Shown here piece by piece: positions 1 to 64,000 of a stretch of DNA of 64,000 nucleotides (the first letter of the stretch is position 1; every line of letters starts with the position of its first letter). The stretch is from the NCBI RefSeq assembly GCF_019056395.1, contig NZ_CP077639.1:2420001-2484000 (forward strand), written 5' to 3'. The notes under the pieces are model-generated. The model had not been told where the DNA came from. It saw nothing but the letters and a program-made list of their open reading frames with translations, and ran no database searches. The position numbers were made by a program, and so were the translations under genes. The DNA comes from Terribacillus sp. DMT04 (GTDB lineage Bacteria; Bacillota; Bacilli; Bacillales; Amphibacillaceae).

Positions 1-1096
1 GTTCAGTAAAAGCCACTGCCCAAAGAATTGGAATACCAACAGCTAAAATAGCAGGATCAGCCGTGAACATTTGTAAGATTGGTGCACCTGTTAACGCAAA
101 GCCCATGGACACGATAAACGAAGCAACCATAGCTATCTTCAATGTTCGTAATCCGCGTTTCAGCGCCCGGTCATATTGTTTGCCTCCAATATAACGGGAT
201 ACTAGCAGCTGGGTACCTTCTGCGATAGATAAAGTAAATAAATAGCAAAGCATGGAAATATTATTAATGTACACACGCGCTGCCAGAGAAGCATCACCAA
301 AGTTCGCAACAATTGCAGTAATGACAATTTGCGAATATTGATAAGACAAGTTCTCCGCTGCTGACGGAACACCGATAACAAGGATGTCCTTAATGTCTTG
401 CACATGCAGTTTAATCAAATGTGTACCTGTAAAACGAATTGCCAAGTAGCGATACACAAAATAAAACAGGACAACAACGGCGAAGATACGCGCAATTACA
501 ATTGTCCAGGATACACCGACAACACCTGTAATTGGCATCCCAAACAAACCAAATATCGCAACCAAATAACCAAGCACACTCAACACATTCATTAAAACAG
601 CGACAACCATAGATACTTTTGTCCGGCCATTCGCACGAAGAATCGCACTTAGCGTCAAGGACAAAGATTCTAAGAACAGGGAAGCACCGCATATTTGCAC
701 AAAGGTGGTCGCGTAAGCAAGCGTATCACCTTTCAAATCGAAGAAACTTAGAAATGCCGAACCAAAAAGGACGACGACAGCAGAAACAATCAAACCGAAC
801 CAGAAGTTCATGCCAAAAGCTGTCCGGGCAGTCTGCCGGGCTTTTGCCAAATCTTCTGCACCGAGCTTCTGGCCGATAATAATCATAGAAGCAATTGACG
901 TGACGTTAAAAACCAAAATAAAAATGCTAATCAGCTGATTGGCTACGCCGACTCCGGCAGCAGCTAAATCTGAGTAATGACTCAGCATCAGTGTAGCAAC
1001 AATACCCATTCCCATATGAAGTGCTAATTCAATAAACAGCGGCCAGGAGATACGAAACAATGTTTGCTCAGAAGCAGTAGAAGTTGGATGACCCAA
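1..1096 (-). CDS. MATE family multidrug/Na+ efflux transporter (3' end cut by window)
   Basis: About 365 codons are visible; the C-terminus lies outside the window. The protein is a run of hydrophobic helices with short loops. Motifs fit the MATE exporter family: an N-terminal ISWPLFIELALHMG segment, a GQKLGAEDLAKARQ loop, ILRANGRTK after the third helix, and the second-half repeat beginning GVPSAAENLSYQ. Members export cationic drugs in exchange for Na+ or H+ across the cytoplasmic membrane. I chose a TTG start because AAGGAG lies 8 bases upstream and the upstream in-frame ATG-like option is in another frame and stops quickly. The substrate cannot be told. Confidence 0.85.
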   Translation of the reverse strand, partial: MGHPTSTASEQTLFRISWPLFIELALHMGMGIVATLMLSHYSDLAAAGVGVANQLISIFILVFNVTSIASMIIIGQKLGAEDLAKARQTARTAFGMNFWFGLIVSAVVVLFGSAFLSFFDLKGDTLAYATTFVQICGASLFLESLSLTLSAILRANGRTKVSMVVAVLMNVLSVLGYLVAIFGLFGMPITGVVGVSWTIVIARIFAVVVLFYFVYRYLAIRFTGTHLIKLHVQDIKDILVIGVPSAAENLSYQYSQIVITAIVANFGDASLAARVYINNISMLCYLFTLSIAEGTQLLVSRYIGGKQYDRALKRGLRTLKIAMVASFIVSMGFALTGAPILQMFTADPAILAVGIPILWAVAFTE

Positions 1097-1281
1097 CAGA
1101 CATTCTCCTTTTCATTAAAATCAAACTCACTCTATATTAATCCTTTTTTCTGGAATGTAAAGGGCTTTTCGCTAATTAATTTAAACATTTTTTTCCGTTT
1201 GTATCGGCCTTTTTCACGGCAGCGTTTTCATTTGAATAGACATAACTTATTGAGAAAAGAACTAGATAGGATGGATGCAAT

Positions 1282-1803
1282 TTGCGAATCCCCGCAGCCG
1301 ATTTAGGCTTAATGACAGAGCATCTGCAATCACATAAAAGCGAGATTAATAAACTTAATCTATACAGAGAGCTAATTACCAATCCTGCCTTAGATGCAAT
1401 CTTACATTCCCATCTGCAAATGCTGCATATACATTCATCAGTTATGCTAGAGCTAATCAATCCTGCTCGAAGTACGTATGTAACACTCCCTGCCCTTCAA
1501 TTAAGTGAACAAATGAATTACGGAGGTCTAACGCAAGAGGAGCAAGAGCTGTTACTGGAACTTCGCAGCACCGCTAAAATGATGGGAAATGTGAATTATC
1601 AATCAGCACAGATGATGCAAGACAGCAATGTCAGACATGTACATTTACAAATGGCTTATCAAAACAGCATGCTGCAAGATGCATACACCAGACTGCTGCA
1701 GCATACCGAAGGAGAACTAATCCCGCTAGCTGACATGACGTCTCAACAGGCTGTTTACAATAAATTCTATATTCCTATGCGCACAAGAACGAGCCTTGGA
1801 TAA
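1282..1803 (+). CDS. CotF-domain spore coat protein
   Basis: 173 residues starting at TTG, preceded by AGGATGG seven bases upstream. The start ADLGLMTEHLQSHKSEINKL is typical of the Coat_F family (CotF, YhcQ), all-helical ferritin-like proteins of the spore coat or spore interior. The C-terminal part (QDAYTRLLQHTEG) fits the second helix pair of that fold. The gene stands alone, divergent from the MATE gene. Expression during sporulation is expected from the family, but I see no clear SigE/SigK promoter. The exact paralogue cannot be named. Confidence 0.75.
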   Translation: MRIPAADLGLMTEHLQSHKSEINKLNLYRELITNPALDAILHSHLQMLHIHSSVMLELINPARSTYVTLPALQLSEQMNYGGLTQEEQELLLELRSTAKMMGNVNYQSAQMMQDSNVRHVHLQMAYQNSMLQDAYTRLLQHTEGELIPLADMTSQQAVYNKFYIPMRTRTSLG

Positions 1804-1982
1804 AACAAGATACATTCATCCTAAAAGCGAACAATGACTAAATCCATACTTTTTAAAGCACCCCTCTGATGGCTTCTATCCAACTTTAGCTGTTAATACT
1901 TGGATTAAAATGACTTTTGAAGTAGACACTGACAAAGTCAGCGGAGTGTATTTCCGAAGTGATGCTCTCATATTTCCAATGC

Positions 1983-2032
1983 AAAAAATCCAAACAATGC
2001 TGCTTTTAATTGCAGTATTGTTTGGATTTTTC
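1983..2032 (-). terminator. Bidirectional rho-independent terminator after Mn catalase 1
   Basis: A 13-bp inverted repeat (AAATCCAAACAAT / ATTGTTTGGATTT) is flanked by T runs on both strands. It lies directly behind the catalase stop codon. Confidence 0.8.
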
Positions 2033-2902
2033 TTACCCTTGCCCTGGCGGTTCCATCTTCCCTGCGCCCCGCTGTATGCGCAAATCTTCAGGCGGCGTTC
2101 CATGCATATAAGCAGGTCCCGGCTGCAGAATAGGAATTTTTCCCATCGGCTTTGGTGCTGCATCGTATTCGAATGTTGCTTGTACATCAAGCGTTGGTCC
2201 ATTTGCCCAGCGACCGCTCTTGCTGTCTTCTCCCTCTGAGAAATTCATAAACGAATAAGACACTTCTTGTTTTTCGGCTTCTTGGTTAAACGTGCTCGGA
2301 ACAATTGCTCCTTGTGTAGATTCCAATTCTTCAATTGCTGCCATCCACTGATTCTGATGCATCGTATCTCTGGCAATTAAGAAGGAAAGCATGTCCCGGA
2401 CGCCTGGATCTGTCGTCATTTCATAAAGCCGGCATACTTGCAGACGTCCTTGTGATTCGGCATTCAAGTTCGCCCGAAAGTCTGCCAGCAAGTTGCCGCT
2501 GGAAACAACGTAACGTGCTGTCCATGGATACCCTGTACTATCATCCGGTTTGGCTCCTAAACCACCAACAATTGCATGCTGGGGATTCATACCACCTAAA
2601 ACTGCTTCTACTACGGGATCTTTTGCTGCCTCATCCTGTGTGTGAGCAGGTGCTCCATCAAGCAGCTGTGCAATCATCGTTGCAAGCATTTCCACATGTG
2701 CAATCTCTTCTGTCGCAATATCTAATAGCATATCTTTGTATTTTCCTTCTGCACGACAGTTCCAACCTTGGAACATATACTGCATCATGACAGAAATTTC
2801 ACCGAACTGTCCGCCCAGTACTTCTTGTAATTTCTTTGCATAAACTGGGTCTGGACGCGTAGGTTTCGCATTATATTGCAGTTGTTTGACATGATAAAAC
2901 AT
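2033..2902 (-). CDS. Manganese catalase, paralogue 1
   Basis: 289 residues of the non-haem dimanganese catalase family (also YdbD, YjqC and CotJC types), which dismutates H2O2 in the cytosol or at the spore surface. The five expected metal ligands are visible: Glu in GQFGEISV, Glu and His in ATEEIAHVEM, Glu in NLNAESQGR and His in ARDTMHQNQW. The start ATG has AGGGGGT upstream. The C-terminal 70 residues, after the four-helix core, are Pro/Gly-rich and end in a tail longer than in the other two copies. It is one of three catalase genes in this window (also near 14.4 and 33.7 kb). No PerR box was found upstream. Confidence 0.92.
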   Translation of the reverse strand: MFYHVKQLQYNAKPTRPDPVYAKKLQEVLGGQFGEISVMMQYMFQGWNCRAEGKYKDMLLDIATEEIAHVEMLATMIAQLLDGAPAHTQDEAAKDPVVEAVLGGMNPQHAIVGGLGAKPDDSTGYPWTARYVVSSGNLLADFRANLNAESQGRLQVCRLYEMTTDPGVRDMLSFLIARDTMHQNQWMAAIEELESTQGAIVPSTFNQEAEKQEVSYSFMNFSEGEDSKSGRWANGPTLDVQATFEYDAAPKPMGKIPILQPGPAYMHGTPPEDLRIQRGAGKMEPPGQG

Positions 2903-2982
2903 GAATTGACCCCCTAATAACGTTTCCTTTAAGTTGTCCGAACACCTGCAATCTATTCTTCGAGACAGCTGCGAGTAACATC

Positions 2983-3015
2983 AAAAAACGCCTCCCTCAT
3001 TCGGAAGACGTTTTT
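2983..3015 (-). terminator. Terminator ending the metY-ssu-acs operon
   Basis: A 10-bp stem with two G-U pairs followed by six T on the minus strand. One arm overlaps the last codons and stop of the acyl-CoA synthetase gene. Confidence 0.7.
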
Positions 3016-4682
3016 AATGCTAGCTGTTTATCCAATTCCTGTTGCTTTAATTCACGACGCAGAATCTTTCCGCTAATTTGGGTTTTAGGAAGTTCCGCCA
3101 GCACCTCAATTTCTCTAGGTGCAGCGTGTGCAGCTAGATTTTTGCGAACAAATAAACGCAGCGATTCAAGCAGATCCTGTGTTTCTTCAAAGCCATCCCG
3201 CAGGGTGATAAAGGCTTTCACAATTTCTCCTCGTACAGGATCTGGTTTACCGATAACCCCTGCTTCGGCAACTGCTGGATGCTCAATCAGCTTACTTTCT
3301 ACTTCAAAAGGACCGATCCGCTCGCCAGAGGAATTGATCATGTCATCATTTCGTCCTTGGAAGAAAACATAACCATCTTCGTCTTTTAATGCAAGGTCTC
3401 CGGATATATACCAGCCGGAATAGACAAAATAGCTAGCGAACTTGCCTTTGTCTCCCCAAATATCCTGCATTAAACCTGGCCATGGTGTTTTGACCGCCAG
3501 TTGACCAATCGTATTGGCGGGTAATTCATTTCCCTCTTCATCCAGAATTCCAACCTGAATTCCGGGAAATGCCCGCCCCATCGAACCAGGCTTAATCGGC
3601 TCAGCAGGCAGGTTTACAATAATATGTCCCCCGGTTTCCGTCATCCACCATGTATCATGAATCCGCAGCTGTAAATTCTCCCAAGCCCATGTGATAACTT
3701 CTGGGTTAAGCGGCTCTCCTACACTTAAGATGTGCCGCAAGCTAGACAGATCATAATCTTTGTACAGTTCTCCTTTTGCTTTTAACAGACGAAAAGCGGT
3801 AGGTGCACTGTACAGCGTTGTCACTTTCAGTTCCTCGATAATGTTATACCAAGCCTCTGCTTGAAAACGGCCTCCTTGGATGACAATCGTTGCACGATTA
3901 AGCCATGGAGCAAACAGGCCATAAACACTTCCTGTTACCCAGCCAGGATGCGAGGTGCACCAATAGACATCTTCATCGTTAATGTCTAATACCCATTTAC
4001 CAGACACAGCATGATGGACAAGGGAACGATGGGCATGCAGAACACCTTTGGGTTTGCCTGTAGAGCCGCTCGTGTAATGAATCAGCAGCCCATCTTCTTT
4101 ATCCACCCATTCTACTTCCCCAGAATGAGTCGCATCTGGATTAGCTGCATTGATTTCTTCTATTAAAAGGATTTCTCGCAAGGAAGGAATATCGTCAGAT
4201 GGCACGCGTTTAATCAAATCTTGATCTGTAATAAGCAATGTTCCTTTACAATCATTGATTCGATCGCGCACGGCGTCTTCCATAAATGCTTCAAATAATG
4301 GCCCTGCGATGGCTCCAACACGTATCGCTGCCAAGATGGCTACATAGCATTCCGGGTTTTTCGGAAGAAAGATAAAGACACGATCCCCTTTTTTAACACC
4401 ATGTGCACGAAGAACCTTTGCATAGTGCTCCACCTTTTGCTGCAGCTGTTCAAAAGACAGACTTTCCTGTAATACACCGTCTTTTACATAATGCAGCGCT
4501 GTTTTGCTGCCATATCCTTCTTCCACGTGCCGGTCGACAGCTTCATAAGCGGCATTGCATTTTCCGTTTTTCCTGCTCAGCAACGTTTCTTCCAGCAAAC
4601 TCCAATCATGTGTATTTAATGCTTGTTGATAACTTGCTAGATTATGCTTTCTGCCCAACTTCGGCGGTAAGGCTGTAGTCAT
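2997..4682 (-). CDS. acsA: Acetyl-CoA synthetase-like AMP-forming ligase
   Basis: 561 residues, close to B. subtilis AcsA (572). It carries the adenylate-forming P-loop YTSGSTGKPKG, the A5 motif WWMTETGGH, the GDLALKDEDGY hinge region and the C-terminal catalytic lysine in TQISGK. The reaction is acid + ATP + CoA to acyl-CoA; acetate is the likely substrate by similarity, but the pocket was not modelled. It is the last gene of the SAM-riboswitch operon and its start overlaps the end of the ATPase gene by 41 bases, with AGAAGGGAAGG upstream, so it is translationally linked. An acetyl-CoA maker next to O-acetylhomoserine chemistry is suggestive (see findings). A short-chain or sulfur-containing acid remains possible. 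Confidence 0.82.
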   Translation of the reverse strand: MTTALPPKLGRKHNLASYQQALNTHDWSLLEETLLSRKNGKCNAAYEAVDRHVEEGYGSKTALHYVKDGVLQESLSFEQLQQKVEHYAKVLRAHGVKKGDRVFIFLPKNPECYVAILAAIRVGAIAGPLFEAFMEDAVRDRINDCKGTLLITDQDLIKRVPSDDIPSLREILLIEEINAANPDATHSGEVEWVDKEDGLLIHYTSGSTGKPKGVLHAHRSLVHHAVSGKWVLDINDEDVYWCTSHPGWVTGSVYGLFAPWLNRATIVIQGGRFQAEAWYNIIEELKVTTLYSAPTAFRLLKAKGELYKDYDLSSLRHILSVGEPLNPEVITWAWENLQLRIHDTWWMTETGGHIIVNLPAEPIKPGSMGRAFPGIQVGILDEEGNELPANTIGQLAVKTPWPGLMQDIWGDKGKFASYFVYSGWYISGDLALKDEDGYVFFQGRNDDMINSSGERIGPFEVESKLIEHPAVAEAGVIGKPDPVRGEIVKAFITLRDGFEETQDLLESLRLFVRKNLAAHAAPREIEVLAELPKTQISGKILRRELKQQELDKQLALKTSSE

Positions 4683-5394
4683 ATGCCGGATCCTTCCCTT
4701 CTAATAGATCTAGTAAATCTTGTTTCCATTTTCCTAAACTAGCACTACCTCGCGAACGAGGTCTTGATAAGGCAATTTTTAAATCTTTGGCTAAAGTTGA
4801 TGGTTTCCCTTGCAATAGCAGCACACGATCACTCAAATACAACGCTTCATCAATATCATGCGTTACAAGAACAATTGTCGTGCGGATTTCTTCCCAAATC
4901 TTCAGCAGCAGCTCTTGCAGCTGCATCTTCGTGAACGCATCAAGTGCACTGAATGGCTCATCTAGCAAGAGAATATCCGGTTCAGTGACGAGTGCACGAG
5001 CAATAGCTGCCCGCTGTGCCATTCCGCCGGATAATTCACGCGGATAGAGCTTCTCTGCTTCTTTTAACCCGACTAACTCCAAATATCGGCGCGCCTTTTC
5101 CTCGTTTTCTTTTTTGTCGCCTCTCAGTCCGAAAGTAGTATTCGCTAACACCGTTTTCCAAGGCAGCAGTCTTGGTTCTTGAAAAATGAAACCGATACGC
5201 TGACCCGATTCGATTGTAATACTTCCTTCGTAATCTTTATCCAGTCCAGCTAGTGCCCGCAGAACGGTACTCTTGCCGCATCCGCTTGTACCGAGCAGAC
5301 TCACGATTTCCCCCTGTCCGACAGAGAAATCGACGCCTTGCAATACTTGTTTTTCTCCAAAGCGCCTTCCAAGTGATTGTACGCGCACTGTCAT
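4642..5394 (-). CDS. ssuB: SsuB-type ABC transporter ATPase
   Basis: 250 residues with a complete nucleotide-binding domain: Walker A GTSGCGKST, Q-loop FIFQEPRLLPW, signature LSGGMAQR, Walker B ILLLDEPFSALD and the switch histidine in LVTHDIDEA. The EPRLLPW Q-loop and the MQLQELLLKIWEE stretch are typical of the nitrate/taurine/sulfonate (NitT/TauT) subfamily. It powers uptake with the permease and lipoprotein encoded just upstream. AGGGGGGAAG precedes the ATG. Gene symbol is by family; the true ligand is unproven. Confidence 0.85.
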   Translation of the reverse strand: MTVRVQSLGRRFGEKQVLQGVDFSVGQGEIVSLLGTSGCGKSTVLRALAGLDKDYEGSITIESGQRIGFIFQEPRLLPWKTVLANTTFGLRGDKKENEEKARRYLELVGLKEAEKLYPRELSGGMAQRAAIARALVTEPDILLLDEPFSALDAFTKMQLQELLLKIWEEIRTTIVLVTHDIDEALYLSDRVLLLQGKPSTLAKDLKIALSRPRSRGSASLGKWKQDLLDLLEGKDPAYDYSLTAEVGQKA

Positions 5395-5410
5395 GCTGCT
5401 TCCCCCCTTA

Positions 5411-6187
5411 TCATTTTGCTAAAGCTGTATCCTGCCAATGAAGTGATTTTTTCTGAATAAGTTTCAGCACCCAGTCGGTCAGCTTACCTAATAGCGCAAA
5501 TAAGAAAATACTGGCGATGATAACATCAGGGGCATATGTATTTTGACCAAGAATAAGCAAATACCCAAGACCTTGGCTTGCTCCCATAATTTCTGCTGCA
5601 ACGACAAACATCCACCCCAGACCAAGACCGCTGCGCAGCCCGGTAAGGAAAGAAGGCAAAGATGCCGGCAAGATAATTCTTCTAACGAGTGCTAAACCAT
5701 CCAATCCATACATCCTGCCGACCTCAATCAGTTTCCGATCAACGCCGCGGATGCCGTCCACAATGTTCAAATAAACTGGGAAAAATACGCCGACTGCAAT
5801 TAATGTCACTTTTGACGTCTCGCCAATACCCATCCACAAGATAAAGAGCGGCACCCATGCAAGCGATGGGATAGAACGAAATGCCTGCATCAACGGGTCG
5901 AAAATCTTCTCCGCTAGTTCGGAATAGCCGACAAGTGTTCCGAGTAAAATTGCTGCGGCAGTACCAATAACAAAGCCGGCAAACAGCCGATAAACAGTAA
6001 GCAGGATATGACTTTGCAGTGTTCCATCTTGCACATAAGCCAGAATGGTAGAAAGAATAGCACTAGGAGCTGGCAGCTGATAGGCAGGAATGATTCCTGC
6101 ACGGCTCATCATCTCCCAAGCTGCTATTAATAGAATCGGCAGCAGGGAACCGAGCAGTACAGGATGTGTTCGCAGTTTCTTCCACAT
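5411..6187 (-). CDS. ssuC: SsuC-type ABC transporter permease
   Basis: 258 residues with about six membrane helices and the BPD_transp_1 coupling loop (GLDGLALVRRIILPASLPSFLTGL), which docks the ATPase. The pattern AFRSIPSLAWVPLFILWMGIGE is characteristic of SsuC/TauC permeases. It starts just after the binding-protein gene with GAGGAGG upstream and ends 17 bases before ssuB, so it is in the middle of the operon. Confidence 0.87.
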   Translation of the reverse strand: MWKKLRTHPVLLGSLLPILLIAAWEMMSRAGIIPAYQLPAPSAILSTILAYVQDGTLQSHILLTVYRLFAGFVIGTAAAILLGTLVGYSELAEKIFDPLMQAFRSIPSLAWVPLFILWMGIGETSKVTLIAVGVFFPVYLNIVDGIRGVDRKLIEVGRMYGLDGLALVRRIILPASLPSFLTGLRSGLGLGWMFVVAAEIMGASQGLGYLLILGQNTYAPDVIIASIFLFALLGKLTDWVLKLIQKKSLHWQDTALAK

Positions 6188-6193
6188 TAAGCA

Positions 6194-7195
6194 TCATTCC
6201 TCCTCTAGTTCTTTTGCGTACTTCGGTTCTACATATGCATCGACTGTTTCCGCTATTGCTTTGCTGCCCTTCCATAAATTCGCTTTCTCAAGAACGGCAC
6301 CTGACTGGTTCAGGATTTCCTGCTGCACCTCGCCCGGCACTGCTTCAGAGAAATCATTTCGTTCCAGCTGTTTTACGGCAACTTCTTGGCTAATCCCAGC
6401 TTCATTAGCCAGTATCTCTGCTGTCTCTTCCGGATTTTCGTCAATCCATGCTCTTGCCTTGTTATAAAGCTTTAATACTTCTTTTACTTCTTCCGGGTGA
6501 TTCTCAGCAAATTCTTCTCGAACATTCAAGAAATTGTACGTATTGAAATCTGCATTCCGATAAAATAGCTGCGCATCATTTTCTAACTCAAGTTTTGCCA
6601 TGTGCGGATCAAGCCCTGCCCAGGCATCTACGTCACCAGAAAGCAAAGCACTCGCTCCGTCTGCATGCTGCAGATTTACAATTTGGACATCCTGTTCTTC
6701 CAGACCGGCATCTTGCAATGTGCGCTGAAGGAATATATATGGATCTGTTCCTACCGTAGCTGCAATCTTCTTCCCTTTCAGGTCAGCTGGATCCGTAATC
6801 TCACTATCTTTTGACGTCACCAGTGCTGTCCATTCTGGTTTAGATGCTAAGTAGATACCTTGGATCGGATTGCCATTTGCTTTAGCTAACAAAGCTGCAC
6901 TGCCTGCAGTAGAGCCGAAATCCACACTATTGCTGTTGAGGAATTCCAGCGCCTTATTGCTGCCTTGACTGAGCGTCCATGTCACTTCAATGTCTTGATC
7001 CTTGAACGCTTCTTCCGCCCAGCCTTTGTTCTTTATGACAAGACTAGCTGGTGAATAATAGGCATAATCTAAACGAACTTGCTTTAAATCTCCCGAAGCG
7101 CTGCCGGCATTTCCGCATGCTGCCAGGAAAATGATGAGAAACAAACTGATTATCGCTAACAGACTTCTTTTATCAATAACTGGGATTTTACTCAT
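6194..7195 (-). CDS. ssuA: SsuA/TauA-type substrate-binding lipoprotein
   Basis: About 333 residues. The N-terminus is a lipoprotein signal peptide with lipobox LAAC; the rest is an NMT1/SsuA-like periplasmic-binding fold ([39 protein letters not shown]-like region around [15 protein letters not shown]). Family members bind alkanesulfonates, taurine, nitrate or thiamine precursors. I set the start at the ATG inside ATGAGTAA, overlapping the metY stop by 8 bases, because longer starts add residues before the signal peptide. Location in a SAM-riboswitch operon argues for an organosulfur ligand that feeds methionine. Confidence 0.8.
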
Positions 7196-8978
7196 CAACA
7201 CCAACCCCATTTTGCTTAGCTTCACCTGTGTACGTACTGATTGTTCCGCGAAGGCGTTGCGCTTCTTTGTAAGTGCAGCGATTGTGTACGACTTCTAATC
7301 CAGCTTCACGAGCAATTGCAGCTGCTTCTTGTGAAACGACACCTTCCTGTAACCAAAAAATAGCTGGTCGAACGTCTGCCGCTTCTTTTGCCAGCTCTAC
7401 TGCTGCCTCGGGGCTGCGGAAGATCTGCGCGATATCAATTTTCTCTGGTACGCTTGTAAGATCCGGATAAGCCGTTTCGCCTAACACCGCAGTTTCTGCC
7501 GGATTAACCGGAATGATTTTATACCCCAGCCGCTGCATCTTTCTTGCCAAGCGGTGACTAGGGCGCTGCTCTTTACTGCTCAGACCAACCACTGCAATTG
7601 TTTTTTGTCGACCATCAGCATCTGTATCACTGCCGAGCGCTTCACGAATAACTGCTTCGTCATTGATAACAATCTCACGTGATTCAGAGCGGATACCTGT
7701 CGCCTTCTCCAAGGCACGGTCCAAGTCATGAATTAAATCATCTACTGATTCAATCCCAACCGACAAACGAACCAATTCTTCTTTTACTCCTGTTGCTGCT
7801 AATCCTTCGGCATCCAGTTGCTGGTGTGTAGTGGATGCAGGGTGAATAATCAAGGACTTTGCGTCTCCTACGTTAGCTACGTGGGACCAAAGCGCGACAT
7901 GATTAATAAGTGTAGCACCCGCTTCTTTTCCGCCTTTAATACCAAAGTTGACGATGGATCCAGCACCTGTCGGAAGCACTCTTTTCGCTATTTCGTATGC
8001 AGGATGGCTGCTAAGTCCTGGATATGCAACCCAATCAACAGCTGGATGCTGCTCTAAGTAGTTCGCCAGTTTTTCTGCGTTTTGCACATGACGCTCCACA
8101 CGCAGATGCAACGTTTCCAACCCTTGAATGAGCTGCCATGCATTAAACGGACTGAGCGCAGCACCTAAATCTCGCAGCAATTGCACGCGTAACTTCGTGC
8201 TGAAAGCAAGTGTGCCGAAATCGAATGCATAGCGGATACCGTTATAGCTTGGATCCGGTTCAGTAAATGTCGGAAATTTCGGTGAATTCCAATCAAACCT
8301 TCCTCCATCCACAATCAATCCGCCAATAGAAGTCCCGTGACCGCCAATCCATTTTGTGGCACTATGGACTACAATGTCTGCGCCAAGTGTAATTGGCTTG
8401 CTTAGAATTGGTGTAGCAAAGGTGCTGTCCACAATAAGCGGAATACCCGCATCATGTGCTACTTCCGCAACTGCTTCTACATCAAGTACATGCAAACTCG
8501 GATTGCCGATAATTTCGGCAAAAACAGCTTTTGTTTTATCGGTTATCGCTTTGCGGAATGCCTCTGGATCGGTTGGATCGACAAACTTCACTTGAATTCC
8601 ATAGCGAGGAAGCGTTGTTTGGAACAAGTTATACGTTCCGCCGTATAAGTTGGCAGCAGCCACGATTTCATCACCGGCACTTGCCAGATTCAATATGCTA
8701 TAGCTGATTGCTGCCATTCCGGAAGCAACTCCAACAGCAGCGACCCCGTCTTCCAACAATGCAATTCGTTTTTCCAGTACATCTACGGTCGGATTTCCAA
8801 TACGAGAGTAAATATTGCCAGGCTCATCCAAAGCGAATAAGCGCTCTGCGTGGTCTGTGTCATGGAACAAGTACGAAGTCGTCTGATAAAGCGGTACCGC
8901 TCTGGAACCTGTTGTCGGATCTGGTGCTTGACCGCCATGTAATGCTAATGTCTCTGCTTTGTATACGGAATTTGTCAT
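7188..8978 (-). CDS. metY: O-acetylhomoserine sulfhydrylase fused to a CoA-binding domain
   Basis: 596 residues from the ATG that has TTGGAGG nine bases upstream; earlier in-frame starts lie in the riboswitch terminator. Residues 1-430 are a Cys/Met-metabolism PLP enzyme: [16 protein letters not shown], and SATKWIGGH with the PLP lysine near 209. This is the OAH/OAS sulfhydrylase class that makes homocysteine from O-acetylhomoserine and sulfide. Residues about 455-590 are a separate CoA-binding domain ([22 protein letters not shown]-like [11 protein letters not shown], and a late HNRC) as in stand-alone YccU-type proteins. Enzymes of the MetY class normally end near residue 430, so this is a true two-domain fusion. 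First gene of the five-gene SAM-controlled operon. Confidence 0.9.
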
Positions 8979-9007
8979 TTTGTCATTCCTCCAATTTTTA
9001 TCGTAAT

Positions 9008-9158
9008 GAAAAAAGCAGCTTCGGATAAGAAGCTGCTCTTTAGGCATTAAACTTCTTATCTTTCAAACTTTTGCTTGCTGGATGTAGCACCTTCTAAGCA
9101 TTACTGCTTGCAGGTTGCCGGGCTTCATCGGACCAGTCCCTCCGCCTCTCTTGATAAG
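9008..9158 (-). promoter_or_regulatory. SAM-I (S-box) riboswitch controlling metY-ssu-acs
   Basis: The minus strand shows the S-box core: CTTATCAAGAGAGGCGGAGG, GACTGG, CCCGGCAACC and AAGGTGCTA. It is followed by a terminator hairpin (AGCAGCTTC / GAAGCTGCT, 9014-9037) with a T tract, just before the metY ribosome site. High SAM should stop transcription. It begins directly behind the metX stop, so some readthrough from metX is possible; a separate promoter was not clear. Confidence 0.95.
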
Positions 9159-9161
9159 CTA

Positions 9162-10229
9162 TTATGAAATTTTCATTGGCTGCTGAAGCACTTCTCGAAT
9201 ATGATGTCCCCATTTCTCAAACTCGAGCAGAAAACCATCATGTCCGTAAATCGTATCAACGCATACATGTCGTCCTTCAGGAACTTCTGCTGTAAACGCA
9301 GCAATGTCCTCTGATGGGAATAAAAGATCCCTTGAGAATCCGAAGGTCAATACAGATGCCTTCACTTTGCTGGCAGCAGCCTTCCATCCGCCTCTGCCTC
9401 TGCCAATGTCATGACTGTTCATTGCTTGCAATAATGTTAGGTAGCAGTTAGCATCAAATCGGCTGACAAGCTTTTCGCCTTGATGATTGAGATACGATTC
9501 AACTTCAAATTCACTGTTAGTTCCAGAGGATGCCGCACGGCGGAAGCGTTCATTGTATTGATGATCAGATCGGTACGTGATCATGCCGATCATCCGCGCA
9601 ATTGCCAGTCCGGCAGCTGGCTTCTTGTCTGCCGTATATTTGCCATTATTCCAATCAGGGTCAGAGATAATAGCAGACTTGGCAATGTGATTATAAGCCA
9701 TTGCGTAATCACTCACATAAGGTGTTGCTGCTAGCGGGATGAGTACATCCATAAACTCAGGGTACATAATGCCCCACTCCAACACCTGCATACCGCCCAG
9801 TGACCCGCCAATTACTGCTCGCAAATGGGTAATTTTCAGTTTGTCTAAGACAAGGCGCTGGACATTCACCATATCCCGAATCGTAATCTGCGGAAAATCC
9901 GCCGCATACACTTGATCATTTACAGCATTTCTTGATAAAGAACTTGTCGTCCCATTACATCCGCCTAATACATTGCACGCTATTACTTGGTACGTACTCG
10001 TGTCAACATATCCGCCGGACTGAAGCAATCCGCTCCACCAGCCAGGCTCAGATGCAGTACCTTTTGCAAACTGATCTCCTGTGAGTGCATGACAGATTAA
10101 CACTGTTTCTGCGTCTGATGGGCCGCTTCTTTCATAGGCTACTTCTACACCCGAGAGGCATTCACCTGATTCAAGCTTCACATCTCCAATGTTGATTTTG
10201 CCTGCATAATATGACTGTGCAGTCTTCAT
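9162..10229 (-). CDS. metX: Homoserine O-acetyltransferase
   Basis: 355 residues of the MetX alpha/beta-hydrolase family. It moves an acetyl group from acetyl-CoA to homoserine, giving the substrate of MetY. Visible motifs are LICHALTGDQFA, the nucleophile elbow GGSLGGMQ, the conserved NLGGCNGTT-like NVLGGCNGTTSS, and a late GHDGFLLE with the catalytic His/Asp area. I prefer the ATG at 10229, which has GGGAGG upstream; an ATG 24 bases earlier lies against the riboswitch terminator T-run and has no ribosome site. Monocistronic or reading through into the metY riboswitch. Confidence 0.92.
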   Translation of the reverse strand: MKTAQSYYAGKINIGDVKLESGECLSGVEVAYERSGPSDAETVLICHALTGDQFAKGTASEPGWWSGLLQSGGYVDTSTYQVIACNVLGGCNGTTSSLSRNAVNDQVYAADFPQITIRDMVNVQRLVLDKLKITHLRAVIGGSLGGMQVLEWGIMYPEFMDVLIPLAATPYVSDYAMAYNHIAKSAIISDPDWNNGKYTADKKPAAGLAIARMIGMITYRSDHQYNERFRRAASSGTNSEFEVESYLNHQGEKLVSRFDANCYLTLLQAMNSHDIGRGRGGWKAAASKVKASVLTFGFSRDLLFPSEDIAAFTAEVPEGRHVCVDTIYGHDGFLLEFEKWGHHIREVLQQPMKIS

Positions 10230-10253
10230 TTCAGTACGTTTGCCTCCCATCAA

Positions 10254-10413
10254 ATAAAAAAGCCACCCTGAGAGGACAGGGTGGCATATGTACCGTCATG
10301 TCTCTCTCATCTCTAAAGTGTGTGTACACTTTCAGGAATTAGCACCTTAGAAGCATTGCTGCTTATAGGTTGCCGGGCATCGTCGGGCCAGTCCCTCCGC
10401 CTCTCTTGATAAG
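10254..10413 (-). promoter_or_regulatory. SAM-I riboswitch of metX
   Basis: Second complete S-box: CTTATCAAGAGAGGCGGAGG, CCCGGCAACC and AAGGTGCTA on the minus strand, then a terminator GCCACCCTG / CAGGGTGGC (10262-10285) with a T run. Two independent copies in 1.3 kb, about as similar to each other as unrelated S-boxes are in their cores. Confidence 0.95.
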
Positions 10414-10436
10414 AGTTCTATTTATTTGTTAAGAGG

Positions 10437-10465
10437 ATTGTAGCATGAGTTTTTTTCATCGTCAA
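10437..10465 (-). promoter_or_regulatory. SigA promoter of metX
   Basis: TTGACG and TACAAT separated by 17 bases on the minus strand, placed 25 bases before the riboswitch. Confidence 0.75.
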
Positions 10466-10499
10466 CTATGTATTCTGAATTTTTTGCCAGAAAAAAATG

Positions 10500-10715
10500 T
10501 TCTATAATTTGGACGCCCCGCATCGGCAGCTGCCAATGCGGGGCTAAAATGTAACTTTTCTATTGTTAGTGGAGAATGCTTTCTGCAAACTCCTGCCGCG
10601 GTACTTTTTTCTACATGGTAGTTTTACTTATACGATACAATCCCTACCTCTATTGCATCCTCACGGCTCCAAGGCCGCTCCAGTCTGAATAAGTACTTCT
10701 AATTAAACTATAGCA
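10500..10715. other. Structured noncoding segment between metX and amt, identity unknown
   Basis: No reading frame fits. It holds a strong hairpin (GCCCCGCAT / ATGCGGGGC, 10515-10544) and, at 10625-10695, a possible three-way junction: outer 7-bp stem TACTTAT/ATAAGTA, an 8-bp stem GATACAAT/ATTGCATC with 10-base loop, and CGGC/GCCG with a 6-base loop. On the minus strand a GTACCGCGG string recalls the 3' half of a T-box core, but the TGG part and specifier are not recognisable. A TATAAT sits at 10503-10508 (+) and a TATAGT at 10707-10712 (-). Confidence 0.4.
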
Positions 10716-10950
10716 GAACGCCAGAGATCTTCGCGTAAGTTACTTAAAAACGAAGACGTAAACTATTCTATCACGCTTTACAATAAATGTAAAGCCTATC
10801 ATGCAGCATCTCTCCGCAGCTACTATGCTATTCCCTTTTCCTCCGCTTCCAAACCAATTCTAATTCAATTTTTTTAGCACCACCCCCTTTTCGTAACTTT
10901 ATATGACAGAAATGCTGAAAACACTCACATAACTTGGTCAGAAATATTCA
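10716..10950. other. Noncoding stretch before the amt promoter
   Basis: No gene seen. The only notable item is a short hairpin, GCTTTACA / TGTAAAGC, at 10775-10795. The rest is unstructured and T/C-rich. Confidence 0.4.
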
Positions 10951-11001
10951 CGTAAGATAACCTCACAAGTTTGTTACATTTTTTCGTCTGGCACTTATAA
11001 T
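10951..11001 (+). promoter_or_regulatory. TnrA-type activated promoter of amt-glnK
   Basis: CGTAAGATAACCTCACA at 10951-10967 matches the TnrA/GlnR box TGTNAN7TNACA except for its first base. A TATAAT -10 lies at 10996-11001 with only a weak -35. The box centre is 49 bases upstream of the predicted start, the spacing used by TnrA when it activates transcription. Confidence 0.6.
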
Positions 11002-11054
11002 GAGAAAAGATTCAAATTTTCAAACAATTAAAGAAAACACAGGGGGTAGAGAAA

Positions 11055-12266
11055 ATGGATATGGCTAACACGGTATTCATGTTTGTCGCAACTGTACTTG
11101 TATGGTTGATGACACCAGCACTTGCACTCTTCTATGGCGGTTTAGTAAGAAGTAAAAATGTACTGAGCACAGCGATGCACAGTTTCACGACACTGGCGAT
11201 AGTCTCCATCATTTGGATTGTGGTTGGCTTTTCCCTGGCCTTCTCACCAGGTAACGGAATTATTGGCGGATTAGAATATTTCGGATTGAATAACGTTGGG
11301 TTTGAACCTGCGGAAGGTCACACAATTCCTTTTAACTTATTTATGATGTTTCAGATGACATTCGCTATCCTGACAACAGCAATCGTGTCTGGCGCCTACG
11401 CCGAACGTATTCGTTTTCCAGCATTCATTTTATTCACAGTACTTTGGGTTCTCATCGTTTATTCACCGCTTGCACACTGGGTTTGGGGCGGCGGCTGGAT
11501 TGCAGAAATGGGCGCACTTGATTTTGCGGGCGGGAACGTTGTCCACATTTCATCTGGTCTTGCTGGCTTGGTTGTCGCACTCGTTATCGGCAAACGAAAA
11601 AATGCCGGCGCTACCGCACCACATAACCTTATTTTCACGTTAATCGGCGGTGCACTGCTTTGGTTCGGCTGGTTTGGATTTAATGTCGGAAGTGAACTAG
11701 CTTTTGATGATGTAGCAATGTATGCCTTCATAAATACGAATACAGCAGCTGCATCTGGTGTACTCGGCTGGATGATTATTGAATGGGCTGTGAACAAAAA
11801 GCCGACTTTACTGGGAGCTGTATCTGGTGCGATTGCTGGTCTTGTCGCCATTACTCCAGCGGCCGGGTTTGTATCACCGATTGCCAGCATTCCAATCGGC
11901 TTTATCGGCGGCATCGTCTGCTTCTGGGGCGTTGGCTGGCTGAAAAAGAAACTAGGCTATGACGACGCCTTGGATGCCTTCGGATTGCATGCAGTCGGCG
12001 GCACATGGGGCGGTATTGCAACTGGTTTGTTCGCCAGTGACTCCATCAACGCCATTGTCACAAATAACGGTCTTTTCTACGGCGGCGGAATTGATTTATT
12101 ATGGAGACAGGTAGTTGCTATTATTGCAACCTACATTTTTGTCGGAGTGGTTACATTCATCTTAATCTCCATTGTGAATCTTATCTTCAAAGCACGTGCC
12201 ACAGAAGAAGAAGAAGCAAAAGGTTTGGATCTTACCATGCATGGCGAACGCGCTTATCAGGATTAA
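11055..12266 (+). CDS. amt: Ammonium transporter
   Basis: 403 residues, a full-length Amt/Mep/Rh channel of about 11 membrane helices. Characteristic segments are LALFYGGLVRSKN in the first helices, HWVWGGGWIAEMGALDFAGG with the first pore histidine, and DDALDAFGLHAVGGTWGG with the second. It takes up ammonium at low nitrogen. AGGGGGT precedes the start. It is followed after 20 bases by the PII gene, the usual amtB-glnK pair (nrgAB in B. subtilis). Confidence 0.96.
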   Translation: MDMANTVFMFVATVLVWLMTPALALFYGGLVRSKNVLSTAMHSFTTLAIVSIIWIVVGFSLAFSPGNGIIGGLEYFGLNNVGFEPAEGHTIPFNLFMMFQMTFAILTTAIVSGAYAERIRFPAFILFTVLWVLIVYSPLAHWVWGGGWIAEMGALDFAGGNVVHISSGLAGLVVALVIGKRKNAGATAPHNLIFTLIGGALLWFGWFGFNVGSELAFDDVAMYAFINTNTAAASGVLGWMIIEWAVNKKPTLLGAVSGAIAGLVAITPAAGFVSPIASIPIGFIGGIVCFWGVGWLKKKLGYDDALDAFGLHAVGGTWGGIATGLFASDSINAIVTNNGLFYGGGIDLLWRQVVAIIATYIFVGVVTFILISIVNLIFKARATEEEEAKGLDLTMHGERAYQD

Positions 12267-12286
12267 CCTAAAAGGAGGATATGTAT

Positions 12287-12637
12287 ATGAGTGATATGTT
12301 TAAGGTAGAGATTATTACAAGAAACTCAACGGATCTCGAGGCTTTCAAAATGAAAATGGCTGAAATCGGTGTATCCGGCATGACTTTTTCTCACGTACAA
12401 GGCTGCGGGCTTGAAGAAGGCTACACAGAATTGTACCGTGGCGTAAAGAAAGTACAAAACGTATTTGATCGCCTAAAAATAGAAATAGTCGTCAGCTCCG
12501 TTCCTGTAGACAATATTATCAAGGCGGCCTCCAGCGTGCTCCACACTGGAAAAGCTGGGGATGGCAAAATCTTCGTCTATCCTGTTCAGCAAACGATTGA
12601 TATTAATACCGGAAAACAAGGTCCGGCTGCTTTGTGA
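12287..12637 (+). CDS. glnK: PII-family nitrogen regulator
   Basis: 116 residues, very close in pattern to B. subtilis GlnK (NrgB). The T-loop reads HVQGCGLEEGYTELYRG with the tyrosine of the T-loop retained; TGKAGDGKIFVYPV is the C-terminal ATP-binding block. It blocks Amt when 2-oxoglutarate is low and can bind TnrA. Of two nearby ATGs I choose the second (12287), which sits 8 bases after AAAGGAGG; the first is only two bases away from it. Confidence 0.95.
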   Translation: MSDMFKVEIITRNSTDLEAFKMKMAEIGVSGMTFSHVQGCGLEEGYTELYRGVKKVQNVFDRLKIEIVVSSVPVDNIIKAASSVLHTGKAGDGKIFVYPVQQTIDINTGKQGPAAL

Positions 12638-12641
12638 GAGA

Positions 12642-12666
12642 AACGCTCCTTTTGGGGCGTTTTTCT
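12642..12666 (+). terminator. Terminator of amt-glnK
   Basis: AACGCTCC TTTT GGGGCGTT followed by a T run directly after the glnK stop. Confidence 0.8.
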
Positions 12667-12669
12667 ATG

Positions 12670-12699
12670 TAAAAAGCCAGCCTTTTTCAAGGCTGGCTA
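12670..12699 (-). terminator. Terminator facing the minus strand
   Basis: AGCCAGCC / GGCTGGCT stem with a run of T on the minus strand; it would end transcription from the small genes at 12.8-13.4 kb. Confidence 0.7.
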
Positions 12700-12821
12700 A
12701 GAAGAAGATGATGAGCAGACTAGTAACACTAGGGCATTTGTTCGCATATGATGCAGCAGAAAGGATGTAGAAGCATTCCCGCTTTCGGCCGGCAGTGCCT
12801 GGCGGGAAGCTCTACGTTACA

Positions 12822-13100
12822 TTACTGTTCTAAATGATAAATCTTAGCTGTTTTTGGATCATTGCGATCATAGTGGCGATCTTCATCTACTAAGCTTTTT
12901 AGTTTCTTTACTGCCTTATCAAATTCTTCCTTGGATAACTGGTTCGTCGCAAGCAGAGAGCATAACATGGCGTATGCAATTGGCATTGTATTTACTTCTA
13001 CAATTACATCTACATCAGAGTTGCCACTATGCGCAACATGGGATTTGTTATCGTTTCTTCCTGCTGTGAACGGATTTTCGTATTTTCTTAAGTTGCTCAT
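12822..13100 (-). CDS. Small coat-like protein of unknown function
   Basis: 92 residues; I do not recognise a named family. The N-terminal third is polar, then comes SGNSDVDVIVEVNTMPIAYA, a hydrophobic stretch MLCSLLATNQL and a charged C-terminal helix (EEFDKAVKKLKSL). A SGNSxVDVxV block is shared with the next gene upstream, whose stop is only 20 bases away. GAAGAGAA-type ribosome site precedes ATG. Valine/aspartate strings of this kind occur in insoluble spore coat proteins such as CotX/CotV types, which is an inference only. Confidence 0.6.
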   Translation of the reverse strand: MSNLRKYENPFTAGRNDNKSHVAHSGNSDVDVIVEVNTMPIAYAMLCSLLATNQLSKEEFDKAVKKLKSLVDEDRHYDRNDPKTAKIYHLEQ

Positions 13101-13120
13101 TTCTCTTCTCCTTTTTCCAT

Positions 13121-13441
13121 TTATTTGTGACCGTGGCCGTGGTCACCTTTACACTTATCATGCTTTTTGCATTTATCTTTCTTTTTTTTACCGTTTTCGT
13201 GACCGCCGTTTTCTTCGTCGTTCTCGAATTCGATTTCTTCTTCCACATCAGCACGTGCTCTTACGCGAACATCAACATAAGAATTACCGCTGTCTTCTAC
13301 TCGTGCGTAGTTGAAGTTTCTAGATCTGCTTTCTGAATCGTTCTCTGCTTCTACACGGTTAATCTCTTTATCCTCACGGTTGTAGCTCATCGTTTGGTTT
13401 CCTCCTTCATATTGGTCTTTCTTTTCCCACTCTTTACTCAT
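13121..13441 (-). CDS. Small acidic/basic coat-like protein with Lys-His-rich tail
   Basis: 106 residues from the ATG that follows AAGGAGGAATGCAAG. It is very polar: acidic middle (EEEIEFENDEENGG) and a tail rich in Lys, His, Asp and Gly with two Cys, which could bind metal or be crosslinked. It contains SGNSYVDVRV, matching SGNSDVDVIV in the downstream protein, so the pair are distant relatives or partners. Longer in-frame starts exist upstream but lack a ribosome site. Not assigned to a family; a spore-coat role is a guess. Confidence 0.6.
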   Translation of the reverse strand: MSKEWEKKDQYEGGNQTMSYNREDKEINRVEAENDSESRSRNFNYARVEDSGNSYVDVRVRARADVEEEIEFENDEENGGHENGKKKKDKCKKHDKCKGDHGHGHK

Positions 13442-13621
13442 CTTGCATTCCTCCTTGGTTTTTTGTTTTCGTCTTACAGTTATAAGGTATGCAGCCTCTT
13501 CAGAGGGTGTATGGTGTAAGTGACCGAGGGCATACATGGAAATTGATGTATAACAGAGAAAAAAGAGGGACAGTACAGCGTTTTGGTAAGAAGAATTCTT
13601 TCCATCTATATTTCAAACAAT

Positions 13622-13653
13622 TAAAAAAGACGGGCTTCTGCTGAAACCCGCCT
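13622..13653 (-). terminator. Terminator of lipoprotein gene
   Basis: GACGGGCTT / AAACCCGCC stem (one G-U pair) with six T on the minus strand. Confidence 0.8.
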
Positions 13654-13659
13654 ATCTGC

Positions 13660-13986
13660 TTACCTGTTTTGCTCTTCATATTCATTTGTCAGATTGGCTA
13701 CTTCTTCTGGCATTCCTACATGCCGTGTATAATCGCCGCCATCCATTTCTTCATAGACAATTTGCTGCTCTTCTCCATTTGCACCATTATAAAGCAGCTC
13801 TACATAGCCGCCGTCTGCATACACATAAATATCCGACTCTTCTCGTGTCAATTCCATATCTTGCCCCTCATCTGAGAGATGTTCGTCCTCTAACGCTATT
13901 ACATCCTCAATTTCAGTATCATAAGTTGATCCGCAAGCCGCCAAGAATAGTAAAAAGACAGGAAGTGCAAGCAATAGTTTTTTCAT
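13660..13986 (-). CDS. Small lipoprotein, possibly DUF4467-like
   Basis: About 108 residues. A classic type II signal peptide (MKKLLLALPVFLLFLAACGS) ends in lipobox LAAC. The mature part is acidic and begins YDTEIEDVIALEDEHL, which resembles the cystatin-like DUF4467 lipoproteins; the alternation DIYVYADGGYVELLYNG suggests beta strands. GGAGG lies 8 bases before this ATG; another ATG directly precedes it. It is a single-gene unit with its own terminator. Function unknown. Confidence 0.7.
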   Translation of the reverse strand: MKKLLLALPVFLLFLAACGSTYDTEIEDVIALEDEHLSDEGQDMELTREESDIYVYADGGYVELLYNGANGEEQQIVYEEMDGGDYTRHVGMPEEVANLTNEYEEQNR

Positions 13987-14046
13987 CATTAAATCCTCCA
14001 TCAACAGCATTTTACTATTCCTTAGCCTTTTTTCTTCCTGTTCAAA

Positions 14047-14331
14047 CTACTTGTCTGGCGGTGGAGTTTTTTGTGAGGAGCGAGTTATAAGTCCGGTGCT
14101 TGCAAGTCCAGCAATACCTCCTGCCCAAAGTCTTGCCGTTAGCTCGAAGACTGTAAACGGATAAGCTGCAGCGCCAAGCAGCACTCCAACGACAACACTA
14201 AGCAACGCAAGATAAGGTTCCAAGCGAGGTAAGCTTCTCTTTATCAGTTCCATTACGGCGGTCACAATGGGAGCTAGAATCGTGGAAAAAACGAGTACTT
14301 GATACATCGTCTCATTCTGAATTGCTTCCAT
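14047..14331 (-). CDS. Orphan holin-like membrane protein (A118 holin type)
   Basis: 94 residues from MEAIQNETMYQV. Two to three hydrophobic helices, the segment APIVTAVMELIKRSLP, then ALLSVVVGVLLGAAAYPF and RLWAGGIAGLASTGL, match the Listeria A118-like holin family (Phage_holin_5). Such proteins pierce the membrane for an endolysin, but no endolysin or other phage gene is next to it. It ends with a charged Lys/Pro tail (SSQKTPPPDK). GAAGGTG precedes the start. Confidence 0.65.
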   Translation of the reverse strand: MEAIQNETMYQVLVFSTILAPIVTAVMELIKRSLPRLEPYLALLSVVVGVLLGAAAYPFTVFELTARLWAGGIAGLASTGLITRSSQKTPPPDK

Positions 14332-14401
14332 ATGCACACCTTCTTCTTGTAAAGCGCATTGCGTGGACAAGAAAAAACGTGCTGTTAGCTGGTACCCAAA
14401 T

Positions 14402-14436
14402 TAAAAAAGACGCACAGGCTCTATGCCAGTGCATCT
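14402..14436 (-). terminator. Terminator of Mn catalase 2
   Basis: GACGCACAGGC / GCCAGTGCATC stem followed by six T on the minus strand. Confidence 0.8.
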
Positions 14437-14441
14437 TCCAG

Positions 14442-15278
14442 TTACATCATTGATTTTGGCGGCATTGTATCGTGATAGAGGAAAGGAGCTGGCTTCAGTT
14501 TTGGCGCAGGCCCAAACGGCTCTGGCTCTGCTACATAGTTAAACTGGCCTCTGCCATCCATACTTGGACCGTGTGCCCAGCGGCCTTTGGAACTGGCATC
14601 CCCGCGGGAGAAGTTAAACAGTGTATACGCCACTTCGTTTTTTTCCAAGCTTCTCGGGAACGTAGTTGGAACAACAATGTCTCCTTCTCGCTCTTCTAGT
14701 TCTTTAATAGCAGCAATCCATTGGTTTTGGTGCATCGTATCACGAGCAATCAGGAAAGACAGCATATCACGCACGCCAGGGTCATCTGTCATGCCATAAA
14801 GACGCGTCACTTGCAAACGGCCTTGTGATTCCGCATTCAAGTTGGCACGAAAGTCAGCAAGCAAGTTTCCGCTGGAGATAATATACTTCGCATTCCAAGG
14901 GTAACCAGCTGCATCCGCCGCCATCGCACCAAGACCAGCAACGATACCATGCTGCGGATTTGTTCCGCCTAGGATAGCATTTAATGCCGGATCTGTTTCA
15001 TAGGCGTTCTTCTGATCCTCAAATGGCGCATCATCAAGTAAGCGTGCAATCATGGTTGCCAGCATTTCCACATGCGCAATTTCTTCTGTTCCTGTATCAA
15101 ATAGCAAATCTTTATATTTATCTTCACAACGTGTGTTCATCCCTTGCATCAAATATTGCATCATAACAGAGATTTCACCGTACTGTCCGCCCAATACTTC
15201 CTGCAGCTGTCTTGCGAAAACCGGATCCGGCTTGGATGGCTTAGCTTGATATTGCAGCTCTTTGATGTGATAAAACAT
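14442..15278 (-). CDS. Manganese catalase, paralogue 2
   Basis: 278 residues of the dimanganese catalase family. Metal ligands are complete: GQYGEISV, GTEEIAHVEM, NLNAESQGR and ARDTMHQNQW. It shares MFYHIKELQYQAKPSKPDPV with paralogue 1 (near identical opening) and is closer to it than to paralogue 3. I start at the ATG after GAAAGAGGTGGG; the open frame extends another 68 codons without a start signal. It follows the CoA-transferase gene and terminator and is probably transcribed alone. Confidence 0.92.
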   Translation of the reverse strand: MFYHIKELQYQAKPSKPDPVFARQLQEVLGGQYGEISVMMQYLMQGMNTRCEDKYKDLLFDTGTEEIAHVEMLATMIARLLDDAPFEDQKNAYETDPALNAILGGTNPQHGIVAGLGAMAADAAGYPWNAKYIISSGNLLADFRANLNAESQGRLQVTRLYGMTDDPGVRDMLSFLIARDTMHQNQWIAAIKELEEREGDIVVPTTFPRSLEKNEVAYTLFNFSRGDASSKGRWAHGPSMDGRGQFNYVAEPEPFGPAPKLKPAPFLYHDTMPPKSMM

Positions 15279-15405
15279 GCTTTGCCCACCTCTTTCGTTT
15301 TTTTCCCAACGCAGAATTTTATGCGCCCAGATAAGGGAATATGCACTACGAAAGCAGCAGTACAAGCAGTTTTTGTAATAAGTGAACGCTTTGACTGATA
15401 GAACT

Positions 15406-15440
15406 GCAAAAGAAGCCAGCATCCGCCCGGCTTCTTTTGT
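15406..15440 (-). terminator. Terminator of the catabolic island
   Basis: AAAAGAAGCC / GGCTTCTTTT perfect stem, usable on both strands, directly after the CoA-transferase stop. Confidence 0.8.
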
Positions 15441-15444
15441 TTCC

Positions 15445-16638
15445 TTATATAACCCCGTTTTGCTTGAATGCTTTAATCTCATCAGAAGAATAACCTAAAC
15501 TTTGTAAGATAGCTTCATTATTCTCCCCTAAATCTGGCGCGATGGAACGAATGCTGCCCGGTGTCTTTTCGAATTTCGGAACAATTCCCGGCACTTTAAT
15601 ATTGCCTAGTCTTGGATGCTTTACTTCTACTATATTCTCACGCGCTTGGTACTGCTCATTGTCAAAGATGTCGGCAACGCTTAATACCGGACTGATTGGT
15701 ACACCTGCTGCATCCAGCTTTTCCAATAGTTCCTCTCTTTCATGCTCGCTAATCCAATCAGCAACCATTTGATTCATTGCTTCATTGTTTTCTAAGCGGC
15801 TTGCATTCGTAGAATAGCGCGTATCTGTCAGCAAATCATTCCGATTCATAACTGCAGCCAGTCGATTAAAGGTTGTATCTGTGCTCGTTACAAGCACGAC
15901 CCAGTGATTATCCTTCGTTTTAAATGTTCCAGATGGAGAGGAATGCCCCGCTAGCCCTGGGGAGCGTTCACGAACTTTCCCAAGCTGATCATATTCTGCC
16001 ACAAGAAACTCCATCATACGAAACACCGATTCATAAAGCGCTACATCAATCATCTGCCCTGTTCCTGATTCTGCCGTTTCACGGTGGTATAACGCTGTAA
16101 CAGCCGCAAAAGCGACGTAAATGCCGCAAATATAATCTGTCAGCGAAAACGGCGGACTAACTGGATGACGATCAGTAAAACCTTGCAAATATGTGTAGCC
16201 GCTGAATGCTGTAGCCGGCGTGCCGAAGCCAGCTTTTTCCCGGTAAGGCCCTGTCTGACCATAGCCTGACACGCGAATCATAATTAAGTTTGGATTAATC
16301 TCTTTTAAGACATCATAGCCTACGCCCCACTTTTCCAATGTTCCCGGCCGGAAGTTTTCCACCAAAATATCATGTGTGGCAGCCAGCTTTTTCATAATCT
16401 CAACTCCAGCTGCTTTATGCAGATCAAGTGTGAGAGACTTTTTATTACGAGATAATCCTGGCCAGCGTAAAGGCTCATTTCCTTTAAATGGACCGACACT
16501 TCTGGACGTATCTCCTCTGCCCGGAATTTCGACTTTTGTCACATCTGCTCCAAAATCACCTAACAATGCTGTGCCAAATGGTGCAGCTATCATGGTGGAG
16601 ACATCGAGCACTTTGACACCTTCTAAAGGTGTGGACAT
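15445..16638 (-). CDS. CaiB/BaiF family (class III) CoA-transferase
   Basis: 397 residues. Class III CoA-transferase features: LEGVKVLDVSTMIAAPF at the start, LSRNKKSLTLDL, ENFRPGTLEKWGVG, SGYGQTGPYREKAGF and the catalytic aspartate near residue 168 in SLTDYICG. These enzymes move CoA between carboxylic acids (formyl/oxalate, succinate/mesaconate and others). AGGAGG precedes the ATG and the gene starts 16 bases after the ThDP enzyme. As last gene of the island it probably activates the acid made by the aldehyde dehydrogenase, for cleavage by the citryl-CoA-lyase-like protein. Acyl donor and acceptor are unknown. Confidence 0.88.
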   Translation of the reverse strand: MSTPLEGVKVLDVSTMIAAPFGTALLGDFGADVTKVEIPGRGDTSRSVGPFKGNEPLRWPGLSRNKKSLTLDLHKAAGVEIMKKLAATHDILVENFRPGTLEKWGVGYDVLKEINPNLIMIRVSGYGQTGPYREKAGFGTPATAFSGYTYLQGFTDRHPVSPPFSLTDYICGIYVAFAAVTALYHRETAESGTGQMIDVALYESVFRMMEFLVAEYDQLGKVRERSPGLAGHSSPSGTFKTKDNHWVVLVTSTDTTFNRLAAVMNRNDLLTDTRYSTNASRLENNEAMNQMVADWISEHEREELLEKLDAAGVPISPVLSVADIFDNEQYQARENIVEVKHPRLGNIKVPGIVPKFEKTPGSIRSIAPDLGENNEAILQSLGYSSDEIKAFKQNGVI

Positions 16639-16654
16639 ATTGCTGCCTCCTTTC

Positions 16655-18418
16655 TTATGGAATGCTTACATGAGACTTATCATCATCGGGAGAATAAATG
16701 TCATTGATATTCCACTTCCCATCAGTCGGAACAGGTTCATTCTTCATAGCTGCATCAATAACAATTGGTTCATTCGCGGCGATTGCTTCTTTTAACGCAG
16801 CTTGGAATTGCTCGGCACTGTCAATTTTAATTCCTTTTATGCCATATCCTTGGGCTATTGCTGCGAAGTCAGGCGAATAGCTTTTCCCATCACTTTGGAA
16901 TCGTGTGCCAAATGTTGTATCATAATGCGCCATTTCCAAGCCGGCAATCGTTCCGAAAGCACGATTATTCATCACAACCCAAACGACTGGAATATTTTCT
17001 TCCTTTGCTGTTGCAAGCACCGATGGATTTTGGCCGAATCCCCCATCTCCTATGAGCGAAATGACAACCTTATCTGGATCAGCTATCTTTGCTCCAAGTG
17101 CAGCAGAACTGCCAAAGCCCATGGTCGCAAATCCGCCTGGCGTTAATATAGAGCCTGGTGTATAGATAGGAAATTGCTGACCGACACCATTTTTATTCCA
17201 GCCAACGTCTGTCGTAATGTAGGCATCACGCGGCAGCACTTTCCGTACGTCTGCCAAAATACGCTCTGGCTTCATTGGGAAAGCTGTGCTGTTCACATTT
17301 TCTGAAATCTGTTCTCGCATCGTTTTGCGATAATGAATAATCTCTTTTTTCAATTGCTCATTACGCTGGATTCCATTTGGATACAACCGCTTGGCGACGC
17401 GATTTAAAGCGGTAAAGGCTTTTTTCAGATCCGCAACCGCTCCAATATCAACGGGATAGTTGCGGCCAATTTCACTTGCGTCTATATCAATATGAATCAG
17501 CTTGGTTTTCGGGAAATTGAAGGTAACATCATTGTACCAAGAGCTGGAATCTGCTTCCGAAAAGCGTGTTCCTGCTCCAAATAGATAATCAGCATATTTT
17601 GTTTGCTCATTGATGAAGCTCGTTCCCCAGAATCCTGTCATGCCTAATGTTAGTTCATGATCATCCGGCAGTACGCCTTTCCCCATCAAGCTATGCGCAA
17701 CTGGTATATTCATATGTTCAACAAACAGACGCAGCTCCTCAGCAGCGTCAGCGAGTACAATACCTCCACCGGCATACAGCACAGGACGTTGGGCTTTTGC
17801 CAGTTTTTCTACGATACGCGCAGCAGTTTCTTCATCTAATGCTGGTTTTTCTACTTCTTGCGTATGATGCTGCAGCTGACGGAATTTGTCTTCTTCTATC
17901 TTGGTCGAAAAGATATCCATCGGTACAGATACCAAAACTGGACCTGGGCGGCCGCTTTCTGCCAGCTGAAAGGCCTTTTGCAAGATTTCTGGGAATAGTT
18001 CTGCTTGATCTACGCGCCACGCACGTTTGACAAATGGACGATAAATTTCATATTGGGCACCGTCGGCGTGCAAATTCACTTCTTGATGCGGGTGTTTTCC
18101 GTAATAATAGCTCGGCACATCTCCAGCAATGACTACCATTGGTGTCGAGTCCAAGGCAGCATTCGCAACACCAGTCGCCGCGTTCGTTAAACCAGGTCCT
18201 AAATGACTCAGGACAACAGCTGCTTTTTTCGTCACTCTGGCATATCCGTCAGCTGCGTGCGAGGCAATCTGCTCATGGCGCACATTAATAAACTTGATTT
18301 TGCTTTTCTCGAGTTCCGCCAACACTGCGATATTCGTATGTCCGCACAATCCAAAAATATGTTTTACTCCGCGAGATTCCAAGTAAGTGACTAACTGTTC
18401 TGAGATTAGTTTTTTCAT
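16655..18418 (-). CDS. Thiamine-diphosphate-dependent enzyme (acetolactate synthase/decarboxylase fold)
   Basis: 587 residues with the three-domain ThDP fold. The catalytic Glu is at about 49 (NVRHEQIASHAADGYAR); LSHLGPGLTNAATG and the ThDP/Mg motif GDGGFGQN with VVMNNRAFGTI are all present, so it should be active. It is not a close match in my reading to acetolactate synthase, oxalyl-CoA decarboxylase, Xsc or IolD, although the FGLCGHTN opening recalls IolD. Likely roles are decarboxylation of a 2-oxo acid to an aldehyde or C-C cleavage of a diketone. It sits between the aldehyde dehydrogenase and CoA-transferase genes, which fits an aldehyde product. Confidence 0.88.
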   Translation of the reverse strand: MKKLISEQLVTYLESRGVKHIFGLCGHTNIAVLAELEKSKIKFINVRHEQIASHAADGYARVTKKAAVVLSHLGPGLTNAATGVANAALDSTPMVVIAGDVPSYYYGKHPHQEVNLHADGAQYEIYRPFVKRAWRVDQAELFPEILQKAFQLAESGRPGPVLVSVPMDIFSTKIEEDKFRQLQHHTQEVEKPALDEETAARIVEKLAKAQRPVLYAGGGIVLADAAEELRLFVEHMNIPVAHSLMGKGVLPDDHELTLGMTGFWGTSFINEQTKYADYLFGAGTRFSEADSSSWYNDVTFNFPKTKLIHIDIDASEIGRNYPVDIGAVADLKKAFTALNRVAKRLYPNGIQRNEQLKKEIIHYRKTMREQISENVNSTAFPMKPERILADVRKVLPRDAYITTDVGWNKNGVGQQFPIYTPGSILTPGGFATMGFGSSAALGAKIADPDKVVISLIGDGGFGQNPSVLATAKEENIPVVWVVMNNRAFGTIAGLEMAHYDTTFGTRFQSDGKSYSPDFAAIAQGYGIKGIKIDSAEQFQAALKEAIAANEPIVIDAAMKNEPVPTDGKWNINDIYSPDDDKSHVSIP

Positions 18419-18451
18419 TATACGTATCTCCTCTCATTCTCCGTGTTTCGC

Positions 18452-19879
18452 TTACAGCAAATCCTGCAGCACAACCATCTTCAATTCTGTCATCTCTTCC
18501 GCAGCAAATCTTGGACCTTCTCTGCCAATGCCGCTGTTCTTAATACCGCCATAAGGCCAGTGGTCTAGTCGGAAATTCGAGGACCCATTCACGACAACAC
18601 CGCCAACCTCCAGTTCAATTGCGGCCTTTCTAATTACCTCAAGTGAGTTCGAAAAGATACCCGCTTGCAAGCCAAATTCTGAATCATTTACTTCTTGGAT
18701 TGCTGTATCGATTTCTCGATAAGGCAGTACACTGACAACCGGCCCGAATACTTCCTGACAAACGACCTTGCTTTGTTTTTTTGGATTATATAAAATTGCA
18801 GGCTGGACGGAAGCACCGGTTGCCTTTCCTCCATACAGAAGTTCAGCTCCTTCCGCTACCGCTTCTTCCAGCCAGTCACGAACGCGCTCCGCTGTTTGAG
18901 TGTTAACCACACATCCGACATCCGTCTGTTCATCTTCGGGATTCCCTACAATAAGTGCTGCTGTATGCTCTTTCAGCTTGGATACAAACGCTTCTAAAAC
19001 ATTTTCATGCACATAAATCCGCTGGACAGATATACAGCTTTGCCCGGAATTACTGAATCCGGTTTTCGCGCAAATGGCGGCTGCCCGCTCGATGTTGGCA
19101 TCTTCATGTACAATTGTCCCCGCATTTCCGCCAAGTTCTAATAACACCTTTTTCATACCTGCCGTCTTGCTGATCTGCCTGCCGCCAGGAACACCTCCGG
19201 TAAAAGAAACAAGATTCACACGCTCATCTTGTACGAGCTGTTCGCCGATTTCTTTTCCGCCCAACACCATATGAATCGCTTGTGCTGGCATACCGGCCTC
19301 CAGCAGTAATTCTACTAATGCCGCCGCAATTAATGGCGCTTGCGGAGCTGGCTTTAGGATGGTAACATTGCCAGCCGCAAAACTCGGCCCGATTTTATGG
19401 CAAATCAAGTTAAGTGGTGCATTGAAGGGTGTGATCGCCGCAACTACCCCGACAGGTATCCGAAATGTTAACGCCATCGAGGAAAGTCCGCGTTCGGAAG
19501 CGCCTCCTGGCAAAGTTTCTCCGAACAGTCGTTTCGCTTCTTCTGCAGAAAGCTTCAATGTTTCAATAGACCGTTCCACTTCATCACGTGTATTTTTCAG
19601 TGCCTTTCCAACTTCTCTGGCAATTAACGTTGCAAACTCCTCTTTGCGTGCTTCCAGCAATTCAGCAGCCTGGTACAGTACCTTCGCACGGAATGCCGGA
19701 GACAGAGCAGCCATTTGTTTTTTATCCGTATGTGCTGCTTGCAAAGCCTCATTAACTTCTGCTTTGTCTGCCGCCAGTTGGAACCCAATACATTCATTCT
19801 GATAAGGACCAAGTACCGGTGTGGATTCCCGTTCATCATCAATCCATACACCATTTACATAAGGTCTTGCCTTTCGCAT
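18452..19879 (-). CDS. NAD(P)-dependent aldehyde dehydrogenase
   Basis: 475 residues. The ALDH superfamily motifs are intact: PFNAPLNLICHKIGPSFAAGN, catalytic Glu at about 248 in LLELGGNAG, catalytic Cys at about 282 in NSGQSCISVQR, and QEVFGPVVSV. It is closest in style to the lactaldehyde/glycolaldehyde/sulfolactaldehyde type rather than the CoA-acylating IolA type. The start at 19879 has AAAGGAG eight bases upstream and lies 5 bases from the stop of the citryl-CoA-lyase-like gene, a tight operon. It probably oxidises the aldehyde made by the ThDP enzyme. Confidence 0.9.
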   Translation of the reverse strand: MRKARPYVNGVWIDDERESTPVLGPYQNECIGFQLAADKAEVNEALQAAHTDKKQMAALSPAFRAKVLYQAAELLEARKEEFATLIAREVGKALKNTRDEVERSIETLKLSAEEAKRLFGETLPGGASERGLSSMALTFRIPVGVVAAITPFNAPLNLICHKIGPSFAAGNVTILKPAPQAPLIAAALVELLLEAGMPAQAIHMVLGGKEIGEQLVQDERVNLVSFTGGVPGGRQISKTAGMKKVLLELGGNAGTIVHEDANIERAAAICAKTGFSNSGQSCISVQRIYVHENVLEAFVSKLKEHTAALIVGNPEDEQTDVGCVVNTQTAERVRDWLEEAVAEGAELLYGGKATGASVQPAILYNPKKQSKVVCQEVFGPVVSVLPYREIDTAIQEVNDSEFGLQAGIFSNSLEVIRKAAIELEVGGVVVNGSSNFRLDHWPYGGIKNSGIGREGPRFAAEEMTELKMVVLQDLL

Positions 19880-19884
19880 CCCGA

Positions 19885-20712
19885 TCACTCCTTTGACTGG
19901 TTTTCCGGAACTTCCCCTGTATAACGCACAAGATGCGCTTCATTCGGACATGGCCCCTTAATCAACGTCCCTTGCGTTAATTCTTCATACGCATGCGCCA
20001 CAATTCCCATCCCCCGAGAAAGAGCAAAAACCCCCTTTGCCGCTTCTGCCGGAATACCAAGCTCGCATTGAATAGCTGCCGAAATACCATCCACATTGAT
20101 CGTAAAGGTACGTTTCTTTTGTTCAGAAATAGCTTGTCGGTAATTCCCTAAAATTGTAAGGTAACTGCCGCTGATTTCTCCGTTATTTATTACTTGCTGC
20201 GACAATTCGTACAGTCGGTTTACTCGCGGATCACGATCATGCAGCTGGTGTCCGAATCCAGGAAGTTTCTCACCTGCAGATAGGAGTAGCTGTAAGTTAT
20301 CTGCCACGGCATTTGAATTGGTCGCAAGCTCTGCCTCAGTCTTATACAATAATTCCATCGCACCTTCTACAGCGCCGCCATGAATGTCACCGAGCATATT
20401 TATGCCCGTAGCAACAGCTGAATTAAATGACACACCGCATGTTGCTGCCATTCTTGCTGCTGCTATCGAGGGTGCACGCGGGCCATGATCCGCTCCAGCT
20501 ACAAGCACACTTTCAAACAAAGCAGCTTGCACTTTGGTCAAGTTTTTCCCTACTAACAAGAAATACAGCATTTGGCTGTACGACACATTGCCAATTAGAT
20601 CTTCTACTCGCTTTCCGCGCAGTACAATCTCATTTTTCTTAATATCGCTAATCTCTGTCTCCCACCAAGCGCCTCCGTTTTTGTAATGTTCTAACGCACT
20701 GCGACCGCTCAT
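19885..20712 (-). CDS. Citryl-CoA lyase-like small citrate synthase homologue
   Basis: 275 residues, about two thirds of citrate synthase, as in the citryl-CoA lyase (Ccl) group. Catalytic elements are visible: ADHGPRAPS (His 76), GDIHGGAVEGAME (His 111), PGFGHQLHDRDPR (His 155) and NVDGISAAI (Asp 208). The small form lacks the large N-terminal segment of true citrate synthase. The family cleaves a 3-hydroxy-3-carboxy-acyl-CoA to acetyl-CoA and a 2-oxo acid. With a CoA-transferase in the same operon, a substrate other than citrate is quite possible. ATG preceded by AAAGGAGTG. Confidence 0.82.
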   Translation of the reverse strand: MSGRSALEHYKNGGAWWETEISDIKKNEIVLRGKRVEDLIGNVSYSQMLYFLLVGKNLTKVQAALFESVLVAGADHGPRAPSIAAARMAATCGVSFNSAVATGINMLGDIHGGAVEGAMELLYKTEAELATNSNAVADNLQLLLSAGEKLPGFGHQLHDRDPRVNRLYELSQQVINNGEISGSYLTILGNYRQAISEQKKRTFTINVDGISAAIQCELGIPAEAAKGVFALSRGMGIVAHAYEELTQGTLIKGPCPNEAHLVRYTGEVPENQSKE

Positions 20713-20736
20713 ACCTTCACTCCTTTAATCTAAAAT

Positions 20737-20750
20737 ACTTGTATACTAGG
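20737..20750. promoter_or_regulatory. Putative GntR operator (internal)
   Basis: ACTTGTATACTAGG is the reverse complement, within two end bases, of ACTAGTATACAAGT found before the gntR gene. It overlaps the stop of the isomerase gene and lies 25 bases before the lyase start. Confidence 0.55.
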
Positions 20751-21576
20751 ATATGTTTATATCGTCCTGAAACAGACTGATATATTTTTTAGCAGATACT
20801 AAACACCTTCTGCTATACTCCTCGAACCCTAATTCCTTTGCCCGCTGCAAATGCGGAATTTCAAGCGAATAAGGGATGGTGGGCATTTGCTGCAATATCT
20901 CTTTTATTGGGATGCCGCCTTCCCCAATGTAAAGACGTTCTTCTCTCATTATCTTTATCATCTGCTCTTTCGCAGAGGGAATCTCTTTCACAGCATCGCA
21001 TAAGTGAAACATATGAAACCATGATGCAGGTACGCTATTGATATCGCTTACATTTTCTTGTGCACGATGAAAATGATGGGCATCAATCAGCAGACCTGCA
21101 TTATCTTGTGCAGCTGCATGCAGCATACGGATCGCTTGTGTTAACGTCGCCACGGAAGCTACCGGAACAAATTCTAATTCAATCGTCAATTGGTAGCATT
21201 TGGCCAATTCACAGAGCTCAATAAAACGCTCGTTCGCAAATACGTCATCATCCGTCCACACACTGCACAGTACATGCCGCGCCCCTAGCTCTGCTCCGAC
21301 CTCAAAAGCAGGTTCATACTGCTTTGCCTCCATACCGTCCTCTATTTTGGCCAGTTCAATATCTAATACTTGCAAACCTGTTTGATGGAGTGCGGTCTTG
21401 GTATCACGCAGCATCGATTTATTTTTTGCCAGATTATAATCAGGTTCATTTTTTAACATCATTGAAATAGGCCTGATACTTACAAAATCATAGCCTGCCC
21501 GAGCGGCAATGTAAGTCAGCTTAGGTGGAGGACAAGCCAAAGCTGTCAGATGCGCTAAAGAAAATTGATTTCCCAC
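20746..21576 (-). CDS. Sugar-phosphate isomerase/epimerase-like TIM-barrel protein
   Basis: 276 residues of the xylose isomerase-like TIM barrel family (AP_endonuc_2). The opening TYIAARAGYDFVSIRP, the middle ELEFVPVASVATL and LLIDAHHFHRAQENVSD, and the later YIGEGGIPIKEIL give the usual metal-site Glu/Asp/His set. Relatives include IolE, IolI and hydroxypyruvate isomerase, so isomerisation, epimerisation or dehydration of a hydroxy-carbonyl compound is expected. GTG start with AAAGG upstream. It lies between the TRAP genes and the lyase operon. Confidence 0.82.
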   Translation of the reverse strand: MGNQFSLAHLTALACPPPKLTYIAARAGYDFVSIRPISMMLKNEPDYNLAKNKSMLRDTKTALHQTGLQVLDIELAKIEDGMEAKQYEPAFEVGAELGARHVLCSVWTDDDVFANERFIELCELAKCYQLTIELEFVPVASVATLTQAIRMLHAAAQDNAGLLIDAHHFHRAQENVSDINSVPASWFHMFHLCDAVKEIPSAKEQMIKIMREERLYIGEGGIPIKEILQQMPTIPYSLEIPHLQRAKELGFEEYSRRCLVSAKKYISLFQDDINIS

Positions 21577-21616
21577 TAATAACCAACCTTTCTGAATTCG
21601 CGGTCATTCGTACTGC

Positions 21617-22894
21617 TTATTCGCCGCCTAAAAACAGCAACGTGAGATCTGGAATCAAAATGACGAGCAGCAGTGCTACGAGCATGACGACAATATAAGG
21701 AACGATGGCTTTAGAGATTTTCATAATAGATAAACCAGATATTTCACTAGCAACAAATAAGTTTACGCCAATCGGAGGCGTAATAAAGCCAATAACCAGT
21801 GCCAAAATTATCATCATACCAAACTGGACAGGATCAAAACCAAGCTCCATGCCAACTGGAACTAACAGAGGCGTGAAAATGATAATTGCTGCCGTTGTGT
21901 CCATTACCATACCAATCAGAAGCAGCATGATAACAACGAGGGAAATGAGTATCACTGGATTTTCCGAAACAGAAAGCATGGCATTCGCAATGCGCGCTGG
22001 CATTTGCTCCAAGATCATTACTTTTCCGAATGCAGTTGCCGCACCAATAATCAGCATAATTGTTGCAGTCGTCAAAGCAGCTTTGCGAAACACATCATAT
22101 AAGTCTTTCAATTTCAGTTCTCTATATAGCAATACACCTGCAATCAAACCATACGCAACTGCAACAACCGCCGCTTCTGTTGGTGTAAAGTACCCGCCAT
22201 AAATACCTCCTAAGATTATCACTGGCACTAGCAGCGCCCATTTCGCATCCCAAACTGCACGCAGCACACGTTTGATTTGGAATGGCTCTCCTGTTCCGCT
22301 GTAGCCTTTTTTCTTTGCGTAGAAATAAACGTAGATCATAAGCAAAACAGCAATCAAAATACTTGGAAGGATGCCCGAGATAAACAAATCACCAACAGAT
22401 GTGCCACTCGTTACGCCATATACAATCATAGGAATACTTGGAGGCAGAATAACGCCTAACGTACCGGCAGCAGCAACGATACCAGCCGCAAACCGTCTGC
22501 TGTACCCCATATCTGCCATCATCGGGATCATTATCCCTCCGACAGCTGCAACTGTCGCCGGACCAGAACCGGATATAGCTGCAAAGAATAGGCAGGTAAT
22601 AATTGTCGTCATTGCCACCCCGCCAGTTACATTGCCAACAATCGACTCTGCAACGTTAATTAATCGCTTGGAAAGGCCTCCCTTGCCCATTATTTCGCCG
22701 GCTAAGATAAAGAAAGGCACAGCCATAATAGGGAAGGAATCTACCGACGTGATAAGACTTTGTGCCAAAAATGCAAAGGATATATCCTGGGCCGCTACAA
22801 TTGTCGCAATACAAGCCAAGACTAATGCGATCCCAATTGGGACACTTAACAGCAATAAGAGACCAAAGCTTACGAACATAACGATTGCCGTCAT
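21617..22894 (-). CDS. dctM: TRAP transporter large permease DctM
   Basis: 425 residues, about 12 membrane helices. Segments FPIMAVPFFILAGEIMGKGGLSKRL, GSGPATVAAVGGIMIPMM and IIIFTPLLVPVGMELG are diagnostic of DctM/SiaM proteins of the IT superfamily. It is the Na+-driven translocation channel of a tripartite uptake system for an organic acid. Starts 38 bases after DctQ with AAGGAG upstream. Confidence 0.94.
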   Translation of the reverse strand: MTAIVMFVSFGLLLLLSVPIGIALVLACIATIVAAQDISFAFLAQSLITSVDSFPIMAVPFFILAGEIMGKGGLSKRLINVAESIVGNVTGGVAMTTIITCLFFAAISGSGPATVAAVGGIMIPMMADMGYSRRFAAGIVAAAGTLGVILPPSIPMIVYGVTSGTSVGDLFISGILPSILIAVLLMIYVYFYAKKKGYSGTGEPFQIKRVLRAVWDAKWALLVPVIILGGIYGGYFTPTEAAVVAVAYGLIAGVLLYRELKLKDLYDVFRKAALTTATIMLIIGAATAFGKVMILEQMPARIANAMLSVSENPVILISLVVIMLLLIGMVMDTTAAIIIFTPLLVPVGMELGFDPVQFGMMIILALVIGFITPPIGVNLFVASEISGLSIMKISKAIVPYIVVMLVALLLVILIPDLTLLFLGGE

Positions 22895-22931
22895 TTTTCA
22901 CTCTCCTTGTCAGCTTGTTTTCAACACTCGT

Positions 22932-23432
22932 TCACACTTGATTTTTGTTTTTTTCTGCTGTTCGAAGTGACTTGAATTGAAGTAACAGCTGCTGCGTTAA
23001 ACGTAAAGAAGTTAAAAGCATCGCAACAGGTGCTGCCATATAAACCAGCCCCATATTTACTTGAAGTGCTGGAGAACGCTGACCCCACATTAAAATTTGC
23101 GCGCTGATCTTCCCGCCATACATAAGCAGAAAGATGGCGAAAAGAAGAAATAAAACATTTACTACTATTTCAAGTTTTAGCTGCTGTTTTGCATGTAATA
23201 ATCGAAGAAATGCATCTATCCTTATGTGCCGCTGCTTTTTCACGCCGTAGCTGATTCCAATAAAGACTAGCCAGATAAAACAATACCTTGCCAATTCTTC
23301 TGACCAGCCAATCGACGAACCAAGAACAAACCGCATTCCAACTTGTGCCGTTATAATAACTACCATGACACTCAGCAAAAACACCATCATGCTTTCTTCT
23401 GCATATCGGTTCAACCATCGTATAGGCTTCAT
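22932..23432 (-). CDS. dctQ: TRAP transporter small permease DctQ
   Basis: 166 residues with four membrane helices and the conserved SIGWSEELARYCFIWLVF and GVKKQRHIRIDAFL segments of DctQ. It helps couple the binding protein to DctM. Its start lies 17 bases after the binding-protein stop. Confidence 0.92.
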   Translation of the reverse strand: MKPIRWLNRYAEESMMVFLLSVMVVIITAQVGMRFVLGSSIGWSEELARYCFIWLVFIGISYGVKKQRHIRIDAFLRLLHAKQQLKLEIVVNVLFLLFAIFLLMYGGKISAQILMWGQRSPALQVNMGLVYMAAPVAMLLTSLRLTQQLLLQFKSLRTAEKNKNQV

Positions 23433-23448
23433 AATAACCTCCTTCGTC

Positions 23449-24453
23449 TTATTTGGTGGCTTCCGCCTCTATCTGTTTCAGCCATTCATCTCCATACTCC
23501 GCTTTGTAGCTATCGCGTACTTGTTGTGTTTCTTCTCGAAAGCGATTCATTTCTTCCTCACTTAACTCGGTTATCTTCATTCCTTTGTCTTTCAAAAATG
23601 CGAAGCTTTCCTCTTGCTCTTGCTGATTCATTTGACGCTGCTCCTGCTGTACTTCATCCGCTATCCTCTTAACAGCACTTTTCTCCTCTTCTGTAAGCGA
23701 CTCCCAGAACGGCTTACTCACCATAAATGGACTTGCGTTGTAAATATGATTCGTCACTGTTAGGTAATCCTGCACTTCATAAAAATGACTGTTCACTACA
23801 TTTCCTGCAGGATTTTCTTGGGCATCCACCGTCCCTTGTTCCAATCCTATATACAATTCGCCGTAGTTCATTGGCGTTGGATTTGCACCAAGCGAACTCC
23901 AAAGATTCATATGCCACTCATTTTCCAATGTACGGATATCAATGCCTTTTACATCTTCTACCGTTTGCACTTCTCGTACATTATTGCTGAGAAGCCGGAA
24001 TCCATTTTCCCAATAATTTAATCCAACAACGTTCTGCGCATCTAATTCATCCAGAAGACGCTCTCCAACCTCTCCGTCTAACACGCGGTAAGCCTCTTCT
24101 TCATTGGCGAACAAGAAAGGAAGATCCATCACATTGAATTCATCTGCAAACTGGGCGATCGGACCTGTCGACATGGATGCACCCTGAACGGTATTCAACT
24201 GCAACCCTTCAAATATTTCTCGGTCTCCCCCAATCACACTGTTCGAGAATACTTCCACGTCAATGGAGCCATTTGTCTCTTCTTCCAATCTCTCTTCAAA
24301 TAAATGCATCGCCTTACTGAGCGATCGATCATCCGGCGTTGCGTTTGCAAGACGCATTATCTTGACTTCCTCATCTGCTGCAGAACCGCTACTGCAAGCG
24401 CTTACAAAAAATAAGATACTTAGCAAGGACAAACACACTATCAAACGTTTCAT
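23449..24453 (-). CDS. dctP: TRAP transporter substrate-binding lipoprotein DctP
   Basis: 334 residues. A lipoprotein signal (LFFVSACSSG) is followed by the DctP fold. The invariant arginine that grips the ligand carboxylate is seen in GIDIRTLEN, and DAQENPAGN is the family motif near the second domain. ELYIGLEQGTVDAQENP is typical. This makes the imported substrate almost certainly an organic acid anion. Anchoring to the membrane fits a Gram-positive cell. It opens the transporter block, 39 bases after the dehydrogenase gene. Confidence 0.94.
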   Translation of the reverse strand: MKRLIVCLSLLSILFFVSACSSGSAADEEVKIMRLANATPDDRSLSKAMHLFEERLEEETNGSIDVEVFSNSVIGGDREIFEGLQLNTVQGASMSTGPIAQFADEFNVMDLPFLFANEEEAYRVLDGEVGERLLDELDAQNVVGLNYWENGFRLLSNNVREVQTVEDVKGIDIRTLENEWHMNLWSSLGANPTPMNYGELYIGLEQGTVDAQENPAGNVVNSHFYEVQDYLTVTNHIYNASPFMVSKPFWESLTEEEKSAVKRIADEVQQEQRQMNQQEQEESFAFLKDKGMKITELSEEEMNRFREETQQVRDSYKAEYGDEWLKQIEAEATK

Positions 24454-24492
24454 ACAACACCCACTTTCTTCTATATAAATGGATTTGCTTAT

Positions 24493-25527
24493 TCACTCAT
24501 GCAGGCTGACCTTTCTCTTCTCTTGCACAGAGAGGTTAATTGCCTCTAGTATTTCTAACGTTTTGAGACCTTCTTCACCTGTCACACGCGGCGCAGTCTC
24601 CCCTTTTAGTACTGCTTTAAAGTGCTCCAATTCCCCAATGATTGGATCTGCTGTTGTTTCCAAGGGAAATTGTTCTTCTGTTAGCGCATGCTTCCACCCA
24701 TATTGATCCTCACTGTATCGGAAGCAGCGAAAGCTTGGAAAAGCTAAACTTCCTTTTGTACCAAAAAAGTGGTAGCAATCTTCTTCATAAAAGTGGTAAA
24801 TTGGGTTCTCCATTACATTGAATTCATAAGACCACGGGGAAGGCACGCCATCTGTAAGAAAGTAATGAATAACCGTTCCATCTGCCGCTTCTAAAATTGC
24901 TGTTACAGCATCTTCTACTTTAAATCCTCGTATTTTATTACGCGCCACTCCGTAAGCGCTTTCAATTTTGAGGTTTGTTACATACAGCAAATTATCTAAG
25001 TCATGAATGCCATTAATTAATAATGGTCCGCCACTTGCTTTGATGCGCCAAGCTTCTTTATAGTAGTCTCGATCCTTAGCAAGTGCCCACACCATATTCA
25101 CCCCAACCAAGTCGCCTATTATATCGCTAGCTAACAATTGCTTTAAGTGATTGATTTTCTCAGAGAACCGGCGATGATGCCCAACCATAAGCTTTACTTG
25201 CTTCTGCTCGCAATAAGCAATCATCTCACGTGCAGCTTCGGTTGTATCAGCAATCGGTTTTTCTACTAAACAATGCACCCCCTGATCGGCACAATATTTA
25301 ACCGCTTCTTTGTGTAAATGATTCGGCAGTGTAATAATGACACCATCCAGCTGACATTGATCGATTAGCTGCTTGTAATCTTGGTACAGAGGGACTTCCA
25401 GTTCATTTGCCCGCTCAATCGCAGCAGCATTATTGCCAGCTACAGCCGCTAAAGTCAAACCTTTCATTTCTTTTAGCTGCTTTGCAAACGTGTAGCCATG
25501 ATTCAAACCTAAAACCGCAATCTGCAT
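24493..25527 (-). CDS. Gfo/Idh/MocA family oxidoreductase
   Basis: 344 residues. N-terminal Rossmann fold (AVLGLNHGYTFAKQL, a variant of the usual GxGxxG), then CLVEKPIADT with the EKP catalytic motif and GHHRRFSEKI. C-terminal alpha/beta domain carries GGPLLINGIHDLDNL. The family oxidises hydroxyls of sugars, inositols and sugar acids with NAD(P). As the first enzyme gene of the island it may perform the first oxidation of the imported acid. AAAAGGAGACTAG precedes the start and overlaps an operator-like ACTAGT. Confidence 0.88.
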   Translation of the reverse strand: MQIAVLGLNHGYTFAKQLKEMKGLTLAAVAGNNAAAIERANELEVPLYQDYKQLIDQCQLDGVIITLPNHLHKEAVKYCADQGVHCLVEKPIADTTEAAREMIAYCEQKQVKLMVGHHRRFSEKINHLKQLLASDIIGDLVGVNMVWALAKDRDYYKEAWRIKASGGPLLINGIHDLDNLLYVTNLKIESAYGVARNKIRGFKVEDAVTAILEAADGTVIHYFLTDGVPSPWSYEFNVMENPIYHFYEEDCYHFFGTKGSLAFPSFRCFRYSEDQYGWKHALTEEQFPLETTADPIIGELEHFKAVLKGETAPRVTGEEGLKTLEILEAINLSVQEKRKVSLHE

Positions 25528-25549
25528 CGTACTAGTCTCCTTTTAACAT

Positions 25550-25562
25550 ACTAGTTACAAGT
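25550..25562. promoter_or_regulatory. Putative GntR operator before the dehydrogenase
   Basis: ACTAGTTACAAGT, the same motif as at 26331 but one base shorter at the centre. It lies 23 bases upstream of the dehydrogenase start. Confidence 0.45.
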
Positions 25563-25582
25563 CTTACATCGTGTATCGTTCC

Positions 25583-26287
25583 TTAGTCAGCTTGTGCTAC
25601 AAAGTAATCCGCATACTTCTCCATAATCTCATCATAGTGATGAAAAGCCTTCCCAAGATGCTGCTTCAGTCGTTCAACGACACCGGTTGTATCATTTTGC
25701 TCAATCAAGGCAATTAATTCTTCATGGTCGTGTATGATCCGCTCCATATCGCGGCTTTCAAAGAATTCCAAGTACCGAATCCGGTTTACATGCCCCCTCA
25801 CCTGCCGCACAATTGCACTTAACGTCTGATTATCGCACATATCCAAAATCTTATCGTGGAAACTTTCATCTTGTTGATAAAATCCATCCACATCCCGCTT
25901 CTCTGACGCAGCTCTTTGCTGGTCTAAAATATGTGCCACATCAATCTTAAACCGTTTTGTCTGTAAAAGAGATGCATCCCACCGGCGAGCAGCTTCCTGA
26001 AAAGCAATAGCTTCCAAGCTCTCCCTAACCTGAAACGCTTCTTGCACTTTTCTCTTTGAGATAAAACTAACTCGAATACCTTTCTGCGGGATAACTTGCA
26101 CAAATCCCTCAGCAGCTAACAAATGAATCGCTTCTCTGACAGGCGTTCTGCTTAAGCCAAGCTCATCCGCTATCGCCGTCTCATAAATCATTGCACCCGG
26201 CTTGTGTTTCAACGTAATAATACTTGAATAAAGATGCTTATACACATCATGCGCCAATGTCTTCCGCTGACCAGGAAACTTATTCAC
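25583..26287 (-). CDS. GntR family (FCD-domain) transcriptional regulator
   Basis: About 234 residues. Winged helix-turn-helix at 10-75 (ETAIADELGLSRTPVREAIHLL is the classic GntR HTH) and a helical FCD ligand domain at about 85-220 with metal-binding His in ESFHDKIL and HDHEELIALIE. FCD regulators sense small organic acids. I start at GTG 26287, nine bases after AAAGAG; a TTG nine bases earlier has no ribosome site. It heads the island and is probably its repressor, acting at the CTAGTATACAAG sites. Confidence 0.9.
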   Translation of the reverse strand: MNKFPGQRKTLAHDVYKHLYSSIITLKHKPGAMIYETAIADELGLSRTPVREAIHLLAAEGFVQVIPQKGIRVSFISKRKVQEAFQVRESLEAIAFQEAARRWDASLLQTKRFKIDVAHILDQQRAASEKRDVDGFYQQDESFHDKILDMCDNQTLSAIVRQVRGHVNRIRYLEFFESRDMERIIHDHEELIALIEQNDTTGVVERLKQHLGKAFHHYDEIMEKYADYFVAQAD

Positions 26288-26330
26288 TTTTATCAACTCT
26301 TTATCTGCCTAATTTTCTGGACAAAATAAT

Positions 26331-26344
26331 ACTAGTATACAAGT
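26331..26344. promoter_or_regulatory. Putative GntR operator at the gntR promoter
   Basis: ACTAGTATACAAGT, a near-palindrome around GTATAC, 44 bases upstream of the gntR start. Repeated in inverted form at 20737 and imperfectly at 25550. Confidence 0.55.
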
Positions 26345-26489
26345 GAAAGCATTTGGGGTGTCTGCTCCTATACCTCCACTGTATGCAGCTGCCTACGAGA
26401 TATTCCTGGGTGGCAAGCCTAAGTTTGAGAAGTGCAGAATCTCACACTTTTTTTAATAATAGGGATGCTTGTCTGCAGGTAATGAAACA
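26345..26489. other. Noncoding gap between island and toxin locus
   Basis: No gene seen. A weak T-tract after GAGA/TCTC pairing near 26430-26455 could be a plus-strand terminator, but the stem is poor. Confidence 0.3.
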
Positions 26490-26516
26490 ATAAAAAAAAC
26501 ACCTACTATAAGGTGT
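26490..26516 (-). terminator. Terminator, probably of the antisense RNA
   Basis: ACACCT / AGGTGT stem followed by a run of eight or more T on the minus strand. It lies just upstream of the toxin promoter, where a cis-antisense RNA would end. Confidence 0.65.
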
Positions 26517-26525
26517 ACTATTTGG

Positions 26526-26531
26526 TATAAT
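26526..26531 (+). promoter_or_regulatory. -10 element of toxin mRNA
   Basis: TATAAT preceded by TTTGG; the -35 is weak. The transcript would have a leader of about 60 bases before the toxin start. Confidence 0.5.
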
Positions 26532-26599
26532 ATTCCTTGTACAAGTTAACGACTCACTCAAGGGCGGTCTGACTCATCCCCGATGGGGGGTGAGGCAAA

Positions 26600-26695
26600 A
26601 TGGCGACAATCGAGTTCATGCTGGCTATTGGCAAATTTATGTTCATGTTCGGCATGTTTATACTTGCATTGTTGACCTATATAGACAAAAAATAG
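26600..26695 (+). CDS. Holin-like type I toxin peptide
   Basis: 31 residues, too short for standard gene calling. It starts ATG after GGGGGGTGAGG. A polar opening MATIEF is followed by one hydrophobic helix (MLAIGKFMFMFGMFILALL) and the ending TYIDKK. This layout matches the putative holin-like toxin family (Hol_Tox, related to TxpA/BsrG and Fst peptides), which damage the membrane when not silenced by an antisense RNA. The message has a strong hairpin directly after the stop (GACCACCC / GGGTGGTC, 26695-26731), as is usual for this class. Confidence 0.7.
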   Translation: MATIEFMLAIGKFMFMFGMFILALLTYIDKK

Positions 26696-26824
26696 ACCAC
26701 CCTTGAGCTCCGATAAGTTCCGAGGGTGGTCTGTCTCTAAAGAGACAACTACTTGAGTCAGCGCCCATGACGGTCGCGCTTGTACACAGCCAGGGTGCGC
26801 TAACACCCTGGTCTTCTTTATTTT
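26695..26824 (+). ncRNA. 3' structured region of the toxin locus with terminator
   Basis: A GACCACCC / GGGTGGTC hairpin at 26695-26731 follows the toxin stop. A terminator CCAGGGTG / CACCCTGG with T-rich tail lies at 26790-26824. On the minus strand a TATAGT-type -10 near 26848-26854 could start an antisense RNA running through the toxin to the terminator at 26490. The antisense RNA is inferred, not seen. Confidence 0.5.
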
Positions 26825-27010
26825 ACTTATTCTGTATGTATACTATACCACTTTGTTTATTTCATTAACACAATCATGATTATTTTATTTTACTTATGGA
26901 CAGGTAATGTTGCTAAGAAATCCCGCTCCAACCACTTGACAGTCTGCAAAGTTCATCTAAAAAAAGAGCAAGGGCGGCTACTGCATAACACTTTCATTCC
27001 TATCGTTAAT

Positions 27011-27060
27011 AGCGCGCTCCGAGGGATTCGCCCCCGACAGAAGTGGTACCGGAAACCAAC
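27011..27060 (-). repeat. Partial tRNA-Arg copy, likely prophage attachment site
   Basis: Fifty bases repeat the 3' half of the tRNA-Arg gene at 33479 (shared blocks AGCGCGCTC, GAGGGATTCG, AGTGGTACCGGAAACCA) with a two-base deletion and several changes. It includes the T-arm and anticodon arm only, so it is not a working tRNA. Same orientation as the intact gene 6.4 kb away: the pattern left by a phage that inserted in the tRNA 3' end. Confidence 0.85.
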
Positions 27061-27319
27061 TTTTTAATTATGATGAGATAACATGTGGTTTTATTCCTAT
27101 GCTTTTCCTTTTATTAGTGCATATCGTATCGCCTTCTAGATGCCCAAACTCTTCCTTGTCGGGAGGATGAGCAGCCTCAAAATCCGTCATGCTTCGTTTT
27201 TTGCTACAACACCTGGAGAAATTGTACCAAAAGCAAAAGTTAGCGCAGTGGCACTGACAGCCGTCAATATTTTTACATATGATACAATATAAACATATTA
27301 TAAGAGGGAGATTCTGTAA
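27061..27319. other. Noncoding stretch upstream of the YrvL-like gene
   Basis: No firm gene. A TACAAT -10 near 27283-27288 likely serves the next gene. On the minus strand there is a short frame reading ILTAVSATALTFAFGT, which looks like an old signal peptide without a start. Confidence 0.35.
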
Positions 27320-27805
27320 ATGAAACTACCAAATATGTTTAAAAGTGTTTCTTCGGGAAACTTAGTTGGAATTATACTAGTTGCTGGATTAGTTGTTATT
27401 GCTACAATCATTGTCTTATCTGTACCAACACTCGGTTTTTACGGTCTGTTCACTTTTCTTGATAGAACTGGAATTATAAAAATAGATTTGCTTGATGGAG
27501 CATTTAAAAACTTCTTATATTTTGGCGCGGTTGTTATTTGTCTATATACAATTGGTGTTCTAGTAGACTTACTATTCATACTAGCTACCAAAGTTTTATC
27601 TATTCCTTTTACTCTAAAATTGTTAATTATGTCATTTTTTGCTCAGACAATTCTTGCAACAATTATAGCTCTAGGAATCGTCCCTGCTTTGTTTAATAGA
27701 ATACACATATCTGCTATAGGCATGCTCATTATCTTTGCAATCATTGAACTAATAAGTATTGTATTCAGTGATGATCGCAAAAAGCTTGAGGCAAACTATC
27801 CCTAA
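27320..27805 (+). CDS. YrvL-like small membrane protein
   Basis: 161 residues with four predicted membrane helices (about 15-40, 60-85, 92-118, 125-150) and a charged C-terminus (DDRKKLEANYP). Size, helix layout and the FYGLFTFLDRTGI / YTIGVLVDLLFILATKVL segments resemble the YrvL regulatory protein family, whose B. subtilis member restrains the SigO system. AGAGGGAG precedes the start. No SigO-like gene is nearby, so the role here is open. It lies at the edge of the prophage remnant on the cargo strand. Confidence 0.55.
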   Translation: MKLPNMFKSVSSGNLVGIILVAGLVVIATIIVLSVPTLGFYGLFTFLDRTGIIKIDLLDGAFKNFLYFGAVVICLYTIGVLVDLLFILATKVLSIPFTLKLLIMSFFAQTILATIIALGIVPALFNRIHISAIGMLIIFAIIELISIVFSDDRKKLEANYP

Positions 27806-27990
27806 GCCTGTTGCTAATCTAAACAATGATAATTTCTTCTTTTTATAATATTTCCCTTTCTTAATTCCTAAATCCACGTATATATTTAGATCGTTAATTT
27901 CCTGCGAGTTGAAGTATTTCTGATTAATAATTTGTCGTTCAATAAAATCGAAAGATCCTTCCAGAACAGATAATCTTTCGGAATCGCTTT
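27806..27990 (-). pseudogene. ArpU-like late regulator remnant, copy A (C-terminal part)
   Basis: The minus strand reads [19 protein letters not shown] then INDLNIYVDLGIKKGKYYKK, the C-terminal region of ArpU/RinA-like phage regulators. The N-terminal part is missing and the sequence runs straight out of the terminase remnant, so a deletion or recombination joined them. A diverged second copy lies at 32340. Confidence 0.65.
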
Positions 27991-29050
27991 ACCTTTTTGG
28001 TGTAATGAAAGCGAGACCCTTTGTATTTGTGAGCGCCAACCATATTGAAACCTTGATTTCTAAAGTAGCGGATGGTCTTAGGTTCTGCAGAGTCCGCTTT
28101 AATCCGCTCCTGCGATTCTACAAACTCCTGCAGGTCTTATGCGGTCACATCGTCCGTCTTATCACGGTCGTAATATTCCCAATAGATGTATAGATACAAC
28201 TTTCTAGGATCAATCGCCATTCGTAGAACAACGTTGTAAGAGTCAACAAATCTAAAGTCCATGCCGACTTTCTTAATTGGATTATTAATATCCAAGATTG
28301 AGCGCATAACCTTCTGATGGTCCTGCACCTCGAATTGTGGCAATACGCTTACCGTTAATGCCAAAATGACCTAACCGCGCTATCCGATATAGGTCTGGAT
28401 CATATTCCTTCATATCCTCCAGCTGCTTAATATAGCTTTGAGGAAGGAATAAGTTGTCGTCTGCAGTGGAGTCATGATAATACGTATCTCCGACAACGAC
28501 TGTTTTTTCTTCATAAAGTTCCTGGTCATCTAATACAAAACGCTTATTAAGTTCATCTTTAAAAAAGTGTCTGTATGTCCAGTTATCCTGCCCGACAGGG
28601 TTTCTCGTTAGAATTATGTGCAGTTTCAAAGATGGATGTCGTAAACGACCTGTAAGCTCTTTGAAGCCGGCATACTTTACCTCAGACGCTTCCTATATCC
28701 AAATCAAAGATACATTATTGATGGATTTCAGTTTCTCTGGCTTGTCCATTCCCTTGAAGATGATCTTGCTCCCGTTAGGAAAGCGGACTTGCATTGGAGA
28801 ATTAATGAACTTAATGTAATCGACCCAGTCCCATTTCCTCGACAATATCTTGATACAACGAGAAGGTCGAATCACGATGTGTATCATAAACCTCTCGGAC
28901 TATCAGCAGTTTTCGCTTTTCTTCCAACAGCTTCTTAATGACTTTTAGTCCAGTGTTGTAACTTTTACTGCTGCCATACCCACCAACAAGGAAATGGTAC
29001 ATTTGATTCCAATCAAAAAGGTAATCTTCAAACCGAGGATTTATTTCTTT
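27990..29050 (-). pseudogene. Phage terminase large subunit, broken by frameshifts and a stop
   Basis: Pieces in different frames follow the order of a PBSX-type terminase large subunit: YHFLVGGYGSSKSYNTGLK (P-loop region), [56 protein letters not shown], then nuclease-domain parts [14 protein letters not shown] and [20 protein letters not shown]. At least three frame changes and an in-frame TAA after TDDVTA interrupt it. It normally cuts and packs phage DNA. Clearly inactive. Confidence 0.85.
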
Positions 29051-29067
29051 AACAGCGGTAGTTGTTA

Positions 29068-29439
29068 TTACTCTTCACCTACCCGCTTCTCCTTGCGGCT
29101 GAATACAATTTGAATTGGCTCCACTTCATCGTTTGTCTTATTGGCTTTCTGCTTAGCTGCCTGAATCTGCGTCAATGCTTCTTCCAGCTTCAGCAGGTCA
29201 TCGTTGCGACGGTATGATTGTTCCTCTTCTTGTGTCACAACCAGTTGCGGCTTTATCATTACGACTGTTTTCGTATCGCCCGTCTTTTTGTCATGCACTT
29301 CGACCGGTTCTTTCATAACAATACGCTCTTTTAATACACGCATCTCTGTTTCAGTAAGACCGGCAGTCACATCAGCTATCCGCTGCAGCATGCGCCGCTC
29401 ACGAATAGAAAGTAATCGGGTGTTTTTTAACTTGGACAA
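29068..29439 (-). pseudogene. Terminase small subunit fragment
   Basis: About 123 residues. The tail PIQIVFSRKEKRVGEE and the charged coiled segment (KLEEALTQIQAAKQKANK) fit the C-terminal half of phage terminase small subunits, and the gene stops directly before the large subunit as expected. It has no ribosome site and lacks the N-terminal DNA-binding HTH, so it is a 5'-truncated remnant. Confidence 0.6.
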
Positions 29440-29516
29440 TTCTGGATAAATAATATTAGATTAATAATGTAATGATAACTTATTATTGTTGACTTCTTAT
29501 CCATCAGAACTCCAAA

Positions 29517-29996
29517 TTATATATCAAGCTTTTTTATCTTTTCATCTAGTATTTCTAGCATCATGCCATGAATAAAAAGATCTTTTCTAATTTTTCTATC
29601 CGCCCTTCTTAGTAAAAAGATGAAGTACAATGCGCCCATCGCAAAAAATATTGCCATCAGTATAGATCCTATTAAGATTTCGAGTACTCCATTCATATCT
29701 ACAACTTGGTTTATTAAACTTTTCGGATTCATAGGATTAAAGATAGCATTCATCAATATGTAACCAGCAAAAGAAGTTAAAAATGTCCATATTATAGGGA
29801 AAGTACCAGTCGCTTTTCTTGCTTCAAAACTAGATTTAACATGTTTTCTTACTTCAATTAGAGCATTTGAGTAATTTTTCTTTGGAGAGCTCTTGCGGAA
29901 ATAATCGATAGTGCTTACTAACTCATGTTCCGCTTCTTTAGCAAGCTCCACATTATTTTTCATAGCTCGTCTAAACTTCTTATCTTTCTTTTTCAC
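29517..29996 (-). CDS. Hypothetical two-helix membrane protein
   Basis: 159 residues from a GTG preceded by GAGGTGAT. A basic N-terminal half (about 1-65) precedes two membrane helices (about 67-87 and 105-130), then a charged tail RRADRKIRKDL with a short helix. No family recognised. The intact frame within a decaying prophage and its A/T-rich codons suggest a later insertion or a retained cargo gene. Function unknown. Confidence 0.55.
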   Translation of the reverse strand: MKKKDKKFRRAMKNNVELAKEAEHELVSTIDYFRKSSPKKNYSNALIEVRKHVKSSFEARKATGTFPIIWTFLTSFAGYILMNAIFNPMNPKSLINQVVDMNGVLEILIGSILMAIFFAMGALYFIFLLRRADRKIRKDLFIHGMMLEILDEKIKKLDI

Positions 29997-30038
29997 ATGA
30001 TCACCTCATCAAATATATCGGGATCATGTACAAAAAGT

Positions 30039-30185
30039 TTAACTTTTCCTTCGAACTCGTTTTCCACCCATCAGTTCCTCAACTTCACGCCGCTTACGAT
30101 CTGCAGCAGGCTGAGCAGCAAATCATTTATCCGACTGCATATTCAATTTGGCATCCATAATGTCTCTTATTTTTGCCATCGTCAT
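30039..30185 (-). pseudogene. Small phage protein with internal stop
   Basis: A 49-codon frame reads MAKIRDIMDAKLNMQSDK, one TGA, then FAAQPAADRKRREVEEL and a basic end KRVRRKS. AAGGGA precedes the start. The unbroken second half points to a recent nonsense change. Function unknown; location just upstream of the terminase block suits a phage accessory protein. Confidence 0.5.
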
Positions 30186-30515
30186 GTCCCTTCTCTTTCT
30201 AAGCACCACCTTATGCTAAATGCTTGTTTATTATTGACTGCCCCAATACACCGAGAGGAAAGGCTGAGGCTGAGATTGAGAAGTCAATTCATGATTCAAA
30301 GAAAATGAAGAATCAACAATTCAATACCCGACTGATTTAATCGCAACTAACCGAATAATCGGTGACCAGTCAAGCTGGCCGCGCGCTCCCAACTCCAGAT
30401 GCTCCCCTCGTTAACCAGGCATCCTTCACAGTCGTGCAAAATCAGGCGAGTACGTCTTGATAAGGGAAAGGCGCTTCTCCCAGAGACTTTTTTGCCTCTG
30501 AGAAAATGTTATAAT
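30186..30515. other. Noncoding gap upstream of the SUKH gene
   Basis: No gene found. A TATAAT at 30510-30515 touches the palindrome that follows and may be the promoter of the SUKH gene. Confidence 0.35.
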
Positions 30516-30563
30516 TTTACGAACATAAAAGGTACCCAATTTGGTACCTTTTATGTTCGTAAA
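30516..30563. repeat. Perfect 21-bp inverted repeat with 6-base loop
   Basis: Arms 30516-30536 and 30543-30563 are exact reverse complements (each contains TTTACGAACATAAAAG or its complement, plus GGTACC). It begins directly after a TATAAT. It could be an operator, a leader hairpin or a former transposon end. Confidence 0.85.
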
Positions 30564-30636
30564 TTGTCCAATTCTTGTATTCATCTCTTGTACAATCTGT
30601 TATCATTGCCATATATTTCTTACGAGGAGCAATGGT

Positions 30637-31461
30637 ATGAATAAAAACACCACACTATGGCAAGGCAGTGAAGCAGAAGATTATTATCCTGTTTTAAAGA
30701 TTACATCTGCAGATTTGAAAGCATATGAAGATGTAAAAGGAATTGAACTCCCATCGCTATATAAGGAACACATATTAGTGAAAAATGGTGGTAAGCCTGT
30801 ATTAGATTCTATACCAACTAATGTTCCTACCACATGGGCTTCCGACCACGCTAACGTTAATGTGCTATTTGGACTTAGATCTGATGATGGTATTTTAGAT
30901 ACTGATACTCTTATTAAAGAATGGAATCTTCCAGAAAATATAGTTGTATTTGCTATGAGTGAAGATAATGCCTTCTTTTATTTTGATTATTCAAGTCAAA
31001 AAGAAAATCCCCCTATAAAAATCTATGAGCCTGAAGGTAATCTAAAAGCATACGAAGTAGCCAAAGACTATGAAACTTTTATAACTAGTCTATATAAAGA
31101 GAGTTTAGACCCGACCGATGATGAGATAGAAGCTGCTCTACAAGAGAATGAAGATAAATGGTCAGATAAAGGTTTATTTGAGAAATATATTGCAGAAGAT
31201 AACCTAAAAGAGTTACTTGAAGGTATCACTTTTTATAGTACTTCAGAAGATTTAGATTGGGTTATTAAAAAAATTATAGATTTAAGCGAAAGTAAGCATT
31301 CAGCCGTCCGTGTTGCAGCTGCTGAATTAATACTTAGCATTGTTGAATACAATTATGAAGATATCAATCCAAAACTAATTGAAAAAGCAATTGATGTATT
31401 CGATTGCGATACCGACCCTGATGTTCAATCCTATATGGAAGATATTAAAGAAAATATGTGA
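30637..31461 (+). CDS. SMI1/KNR4 (SUKH) family immunity protein with helical C-terminal repeat domain
   Basis: 274 residues from the ATG after GAGGAG. Residues about 15-150 are a SUKH-1 domain: ITSADLKAYEDVKGIELPSLYKEHIL, KNGGKP, then ILDTDTLIKEWNLPENIVVFA and EDNAFFYFDYS, the typical strand pattern ending in D/E-rich loops. Residues about 165-274 are helices (DLDWVIKKIIDLSESKHSAVRVAAAELIL) like HEAT repeats. SUKH proteins neutralise nuclease toxins. The toxin gene starts 75 bases downstream on the same strand. Confidence 0.82.
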   Translation: MNKNTTLWQGSEAEDYYPVLKITSADLKAYEDVKGIELPSLYKEHILVKNGGKPVLDSIPTNVPTTWASDHANVNVLFGLRSDDGILDTDTLIKEWNLPENIVVFAMSEDNAFFYFDYSSQKENPPIKIYEPEGNLKAYEVAKDYETFITSLYKESLDPTDDEIEAALQENEDKWSDKGLFEKYIAEDNLKELLEGITFYSTSEDLDWVIKKIIDLSESKHSAVRVAAAELILSIVEYNYEDINPKLIEKAIDVFDCDTDPDVQSYMEDIKENM

Positions 31462-31536
31462 AAACATATTTTCTTTTTTTTGCATACATGGTAATATCTA
31501 GTAGTGCTAGCACCACAAAATCTTATGAGGTGTATA

Positions 31537-32271
31537 ATGAAAACAAAACTGAATAAAATCTTTTTCTCTCTTCTGTCACTAGTTTTAATATTAGGGTTTG
31601 TTGGCCCTACATATGCTTCAGCGAATGAAAACAATAACGTTAATGATTCAAACACATCAGATAATCCCTCAACCACTATTATTGAAGATGCACCAGACTC
31701 AGAAACCGAAGAAGTAAGTGAAGAAGATTTCCAAAATGGAGAAATTCTAGAAGACGATAATTCCTCTCTCGAAGGATTAGAAGACGTACCAGCTACGGAC
31801 GATTCTTTTTCAGCACAATGGGCTTTCTTAATTCCCCCAGCTATCGCTATTGTTAGTAGAGTCGGTGGTAAACTAGTTGTAAAACAATATTTAAAGAAAT
31901 CTACGAAAAATATAACCATTAGAAATGGACATCTAGCAGGCAAAACTCATTCTTCAGGTATTAAATTTGATAGTAAGGGATTCCCTAAATTCCCTTCTAA
32001 ATTTAATACAACCCTGCCAACAAGTTTGATTAAATCAAGTAATTCCTCTCAATTTAGAGCTGCTAATGCTGCACTAAAGAAGCAAATTGGCAAGGACAGT
32101 GTTAAGAAGAAATTCTCCATGCGTCAGGTTAATGACATAAAAAACGGTTTAACTCCTAGAGGCATGACTTGGCATCATCACCAAAATACTGGCAAACTTC
32201 AGCTAGTTGACACAGCTAAGCACAAAGCAACTGGCCATACGGGCGGTAAATCAATCTGGGGATCTCTATAA
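31537..32271 (+). CDS. Secreted WHH-type HNH nuclease toxin
   Basis: 244 residues from the ATG following GAGGTGTATA. A Sec signal peptide (about 1-29, cleavage after TYASA) is followed by a long acidic low-complexity linker (30-90), a hydrophobic segment AFLIPPAIAIVSRVG (96-110), and a C-terminal nuclease domain: GKTHSSGIKFDSKGFPKFP, then GMTWHHHQNTGKLQLVD (WHH at 212-215) and KHKATGHTGG (His 229 and 234). This is the WHH branch of HNH/EndoVII toxins of polymorphic toxin systems. No LXG, WXG100 or PAAR trafficking domain is present; plain Sec export is indicated. Confidence 0.82.
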   Translation: MKTKLNKIFFSLLSLVLILGFVGPTYASANENNNVNDSNTSDNPSTTIIEDAPDSETEEVSEEDFQNGEILEDDNSSLEGLEDVPATDDSFSAQWAFLIPPAIAIVSRVGGKLVVKQYLKKSTKNITIRNGHLAGKTHSSGIKFDSKGFPKFPSKFNTTLPTSLIKSSNSSQFRAANAALKKQIGKDSVKKKFSMRQVNDIKNGLTPRGMTWHHHQNTGKLQLVDTAKHKATGHTGGKSIWGSL

Positions 32272-32291
32272 CATCTAATACTAAAAACTAA

Positions 32292-32337
32292 AACGAACTG
32301 AATTCGGCCTAATAAGGTGCATTCAGTTCGTTTTTTT
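32292..32337 (+). terminator. Terminator after the toxin gene
   Basis: AACGAACTGAAT / ATTCAGTTCGTT perfect 12-bp stem followed by seven T. Confidence 0.88.
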
Positions 32338-32339
32338 AT

Positions 32340-32713
32340 ATGATTCCAATCGCAGTAGCAATTCTAAAAAGTGCTACTCTCTTCTTCTGATAATACTTCC
32401 ACTTCTTAATCCCTAAGTCCATGTATTTATTGAGATCATTGATTTCCTAAGAGCTTAAGTATTTCTGATTGATTATCTGTCTCTCAATAAAATCAAGTGA
32501 TCCATCCAGTGCACGTTCTATCTGCCGTACTTTAATCTCATTCACCCGGTTGTTCTGGAGAAGAGAGGGAAACCGATCACACCCTCTTTCTCCCTTTCAC
32601 GTTAGTTTTATCTGTATTTTTAAGGCTCGGTAATCCTTCAGCTCTTTAATAACAAGTTCCAATACCTTCTTTTCATTTATCTCAGGTAGCAGTGTCAATT
32701 GTTCTGCGTTCAC
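32340..32713 (-). pseudogene. ArpU-like phage late regulator, copy B, frameshifted
   Basis: GTG start at 32713 with AAGGGGGAG upstream. The first part reads EQLTLLPEINEKKVLELVI, the ArpU N-terminus, then a stop. In another frame follow [16 protein letters not shown], a TAG, and INDLNKYMDLGIKKWKYYQK. ArpU-type proteins switch on phage packaging and lysis genes. Inactive here. Similar to copy A at 27806 but clearly diverged. Confidence 0.75.
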
Positions 32714-32726
32714 TTAAATCTCCCCC

Positions 32727-32894
32727 TTACAAACATCTGACAAAAAATGAAAGCACGACAATTCCAATAATGGCCGTGACACAAAATCGTTGCAAATGGC
32801 CATACCAGAGCAGGATTATTATTTCTTTCCGCTATACTCCACCAGCCATGATTAAAGCTAAAAACATAAGAAAGATAATGATTGCAATTGTCAT
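32727..32894 (-). pseudogene. Small phage membrane protein with internal TAG
   Basis: 56 codons beginning MTIAIIIFLMFLALIMAGGV, then TAG, then RKEIIILLWYGHLQR and VTAIIGIVVLSFFV. A good ribosome site (TGAGGAG) precedes it. Two hydrophobic helices. Broken by the single stop. Confidence 0.5.
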
Positions 32895-32982
32895 TTTTAA
32901 AACTCCTCAATAAAAAAGAGCACCAAACAGCAGCGCTCAGTGCGCTTTCTGTTCAGTGTCCTCGATTTTCGACTAGGCTATA

Positions 32983-33146
32983 TTAATCTGCAGTAATTGT
33001 ATACTTTGGCTTGCCTACTTTATAGTTCTGGTAAGGTATCTCTATTCTACCGTATTTCGGGAGAGGATACTCTACAATTTCCCGTCAGTTACAATATAAA
33101 TTTCCCCCGGCTCATCTACGCTAATAGTGCCTGATCTTGTTTGCAT
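32983..33146 (-). pseudogene. DUF3954-like phage protein remnant
   Basis: The minus strand reads SVDEPGEIYIVTDGKL, a frameshift, then VEYPLPKYGRIEIPYQNYK ending in TITAD. The GEIYIVTDGKL strand pattern followed by a short basic end is like DUF3954 phage proteins (about 50-60 residues). Family call is tentative. Confidence 0.45.
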
Positions 33147-33423
33147 GTCTACTTCCCTTGGCGTTTCACTATTTCCACTCTGTAGCCCCCTATATAGCTA
33201 TTTGGCGGACAATAGAAAATTCAGGTGTAAAGTGGATATCCTTTCATTCAATACGATATACTCATGTAACTCTTTTATTATAGATGGGAGTTCACCCTAA
33301 GGTTGTGCATTCCAGGTATGCAATCAGCAGCTGCTGATATGTTGAGTCAGCTTTTCAATAAAAGAAGGGATTAAATTTATTTCCGAACACGAAGGTTTGC
33401 AATATGTTGCAAGCGCTTATAAA
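33147..33423. other. Noncoding stretch before the tRNA-Arg terminator
   Basis: No gene or clear structure recognised on either strand; presumably further eroded phage DNA. Confidence 0.4.
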
Positions 33424-33463
33424 CAAAAAAATAGCAAGAACGGCAAACTGCCATCCTTGCTAT
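33424..33463 (-). terminator. Terminator of tRNA-Arg
   Basis: ATAGCAAG / CTTGCTAT with inner GGCA/TGCC pairing and a T run on the minus strand, 16 bases after the tRNA 3' end. Confidence 0.85.
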
Positions 33464-33478
33464 CTCTTTATTTATTAG

Positions 33479-33554
33479 CGCGCTCGGAGGGATTCGAACC
33501 CCCGGCAGACGTGGTACCGGAAACCACCGCTCTATCCGACTGAGCTACGAGCGC
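33479..33554 (-). tRNA. tRNA-Arg (anticodon CCG)
   Basis: Cloverleaf found by eye: acceptor GCGCTCG/CGAGCGC, D-stem GCTC/GAGC, anticodon stem GTGGT/ACCAC with loop TTCCGGT (anticodon CCG, reads CGG), T-stem GGGGG/CCCTC with TTCGAAT loop. CCA is not encoded. The variable loop is seven bases by this fold, a little long. Its 3' half is duplicated at 27011. Confidence 0.95.
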
Positions 33555-33619
33555 ATATGTATTTAATGTGACAACGATTATTATATCGTTAATCGCCTTT
33601 TCACGCAAGTCTTTTCATA

Positions 33620-33642
33620 GAAAAGACCCGCTAATGCGGGTC
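33620..33642 (-). terminator. Terminator of Mn catalase 3
   Basis: GACCCGC / GCGGGTC stem with TTTTC on the minus strand. Confidence 0.7.
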
Positions 33643-33650
33643 CTGTATTA

Positions 33651-34457
33651 TTACTTCGGATACACATACTGCGGTGCTGGCTGCAGTTCCTGCGGGCCGC
33701 CGTGTGCTTTTGGTTTAGATTCGTATTTGAATTCACCGCCATCAGGAGCTTGTCCTGATGCCCAGCTTCCTTCTTTGGATTCTTCGCCTTCTGAAAAGTT
33801 GATTAAGCTATGGGAGAAGCCATCTGCTTCCAACTCTTTCGGGAAGGAGCCTGGAACAACGATGCCGTTTTTCTCTTCCAATTCACGTGCAGCAGCAATC
33901 CATTGGTTTTGGTGCATGGAATCACGTGCTAATAGGAAGGATAGCATATCGCGCACACCTTTATCTTCTGTCATTTCATATAGGCGCGCCACTTGCAGGC
34001 GTCCTTGGGATTCTGCATTAATATTTGCACGCATATCTGCGAGTAAGTTGCCGCTTGCAATAATATAACCCGCGTTCCAAGGTACTCCGTTACTATCTGC
34101 AGGACGAGGTCCCAAACCGGCAACGATGGCATGCTGTGGATTCATACCGCCCAGAATAGAGGCAATCACGGGGTCTTTCGCAGCTTCTTCTTGTTCTTTC
34201 ACTGGTGCTCCATCCAGAAGACGGGCAATCATCGTAGCAATCATTTCAACGTGGCCAATCTCTTCAGCCGCTGTATCCATAATTAAATCTTTATATTTTT
34301 CTTCGCCGCGCGTACTCCAGCCTTGGAATAAGTATTGCATGGCAACAGTAATCTCACCATACTGTCCGCCAAGGATTTCCTGCATCTTCTTCGCGAAAAG
34401 TGCATCTGGTTGGTCTGGTTTCGAGTTGTATTGCAGTACTTTTTGATGACTAAACAT
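33651..34457 (-). CDS. Manganese catalase, paralogue 3
   Basis: 268 residues, the shortest of the three. Ligands are complete: GQYGEITV, AAEEIGHVEM, NINAESQGR and ARDSMHQNQW. It differs from the other two in the start MFSHQKVLQYNSKPDQPD and in SMHQNQ for TMHQNQ, so it is the most diverged copy. AGGAGG precedes the ATG. It lies just outside the tRNA-Arg island and convergent to nothing; it appears monocistronic. Confidence 0.92.
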   Translation of the reverse strand: MFSHQKVLQYNSKPDQPDALFAKKMQEILGGQYGEITVAMQYLFQGWSTRGEEKYKDLIMDTAAEEIGHVEMIATMIARLLDGAPVKEQEEAAKDPVIASILGGMNPQHAIVAGLGPRPADSNGVPWNAGYIIASGNLLADMRANINAESQGRLQVARLYEMTEDKGVRDMLSFLLARDSMHQNQWIAAARELEEKNGIVVPGSFPKELEADGFSHSLINFSEGEESKEGSWASGQAPDGGEFKYESKPKAHGGPQELQPAPQYVYPK

Positions 34458-34673
34458 GTTATTCCTCCTAGTGTAATCATTGGTATGCTACTTGCTTTCC
34501 ACCTGTCGCACCAAGTTAAACCAACATATCCATCAATTAATACTTACAAAATATAATGCGCTTGGCAGGAGAATGCCGATGAAAAGTCAAACTTACAAAA
34601 GACAGTAAAACAAGCGTTTACAAGCCTCGAATCAAGGGAAGCATGGAATAGGCGAAAGAAAGTTAGTGTTTTG

Positions 34674-34703
34674 TTTGACCTTTATTGACCTTTTAGGTAA
34701 GAT
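34674..34703 (+). promoter_or_regulatory. clpP promoter with CtsR operator
   Basis: Tandem heptads TTTGACC-TTT-ATTGACC (34674-34690) match the CtsR site (reverse of GGTCAAA repeats). TTGACC at 34675-34680 and TAAGAT at 34698-34703 with 17-base spacing form the promoter, so CtsR binding would cover the -35. Heat or protein stress should derepress it. Confidence 0.85.
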
Positions 34704-34755
34704 AAGGTTAGTCATTACTTAGAATAATGAGCTCATATCCAAAGGAGGATCTATC

Positions 34756-35343
34756 ATGAATCTAATCCCTACAGTTATTGAACAAACAAACCGTGGCGAG
34801 CGTGCTTACGACATCTACTCTCGTTTACTGAAAGACCGGATCATTATGCTAGGCAGCGCAATCGACGATAATGTTGCTAACAGCATCGTATCTCAGCTGT
34901 TATTCTTAGCAGCAGAAGATCCAGAAAAAGATATATCCCTATACATCAACTCACCAGGCGGATCCATCACTGCAGGTATGGCTATTTATGATACAATGCA
35001 GTTCATCCAGCCAAAAGTATCCACTATCTGCATCGGCATGGCTGCATCTATGGGTGCATTCTTGTTAACTGCTGGTGAAAAAGGCATGCGTTATGCGCTT
35101 CCTAACAGTGAAGTAATGATTCACCAGCCATTAGGTGGTACACAAGGTCAAGCGAGTGATATCGAAATCCATGCTCGCCGTATCATCGAAATGAGAAAGA
35201 AACTGAACGAAATCATGGCAGAACGCAGCGGCCAGCCGCTTGAAGTAGTTGAGCGCGATACAGATCGTGATAACTTCCTTACTGCTGAGCAAGCTGTTAA
35301 TTACGGTTTGATTGATAAAGTAATGGAAAAGAAACCTTCATAA
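34756..35343 (+). CDS. clpP: ATP-dependent Clp protease proteolytic subunit
   Basis: 195 residues, full length. The catalytic triad is in the canonical places: Ser 98 (GMAASMGAF), His 123 (MIHQPLGG) and Asp 172 (DRDNFLTA). The tetradecameric peptidase works with ClpC, ClpX or ClpE in the cytosol to degrade misfolded and regulatory proteins. AAAGGAGG precedes ATG. Monocistronic with a strong terminator. Confidence 0.98.
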
Positions 35344-35349
35344 AAACAT

Positions 35350-35391
35350 AAAAATAGCCCTCCAGCTGTATAAGCTGGAGGGCTATTTTTT
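35350..35391 (+). terminator. Bidirectional terminator between clpP and RDD gene
   Basis: AATAGCCCTCCAGCT / AGCTGGAGGGCTATT perfect 15-bp stem with T runs on both sides. Confidence 0.9.
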
Positions 35392-35971
35392 ATCTTTCGT
35401 GAATAACAAGTGTATCTGCAAAATAGTCATGTACACCTTGCTTTTTCGGGGTAAAAGCTACTACGATATAAACAATGAACATCCAAAAAAAGATGCGATG
35501 GATGAATCGACCGACAACTTCACGGATTAATGCATCCAGCCAGGACAGCTGCTGACCATCTGTACGGATGACACGAATTCCAAAAATCATTTTGCCTAAT
35601 GTCTGTCCTCGCCATTTCGTCATAAATAAAAAGTAGGCGAAAAAGACAAGTCCGCTAAGCAACCCGCTTATACTCCAGAACCAAAGTGTTGCTTCCTGGA
35701 AGGATTCAATCATGGTAAAGGGCTTAACGAGCAAGCCAGTTAGACCGAATACAACGAGAAGGTCTGCCAAGTATGCCCAGAAACGCATCCAGAAGCCTGC
35801 ATAGCGCTGATTGTCTGCTGGAGCATCTTGTACTGCTGTTCCGTGCACGCTATGCTCCTCTTCTCCTCTGTCTTCATATATCCATTCCTGTTGTTCCTCG
35901 GTTTGGCTGGCAGTTGAATCAAGAGGCGTTCGTTCATCTGGATGCACATTTTTATCTTTATCCATATACAT
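35390..35971 (-). CDS. RDD family membrane protein
   Basis: 193 residues. An acidic, polar N-terminal 60 residues precede an RDD domain of about three helices: RYAGFWMRFWAYLADLLVV with the Arg/Asp motif, then WRGQTLGKMIFGIRVIRTDG. Function of the family is not settled; some members are Na+/H+ antiporters. Two ATGs six bases apart are possible; GGAGG is 4 bases from the first and 10 from the second. It lies 8 bases after sppA, so the pair is an operon, as with yteJ-sppA in B. subtilis. Confidence 0.88.
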   Translation of the reverse strand: MYMDKDKNVHPDERTPLDSTASQTEEQQEWIYEDRGEEEHSVHGTAVQDAPADNQRYAGFWMRFWAYLADLLVVFGLTGLLVKPFTMIESFQEATLWFWSISGLLSGLVFFAYFLFMTKWRGQTLGKMIFGIRVIRTDGQQLSWLDALIREVVGRFIHRIFFWMFIVYIVVAFTPKKQGVHDYFADTLVIHER

Positions 35972-35979
35972 AACGCCTC

Positions 35980-36987
35980 CTATTCTGCGTAAAGATACAT
36001 AGCTTCAGGTGAATTCGATTTGCCCATCAGTTCCTTGATGCCGAGCAAATCTGCGTCAGAAACAAACAATCCTTCAGCGGCTGTCGCCCAGAAAGAGCCC
36101 ATACCGAAGCCATCTCCTGTATATTCGAAGACTTCTGCACCCTTAAGTCCTTGTTCTTCTTTCATCATTGCAATCGTATCTTCTAGATCTCCTAAATCAT
36201 CTACTAACCCATTATCCAATGCTTGTTTACCGGAGTATACACGTCCATCACCTAGTTCACGTACTTTAGATTCAGACATGCCGCGTCCATCGACAATAAC
36301 CTGTACGAAATCAGCATACATATCATCGATGATTGATTGAAGAATTGCTCTTTCTTCATCAGTCATATCTCTTGTTGCAGACATTATATCTTTATGTTCT
36401 GCACTCTTGATTACTTCTTGTTTGATACCAATCTTATCTGCGAGTTCTGCATAATTGACTGTCGACATGATAACCCCAATAGAACCAGTAAGTGTTGCTG
36501 GGTGCGCTACAATCTTATTAGCGCTGGCAGCTAAATAATAGCCCCCAGATGCAGCTGTGTTGGCCATACTGATATATACTGGTTTGCCATATTCTTCTTG
36601 AATTTCGACGACTTTGTCATGAATCTCAGCACTCTCCACGACACCGCCTCCTGGGCTGTTCACTTCAATAATGACACCGCCAACTGTGTCATCCTGTCCG
36701 GCCGCTTCCAATCTTTCTAGAAACGTATTGTGATTGTATGTAGCACTGCCTAATAGAGATGATTCTTCTCCTGTATCTTGGATCGTGCCTTCGACATGCA
36801 ATACGGCGATCCGTTTCATCATATCTCCATCTTCTATTATCTCTTCATTCATAAAGGAGGTTCCGGCTGCAGAATCAAATGCTTCTGTAAAGTTGCTGTT
36901 TATTACGGAGAACAAAGTTTGGAATCCTACAGAAACAAGAACCAAGAAGCCTGCAATACCGATTGCCACCCAACGTTTTGCGTTCAA
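35980..36987 (-). CDS. sppA: Signal peptide peptidase
   Basis: 335 residues. One N-terminal membrane helix (about 7-28) and an S49 serine protease domain outside the membrane. The Ser nucleophile is in NTAASGGYYLA and the general-base Lys in the QEVIKSAEHKD region; VNSPGGGVVESAEI is the family motif. It degrades leftover signal peptides. Operon partner is the RDD gene downstream. Confidence 0.94.
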   Translation of the reverse strand: MNAKRWVAIGIAGFLVLVSVGFQTLFSVINSNFTEAFDSAAGTSFMNEEIIEDGDMMKRIAVLHVEGTIQDTGEESSLLGSATYNHNTFLERLEAAGQDDTVGGVIIEVNSPGGGVVESAEIHDKVVEIQEEYGKPVYISMANTAASGGYYLAASANKIVAHPATLTGSIGVIMSTVNYAELADKIGIKQEVIKSAEHKDIMSATRDMTDEERAILQSIIDDMYADFVQVIVDGRGMSESKVRELGDGRVYSGKQALDNGLVDDLGDLEDTIAMMKEEQGLKGAEVFEYTGDGFGMGSFWATAAEGLFVSDADLLGIKELMGKSNSPEAMYLYAE

Positions 36988-37065
36988 ATTATAATCTCCC
37001 TTCTATCCTGTAAAAATGGTACACTACAAGCCTACACTAGGATAGCATCTCTTACCACAAATTAG

Positions 37066-37096
37066 CAAAAAAAGTCCTGAATTATCCAGGACTTTT
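37066..37096 (-). terminator. Terminator after crh
   Basis: AAAGTCCTG / CAGGACTTT stem with T run on the minus strand. Confidence 0.85.
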
Positions 37097-37104
37097 TGCT
37101 AAGA

Positions 37105-37371
37105 TCAGCTAGCTGCTGAGGGAGCTGTAATAAATGCGGTAAGTTCTTTCATAGCTTGCACTTCATCTGCTCCGTCAATCTTCAAGGTAATCAATTCATC
37201 CTGGGCAATTGCCAGGCTCATTAACCCCATGATGCTCTTTGCATTGACCGATTTGTTCTCTTTTTCTAAAAAAATTGAAGCGTGAAAACGATTTGCTTGC
37301 TGCACAAAGCTCGCTGCAGGCCTGGCCTGCAAACCAGTATCCAGGGTTACGCGTAACGTTTTTTGAATCAC
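37105..37371 (-). CDS. crh: Crh, HPr-like catabolite repression protein
   Basis: 88 residues of the HPr fold. Position 15 is Gln (DTGLQARPAA) rather than the catalytic His of HPr, so it cannot carry sugar-transport phosphate. Ser 46 (NAKSIMGLMS) is kept for HprK. P-Ser-Crh acts as co-repressor with CcpA, and Crh also controls methylglyoxal synthase in B. subtilis. Its kinase gene hprK is also in this window. Confidence 0.96.
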   Translation of the reverse strand: MIQKTLRVTLDTGLQARPAASFVQQANRFHASIFLEKENKSVNAKSIMGLMSLAIAQDELITLKIDGADEVQAMKELTAFITAPSAAS

Positions 37372-37417
37372 ATGTGGATCCTCCCATTCTTCAAGTAAGC
37401 GCTACCAAATACACCGA

Positions 37418-37443
37418 AAAAGAAAACACCCTTTTGAGTGTCT
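37418..37443 (-). terminator. Possible terminator or attenuator between whiA and crh
   Basis: A short imperfect stem ACACTC/GGGTGT and TTTTC on the minus strand. Weak; partial readthrough into crh is likely. Confidence 0.4.
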
Positions 37444-37481
37444 TCTAAGTATACCACAAGCTACATACGCTTCATACCTGC

Positions 37482-38432
37482 TTATGCCTTTTTAACAGAT
37501 GTCCCATTTCGCAATCTGTCAGCGAATTCATCAATCTTACGCAGGCGGTGGTTGATTCCTGACTTACTAATCTTTCCGGTCGAAACAAGCTCTCCAAGCT
37601 CTTTTAAGGAAACGTCTTGATGCTGGACCCGAAGTTCAGCTATTTCCTGCAATTTGTCAGGCAGTGCTTCAATCCCGACCGTATTTTTGATTAAGTTAAT
37701 ATTCTCTACCTGACGGAAAGCAGCGCCGATTGTCTTATTCAGGTTGGCTGTTTCACAGTTTACAAGCCGATTAACCGAGTTGCGCATATCGCGAACAATT
37801 CGCACATCCTCAAATTTAAACAAAGCACTATGGGCACCAACAATATTAAGGAATTCTGTAATCTTCTCTGCTTCTTTTAAGTACGTTATATAACCTTTAC
37901 GGCGCTCGGTACAGCGTGCATGCAGGTCGAAACTGTTCATCAGTTCACAGAGTGCATCACTATGATCGCTATGTGTATGAAATATCTCTAAATGGTACGA
38001 AGAGGTTTCCGGATTATTCACCGAACCGCCAGCAAGGAAGGCTCCGCGTAAATAGGCTCTGCGCTTCTCCGCTGTTTCGGTAAACGTAGAACTGATTGTG
38101 CGGATAAAGGTAAAATGGTTTTCCAAAATCTCCAAACTGCGCAGCAAACCTTCTACTTCTTTCGTCAATCTGACAATATACACATTGTTTTTCTTCAGTT
38201 TCATTTTCTTCCGCACGAGCAGCTCAATTGGATGCTGATAAATTGATTTTAGAAGCGTATAAATACGCCTCGCAATTGCCGCATTCTCGGTCTGGATATC
38301 CAGTGTATATTCTTGTCTTGAAAAGGATACAGATCCATTCATCCGGATCAAAGCAGCGAGCTCACTTCTTACATCTGTCATCTCAATCGGTATATTCGTC
38401 AATTCTTTTTTTATTTCTGATGCAAAGCTCAT
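37482..38432 (-). CDS. whiA: WhiA, DNA-binding protein for cell division/chromosome segregation
   Basis: 316 residues. N-terminal LAGLIDADG-like homing endonuclease fold without catalysis ([19 protein letters not shown] is diagnostic) and a C-terminal HTH ([27 protein letters not shown]). In Bacillus it affects FtsZ ring formation and chromosome segregation. It is downstream of yvcK, spacing 32 bases, in the conserved rapZ-yvcK-whiA-crh order. Confidence 0.96.
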
Positions 38433-38464
38433 GATGTTCCCCCCTTCTCCGTGCTTTTTCGCTA

Positions 38465-39406
38465 TTACAATATGTCGTAAAGCAGTTTCGCTATTTTATG
38501 TGTATCATGGCGCAGTTTTCGCTGATGGTGATCAATGATGTCGGCTTCGATTACTTCCAGGCCTAAAGCTTTCAACCGCTCTATATCATATACTACTGGA
38601 GCAGCGTGCTCCTCTGCGTAATTTTTTCGGATGTCTTGCTCGATTCGGCTATTGTTCACAACAATTGCCGAAACAATGTCTGCGCCGATATGATTATGAA
38701 TTGCTTCAATATGATCTCCTGCTGTATAATTCGTCGTCTCGCCGTATTGTGTCATCACATTGCACACATAGACAACTTTGCCACGCGCTTCTCGCAGGGC
38801 ATGCTCAATCTCCGGTACAATCAAATTGGGCATCACACTTGTATAGAGACTTCCTGGACTAATAACGATTAAATCAGCCTGTCTGATTGCCTCAATTGCA
38901 TCTGGCAATGGTGTCACAGGCAGCGGACTGACAAACACACGCTTAATTTGTTTGTTTGCGAGCGGAATATTCGACTCACCTGTCACAATCTCCCCATCCT
39001 CCATTTCTGCATGAAGCACAACATTCTGATTGGCGATGGGATAGATGTTTCCTTTCACTTTCAGCACGCGTGAAATCTCTTTAATGCCATTATAGAAGTC
39101 ACCAGAAATGGATGTCATTGCTGCAAGCAGCAAATTTCCCATAGAATGCCCTGACAAACCAGTTTGGCCGGTGAAGCGATGCTGAAATAAATCAATCAGC
39201 ATCGGCTCCGCTTCCGCCAATGCTGCAATCACATTTCGGATATCTCCTGGTGCTGGCATGGCCAGCTCGTTTCGCAGTTTTCCGGAACTGCCGCCATCAT
39301 CCGCTACTGTTACAATCGCGGAAAGATCCACTGGCAGCTCTTTTAACCCTCGCAGCAAAACAGGCATTCCTGTTCCGCCGCCGATTGCGACCATCTTCTT
39401 TACCAT
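38465..39406 (-). CDS. yvcK: YvcK/GlmR, gluconeogenic-growth and cell-wall regulator
   Basis: 313 residues from the ATG that overlaps the rapZ stop by one base (TGATG). The N-terminus [20 protein letters not shown] binds UDP-GlcNAc in homologues, and [13 protein letters not shown] follows. It is required for growth on gluconeogenic carbon sources and activates GlmS in the absence of UDP-GlcNAc in B. subtilis. A longer frame upstream only overlaps rapZ. Confidence 0.95.
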
Positions 39407-40287
39407 CAGTGGCTCTTCCTTTCTACATCGCGATGCGTCACATGTGTCGCGTACGAATTGCTGTATCGTTTTGCCAGGTATTCTGCTATCGCGACGGAAC
39501 GATGCTGACCGCCCGTGCATCCAATCGCAATAATAAGCTGGCTTTTTCCTTCCTTGCGGTATTGCGGCAGCATGAAGGTGAGCATATCTTCCAGCTTTTG
39601 CAGGAATGTATGGGTGTCTGACCATTTGAATACGTAAGAGGATACCGGCTCATCCAAGCCTGTCTGCGGTCTTAGATTCTCGACATAGAAAGGATTTGGG
39701 AGAAAACGAACATCAAACACAAGGTCAGCATCAATTGGTATGCCATATTTGAAACCAAAGCTCAGCATTTGTACAGTAAAATCTTCATAATCAGCATCTT
39801 TGAAACGCTTCATGATCTTTTCCCGAAGTTTTTTTGGTTTCAATTCAGATGTGTCTACAATATACTGCGCTCGGCCTCGCATTTGATCAAGCAGCGCACG
39901 TTCCTGCTGAATACCTTCGAGCGGAAGACCTTCTGGTGCCAAAGGATGTGTTCTGCGTGTTTCTTTATATCTAGTCACGAGTACTTCATCTTTTGCATCA
40001 AGAAACAATACTTGCGGTTCCAGCCAGTGCTCTTGCGACAGCTTGTCCAGCGCCTCGAACAACGAATCAAAAAACTCTCTGCCACGCAAGTCCATTACGA
40101 GGGCCACTTTTTTAATATCGTTTGAAGCATCCCGCATCAGATCAAGAAAGGTCGGCAGCAGCGCAGGCGGCAAATTATCCACACAATAATAGCCCAAATC
40201 TTCGAAGCTTTGGACTGCAACCGTCTTTCCTGCTCCGGACATACCTGTGATGATGACGAGCTTGGTTTCATTCAGTTGTTTCTCCAT
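39406..40287 (-). CDS. rapZ: RNase adapter/nucleotide-binding protein RapZ (YvcJ)
   Basis: 293 residues. P-loop [12 protein letters not shown] at the N-terminus, [14 protein letters not shown], and the C-terminal [19 protein letters not shown]. In E. coli it guides RNase E to GlmZ sRNA; in B. subtilis YvcJ hydrolyses nucleotides and influences competence. It starts 15 bases after the nudix gene. Confidence 0.95.
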
Positions 40288-40302
40288 ACGTATCCCCCTA
40301 CT

Positions 40303-40770
40303 TTATTCTGAAGTCTTCGGATCCAGCTTTGCTTGCAGCAGCTCCCGATCTTCCGTGTAAACAAATGTACCGTACAAGGGCTCATCTGTTTTGAACACAT
40401 GTGCAAAGATGTTCCGATCTCCCTCCGCCATTGGCAGGTCTTTTATTTTGTCTATATCAATCCATTCCAGCTTGCCTTCATCGCTTTCATCAAGCAGTTG
40501 ACCAGTATATTGATCAGCGAAGAAAGTAAACATCATCCACTCATGGACAACCTTCTCGCCATCTTTTATTAGAAAAGTAAATGTACCTCGAAGTTCCGGT
40601 TCATGTACAGATAGTCCTGTTTCTTCGCGGAACTCACGAACAGCGGTTTCCTTAACAGATTCCCCTAATTCCATCTTTCCGCCTGGAGCTGAGTACCAGC
40701 CCTTACTTGGCTTTTTCAACAAGAGAACTTTGTTATCAACTGCTAAAATACAGTTTGCAACACGTTGCAT
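40303..40770 (-). CDS. yvcI: Nudix hydrolase (YvcI-like)
   Basis: 155 residues from the ATG after GAGAAAGAGGTGG. The full nudix box is present (GGKMELGESVKETAVREFREETGL). It hydrolyses a nucleoside diphosphate linked to another group; the substrate is unknown. Longer in-frame starts add no conserved sequence. First gene of the rapZ-yvcK-whiA-crh cluster. Confidence 0.9.
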   Translation of the reverse strand: MQRVANCILAVDNKVLLLKKPSKGWYSAPGGKMELGESVKETAVREFREETGLSVHEPELRGTFTFLIKDGEKVVHEWMMFTFFADQYTGQLLDESDEGKLEWIDIDKIKDLPMAEGDRNIFAHVFKTDEPLYGTFVYTEDRELLQAKLDPKTSE

Positions 40771-40910
40771 GCTTCCACCTCTTTCTCTGTGTAAGTGGAG
40801 ATGTCGATTCATTTTACACATCACTATATAGTATACTATTTCTGTTTCGCTTCAAACAGTATAATGTTTCCTCAAGCTCTGCCAAAATTAGCCGATTATC
40901 TCCATTAAGC

Positions 40911-40943
40911 AAAAAAAAATGCATAGGTGCAAGGCACCTATGC
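40911..40943 (-). terminator. Terminator between trxB and the nudix cluster
   Basis: GCATAGGTGC / GCACCTATGC perfect stem, 3-base loop, and nine T on the minus strand. About 120 bases behind the trxB stop. Confidence 0.88.
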
Positions 40944-41062
40944 CAATAACTAATTTATCTATTAAAAGGGGGTCAATTAGTTAAAGCCATTATAGCAAAT
41001 GAATGTGTCGCCCGTGTTACAGCAGCATTAAGAATCATTTACAACATAGCCTGGCCTGCCTC

Positions 41063-42037
<975 letters not shown>

Positions 42038-42104
42038 TCAATCGTAGTATCTACGCATAAGCATATAAGATTCTGTATCCTGCGTCCATCTATCTGCTTA
42101 TACA

Positions 42105-43112
42105 TTAGGAAAGCCAATAAAAATCATCTTTTGACAGATGATTGAACCGGCGGCTTCCTTCTTTCCATAGCTTTTCCGCATACGATCCGTTCCCTGCTTT
42201 CTGGGCAGCCAAACTGAACCACTTATAATAGGAAGCATGTCCTTTCACACGTCTTTTATCCAAATGCAGAAAGCGATCAACTGCTTCTTCATAAAAGCCA
42301 GTCATAGAAAACGCACACGCAATGCGTAAATGCTGTTCTTCATGTATCGGAAAAATATTTCGAAGCAAACGGATATGTTCATCCCGCTGATCCAGATTAC
42401 CTATATCGTGATAGAAAACAGCTAGATTCACATGCGTGTATACGGAAACATGCGCTGTCAGCAGAAGTTCTTCTTCCATTCGCACCGCTTGCTTTTGGTC
42501 ACCAGAAAAGAAAAGCGCCTTGGCATATTCGTGTTTTGCCAGCATATGCTCTGGAAACAAGCTCATCATTTCCTCCAGAATCGGCAGGGCGAGCTGCCAT
42601 TCTTCCCGCTCTAAATGATAAAATGCCGACTCCTGAAACATGATGAGTTCATCTTCTTCCTCTGACGTCCACAGCTCGTCATCTTCCTCTTCTTCTTCTA
42701 CGTAGGAAAGCAGCTCTTGTGCCTGCTCATGAAAGTCCCCTTTTGGTTCCATCTTTAAATAAAGATTAGCGAACTTCTCTGCATCGTGCATATAACCAAG
42801 CTTTGAATAATTGTATGCAAGCATATAAAAACATTCCGGGTAATTATCGTCATGTTCTTTAATAATGTCATCTAAAATATAAATTGCTTTATGGAAAGAA
42901 CCAAGTTCCGTAAAAATAACCGACTTCTGCAAGTGATAAATCACTTCCGTCGGCTCCATTTCAATCGCTTTATTAAGCCATTTCATAGCTTTTTCCAGCT
43001 TACCGTTCTGATAGGCTTCGATGCCTTTTGTATAATAGAAATCTCCTTCTGGAATGAAGGGGATAATATTTGTCGATCGTGCCTGCTGCTCTGCTGGTTC
43101 CAGCGTTTGCAT
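42105..43112 (-). CDS. Tetratricopeptide-repeat protein (YvcD-like)
   Basis: 335 residues made of helical pairs. TPR signatures include GDFYYTKGIEAYQNGKLEKA, WLNKAIEMEP and LGSFHKAIYILDDIIKEH. A strongly acidic stretch EEEEEDDELWTSEEEDE splits the repeats at about 135-150. Its position next to trxB agrees with the yvcD locus in B. subtilis. Likely a protein-protein adaptor; partner unknown. Confidence 0.82.
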   Translation of the reverse strand: MQTLEPAEQQARSTNIIPFIPEGDFYYTKGIEAYQNGKLEKAMKWLNKAIEMEPTEVIYHLQKSVIFTELGSFHKAIYILDDIIKEHDDNYPECFYMLAYNYSKLGYMHDAEKFANLYLKMEPKGDFHEQAQELLSYVEEEEEDDELWTSEEEDELIMFQESAFYHLEREEWQLALPILEEMMSLFPEHMLAKHEYAKALFFSGDQKQAVRMEEELLLTAHVSVYTHVNLAVFYHDIGNLDQRDEHIRLLRNIFPIHEEQHLRIACAFSMTGFYEEAVDRFLHLDKRRVKGHASYYKWFSLAAQKAGNGSYAEKLWKEGSRRFNHLSKDDFYWLS

Positions 43113-43185
43113 GTGTTTCCTCCTACTGCGTTAGATATCCCAAGAAGTATACCATATTTCTGTACTTGGTCCTACACTTGAAGAT

Positions 43186-43222
43186 AAAAAAGACTGCCTT
43201 CCCTTATTGGGAAAGCAGTCTT
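43186..43222 (-). terminator. Terminator of glpD
   Basis: AAGACTGC(C)TTCCC / GGGAAAGCAGTCTT stem with T run on the minus strand. Confidence 0.85.
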
Positions 43223-43237
43223 CAAGCTTGATGTACC

Positions 43238-44920
43238 TTACACAGTTTGCAAGTCGTCTTCTTTAACTGGTACTACTGCTTCCTTGATTAATACATCCAA
43301 TTCACGCGTGTATTCTTCTTTTTGTTCAGCAGAGTAGCCCAATGTGTTAGCCAAATAATCGATAACAGCATCTTTGTGCGTACGAACATAGTTGATATCA
43401 AAGTATAGCGCGCCAGTACGGCGGATGAAGAAGTCTACAGGTTTGAATGTGAGTTCTTCTTCCATTGCATAACGTAATTGCGCGAATACAAGCGGATCAA
43501 TGTTAGCAGCTTGTGCTTCATCTTTCAATGTTTCAAAGCGTTCGAAGATTTTATCAACGTTCGCTCCATAACGGCTTACTACTTTCAGTGCATCATCAGC
43601 GGTAAGGCCGATTGCTTTTCCTTCGTCCACTTTGCGCTCTCTGAAACGTTCGAATCCTTTAGAACCGCCAACTTCACCGCCGGAAATAGGAAGGTTTTTC
43701 GTATCTGCTTTAGAATACAGAATACCTTCTTCTTTCTTGAACTGATCCGCCACAAGATTGACTGCTTCGATAGCCATTTTACGGTAACCTGTCAGTTTAC
43801 CGCCAGCCATAGAGATCAAGCCGCTGTCAGAAACGAAAATCTCGTCTTTACGAGAAATCTCACCAGGTTTTTTGCCTTCTTCCTGTACAAGCGGACGAAG
43901 ACCTGCCCAGCTGGATTCTACATCGTCTTTTGTAATTTCTACAGTTGGGAACATGTAATTAATGGAATCAATAATATAATCACGATCTTCCACAGTCATA
44001 ACAGGATGTTTGATATCGCCTTTATAGGTTGTATCAGTTGTACCCACATACGTTTTGCCTTCACGCGGAATTGCGAACACCATGCGTCCGTCTGGTGTAT
44101 CAAAGTAAATCGCCTGACGCAACGGGAAGCGCTCATTATCAAATACTAAGTGCACACCTTTTGTCAGATGCAATGTTTTACCTTTTTTAGAGCCGTCTTT
44201 TTCACGAATTGTATCTACCCAAGGGCCGCCAGCATTGATTACTTTTTTCGCAAAGATACGATGCTTGTCGCCTGTGATTAAGTCTTCTGCTACAACGCCA
44301 GTCACTTTGCCGCCAGCATCATAGATGAACTCTGTCACTTTTGTATAGTTAATCGCGTTAACGCCTTTTTCAACTGCTTTTTTCAATACTTCCAATGTCA
44401 GACGCGCATCATCCGTTTTATATTCTACATAACGGCCGCCGCCAAGAAGATCTTCCGACTTAACTAAAGGTTCTCTTGAAAGTACTTCATCACGAGACAG
44501 CATCGTACGACGCTCTGCTTTTTTAACACCTGCAAGATAGTCATAAACACGCAAGCCAATGTTTGTTGTGAACGGACCGAAGTTACCGCCTTTATGGAAT
44601 GGAAGCAACATCCATTCTGGCGTTGTTACGTGAGGACCGTTTTCATATACGATTTCACGTTCTTTCCCAACTTCTGCTACCATTTTCACTTCGAACTGCT
44701 TCAAGTAACGCAATCCGCCATGTACTAATTTTGTCGAGCGGGAAGATGTACCTGCCGCAAAATCTTGCATCTCAACAAGGCCAACGTTCATTCCGCGCAT
44801 TTTCGCATCTAAAGAAATACCAGAACCAGTGATTCCGCCACCAATAACAAGTACATCCAAAGGTTTATCCGTTAAGTTTGCATAAATTTCATTACGTTTT
44901 TTACTAGAGAATACAGTCAT
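43238..44920 (-). CDS. glpD: Aerobic glycerol-3-phosphate dehydrogenase
   Basis: 560 residues. FAD-binding VIGGGITGSGISLDA at the N-terminus, the GlpD signature GTSSRSTKLVHGGLRYL, KGVHLVF, and MAGGKLTGYRKMA. It oxidises glycerol 3-phosphate to dihydroxyacetone phosphate at the membrane, passing electrons to menaquinone. It has its own leader with a GlpP-type antitermination hairpin. Confidence 0.97.
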   Translation of the reverse strand: MTVFSSKKRNEIYANLTDKPLDVLVIGGGITGSGISLDAKMRGMNVGLVEMQDFAAGTSSRSTKLVHGGLRYLKQFEVKMVAEVGKEREIVYENGPHVTTPEWMLLPFHKGGNFGPFTTNIGLRVYDYLAGVKKAERRTMLSRDEVLSREPLVKSEDLLGGGRYVEYKTDDARLTLEVLKKAVEKGVNAINYTKVTEFIYDAGGKVTGVVAEDLITGDKHRIFAKKVINAGGPWVDTIREKDGSKKGKTLHLTKGVHLVFDNERFPLRQAIYFDTPDGRMVFAIPREGKTYVGTTDTTYKGDIKHPVMTVEDRDYIIDSINYMFPTVEITKDDVESSWAGLRPLVQEEGKKPGEISRKDEIFVSDSGLISMAGGKLTGYRKMAIEAVNLVADQFKKEEGILYSKADTKNLPISGGEVGGSKGFERFRERKVDEGKAIGLTADDALKVVSRYGANVDKIFERFETLKDEAQAANIDPLVFAQLRYAMEEELTFKPVDFFIRRTGALYFDINYVRTHKDAVIDYLANTLGYSAEQKEEYTRELDVLIKEAVVPVKEDDLQTV

Positions 44921-45003
44921 GCATGAACACTCCTTTTTTGATTCGGCGCTCCCTTATATTTCTATACCCCAATCATGTAGAAGTCATGTATAGAAAACAG
45001 AAA

Positions 45004-45047
45004 GAGACCGCAAATAATCCATACAACGTATAGATATTTACGGTCTC
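45004..45047 (-). promoter_or_regulatory. GlpP antitermination hairpin in the glpD leader
   Basis: GAGACCG / CGGTCTC stem extended by TAAATA/TATTTG pairs and followed by a broken T run on the minus strand. As in B. subtilis, GlpP bound to glycerol 3-phosphate should let RNA polymerase pass. A TATACT -10 lies about 45 bases upstream of it. Confidence 0.75.
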
Positions 45048-45119
45048 TCCAATGTCTCGGGCCGAATCATTAACTTGTAAATTCAGTATAACACGTTCGG
45101 CCGGAATTGAAAAGTTATA

Positions 45120-47455
<2,336 letters not shown>

Positions 47456-47481
47456 TGTGATTGTCCCCTTTGTTGATATTT

Positions 47482-47500
47482 TTTGGAGAGCGCTTTCATA
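47482..47500 (-). promoter_or_regulatory. Possible second cre in the glpF leader
   Basis: TGAAAGCGCTCTCC on the minus strand differs from the cre consensus TGWAANCGNTNWCA in the last base. It lies about 30 bases before the glpF start. Confidence 0.45.
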
Positions 47501-47590
47501 AAGCTTCCAAATTAACGGCACCCCTGTGCTTTCTTAGAAAATAGCTGCATGCATCTAAATATATTGTTAGGAAGCGCTGTCTTTTTGGAT

Positions 47591-47655
47591 ATAAAAAATC
47601 CATTACCAATATAACATAGACAGCCCGTGGCTTTCTAATAAAAAGGTAATGGATT
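47591..47655 (-). promoter_or_regulatory. GlpP antitermination hairpin in the glpF leader
   Basis: AATCCATTACC / GGTAATGGATT perfect 11-bp stem closed over about 37 bases and followed by TTTTTTAT on the minus strand. It ends transcription unless GlpP and glycerol 3-phosphate are present. Confidence 0.85.
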
Positions 47656-47693
47656 CTCCGCATCTCCGATCATTGATATTAACTTATAGGTAG

Positions 47694-47722
47694 ACTTTAC
47701 ACCTAATTGAAAGCGTTGTCAA
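47694..47722 (-). promoter_or_regulatory. glpFK promoter overlapped by a cre site
   Basis: TTGACA and TAAAGT with 17-base spacing on the minus strand. A full-consensus cre, TGAAAGCGTTGTCA (47708-47721, plus orientation), overlaps the -35. CcpA with P-Ser-HPr or P-Ser-Crh should block this promoter on glucose. Confidence 0.85.
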
Positions 47723-47726
47723 CAAC

Positions 47727-48269
47727 TTACCACAAACTTTTTTTCGAAGTGGAGACCGCTGTTGCACCCGCTTCCAGTGCGGCTTCAATATGTTCTGAGC
47801 TGCGAATCAGCCCTCCAGCAATAACTGGAATGCGTGTATTTTCGGCTACTTCTTTTATCATATGAGGAATTAACCCTGGCAGCACCTCGATATAATCAGG
47901 CTGGGTCTTCTTAATAAGTGAAAGATTATGATTAAGTGCATGCCCATCAATTAAAAATAAGCGCTGTACTGCAGTTATCTTATATTTTTTAGCTGCATGA
48001 ATCACATTCGTACGCGTAGAAATCACGCCATCCGGTTTTAAACGCTGACAGACAAAGTCCATTCCAGCATCATCTGTTTTCAAGCCTTGAATTAAATCGA
48101 CATGCAAAAACACTTTCTTTCCAGCTTTCTTCGCATATTTAATCTGAGAAGGAAGCTGCGCAATTCTTGTTTCGAGCAGGACCATCATATTCATATCGTC
48201 TCGCTGCAGCAATTCATCAAAATCTCGTTCATTACGTGCAGCAGGCAAAATCCGCTGACCCAAATCCAT
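47727..48269 (-). CDS. glpP: Glycerol uptake operon antiterminator
   Basis: 180 residues from ATG after GGAGG. The TIM-like GlpP fold shows QRILPAARNERDFDELL, KKVFLHVDLIQGLKTDD, KPDGVISTRTNVIHAAKK and PVIAGGLIRSSEHIEAALEAGATAVSTS. It binds glycerol 3-phosphate and then the leader RNAs of glpD and glpFK. It directly precedes glpFK. Confidence 0.95.
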   Translation of the reverse strand: MDLGQRILPAARNERDFDELLQRDDMNMMVLLETRIAQLPSQIKYAKKAGKKVFLHVDLIQGLKTDDAGMDFVCQRLKPDGVISTRTNVIHAAKKYKITAVQRLFLIDGHALNHNLSLIKKTQPDYIEVLPGLIPHMIKEVAENTRIPVIAGGLIRSSEHIEAALEAGATAVSTSKKSLW

Positions 48270-48300
48270 ATTATTCCTCCTTATAAAACAAGCAGACACA

Positions 48301-48810
48301 CTAAGTTGTCTGCTTGTTCTTACGTTGTTCTGCTGTATAAATAATCTGCATCGGATTACCGCCGACCATTGCACCAGGCGGCACATCCCGGTTTACTAGT
48401 GTGGCAGCCGATACGACCGCTCCATCACCAATTGTAACCCCTGGCAGGATTGTCGTATTCGCACCGATCATCGCATTGTCTCCAATAACAACATCACCGA
48501 GCCGGTATTCTGACGTCAAGTATTCATGGGCCAGAATCGTTGTATTGTAACCAATTATCGTATTTCTGCCGATTGTAATGCGCTCCGGATAAAGAAAATC
48601 AGGAACAACCATAACAGCAAGAGCTGTTTCTTGCCCAATCTTCATATTGAGCATCGACCGGTACAGCCGATTCTTTACACCAAGAAAGGGTGTGTAACGT
48701 CCAACCTGGATAACGATGAAGTTTTTGACAACTTTCCAAAAAGAAATCGTCTTGTATAGCTGCCAAAGTGAATTTGGCCCTTTAACGGGATAACTTTCCG
48801 TTTTCCGCAT
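48301..48810 (-). CDS. yvoF: Hexapeptide-repeat acyltransferase (YvoF-like)
   Basis: 169 residues. C-terminal left-handed beta helix of hexapeptide repeats (ITIGRNTIIGYNTTIL, VVIGDNAMIGANTTIL, VTIGDGAVVSAATLV) as in maltose/galactoside acetyltransferases. Acceptor unknown. It overlaps the ppaX end by 29 bases, the same hprK-lgt-ppaX-yvoF order as B. subtilis but without yvoD. Confidence 0.88.
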   Translation of the reverse strand: MRKTESYPVKGPNSLWQLYKTISFWKVVKNFIVIQVGRYTPFLGVKNRLYRSMLNMKIGQETALAVMVVPDFLYPERITIGRNTIIGYNTTILAHEYLTSEYRLGDVVIGDNAMIGANTTILPGVTIGDGAVVSAATLVNRDVPPGAMVGGNPMQIIYTAEQRKNKQTT

Positions 48811-49456
48811 CTGCTTCTTCCTTTACAATCTCCAGTAGATCACGCATATCCTCCAGCATATAATCCGGTTTGTACGCTGCCAGCGTTTGTTTGCCTTTAA
48901 TTGACCAAGCCACTCCCGCGGCCTTCGCACCAGCATTTTGACCAGATTCGATATCATGATAATTGTCACCAACCATAATTGCTTCCTCCGGCGTACTTCC
49001 AAGTGCCTCCAGCGCTTTTAAAACTGGTTCAGGATGCGGTTTTGGCTGACTGATATCATCATACCCGATAACCACATCAAATAGTCCATCCAGTCCGCAC
49101 ACAGTGATACCGCGCTCCGCCGTCTCTCGGATTTTCGTTGTGACGATACCAAGCTTAAAACCTGCCTGTTTTAACTGCTGCAATGTTTCCACTACATAAG
49201 GGTAAGCTTCTACATACGCATCGTGATGTTCCAAATTGTGTTTCCGGTAAGCTGCAATCATGTCATCCGCTCGTGCCGGATCAATATTCATAAAGACATC
49301 TTTGAGCGGCGGACCGATGAACGGAAGCAATTCCTCCTGCTCATATTTCCGCCCTGTAAAGTGCTCCAATGTTGCTGTGTAAGAAGCTAGAATAAGGCTG
49401 TTCGACTCAATTAAGGTGCCATCCAAATCAAACAGCAATGTCGTAATGGGCATCAT
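48782..49456 (-). CDS. ppaX: Pyrophosphatase PpaX
   Basis: 224 residues, HAD superfamily. Motif I LFDLDGTLIES, motif II IVTTKIRET and motif IV MVGDNYHDIESGQNAGAK. In B. subtilis PpaX removes pyrophosphate formed by the phosphorolysis of P-Ser-HPr by HprK, so it supports the sensor kinase encoded two genes upstream. AAAGGAGATAAG precedes two adjacent ATGs. Confidence 0.93.
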   Translation of the reverse strand: MMPITTLLFDLDGTLIESNSLILASYTATLEHFTGRKYEQEELLPFIGPPLKDVFMNIDPARADDMIAAYRKHNLEHHDAYVEAYPYVVETLQQLKQAGFKLGIVTTKIRETAERGITVCGLDGLFDVVIGYDDISQPKPHPEPVLKALEALGSTPEEAIMVGDNYHDIESGQNAGAKAAGVAWSIKGKQTLAAYKPDYMLEDMRDLLEIVKEEADAENGKLSR

Positions 49457-49468
49457 CTTATCTCCTTT

Positions 49469-50293
49469 CTATTTTTTATCTTTATAATGAGGCGTATTTG
49501 CCCCTGGGCGACGCCGGATAATACAGATGATTACGGCTAGTACGATACCGATAATCGAGACCACTTGTGCCGCGCGTAAACCTTCCGCCACCAAACTATC
49601 TGTACGCATTCCTTCTATGAAGAAGCGTCCGAAGCTATACCAAGCGAGGTAGAACAAGAACATTTCCCCGCGCTTCAAATTTACTCTGCGCAAGAGCAGC
49701 AAGATGACAAATCCAAGAATATTCCATAACGATTCATATAGGAATGTCGGATGATACAAGACTCCATCAATACACATTTGATTATTAATAAAATCTGGCA
49801 GGTATTGAATGAAGTTTTGGTAAGCTTCTTGTGAAACAGGTCCCCCATGTGCTTCTTGGTTCATAAAGTTACCCCAGCGTCCAATACCTTGTGCAAGGAT
49901 CAAACTTGGCGCCGCGATATCTGCAAGCTTCCAAAAAGAAATTTTCTTTACACGGCAGAATAGCAGGGCTGTAATAACAGAACCAATTAAAGCACCATGG
50001 ATGGCGATACCGCCTTCCCATATCGCAAACACTTTCCAAAATGGTCCATTGGCGTAATTTTCCCATTCAAAAGCAACATAGTATATGCGTGCACTAATAA
50101 TGGCTGTCGGAATAGCAAAAACCAAAAAATCAACAAATGTGTCTTTATGTAATCCCAGTCTTTTCGATTCACGGATTGCCAGCCACAACCCCAGCGCAGC
50201 TCCTAAAGCGATAATGACGCCGTACCAATAGATTGTAATAGAACCGAGCTGCAAAAACACCCGGTCCAATGCTTGTCCTTCACACATTTCCAT
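49469..50293 (-). CDS. lgt: Prolipoprotein diacylglyceryl transferase
   Basis: 274 residues, about seven membrane helices. Lgt signature [20 protein letters not shown] and the HGALIG motif. It attaches diacylglycerol to the lipobox cysteine of prelipoproteins such as the SsuA, DctP and DUF4467-like proteins of this window. I start at MEMCEGQ, 11 bases after GGAGG, overlapping hprK by 14 bases; starts up to 36 bases earlier are possible. Confidence 0.94.
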
Positions 50294-51236
50294 TTGTAAG
50301 GTCGCCTCCATCGTCTTGTCCGTTCTCAATCATTTTTGTGAGCCGCTGTGAAAATTCCTCTGCTGCATTTACGCCCATCCGCTTCAGACGGTAGTTCATC
50401 GCAGCAACTTCAATAATGACAGCCAAGTTACGTCCAGGACGAACAGGAACTGTCATCTTCGGCACATCCACATCCATGATTTTCATCGTTTCTTCATCGA
50501 GACCAACTCGATCATATTGTTTTGATTGGTCCCACGTCTCCAAGTTCATGACAATGGAAATCTTCTTGTGGCTGCGCACCGCTCCAGCACCAAACAAAGT
50601 CATCACGTTAATAATACCTAACCCGCGAATCTCCAGTAAATGCTCAATTAAAGAAGGTGAATTACCAATGAGCGTATCATAATCTTCCTGACGAATTTCG
50701 ACGCTGTCATCCGCTACGAGACGATGTCCGCGCTTCACAAGCTCTAATGCTGTTTCACTCTTTCCGACACCGCTTTGACCGGTTATGAGAATACCAATCC
50801 CATAGATATCAACCAATACTCCATGCACAGCTGTGAATGGTGCAAACTTTGCTTCGAGGAAGTTAGTAATTCGGCTGATTACGCGTGTCGTCTTATGCGG
50901 AGAGCGCAAAATCGGAACACCTGCCGCTTGTGCTGCGTCCATCATTTCTGTTGGCACTTCTTGTCCCCTCGTAATGATAAGAGCTGGTGTTTCTTCTGCA
51001 CACAGTCTAAGAAAACGGTCTTTCTTTTGTTCTGTTGTCAGTTCCTCTAAAAATGAGAGCTCTGTTTTCCCGAACAGCTGCAGTCGATCTTTTGGATAAT
51101 ATTTAAAATAACCTGTTAATTCTATACCAGGACGGGAAATATCACTCATGAAGATTTCGCGTTGAACGCCTGCTTCTCCCGTCAGCAATTCCAGATTGAA
51201 ACGATCTAATAAATCCTGAATGACTACTTTTGTCAT
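50280..51236 (-). CDS. hprK: HPr kinase/phosphorylase
   Basis: 318 residues. P-loop [12 protein letters not shown] in the C-terminal domain and the HprK signature around [19 protein letters not shown]. It phosphorylates Ser 46 of HPr and Crh when fructose 1,6-bisphosphate is high and reverses this with phosphate. With crh, cre sites and the glp genes, the window holds much of the catabolite-control pathway. Confidence 0.97.
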
Positions 51237-51340
51237 ACGAACCCTCCATCCTAACAATTCTTGTTTATTCTAGCATATTTCCTCAAACGATAGATACCGA
51301 GGCATAAAAAAAGCCTTGCAGCTTCATGCTGCAAGGCCGC

Positions 51341-51697
51341 TTAATCTGTGATACGGTCACGGATGAGCCAGTTAAGTATTAGATTCAGCAGCGCAAGAAT
51401 AATGGCTGCAAGGATTGACGTGCCAAAGCCATCGATGACAAAAGCTTCCCCAATCAATCCCTGTGTTATCATCAACGTAATGGCATTAATGACAAACAGA
51501 AACAGACCGAAAGTGACAGCTGTCAGCGGGAGCGTCAGAACAACAAGTACAGGACGGACAATAAGATTTAATATGGATAAAATAAAACTTGCCAGAATAG
51601 CAGTCCAGTAGCCATCCAAATAGAACGCATCAAACAGATGGGCTACTATAATAAGCGAAACGCCATTCAGCAGAAGTGTCAAAATCCATTTAAGCAT
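51341..51697 (-). CDS. yvlD: YvlD family four-helix membrane protein
   Basis: 118 residues, about four membrane helices (LILNLIVRPVLVVLTLPLTA segment is typical of the phage holin superfamily IV / YvlD proteins). Start is the second ATG, since GGAGG abuts the first. It is 14 bases behind yvlB. In B. subtilis this operon answers cell-envelope stress. Confidence 0.88.
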   Translation of the reverse strand: MLKWILTLLLNGVSLIIVAHLFDAFYLDGYWTAILASFILSILNLIVRPVLVVLTLPLTAVTFGLFLFVINAITLMITQGLIGEAFVIDGFGTSILAAIILALLNLILNWLIRDRITD

Positions 51698-51711
51698 AAA
51701 CATCCTCCATC

Positions 51712-52821
51712 CTATGGCAGCACCCAGACAGACCCCGTTTTCGTGTTCGCTTCCAAATGCAATTTTTCATTTACAGCAGGAAACGTCTCGAATTTTAATG
51801 CCTTCTTGACGACTTCCTTTGCTTCTTCGATCACAATATATTCATCCAAATCACAATGCAGCGAGCCGATATTCGTTGTAATTCGCCCATTCAGCGGAAT
51901 AGCCGCCAATGATTTTAAGCGAATACTGCCGTTGGTCGCCTTAAAGAACGCACTGTCCGGATCTTCGTTATGCCATTCGCAATGTATACTTCCATTGAAG
52001 GTCTGTGCATCCAGTTTGCGAAAGCTGCCTTCCAGACGAAGCGAGCCATTAACAGATTCACAAAGCAAATCCTTTGCATAAACTTGCTTCAACTTAATAC
52101 TGCCATTGGATGTCTCGGCACTCACGATGGAGCCGCCTCCTCCTTGCAAATCAATGTTTCCATTTGTCGTTTTGCAATACATCGTCACACTGCTGACAGA
52201 CTCCGAACGAATCGTGCCATTGAATGTTTTCAAAATACATTCATCATAAACAGTTTCCGGCACGTATAGGGTGATGTCGGGCTTGATTCGTTTATCCTGA
52301 AGCGAAAACTGCAGCTTCCCGTCTGATACAGCAAAATAAGCCTTGTCGATGAACCGCTTCCGAGCAGCCTGTTCATCTTCTTCTGCGTAGACCTTTGCTT
52401 TTGTTTCCAGTCTAGCCAACGGTTCATTCCAACTTTTAATCGTTAAAGAACCGTTATAAATTTTCAGCTCCACTTTTTTGAACAGCTCATCTGTCTGAAA
52501 AATATGATCCACTGTATAATGATCACCAAAGTTCAAATCCAAATCAGCATTCTTAATTTTAGTGAATGCTTGCTGCATATATTGCAGCACCTTCGGCCCG
52601 ACTGGCTTTCGCTTAGCAGTCTTGGCTGTACGCTGCGACTCAGATTCTTTTCCAGCTGAGATCAGCTCCTGCACGACCGGCTCTTGCTTCTGTTCTTTCT
52701 TTTCTTCCTGAACAGCACCAAAGGCGCGTTCATCCAGTGCGGCAAGCTGCAATTCTGCTTCCTCTGCAGTCAGATTTCCTTCTTCCAGCTGCTTCAGGAT
52801 ACGCTTTCTCTCTGTTCTCAT
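51712..52821 (-). CDS. yvlB: YvlB-like DUF4097 protein
   Basis: 369 residues from the ATG after AAAAGGAGGC. An N-terminal helical SHOCT-like/regulator segment (RTERKRILKQLEEGNLTAEEA) is followed by a long beta-helix of DUF4097 repeats, seen as repeated NGS-containing strands (KTTNGNIDLQ, ETSNGSIKLKQ, ESVNGSLRLEG, QTFNGSIHCE, KATNGSIRLKS). Function unknown; linked to yvlD and envelope stress. Confidence 0.9.
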   Translation of the reverse strand: MRTERKRILKQLEEGNLTAEEAELQLAALDERAFGAVQEEKKEQKQEPVVQELISAGKESESQRTAKTAKRKPVGPKVLQYMQQAFTKIKNADLDLNFGDHYTVDHIFQTDELFKKVELKIYNGSLTIKSWNEPLARLETKAKVYAEEDEQAARKRFIDKAYFAVSDGKLQFSLQDKRIKPDITLYVPETVYDECILKTFNGTIRSESVSSVTMYCKTTNGNIDLQGGGGSIVSAETSNGSIKLKQVYAKDLLCESVNGSLRLEGSFRKLDAQTFNGSIHCEWHNEDPDSAFFKATNGSIRLKSLAAIPLNGRITTNIGSLHCDLDEYIVIEEAKEVVKKALKFETFPAVNEKLHLEANTKTGSVWVLP

Positions 52822-52848
52822 ACACAGCCTCCTTTTCACATATACGAA

Positions 52849-53523
52849 TTATATGCTTTTGAAGTTCCAAGTATAGAAAGTCTCTTCTTTAAAATGCTCC
52901 ATCGCGATTGCTTCCATGTTTTCTTCAGTTAGTTGTTCACCAGTAACGTTTCCAAGCACACCTTGTGCCTGTGATGCATGGCAAAGAATCGCCTTTACTT
53001 TTGTTTTGACGAACGGGCGAATATCTTGCACGACGTCAGGTTTCCCCAGAATCTCTTGGTAGCCGCGCATGAATGCTTGCGCCCAAACAGTCGGACGAAT
53101 GCTTTCATCCATCTTCGAAACTGCATCAATAGCTGCTGCGCCAAGCGCATTATGGTCAGGATGTACAGCATATTCTGGGTAATGTGTAATGACTAGTGAC
53201 GGTTGAATGTCATCCAGATAGCTCTTTAGATTTTCACTTACTTTTGAAAGGTCTTCAAATTCTAGTACCTTATCGCGGTAACCGAGCATTTTTAATTCCA
53301 CATCCATTACCTTGCAAGCATCCTGCAATTCCTTTTTACGGATTTCCGGCAGTGATTCGCGCGTTGCAAATGTCGGGTTCCCCATATTGCGGCCCATTTC
53401 GCCTAGTGTACCGCACAAGTATGTAACCGGCACACCTTCTTCTCTGAACTTGGCAATCGTACCAGCTGCTCCGAAAGCTTCGTCGTCCGGATGCGGAAAG
53501 ATGACTACTACGTGTTTTTCCAT
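52849..53523 (-). CDS. bshB2: Bacillithiol biosynthesis deacetylase BshB2
   Basis: 224 residues of the LmbE family. Zinc ligands in PHPDDEAFG and later HPDH (EYAVHPDHNALG). It removes acetyl from GlcNAc-malate to give GlcN-malate, the second step of bacillithiol synthesis. It forms an operon with the YojF-like gene 15 bases upstream, as yojG-yojF in B. subtilis. Confidence 0.93.
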   Translation of the reverse strand: MEKHVVVIFPHPDDEAFGAAGTIAKFREEGVPVTYLCGTLGEMGRNMGNPTFATRESLPEIRKKELQDACKVMDVELKMLGYRDKVLEFEDLSKVSENLKSYLDDIQPSLVITHYPEYAVHPDHNALGAAAIDAVSKMDESIRPTVWAQAFMRGYQEILGKPDVVQDIRPFVKTKVKAILCHASQAQGVLGNVTGEQLTEENMEAIAMEHFKEETFYTWNFKSI

Positions 53524-53538
53524 GATTATTGCTCCTCC

Positions 53539-53886
53539 TTAGAACGCTGTCTCGCTTATTTCCAATGCAACCATCAAACGGCCTTCTCGATCATGACCAG
53601 CCATCAGCAGACGATTCTTATCATCCAATTCCCAGGCATTGAGTCCTTCTGCATATACCCAGCCGTTTTCTGTTTTCAGACCAACACGGTAGGCAGTGCC
53701 TGCACCTTTAATCTTGCCGTGCTCATACGTCACTTGTGCATTGCGGATAAATGCACCCACATTGTACGCTTTTTCATTTACATGATTAGCATATGCACCA
53801 TTTGTCGTTTCAAGATGTATAAACACTTTTTTACCAGCAAATTCATCTATATGTTGTTGCACTTCATTTATATCAATTGGCTTCAA
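53539..53886 (-). CDS. yojF: YojF family protein (DUF1806)
   Basis: 115 residues. Mixed alpha/beta fold opening MKPIDINEVQQHIDEFAGKK and containing GAFIRNAQVTYEHGKIKG and the AYRVGLKTENGWVYAEGL strand pair, matching YojF. Function unknown but always next to bshB2. GGAGCGAC-type site precedes ATG. Confidence 0.88.
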   Translation of the reverse strand: MKPIDINEVQQHIDEFAGKKVFIHLETTNGAYANHVNEKAYNVGAFIRNAQVTYEHGKIKGAGTAYRVGLKTENGWVYAEGLNAWELDDKNRLLMAGHDREGRLMVALEISETAF

Positions 53887-54054
53887 CTTAAGTCGCTCCT
53901 TCCAAGCTATATCTAAACAAATATTTTACTACAAATTCAAATAGAATGCTCCTAATGTTGATTATAGGAGAAAATTATACCCAAGAGAGCTGACTTGTCC
54001 CTCATCGCGCTGCAGATTAGGAACCTCATACATTTCTCGTCACAGCTTAAAGTA

Positions 54055-54549
54055 TTAACTAAAATAGAGGTCTTCAAATTTCTCCTTGTCTATTTGTTTT
54101 GTTAAATCCAAAAAATACGTGCTTTGCCACTGTTGTGTTTTCGTTGCATTTTTATTTAAATCCGCTTCCCAATCGGGATACACTCTTATCGCCACCTTTC
54201 CTTTATTATGATCATCTCGTAAAACACCCTTTTTATGTAGAATTGCTTTTGGGAAGATAAATTGACCTTTAAGATGACCATCTATAATAGTAATGACGAT
54301 TTTTTTCGGACTTTCCTCATATGTAAACGCCTGATTCTGGTTATGAGCGTTCTTCTCCCAGAAAACCACAAAGTACCCTTTCTTATTTGGTGTTAACTTA
54401 GCCCGCCGACTTCGAAATATAGAGTGTCTGACAAAGAAGGTTGCCCCTTCATATTCCTCGTTCTGCGTTTCATAATACACGTTATGTAACTGCTCTTCGC
54501 CAAAGTTAGCTAGTAATTCATCTATCATTTTTAAAGATTGAAACACCAA
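54055..54549 (-). CDS. mepB: MepB family protein
   Basis: 164 residues. The central FFVRHSIFRSRRAKLTPNKKGYFVVFWEK and GQFIFPKAILHKKGVL segments and the end VYPDWEADLNKNATKTQQWQ match MepB of the Staphylococcus mepRAB locus. Its role there is unclear. Here no MepA or MepR lies beside it. GGGGAGG precedes the start. Confidence 0.85.
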   Translation of the reverse strand: MVFQSLKMIDELLANFGEEQLHNVYYETQNEEYEGATFFVRHSIFRSRRAKLTPNKKGYFVVFWEKNAHNQNQAFTYEESPKKIVITIIDGHLKGQFIFPKAILHKKGVLRDDHNKGKVAIRVYPDWEADLNKNATKTQQWQSTYFLDLTKQIDKEKFEDLYFS

Positions 54550-54573
54550 ATCTCCTCCCCGCGCCTTGCAGTT

Positions 54574-54999
54574 TCGTTATAAAATAAGAAGCTGGGACGT
54601 AATTAAAAAGCGAGAGCTCAAAAACGAACAAACATATCTAGCCGCCGCTCCGGCAGAACACTCCGCTTTCCACGGGCACGGCCTCAGCCTCCTCGTGGAA
54701 AAGCACCACTGCGGGGTCTTCAGCTCGCGCTATTCCCGTAGGAGTCTACGTTTTCTGCCTACGCTAGTTTAGATAAACGTCAAAAAAAAACGAACTTAAG
54801 TGAATCTTAGTTGGGACTAACCCCCGTTTCTGAGACAGGGATCAAAAAACCTTCAAATAGCCGATTGCCGGTATTGTATCGATGATTGGTTGTTTTTTTG
54901 TCTCAGTCTATGGGGTCAGTCCCGTTTAAAGATTCACGTCAAAGTTTGGGTTTTTCTTTAGCTTAAATAATTATGTCCCAGCCTCGTTATAAAATAAGA
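54574..54999. mobile_element. Nonautonomous MITE-like element with inverted termini and 16-bp flanking repeats
   Basis: TCGTTATAAAATAAGA occurs at 54574-54589 and again at 54984-54999. Between them, GCTGGGACGTAATTA (54591-54605) and TAATTATGTCCCAGC (54968-54982) are inverted with one mismatch. The interior (about 394 bases) has no gene. It includes a nested inverted repeat (GTGAATCTTA ... near 54800, matched near 54940, with CTGAGACA/TGTCTCAG inside) and a GC-rich block (CTCCGCTTTCCACGGGCACG) of a kind seen in intergenic repeats of Bacillaceae. Same-family copies elsewhere in the genome are expected. Confidence 0.75.
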
Positions 55000-55021
55000 C
55001 CCACCAGTGAAGGTGGGTCTT
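54990..55021 (-). terminator. Terminator of uvrA
   Basis: AAGACCCACC / GGTGGGTCTT stem with TTATTTT on the minus strand. The T tract is part of the 16-bp repeat flanking the MITE. Confidence 0.8.
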
Positions 55022-55031
55022 ACCGTACAAA

Positions 55032-57920
55032 TTACTTTTCTGCTACTTGTGCTGCATACTCTATTTCGCTGTTCGTGCGATTTCGGTCGCGCTCGAGTAT
55101 TGGCTTCAAGTATTTGCCGGTGTAAGAAGCAGGCACTTCGGCTACTACTTCCGGGGTGCCAGTAGCTACGATTTCTCCGCCGCGGTCGCCGCCTTCTGGC
55201 CCGAGGTCAATGAGATAATCTGCTGTTTTGATAACGTCCAGATTATGTTCAATAACGAGAACGGTATCACCATTTTCCACAATCCGTTCTAGCACTTTTA
55301 GCAACCGGGCAATGTCGTCTACGTGCAAGCCCGTTGTCGGTTCATCTAAAATATAGAATGTTTTTCCATTACTGCGCTTATGCAGTTCACTTGCAAGTTT
55401 CACACGCTGTGCTTCTCCGCCGGACAGCGTTGTTGCAGGCTGTCCGAGTTTTACATAGCCAAGCCCAACATCTGCAATTGTTTGCAGTTTGCGCTTGATT
55501 TTTGGAATGTTCTCGAAGAAATCCACAGCTTCTTCGATCGTCATATCTAATACATCTGCAATGCTCTTGCCTTTATACTTCACTTCAAGTGTCTCGCGGT
55601 TGTACCGCTTTCCATGACATACTTCACAAGGTACATACACATCAGGCAGGAAGTGCATTTCAATCTTAATAATGCCATCGCCGCGGCATGCTTCACAACG
55701 TCCGCCCTTAACGTTGAAACTGAAACGGCCTTTCTTGTAGCCGCGTACTTTCGCTGCGTTCGTGCTTGCATATACATCTCGGATATCATCAAATGCTCCC
55801 GTATATGTCGCCGGGTTAGACCGTGGTGTCCGGCCAATTGGAGACTGGTCAATGTCGATAACCTTATCCAAATGCTCCAAGCCTTTGACTTGTTTATGCT
55901 TACCTGGCTTCTGCTTGCTTCTGTTGAGCTTCTGCGCCAGTGTTTTGTGCAGAATTTCATTTACGAACGTACTTTTACCAGAGCCAGATACACCTGTCAC
56001 GGCATTGAACAAACCGAGCGGAATTTTAGCAGATGCTTTTTTTAAGTTATTTTCTTCGGCACCAATAACTTCGATTACACGATCCATATCTGGTTTGCGG
56101 CGCTCAAATGGAAGAGGCACAAATTTCTTCCCTGACAAGTACTGTCCTGTGAGTGAGCGCTTATCTTTCATCACTTTAGCAGGTGTGCCTTGGCTGGATA
56201 TCTGTCCGCCATGTTCGCCGGCTCCTGGCCCTACATCTATCAGCCAATCGGCTTCCATCATCGTATCTTCATCATGCTCAACGACAATAAGAGTGTTACC
56301 TAAATCACGCATCCGTTTCATCGTTTCTATCAAACGGTCGTTATCGCGCTGATGCAATCCAATTGAGGGTTCATCTAGTACATACAGGACGCCAGTTAAC
56401 GCTGAACCTATTTGTGTGGCAAGCCGGATACGCTGCGCCTCACCTCCGGATAAGGTTCCGGCAGCACGAGATAACGTCAGATAATCCAAACCAACATTGT
56501 TTAAGAAAGTAAGTCTGTCTACAATTTCCTTCGTAATCATGAAAGCAATTTGACGTTCTTTTTCATTCAGTTCAAGTTCTTCCATGAACTGTTTTACTTC
56601 CAATACAGACTGCTCGGTAATGTTGCTAATATGATTGCCATTGATAAGCACAGCAAGCGACTCTTCCCGGAGACGATGTCCTTTACATTTTGGACATGGG
56701 CGTGTGTTCATGTATTTTTCCATTTGTTCACGAATGAAATCAGACGTCGTGTCACGGTAACGACGCGCGATATTTGTTAGTACGCCTTCAAACTCAATGT
56801 TGCTTTCACGCACTCTGCCAAAATCATTTTCATAGCGGAAATAGATTTTCTCTTTTTTCTTTCCATTCAGCAAGATATCCAGCTGTGACTCCGGCAACTC
56901 GCCTACCGGCACATCCATATCAATACCAAAATGACTGCTGGCAGCTTCCAGCAGCTTCGGATAATATTGTGAACTAGTCGGTTCCCACGCTGCAATTGCT
57001 CCTTCGCGCAGGGTCAGCTCTTTATCTGGAATTACTAAGTCAGGATCAACTTCCAGTTTCGTGCCCAAACCATCACAAGATGTACAGGCACCAAATGGGC
57101 TGTTGAAGGAAAACATCCGCGGTTCCAATTCACCGATAGAAAAACCGCAAATTGGACAAGCATGATGCTCACTGAATAGCAATTCTTCTACATCCATTAC
57201 ATCTACAATTACGCGGCCGTCTCCTAGCGTAAGCGCTGTTTCCAAGCTATCAGTCAAACGGCCCGTGATGCCTTCTTTGATTACAATCCGATCGACAACT
57301 ACTTCAATGGAGTGCTTTTTCGTCTTCTCCAGCTTGATATCATCTGAAATCTCCATCATTTCGCCATCTACACGAAGGCGGATATACCCTTCTGCACGCA
57401 GCTTTTCCAGCACTTTCACATGCTCGCCTTTTTTACCGGAAACAACAGGCGCTAATACTTGCAGCCGTGATCGTTCTGGAAATTCAAGAATTCGGTCAGC
57501 CATCTGCTCAACAGATTGGGAACTGATCTCGATTCCATGCCGCGGGCAAGTTGGGCGCCCGACTCTTGCAAACAACAGACGCATATAGTCATAAATTTCG
57601 GTTACCGTTCCGACAGTGGAACGCGGATTTTTGCTTGTTGTTTTCTGATCAATACTAATTGCTGGGGACAGTCCTTCAATGGAATCCACATCCGGCTTGT
57701 CCATCTGGCCGAGGAACTGGCGGGCATACGCAGATAGTGATTCCACATAGCGCCGCTGTCCTTCCGCATAAATTGTATCAAAAGCGAGCGATGACTTTCC
57801 CGAACCAGACAAGCCTGTCAGTACGACCAAGCTGTCTTTCGGAATATCTACATCAATATTTTTTAAGTTGTTAGCGCGTGCGCCTCGGACTGATATATGT
57901 TTCTTCGCCACTTGCTTCAC
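55032..57920 (-). CDS. uvrA: Excinuclease ABC subunit A
   Basis: 962 residues. Two ABC ATPase modules with Walker [13 protein letters not shown] and [12 protein letters not shown], signatures [12 protein letters not shown] and [12 protein letters not shown], and zinc fingers (CPICGFS...[14 protein letters not shown]...CEVCHG). It scans DNA for bulky lesions and loads UvrB. GTG start; its GTGA overlaps the uvrB stop by four bases. Confidence 0.98.
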
Positions 57921-59911
57921 CCTTCCGCTTTAAGTTCCAATACAAGATCACGAAGCTCGGCGGCACGTTCGAAGTTGAGATCGCGCGCAGCCTGTTTCAT
58001 CTCTTGCTCCATATCGGCAATAACTTTCTCTTTTTCTTTTTTCGTCAGCTTCGTCAAATCCGGCGTATCCTTATTCGGTGCGCCGCTCTCTTCAGACGTA
58101 ATAGTTGCTTTAATTACATCCCGCACTTCTTTTCGGATTGTCTGCGGCGTGATGCCGTGTTCTTTGTTATATGCTATTTGAATTTCACGACGGCGGGTTG
58201 TCTCGTCAATTGCTTTCTGCATGCTGTCTGTAATTCGATTTGCATACATAATGACATGACCGTTTTCGTTACGCGCTGCACGACCCATAATCTGAATGAG
58301 AGAACGTTCAGAACGTAAGAACCCTTCTTTATCTGCATCCAGAATAGATACTAAGGACACCTCTGGTATATCCAGTCCTTCTCGAAGCAAGTTAATTCCA
58401 ACAAGCACGTCATACTTGCCGACTCGTAAGTCACGAATAACTTCGATACGTTCCAATGTTTTAATTTCTGAATGAAGATAAGCAACTTTAATCCCAATAT
58501 CCTTCAGATAGTCAGTTAAGTCCTCTGACATTTTCTTCGTAAGTGTTGTAATTAAGACACGTTCATTCTTTTCTGTACGTTTATAAATTTCACTAATAAG
58601 ATCATCAATCTGACCTTCAATTGGCCGAATATCTATTTCTGGATCAAGCAATCCTGTCGGACGGATAATCTGCTCGACCATCTCAGGTGTATGCTCGATT
58701 TCATATGGTCCCGGTGTTGCCGATACGTACACAAGCTGTTCGGTCTTCTTCTCAAATTCCGGGAATGTCAGCGGACGGTTATCCATTGCTGACGGCAGAC
58801 GGAAGCCATGGTCCACAAGCACTTTCTTTCTGGCTTGGTCACCATTAAACATTCCCCTGATTTGCGGCAGCGTAACATGAGACTCATCAACTACTACAAC
58901 GAAATCGTCTGGGAAGAAGTCCAGTAATGTGTACGGCGTTGCTCCCGCTTCACGGAAAGTAAGATGACGGGAATAGTTCTCGATACCAGAACAAAAGCCC
59001 ATCTCGCGCATCATTTCCAAGTCATAGTTTGTACGCTGTTCTAAGCGCTGTGCTTCGAGCAATTTGCCTTGCTCATTGAATACAGCAAGCTGTTCTTTGA
59101 GTTCTTCCTCGATATTGCTAATCGCTTTTTTCAAGTTCTCCTCACGCGTTACGAAGTGGGAAGCCGGGAAGATGGCAACATGTTCGCGGTCGCCGATTAT
59201 CTCGCCTGTCAGCGCATCTACTTCCCGAATGCGATCGATTTCATCACCAAAGAACTCAAAACGAATGCAATGTTCTTCTTTCGAAGCGGGAATAACCTCG
59301 ACAGAATCTCCACGTACGCGGAATGTACCACGCTGGAAGTCAATGTCGTTTCTTGCATACTGGATATCAACAAGGTTGCGGAGCAGTTCATCCCGGTCTT
59401 TCTCCATCCCGACACGAACAGAAAGAACTTGGCTCTTATATTCCTCCGGGGAACCTAAACCATAGATGCAGGATACACTTGCTACAATCAGCACATCATT
59501 CCGCTCGAAAAGAGAAGATGTGGCGGAGTGGCGCAGTTTATCAATCTCATCATTGATGCTGGCATCTTTCTCGATGAATGTATCTGTCTGCGGTACATAA
59601 GCTTCCGGCTGGTAGTAGTCATAATAACTTACAAAATACTCTACAGCATTGTTCGGAAAGAATTCTTTAAACTCACTGTACAGCTGTCCTGCTAGTGTTT
59701 TGTTATGGGCTATTACAAGTGTCGGACGGTTTATTTCCTTCACCATATTCGAAATCGTGAACGTTTTACCAGTACCTGTCGCTCCAAGCAATGTTTGGTG
59801 GCGCTTTTGCTGGTGAATACCATCGACTAAGTGATCAATTGCCCGCGGCTGATCGCCTTGCGGGCTATATTTGGATACTAACTCAAACGTTTCATTTTCC
59901 TTCAACGCCAA
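57917..59911 (-). CDS. uvrB: Excinuclease ABC subunit B
   Basis: 664 residues. Helicase motif [14 protein letters not shown], beta-hairpin region [25 protein letters not shown] motif [17 protein letters not shown] motif VI and a C-terminal UVR domain. It verifies lesions with UvrA and recruits UvrC. First gene of uvrBA, preceded by an SOS box. Confidence 0.98.
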
Positions 59912-59963
59912 TTTCCTCCGTTCTTCTAATTACTCATATGATAGCATAAAATATATAAAAATA

Positions 59964-59977
59964 CGAACAAACATTCG
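59964..59977 (-). promoter_or_regulatory. LexA (DinR) box upstream of uvrBA
   Basis: CGAACAAACATTCG matches CGAACNNNNGTTCG with one mismatch, 53 bases before the uvrB start. DNA damage should induce the operon. Confidence 0.8.
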
Positions 59978-60046
59978 TTTAAAATTCTGTATACCTGCTA
60001 GTATAGATGTTTACCTAATCTCCGAAACATAAACACAGCAGATAGC

Positions 60047-60073
60047 AAAAAGCCGTCAAAAATGACGGCTTTA
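60047..60073 (-). terminator. Terminator of prfC
   Basis: AAAGCCGTCA / TGACGGCTTT stem, T run on the minus strand. It is between the prfC stop and the uvrB promoter. Confidence 0.88.
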
Positions 60074-60077
60074 TCTA

Positions 60078-61667
60078 TTAGTTAGCAGTTTGGTCGTATT
60101 GGTTGACCTCAAACAGATCAATCAAATCAACTTTCGGGTTTTTATCCGTGAACCAGCGAAGGGCAAAATCATTCTTGAACAATGCCAAGTATTCCCCTTC
60201 ACGATCCTGCGCGAGCAAACTGCGCTCGTCGAACAGGCGTTCATCCACTTGCTCAGCTTTCAGCCAGCGCGGGATGCGTTCCCCCATGGATTCCAATACT
60301 ACTTCTACATTATACTCGTTTTTCATTCGATATTCGAATACTTCGTACTGCAGCTCCCCAACTGCGCCAAGGATGAAGCTGTCATCACGTTTTCCGCGGA
60401 ACAACTGAATCGCTCCTTCTTGCACAAGCTGCTCAATTCCTTTTCTAAATTGTTTTGCTTTCATCACGTTTTTCGCTGTTACCTTTTTAAATACTTCCGG
60501 CGGGAACTGCGGCAGCTCATCGAATTCAAAGTTCGCTTTACCTTCTACCAGTGTATCTCCGATTCGGTAAATGTTCGGATCATATATCCCGATAATATCT
60601 CCAGCAAAAGCTTCTTCCACTGTATCACGGGAAGAAGCAACGAATTGCTGTGACTGCGAAAGTTTAATCGGTTTTGTAGAACGTGCAAGCTGGACGCTCA
60701 TGCCTCGTTCGAACTTCCCTGAGCAAACGCGCAGAAAAGCAATCCGGTCACGGTGGGCCGGGTTCATATTTGCTTGAATCTTGAAAATAAATCCTGAGAA
60801 TTCTTCTTTATCCGGTGATACAACTCCGTCTGTTGTGCGGCGGCCTCCTGGAGAAGGTGCCATGCTGACAAATGTGTCAAAGAAAGTCTGCACGCCGAAT
60901 GGCGCTAGGGCGCTGCCAAAGAATACAGGTGTCTGTTCCCCTGCAAGTACACGGTCGAGAGAGAATTGATCGCCAGCTTCTTCTAGTAATTCCAGCTCTC
61001 CCTTTGTGTCTTCAAAGGCAGATTGATTAGTCAAATCAGCATAAGCCGGGTCATCCAGTTCGTCATACGGAATATACGTTTCTTCTTCATTCCCGTTAAA
61101 GCGGACAAATTGTTCGTTATGACGGTCGAAGATACCTAGGAAACGTTTGCCCATACCTGCTGGCCAGTTCATTGGATATGTCTCGATATCTAGTACTTGT
61201 TCAATCTCTTCCAAAAGCTCTAATGGCTCTCGGCCTTCACGGTCCAGTTTATTGATGAAAGTGAAAATTGGAATACCGCGCATACGACAAACTTTAAACA
61301 GCTTCAGCGTTTGTGCTTCGATACCCTTTGTAGCATCAATAATCATAACAACACTATCCACTGCTGTTAATGTTCGGTATGTGTCTTCACTGAAATCTTC
61401 GTGTCCCGGTGTATCCAGGATATTCACTTGATAATCTTTATACGGGAAGTTCATTACAGACGATGTAACGGAAATTCCACGCTGTTTCTCGATTTCCATC
61501 CAGTCGGATGTTGCGAACTTACCAGATTTCTTTCCTTTAACAGTACCCGCCGAACGAATAAGGTTACCAAAGACGAGCAGCTTCTCAGTCAGTGTCGTCT
61601 TCCCGGCATCCGGGTGGGATATAATTGCGAAAGTCTTACGTTTTTGTACTTCTTCATTTATTTTCAT
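60078..61667 (-). CDS. prfC: Peptide chain release factor 3
   Basis: 529 residues. Translational GTPase: G1 [14 protein letters not shown]3 [15 protein letters not shown]4 [15 protein letters not shown], and the RF3-specific C-terminal domains. It recycles RF1/RF2 from the ribosome after release. Many Bacillus lack RF3, so its presence is a lineage marker. Ribosome site is weak (GGTAATGAACCG). Confidence 0.96.
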
Positions 61668-61845
61668 CGGTTCATTACCTGCCGTTCTGTTAGCATTCGT
61701 AGAGCGTGTCTATCAACGTGGGCGTTTTTTATCACACTGCGTTAAACCTTCTTTCCGCTCAAAAATCAGTCTTTCTCTACTATACCTAATATTAGTTGCT
61801 TTAGGCAATATCTTCTCTTAGATGGTTTTTTATTGACCCGCACAA

Positions 61846-61865
61846 TGAAAACGCTTTACTATAAT
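61846..61865 (+). promoter_or_regulatory. Promoter and cre-like site of the EIIA gene
   Basis: TATAAT at 61860-61865. TGAAAACGCTTTAC at 61846-61859 matches cre except for the last two bases. A TTGACC lies 21 bases before the -10, too far for a standard promoter. Confidence 0.45.
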
Positions 61866-61914
61866 ACTAATAAGATTTTCAACACAATTCGATTTATCCT
61901 GAGGAGAGACAATC

Positions 61915-62409
61915 ATGCTAAAAAAACTATTCGGTAAAAATGTTACGGAAGAAAGTTTTGTAAGCCCTGTCACTGGCAAAGTCGTTCCGTTGGAAGAAGT
62001 TCCTGATCCTGTATTTGCGGAAAGAATGATGGGCGACGGTGTAGCGATTGAACCGTCCGATGACACCATCGTCAGTCCCATTGACGCAGAAGTCATCCAA
62101 GTCTTCGAAACAAAGCATGCCATTGGCTTGAAAACTGAAATGGGCTTAGAGCTGCTTGTGCATGTCGGACTTGATACTGTTAACTTAAAAGGAGAAGGCT
62201 TCGAAACATTTGTCAAAGCCGGAGATAAAGTTTCTGCCGGAGACAAACTAGTTCGTTTTGAAAAGCCAGTAATCGAAGCAAAAGCAAAAAGCAGCATCAC
62301 ACCAGTCATTGTTACAAACTTTGAAGAAAGTAATGTCACCCTAGAAGCACTCTTCCCTGAGCAAGCCATCGCAGGTGAAACGCAGATTTTCCAAGTGAAA
62401 AAGAAGTGA
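61915..62409 (+). CDS. Glucose-type PTS EIIA component
   Basis: 164 residues, a stand-alone PTS_EIIA_1 domain as in Crr and B. subtilis YpqE. Conserved histidines lie in KHAIGLKTEMG and the phosphorylated one in ELLVHVGLDTVNLKGEGF. FVKAGDKVSAGDKLV completes the fold. It passes phosphate from HPr to sugar permeases lacking their own EIIA. GAGGAGAG precedes the ATG. Confidence 0.95.
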   Translation: MLKKLFGKNVTEESFVSPVTGKVVPLEEVPDPVFAERMMGDGVAIEPSDDTIVSPIDAEVIQVFETKHAIGLKTEMGLELLVHVGLDTVNLKGEGFETFVKAGDKVSAGDKLVRFEKPVIEAKAKSSITPVIVTNFEESNVTLEALFPEQAIAGETQIFQVKKK

Positions 62410-62414
62410 GTTTA

Positions 62415-62444
62415 AGACGGCAGTTATACGCTGCCGTTTTTTAT
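62415..62444 (+). terminator. Terminator of the EIIA gene
   Basis: ACGGCAG / CTGCCGT stem followed by six T. Confidence 0.85.
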
Positions 62445-62525
62445 TATGCCTGGTTGGGGAAGGCTATTGTCATATCTGTTATAATGATAGGATAATGAAT
62501 TTTTTAGACTGGAGACTGGGCTTTT

Positions 62526-64000
62526 ATGCAATCTTATTTTCTCGATAAACAAGATATCATCAAAGTGACAGGTGATCGTTTCTACCGCAGAGGGTTGGAC
62601 TATGCCAACAAAGGCCGTGTACAGGGGCTTAGCTTTACACCTTCCATCAATCAGTGGAAGGCTGTTGTTCGTGGCACGGAAAACTATCCTGTACGGATCT
62701 TTTTCTTTGAGGACGATGACCTTGATGGTGTTTGTTCTTGTCCGGCATATCACACCCACTACACGTGCAAGCATATCGCCGCTGTCTTAATCGCAATCAG
62801 TAAAAACCGTTTTGACAGCAACGGTTATACGATAACGGAAGATACATCTGCCCCTGCAGCAGCTCAGCAGACAGATTTCACGGATCGGCTCGTACAAACC
62901 TTTGCTTCCTCGGATGAACGCCTGCCATCGAAACAGCCGGAAACATTAAAGCTGGAGTATAAAGTAGAACAGCGCTTTTTGCAGACAAATGGCAATACGG
63001 TGCTGGAGGTGGAGCTCAAAGCTGGAACTTCCCGTACGTATATCGTCCGTCTGGCAGAGGATTTTCTCCGGAGTGTGCTGCACCATACGCGCTATCAGCT
63101 GACACCAAGCTTTGCTTTTGATCCGAATGTACATATTGTCTCACCAGAAGACAGACACATACTGGGACAATTACTGGAGGCTTGTGAAAACAGTTTTATC
63201 CATGAGTTCGGAGCGTCTTCCCTTCAGTCGGAAAAACGCGCGGTTAAACTGACACCTTCTTTGGCCAAAGATTTGCTGCCCGAGCTTGCGGAAGCTGGTG
63301 CATCTCTTCATCTTCTCCATACAGATGCGATGCGTGCATTTCATGTGAGCAGCCAGCCGGCGCGTTTGGATTTTTACTTATCAACAGACGAACAAGAAAT
63401 GCTGCAATTTGGTGTCCAAGATATCGCCGCTTATGAATACATGAAAAACTATCATTATCTCGTTAAAGATGATGTGCTTTACCCGGTTCCGCCTGAGCAG
63501 CGTGAACTAATCAAAGAACTGTTCTCCATCCTGCCTTATCGGCATGATACGCCGCAGACGGTTGCCGATAAAAACGTGAATCAATTTGTATCCCAAGTCG
63601 TTGGGAAGCTCGAACAAATTGGTCATGTACATATCGCTGAAACAGTCCGCAGCAAAGTAGAACTGGCGCCTCTTACAGCAAAGGTGTACTTGGATGAAAC
63701 AGATGATGTGCTGCATGCCAGTGTCGCTTTCCATTATGGGGAGCATGTGATTCAACCGGGACAGAAGCAGACAAATCTTCCGGTTATCAAACGGCAGTCT
63801 GCTCAGGAAGATGCTGTTCTGCAGCATCTTCACACATCCGGCTTCCGTTTTTCCAAAGGTCGCTTTCACTTGCTTAACATGGAGTATATTTATCAATTCC
63901 TTCATGAGCACTTGCCTGCTTTACAGCAAGTAGCGGAAGTGTATATATCTGACCGAGTACAGGTGATGAAGGCAGACGACCAGCATGAAGTGTCTTCTTC
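62526..64000 (+). CDS. SWIM zinc-finger SNF2-type helicase, N-terminal part (runs off the window)
   Basis: 491 codons visible with no stop. The N-terminus holds a SWIM zinc finger, VCSCPAYHTHYTCKHIAAVL (CxC...CxH near residues 70-90). The rest matches the region preceding the SNF2 helicase core in Bacillaceae proteins of about 1000-1100 residues (YqhH-type): LEYKVEQRFLQ, YLVKDDVLYPVP, KGRFHLLNMEYIYQFL. The ATPase motifs must lie beyond the edge, so the SNF2 part is inferred. GGAG lies 13 bases upstream of the ATG. Confidence 0.75.
   Translation, partial: MQSYFLDKQDIIKVTGDRFYRRGLDYANKGRVQGLSFTPSINQWKAVVRGTENYPVRIFFFEDDDLDGVCSCPAYHTHYTCKHIAAVLIAISKNRFDSNGYTITEDTSAPAAAQQTDFTDRLVQTFASSDERLPSKQPETLKLEYKVEQRFLQTNGNTVLEVELKAGTSRTYIVRLAEDFLRSVLHHTRYQLTPSFAFDPNVHIVSPEDRHILGQLLEACENSFIHEFGASSLQSEKRAVKLTPSLAKDLLPELAEAGASLHLLHTDAMRAFHVSSQPARLDFYLSTDEQEMLQFGVQDIAAYEYMKNYHYLVKDDVLYPVPPEQRELIKELFSILPYRHDTPQTVADKNVNQFVSQVVGKLEQIGHVHIAETVRSKVELAPLTAKVYLDETDDVLHASVAFHYGEHVIQPGQKQTNLPVIKRQSAQEDAVLQHLHTSGFRFSKGRFHLLNMEYIYQFLHEHLPALQQVAEVYISDRVQVMKADDQHEVSS

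Follow-up and report, generated by a model that had tools for sequence, protein, structure and literature searches.

Ten genes, all on the minus strand, lie at positions 15445-26296 of the window, the 64,000-nucleotide stretch of Terribacillus sp. DMT04 DNA that was analyzed (Table 1). The initial annotation had described a ten-gene catabolic operon on a single strand with its own importer, and all ten genes were found, with intergenic gaps from GntR to CaiB of 55, 39, 16, 37, 40, 33, -4, 33 and 16 bp (maximum 55 bp). Directly behind CaiB is a hairpin that could be a terminator; its T-run sits within the stem, and it does not appear in the list from the terminator scan.

Table 1. Features of the proposed operon, with positions in the window
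Feature	Position	Strand	Evidence or remark
Hairpin behind CaiB, possible terminator	15409..15437	-	RNA fold -19.8 kcal/mol, 37 bases folded
CaiB-type CoA-transferase (family III; CaiB), proposed homocitrate CoA-transferase	15445..16638	-	PF02515 387 bits
ThDP enzyme, proposed 1,2-dione ring hydrolase	16655..18418	-	PF00205, PF02775, PF02776
Aldehyde dehydrogenase (ALDH), proposed homocitrate-semialdehyde dehydrogenase	18452..19888	-	PF00171 497 bits
Small citrate-synthase homologue (Ccl), proposed homocitryl-CoA lyase	19885..20712	-	275 aa, citrate-synthase C-domain; NCBI name 'citryl-CoA lyase'
Third operator-like site, end of TIM	20739..20751	+	1 mismatch
TIM-barrel protein, xylose-isomerase-like (TIM), proposed 3-dehydroquinate dehydratase giving the 3,4-dione	20746..21576	-	PF01261 57 bits
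TRAP large permease DctM	21617..22894	-	PF06808 410 bits
TRAP small permease DctQ	22932..23432	-	PF04290 120 bits
TRAP solute-binding protein DctP	23449..24453	-	PF03480 305 bits
Gfo/Idh/MocA oxidoreductase (Gfo), proposed quinate 3-dehydrogenase	24493..25527	-	PF01408 + PF22725
Second putative operator, degenerate, between GntR and Gfo	25548..25560	-	reads TTGTAACTAGTAT, one T short
GntR/FCD-family regulator (GntR), proposed operon repressor	25583..26296	-	PF07729 81 bits, PF00392 54 bits; first operon gene
Putative GntR operator TTGTATACTAGTA	26330..26342	-	exact; 33 bp upstream of GntR

Most of the residues named in the initial annotation could be confirmed: Glu49 of the ThDP enzyme, Asp168 of CaiB, where an active-site Asp accompanies a family III domain, and Cys282 and Glu248 of ALDH, provided that numbering starts at the next Met after the GTG start codon (Cys285 and Glu251 from the GTG itself). 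DctP has an Arg at 174, presumably the ligand Arg claimed for it. Gfo carries an EKP motif at 89-91 and H175. Among the best 25 of 45, 25 of 57 and 7 of 7 family matches for ALDH, the ThDP enzyme and CaiB, respectively, none passes its family cut-off.

GntR would control the operon through sites that recur in related loci. Terribacillus, Shouchella and JMAK1-type loci share the 12-mer core of the putative operator in front of GntR, and alignment of the whole GntR upstream region is noisy except at this site. A second, exact copy follows GntR in L003, L004, L006, L007, L009-L013, L023 and L024, and in L010 and L012 the gene after this copy is TIM. L007 and L023 have an exact 12-mer at the end of TIM, matching the place of the third site in the window. 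Three genomes (G679, G536 and G702) each contain three exact TGTATACTAGTA sites; the GntR cluster has two of them, and the last precedes a distant TIM-IclR-AroD locus. In G626, the third exact TGTATACTAGTA site precedes a second AroD. Overall, four Shouchella-type genomes have distant TIM/AroD loci, 300-400 kb off, behind the same putative GntR operator.

Shikimate-pathway genes in related clusters

A check of conserved neighborhoods, as suggested by the initial annotation, showed that the gene neighborhood recurs in many genomes. Our survey comprised 50 distinct ThDP loci. A type I 3-dehydroquinate dehydratase (AroD) is encoded in 21 of them (L010, L012, L013, L015-L022 and others), a type II dehydroquinase in 3 and a shikimate dehydrogenase in 8. 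Two AroD proteins that were scanned score 206.7 and 218.1 bits against TIGR01093 (cut-off 139.3). Across 21 ThDP genomes, 11 of 18 AroD genes lie less than 10 kb from the ThDP gene (0.11 expected), and closeness within 10 kb is seen in 9 of the 10 genera having AroD. Type II dehydroquinase is likewise near the ThDP gene in 2 of 13 cases (0.075 expected, P 0.0025). On an Azoarcus plasmid, the annotated neighbors are a sugar-phosphate-isomerase-type TIM protein, a CoA transferase, a citryl-CoA lyase, a ThDP protein, a shikimate dehydrogenase and aroD. The Azoarcus and alphaproteobacterial clusters also carry extra QuiC/HPPD-like proteins, which are superfluous to the scheme proposed below.

This genomic context makes quinate/shikimate a well-supported candidate substrate class, and it points away from the sugar acid or tricarboxylate put forward in the initial annotation. 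Neither the window's own cluster nor its genome has a type I AroD, so the assignment here rests on orthology. Dehydroquinase and shikimate dehydrogenase are absent from the stretch in 23/50 loci, the Terribacillus loci among them, or in 19/50 if a shikimate-kinase-like protein is counted as a marker. Twelve of 15 genomes with AroD have no type II enzyme, and AroD there presumably serves biosynthesis too.

Published growth data bear on the same question. In a Biolog study of 11 Bacillus isolates, quinic acid was used by B. stratosphericus and B. altitudinis only (PMC6708576), and a second study reports its use by a B. altitudinis-like isolate (PMC6637823). One of our clusters, L015, is from B. 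altitudinis. B. safensis has the core genes (L020 and L022), yet two isolates are given as negative on quinic acid (PMC6708576, PMC6637823). The contrast is 2/3 versus 0/8, with a p of only 0.055.

A proposed hydroaromatic route

We propose, with a probability of roughly 0.7, that the operon serves uptake and a non-aromatic, oxygen-independent breakdown of quinate and, in many relatives, probably of shikimate too. From the observed genes, motifs, co-occurrence, module swaps and shared operator-like sites, we infer all substrates, products, the reaction order, the operator function and the CoA donor. The TRAP system would import quinate, and Gfo would oxidize it at C3 to 3-dehydroquinate, a compound that relatives would also reach from shikimate by shikimate dehydrogenase and a dehydroquinase working in the hydration direction. 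TIM would then take water off C4-C5, like IolE and 3-dehydroshikimate dehydratases, to give 1-hydroxy-3,4-dioxocyclohexanecarboxylate, which would not aromatize because C1 keeps its tertiary hydroxyl. Like IolD and cyclohexane-1,2-dione hydrolase, the ThDP enzyme would hydrolyze the C3-C4 bond of this dione, leaving a carboxylate at C4 and an aldehyde at C3, to form homocitrate semialdehyde. ALDH would convert this to homocitrate, CaiB would make homocitryl-CoA, and Ccl would split it into acetyl-CoA and 2-oxoglutarate. A last cleavage to acetyl-CoA and a 2-oxo acid had been foreseen in the initial annotation, and by our inference this is right; the order of the parts was either not right or not given there.

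The wider claim seems probable to us as well, if a little less so: a complete new route from quinate and shikimate to acetyl-CoA and 2-oxoglutarate via homocitryl-CoA, with no oxygen or aromatic intermediate, distributed across Bacillota, alpha- and betaproteobacteria and perhaps actinomycetes. It would comprise three new activities: dehydration of 3-dehydroquinate to a cyclic 1,2-dione, hydrolysis of that dione by a ThDP enzyme, and cleavage of homocitryl-CoA by lyases of two separate evolutionary origins, one in the citrate-synthase fold and the other in HMG-CoA lyase. Among the titles and abstracts listed by literature searches, none describes such a route, and 'homocitryl-CoA' appears in none of 5.39 million papers, a collection covering few subscription journals; we found no orthology to a complete pathway of known substrate, in agreement with the earlier impression that none had been described.

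Evidence from the individual enzymes

As noted previously for this locus, several parts resemble inositol degradation. Gfo, TIM, the ThDP enzyme and ALDH correspond in type to IolG, IolE, IolD and IolA of myo-inositol catabolism, and the proposed order of steps (oxidation, then dehydration to form a cyclic 1,2-dione, then ring hydrolysis by a ThDP enzyme) would follow the same logic; unlike that pathway, the route here would end with Claisen-type cleavage of a CoA ester. We rejected a plain inositol operon because the family models for IolG (TIGR04380, 123 bits for Gfo, cut-off 355) and IolD (TIGR04377, 247.6 bits for the ThDP enzyme, cut-off 715) are not passed and that for IolE (TIGR04379) neither hits the window TIM nor brings up any protein above cut-off in its genome. 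IolA is not among the best 25 of 45 family matches of ALDH, and none of the ten genes is IolB, IolC or IolJ.

The ThDP enzyme shares the GHxN motif (H27) with IolD, and two ThDP paralogues of its own genome do not have it. The G-H at 26-27 is present in 30/30 sequences and N29 in 28/30. Overall, the ThDP enzyme is less similar to IolD (26%) than to a paralogue of acetolactate-synthase-like type (33%), and the acetolactate synthase model TIGR00118 is not passed (437.2 bits, cut-off 538.35). Among 60 PDB matches listed, the best is BbmA (284 bits), and cyclohexane-1,2-dione hydrolase ranks 57 and 60 (152 and 147 bits), a moderate similarity. Both enzymes belong to the ThDP superfamily and would cleave a C-C bond of a cyclic 1,2-dione; the substrate proposed here would differ in bearing a carboxylate and a tertiary hydroxyl.

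TIM was initially thought to catalyze a rearrangement; it looks instead like a dehydratase. Its AlphaFold model has a pLDDT of 92.2, and E135, D165, H191 and E239 are invariant in 14/14 aligned sequences, the window included. Its best PDB match is Lmo2234 of Listeria (52 bits), which we presume may be QuiC2. It scores 20 bits against the QuiC family model NF042435, below the cut-off of 1200. In AsbF, Glu142, Asp172 and Glu253 are metal ligands and His198 binds product (PMC9324987). The four TIM residues are spaced as these except in the last interval, and TIM shows the AsbF/QuiC-type combination of metal-binding Glu, Asp and Glu with an active-site His in a TIM barrel.

The match to Lmo2234 and the QuiC-like proteins of the alphaproteobacterial and Azoarcus clusters would also suit conversion of quinate/shikimate to protocatechuate, in which case TIM would be a 3-dehydroshikimate dehydratase of QuiC2 type and the remaining enzymes would act on an unrelated acid. 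Our scheme has in common with the Qsu/Qui/qa protocatechuate pathways the expected entry via quinate/shikimate dehydrogenase and dehydroquinase, the TIM dehydratase fold and its acidic ligands; it differs in having neither aromatic product nor dioxygenase, the ring being opened while hydroaromatic. A search limited to PF00775 intradiol dioxygenases found none in the window's own genome and gave hits in 4 of 14 controls. The ThDP enzyme, Ccl or its HMG-CoA-lyase-type counterpart, CaiB and the acylating ALDH would have no role in making protocatechuate, yet they recur together. We therefore rejected this as the main reading and consider it the most improbable of those weighed.

TIM is present in 29/50 ThDP loci. 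No match at E 1e-10 was found in G699, G700, G111 or G289, and that in G701 is only 29%; G699 (the genome of L015, B. altitudinis) and G700 belong to the B. pumilus group, three genomes of which have no clear TIM. These gaps, and the quinic-acid-positive score of B. altitudinis, would fit a ThDP enzyme that cleaves 3-dehydroquinate directly as an acyloin (C3-C4) to a dialdehyde. Once this had been oxidized and activated with CoA, lyase cleavage would yield acetyl-CoA and 4-hydroxy-2-oxoglutarate with no dehydration, leaving TIM as an isomerase or accessory protein. We think this improbable given how often TIM is retained, the match of its conserved acidic residues to dehydratases, and the distant TIM of Shouchella-type genomes, which adjoins AroD and has the same operator-like site.

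Ccl scores 346.9 bits against the NCBIfam model NF004864, 'citryl-CoA lyase', above its cut-off of 261, and its best PDB match is the citryl-CoA lyase 6hxp (141 bits), with residues 17-271 aligned. H111, H155 and D208, kept in this alignment and invariant in 20/20 sequences, are presumably catalytic by comparison with citrate synthase. The difference from citryl-CoA lyase would lie in the proposed substrate, homocitryl-CoA, which is one carbon longer; Ccl may yet be specific for citryl-CoA. A sugar-acid, cyclitol or tricarboxylate pathway with a true citryl-CoA lyase would account for the family match, for the Tct (tricarboxylate-type) importers of 10/50 loci and for Gfo/Idh and TIM proteins, which are known from inositol pathways too. 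It would leave AroD, type II dehydroquinase, the shikimate dehydrogenases, the shared operator-like site and the substitution of HMG-CoA-lyase-type proteins for Ccl to be explained, and we hold it to be unlikely, marginally more so than direct acyloin cleavage. True citrate or tricarballylate catabolism was likewise lowered in our ranking, as dehydroquinase and shikimate dehydrogenase recur.

Two module swaps constrain the chemistry of the homocitryl-CoA route. Ccl is encoded in 35 of the 50 loci and an HMG-CoA-lyase-type protein takes its place in 8, with both in none and neither in 7 at the thresholds used. Three of the latter proteins that were scanned score 322-350 bits against NF004283 (cut-off 246). 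In Streptomyces (L034), an HMG-CoA-lyase-like protein (38%), accompanied by a CaiB of its own (40%), lies about 6 kb from the ThDP gene, beside a Ccl-bearing cluster; it fell below the 50% threshold of the swap count. In the second swap, a CoA-acylating ALDH replaces ALDH plus CaiB. The acylating enzyme is present and the window's type of ALDH absent in 10/50 loci; CaiB occurs in 31/37 loci with ALDH only and in 1/10 with the acylating enzyme only, the others having both ALDHs (1) or neither (2). Ccl was rejected as a sole pathway marker, since L026, L028 and L032 (Ccl with CaiB) and L027 (Ccl alone) have no ThDP gene.

Implications for quinate and shikimate use

Among plant acids, quinate and shikimate are common. 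In bacteria, the textbook route aromatizes both to protocatechuate, after which a ring-cleaving dioxygenase is required; anaerobes reportedly ferment them without aromatization (attributed to Brune and Schink, 1992). The front half of our route follows inositol logic, and we know of no counterpart for its back half. For every proposed step, the scheme predicts a small product that is named and can be measured. If true, the homocitryl-CoA route would work without oxygen and would explain quinate and shikimate use by organisms that lack a ring-cleaving dioxygenase. It would also assign a function to genes that currently go by the names of citryl-CoA lyase, acetolactate-synthase-like protein or hydroxymethylglutaryl-CoA lyase.

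A probable operon for acid catabolism

All ten genes named in the initial annotation were recovered on one strand. They encode a GntR/FCD regulator (GntR), a Gfo/Idh protein, the importer proteins DctP, DctQ and DctM, a TIM-barrel protein proposed to be a dehydratase (TIM), a small citrate-synthase homologue (Ccl), an aldehyde dehydrogenase (ALDH), a thiamine-diphosphate enzyme (ThDP) and a family III CoA-transferase (CaiB). As the intergenic gaps run from -4 to 55 bp, the set likely forms a single operon. Immediately 3' of CaiB is a hairpin with a T-run inside its stem, which was not listed in a terminator scan of the window. The neighboring catalase-like gene is kept near CaiB in 7/7 Terribacillus-type loci checked, adjoining it in two and separated from it in five by a ~400-aa gene (MFS-like by its start in locus L006). 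Three Terribacillus-type clusters (L005, L007, L024) are without TRAP genes between Gfo and TIM. Within the genus, 10/10 genomes searched probably carry the ThDP gene, judged by score and span against a model of the inositol-pathway enzyme IolD. The best Ccl matches fall in six Terribacillus genomes (81-95% identity) and, at 83%, in a genome labelled Virgibacillus sp. 7505. The genome containing the window measures 3.52 Mb.

Features of the operon and its surroundings, in window coordinates
Feature	Position	Strand	Remark
Manganese-catalase/CotJC-like gene (by appearance)	14442-15278	-	immediately downstream of operon
Ten-gene operon	15445-26296	-	
Putative GntR binding site	26330-26342		33 bp upstream of GntR
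tRNA-Arg(ccg)	33478-33554	-	sole tRNA gene found in the window; ~7 kb from operon

Conserved neighborhoods and the likely substrate

A search of other genomes for conserved neighborhoods of Ccl and ThDP, which the initial annotation had proposed, found 50 distinct ThDP-bearing loci (26 via Ccl, 24 via ThDP; identity thresholds of our own choosing). Ccl as bait gave 30 loci from genome contigs. ThDP as bait retrieved loci from 6/398 genomes of the phylum and 17/299 of the order, with the genome of the window included in each count, from 3/8 genomes of another order, all three already within the phylum set, and from 18 plasmid records, of which the best three were used. Before counting, we removed three duplicates and four loci that had no ThDP. 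TIM occurs in 29/50 loci, zinc alcohol dehydrogenase in 18 and Gfo/Idh in 14, the entry dehydrogenase varying among clusters; the importer is of TRAP type in 22 and Tct type in 10.

Judged by gene context, the strongest pointer to quinate or shikimate is AroD, the type I 3-dehydroquinate dehydratase, present in 21/50 loci. Across 21 ThDP genomes, 11/18 AroD genes are found no more than 10 kb from ThDP where random placement expects 0.11, and this proximity is seen in 9/10 genera possessing AroD; the P of 1e-20 presumes independence, which makes it too low for genomes that are related. Type II dehydroquinase, found in 3/50 loci, takes the place of AroD in clusters L014, L043 and L046, directly after TIM in the last, and 2/13 of its genes come that close to ThDP (0.075 expected). 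Shikimate dehydrogenase occurs in 8/50 loci. On a plasmid of Azoarcus KH32C, consecutive genes encode IclR, a 4HPPD-like protein, TIM, CaiB, Ccl, ThDP, shikimate dehydrogenase and AroD. The TIM and HPPD parts are on separate genes in Azoarcus locus L033; proteins resembling HPPD or the 3-dehydroshikimate dehydratase QuiC also stand beside Ccl/ThDP clusters in L025, L029, L030 and L031.

Neither a dehydroquinase nor shikimate dehydrogenase was found in 23/50 loci, those of Terribacillus included, a number that falls to 19 if a shikimate-kinase-like protein (17/50 loci) is counted. For some of these loci the markers turn up in another part of the chromosome or contig set: four Shouchella-type genomes (L077, L078, L079, L083) have a second locus with TIM, IclR, AroD and a Tct importer ~300-400 kb from ThDP. 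The kinase-like protein (~187 aa) adjoins ThDP clusters in L014, L041, L044-L048, L051, L052, L081 and L087, frequently accompanied by a LacI regulator or by a membrane protein of 448 aa that had no NCBIfam match at 1e-15. Another Shouchella-type locus (L037; G658 C1:3213500-3233000) holds a second, diverged pair of ThDP (59%) and TIM (49%) with a 50% ALDH, which may belong to a related pathway acting on a different ring compound. In the alphaproteobacterial loci L026, L028 and L032, CaiB-Ccl pairs have no ThDP or TIM within the stretch, and Ccl probably serves another use there.

We consider quinate/shikimate very probable as the substrate class. Since 12/15 genomes possessing AroD are without the type II enzyme, AroD presumably also has a biosynthetic role in those 12. 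The genome of the window has type II only, which makes quinate likelier than shikimate here.

The sequence TTGTATACTAGTA upstream of GntR is a putative binding site of this regulator, with a core that is found again at GntR in Terribacillus, Shouchella and JMAK1-type loci. Across seven whole genomes the exact 12-mer has 24 matches, 18 at pathway genes, against 0-1 matches per genome for the reversed pattern. All 12 matches in G679, G536, G702 and G626 are at pathway genes. Each genome has two at its GntR cluster; the remaining one precedes the distant TIM-IclR-AroD locus, except in G626, where it is 87 bp upstream of a second AroD. The remaining three genomes have 6/12 at pathway genes (own genome 1/3, G592 2/3, G658 3/6). 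We take the four stray matches inside genes as chance and, with less certainty, also the other two, upstream of the same 209-aa gene in our genome and G592, which may instead mark a further target. This pair (L085:8757 and L086:3440, Terribacillus-type genomes) precedes a gene that is upp-like by appearance.

Proposed ring-opening enzymes and quinate phenotypes

TIM residues E135, D165, H191 and E239 are conserved in 14/14 aligned sequences, and its AlphaFold model has a pLDDT of 92.2. In the 3-dehydroshikimate dehydratase AsbF, PMC9324987 gives Glu142, Asp172 and Glu253 as metal ligands and His198 as product-binding; spacing is identical across the first three residues (Glu142, Asp172, His198), but the final spacing is 48 in TIM and 55 in AsbF. 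In ThDP, G-H at 26-27 is conserved in 30/30 orthologues and N29 in 28/30 (V in L055 and L056). This G-H-x-N motif is present in an IolD and missing from two ThDP paralogues of the window's genome. Because the motif is common to both, yet identity to that IolD is 26% (33% to an acetolactate-synthase-like paralogue) and the 30 sequences form one clade (support 0.93, rooted on IolD), ThDP may act in the manner of IolD without being one. Cyclohexane-1,2-dione hydrolase is at ranks 57 and 60 among the best 60 PDB matches listed for ThDP.

In Table 1 of PMC6708576 (Biolog GEN III), only B. stratosphericus and B. altitudinis are quinic acid-positive among 11 Bacillus isolates, B. safensis is negative, and Pantoea dispersa is positive among four non-Bacillus isolates (pumilus group versus other Bacillus, Fisher p 0.055). 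In PMC6637823 quinic acid is listed for an isolate whose 16S is 100% identical to that of B. altitudinis and sets it apart from a B. safensis-like isolate; in PMC7285132 four Bacillus strains are negative. Compared at species level, with clusters from other genomes than the tested isolates, the core genes are insufficient for quinate use, because B. safensis clusters L020 and L022 contain them yet the species scores negative. No TIM match at E 1e-10 was found in G699, a genome of the quinate-positive B. altitudinis, or in G700, G111 and G289, and that in G701 is only 29%. Another dehydratase, or direct cleavage of 3-dehydroquinate by ThDP with no dehydration, must therefore be allowed.

Late enzymes and the proposed route

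Two exchanges of enzymes restrict the late steps that can be predicted from gene content. The first concerns the lyase: at self-chosen thresholds, the 50 loci comprise 35 with Ccl, eight with an HMG-CoA-lyase-type protein (HMGL; three proteins scanned, NF004283, 322-350 bits), none with both and seven with neither inside the stretch. The 24 loci fetched via ThDP, free of Ccl bias, divide into nine with Ccl, eight with HMGL and seven with neither. Two of the seven loci lacking a lyase are short contigs (L056, L057); for L041, L042 and L044 the same genome has HMGL in another stretch (L080, L043, L082). One below-threshold exception is the Streptomyces locus L034, where Ccl is joined by an HMG-CoA-lyase-like protein (38%) and a second CaiB (40%). 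An alignment of Ccl to citryl-CoA lyase 6hxp scores 141 bits, and H111, H155 and D208 are retained. Enzymes of both lyase families split 3-hydroxyacyl-CoA esters whose C3 is fully substituted into acetyl-CoA and a keto product. In the second exchange, a CoA-acylating ALDH (two scanned; best model NF047625, under its cut-off) replaces ALDH and CaiB: CaiB is present in 31/37 ALDH-only loci versus 1/10 acylating-ALDH-only loci (Fisher p 3e-5, kinship uncorrected), with both ALDH types in L046 and neither in L033 and L053. From these two swaps, the late sequence seems to run from an aldehyde through a CoA ester to cleavage yielding acetyl-CoA.

The C1 of 3-dehydroquinate bears a tertiary hydroxyl and a carboxyl and is flanked by two CH2 groups, and the regiochemistry of IolE dehydration and IolD hydrolysis comes from the inositol pathway. 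Assuming that regiochemistry, IolE-type loss of water across C4-C5 would give 1-hydroxy-3,4-dioxocyclohexanecarboxylate, and IolD-type hydrolysis of C3-C4 would give exactly homocitrate semialdehyde. Via homocitrate, homocitryl-CoA would form and be split at C1-C2, and we infer in this way a carbon map from 3-dehydroquinate to acetyl-CoA and 2-oxoglutarate. None of the rivals considered here employs every enzyme, and we put the route through homocitryl-CoA at roughly 70%. We know of no counterpart to its back half. The observation confirmed is of a coherent catabolic operon, very probably for quinate and in relatives for shikimate too, with a front half that is inositol-like.
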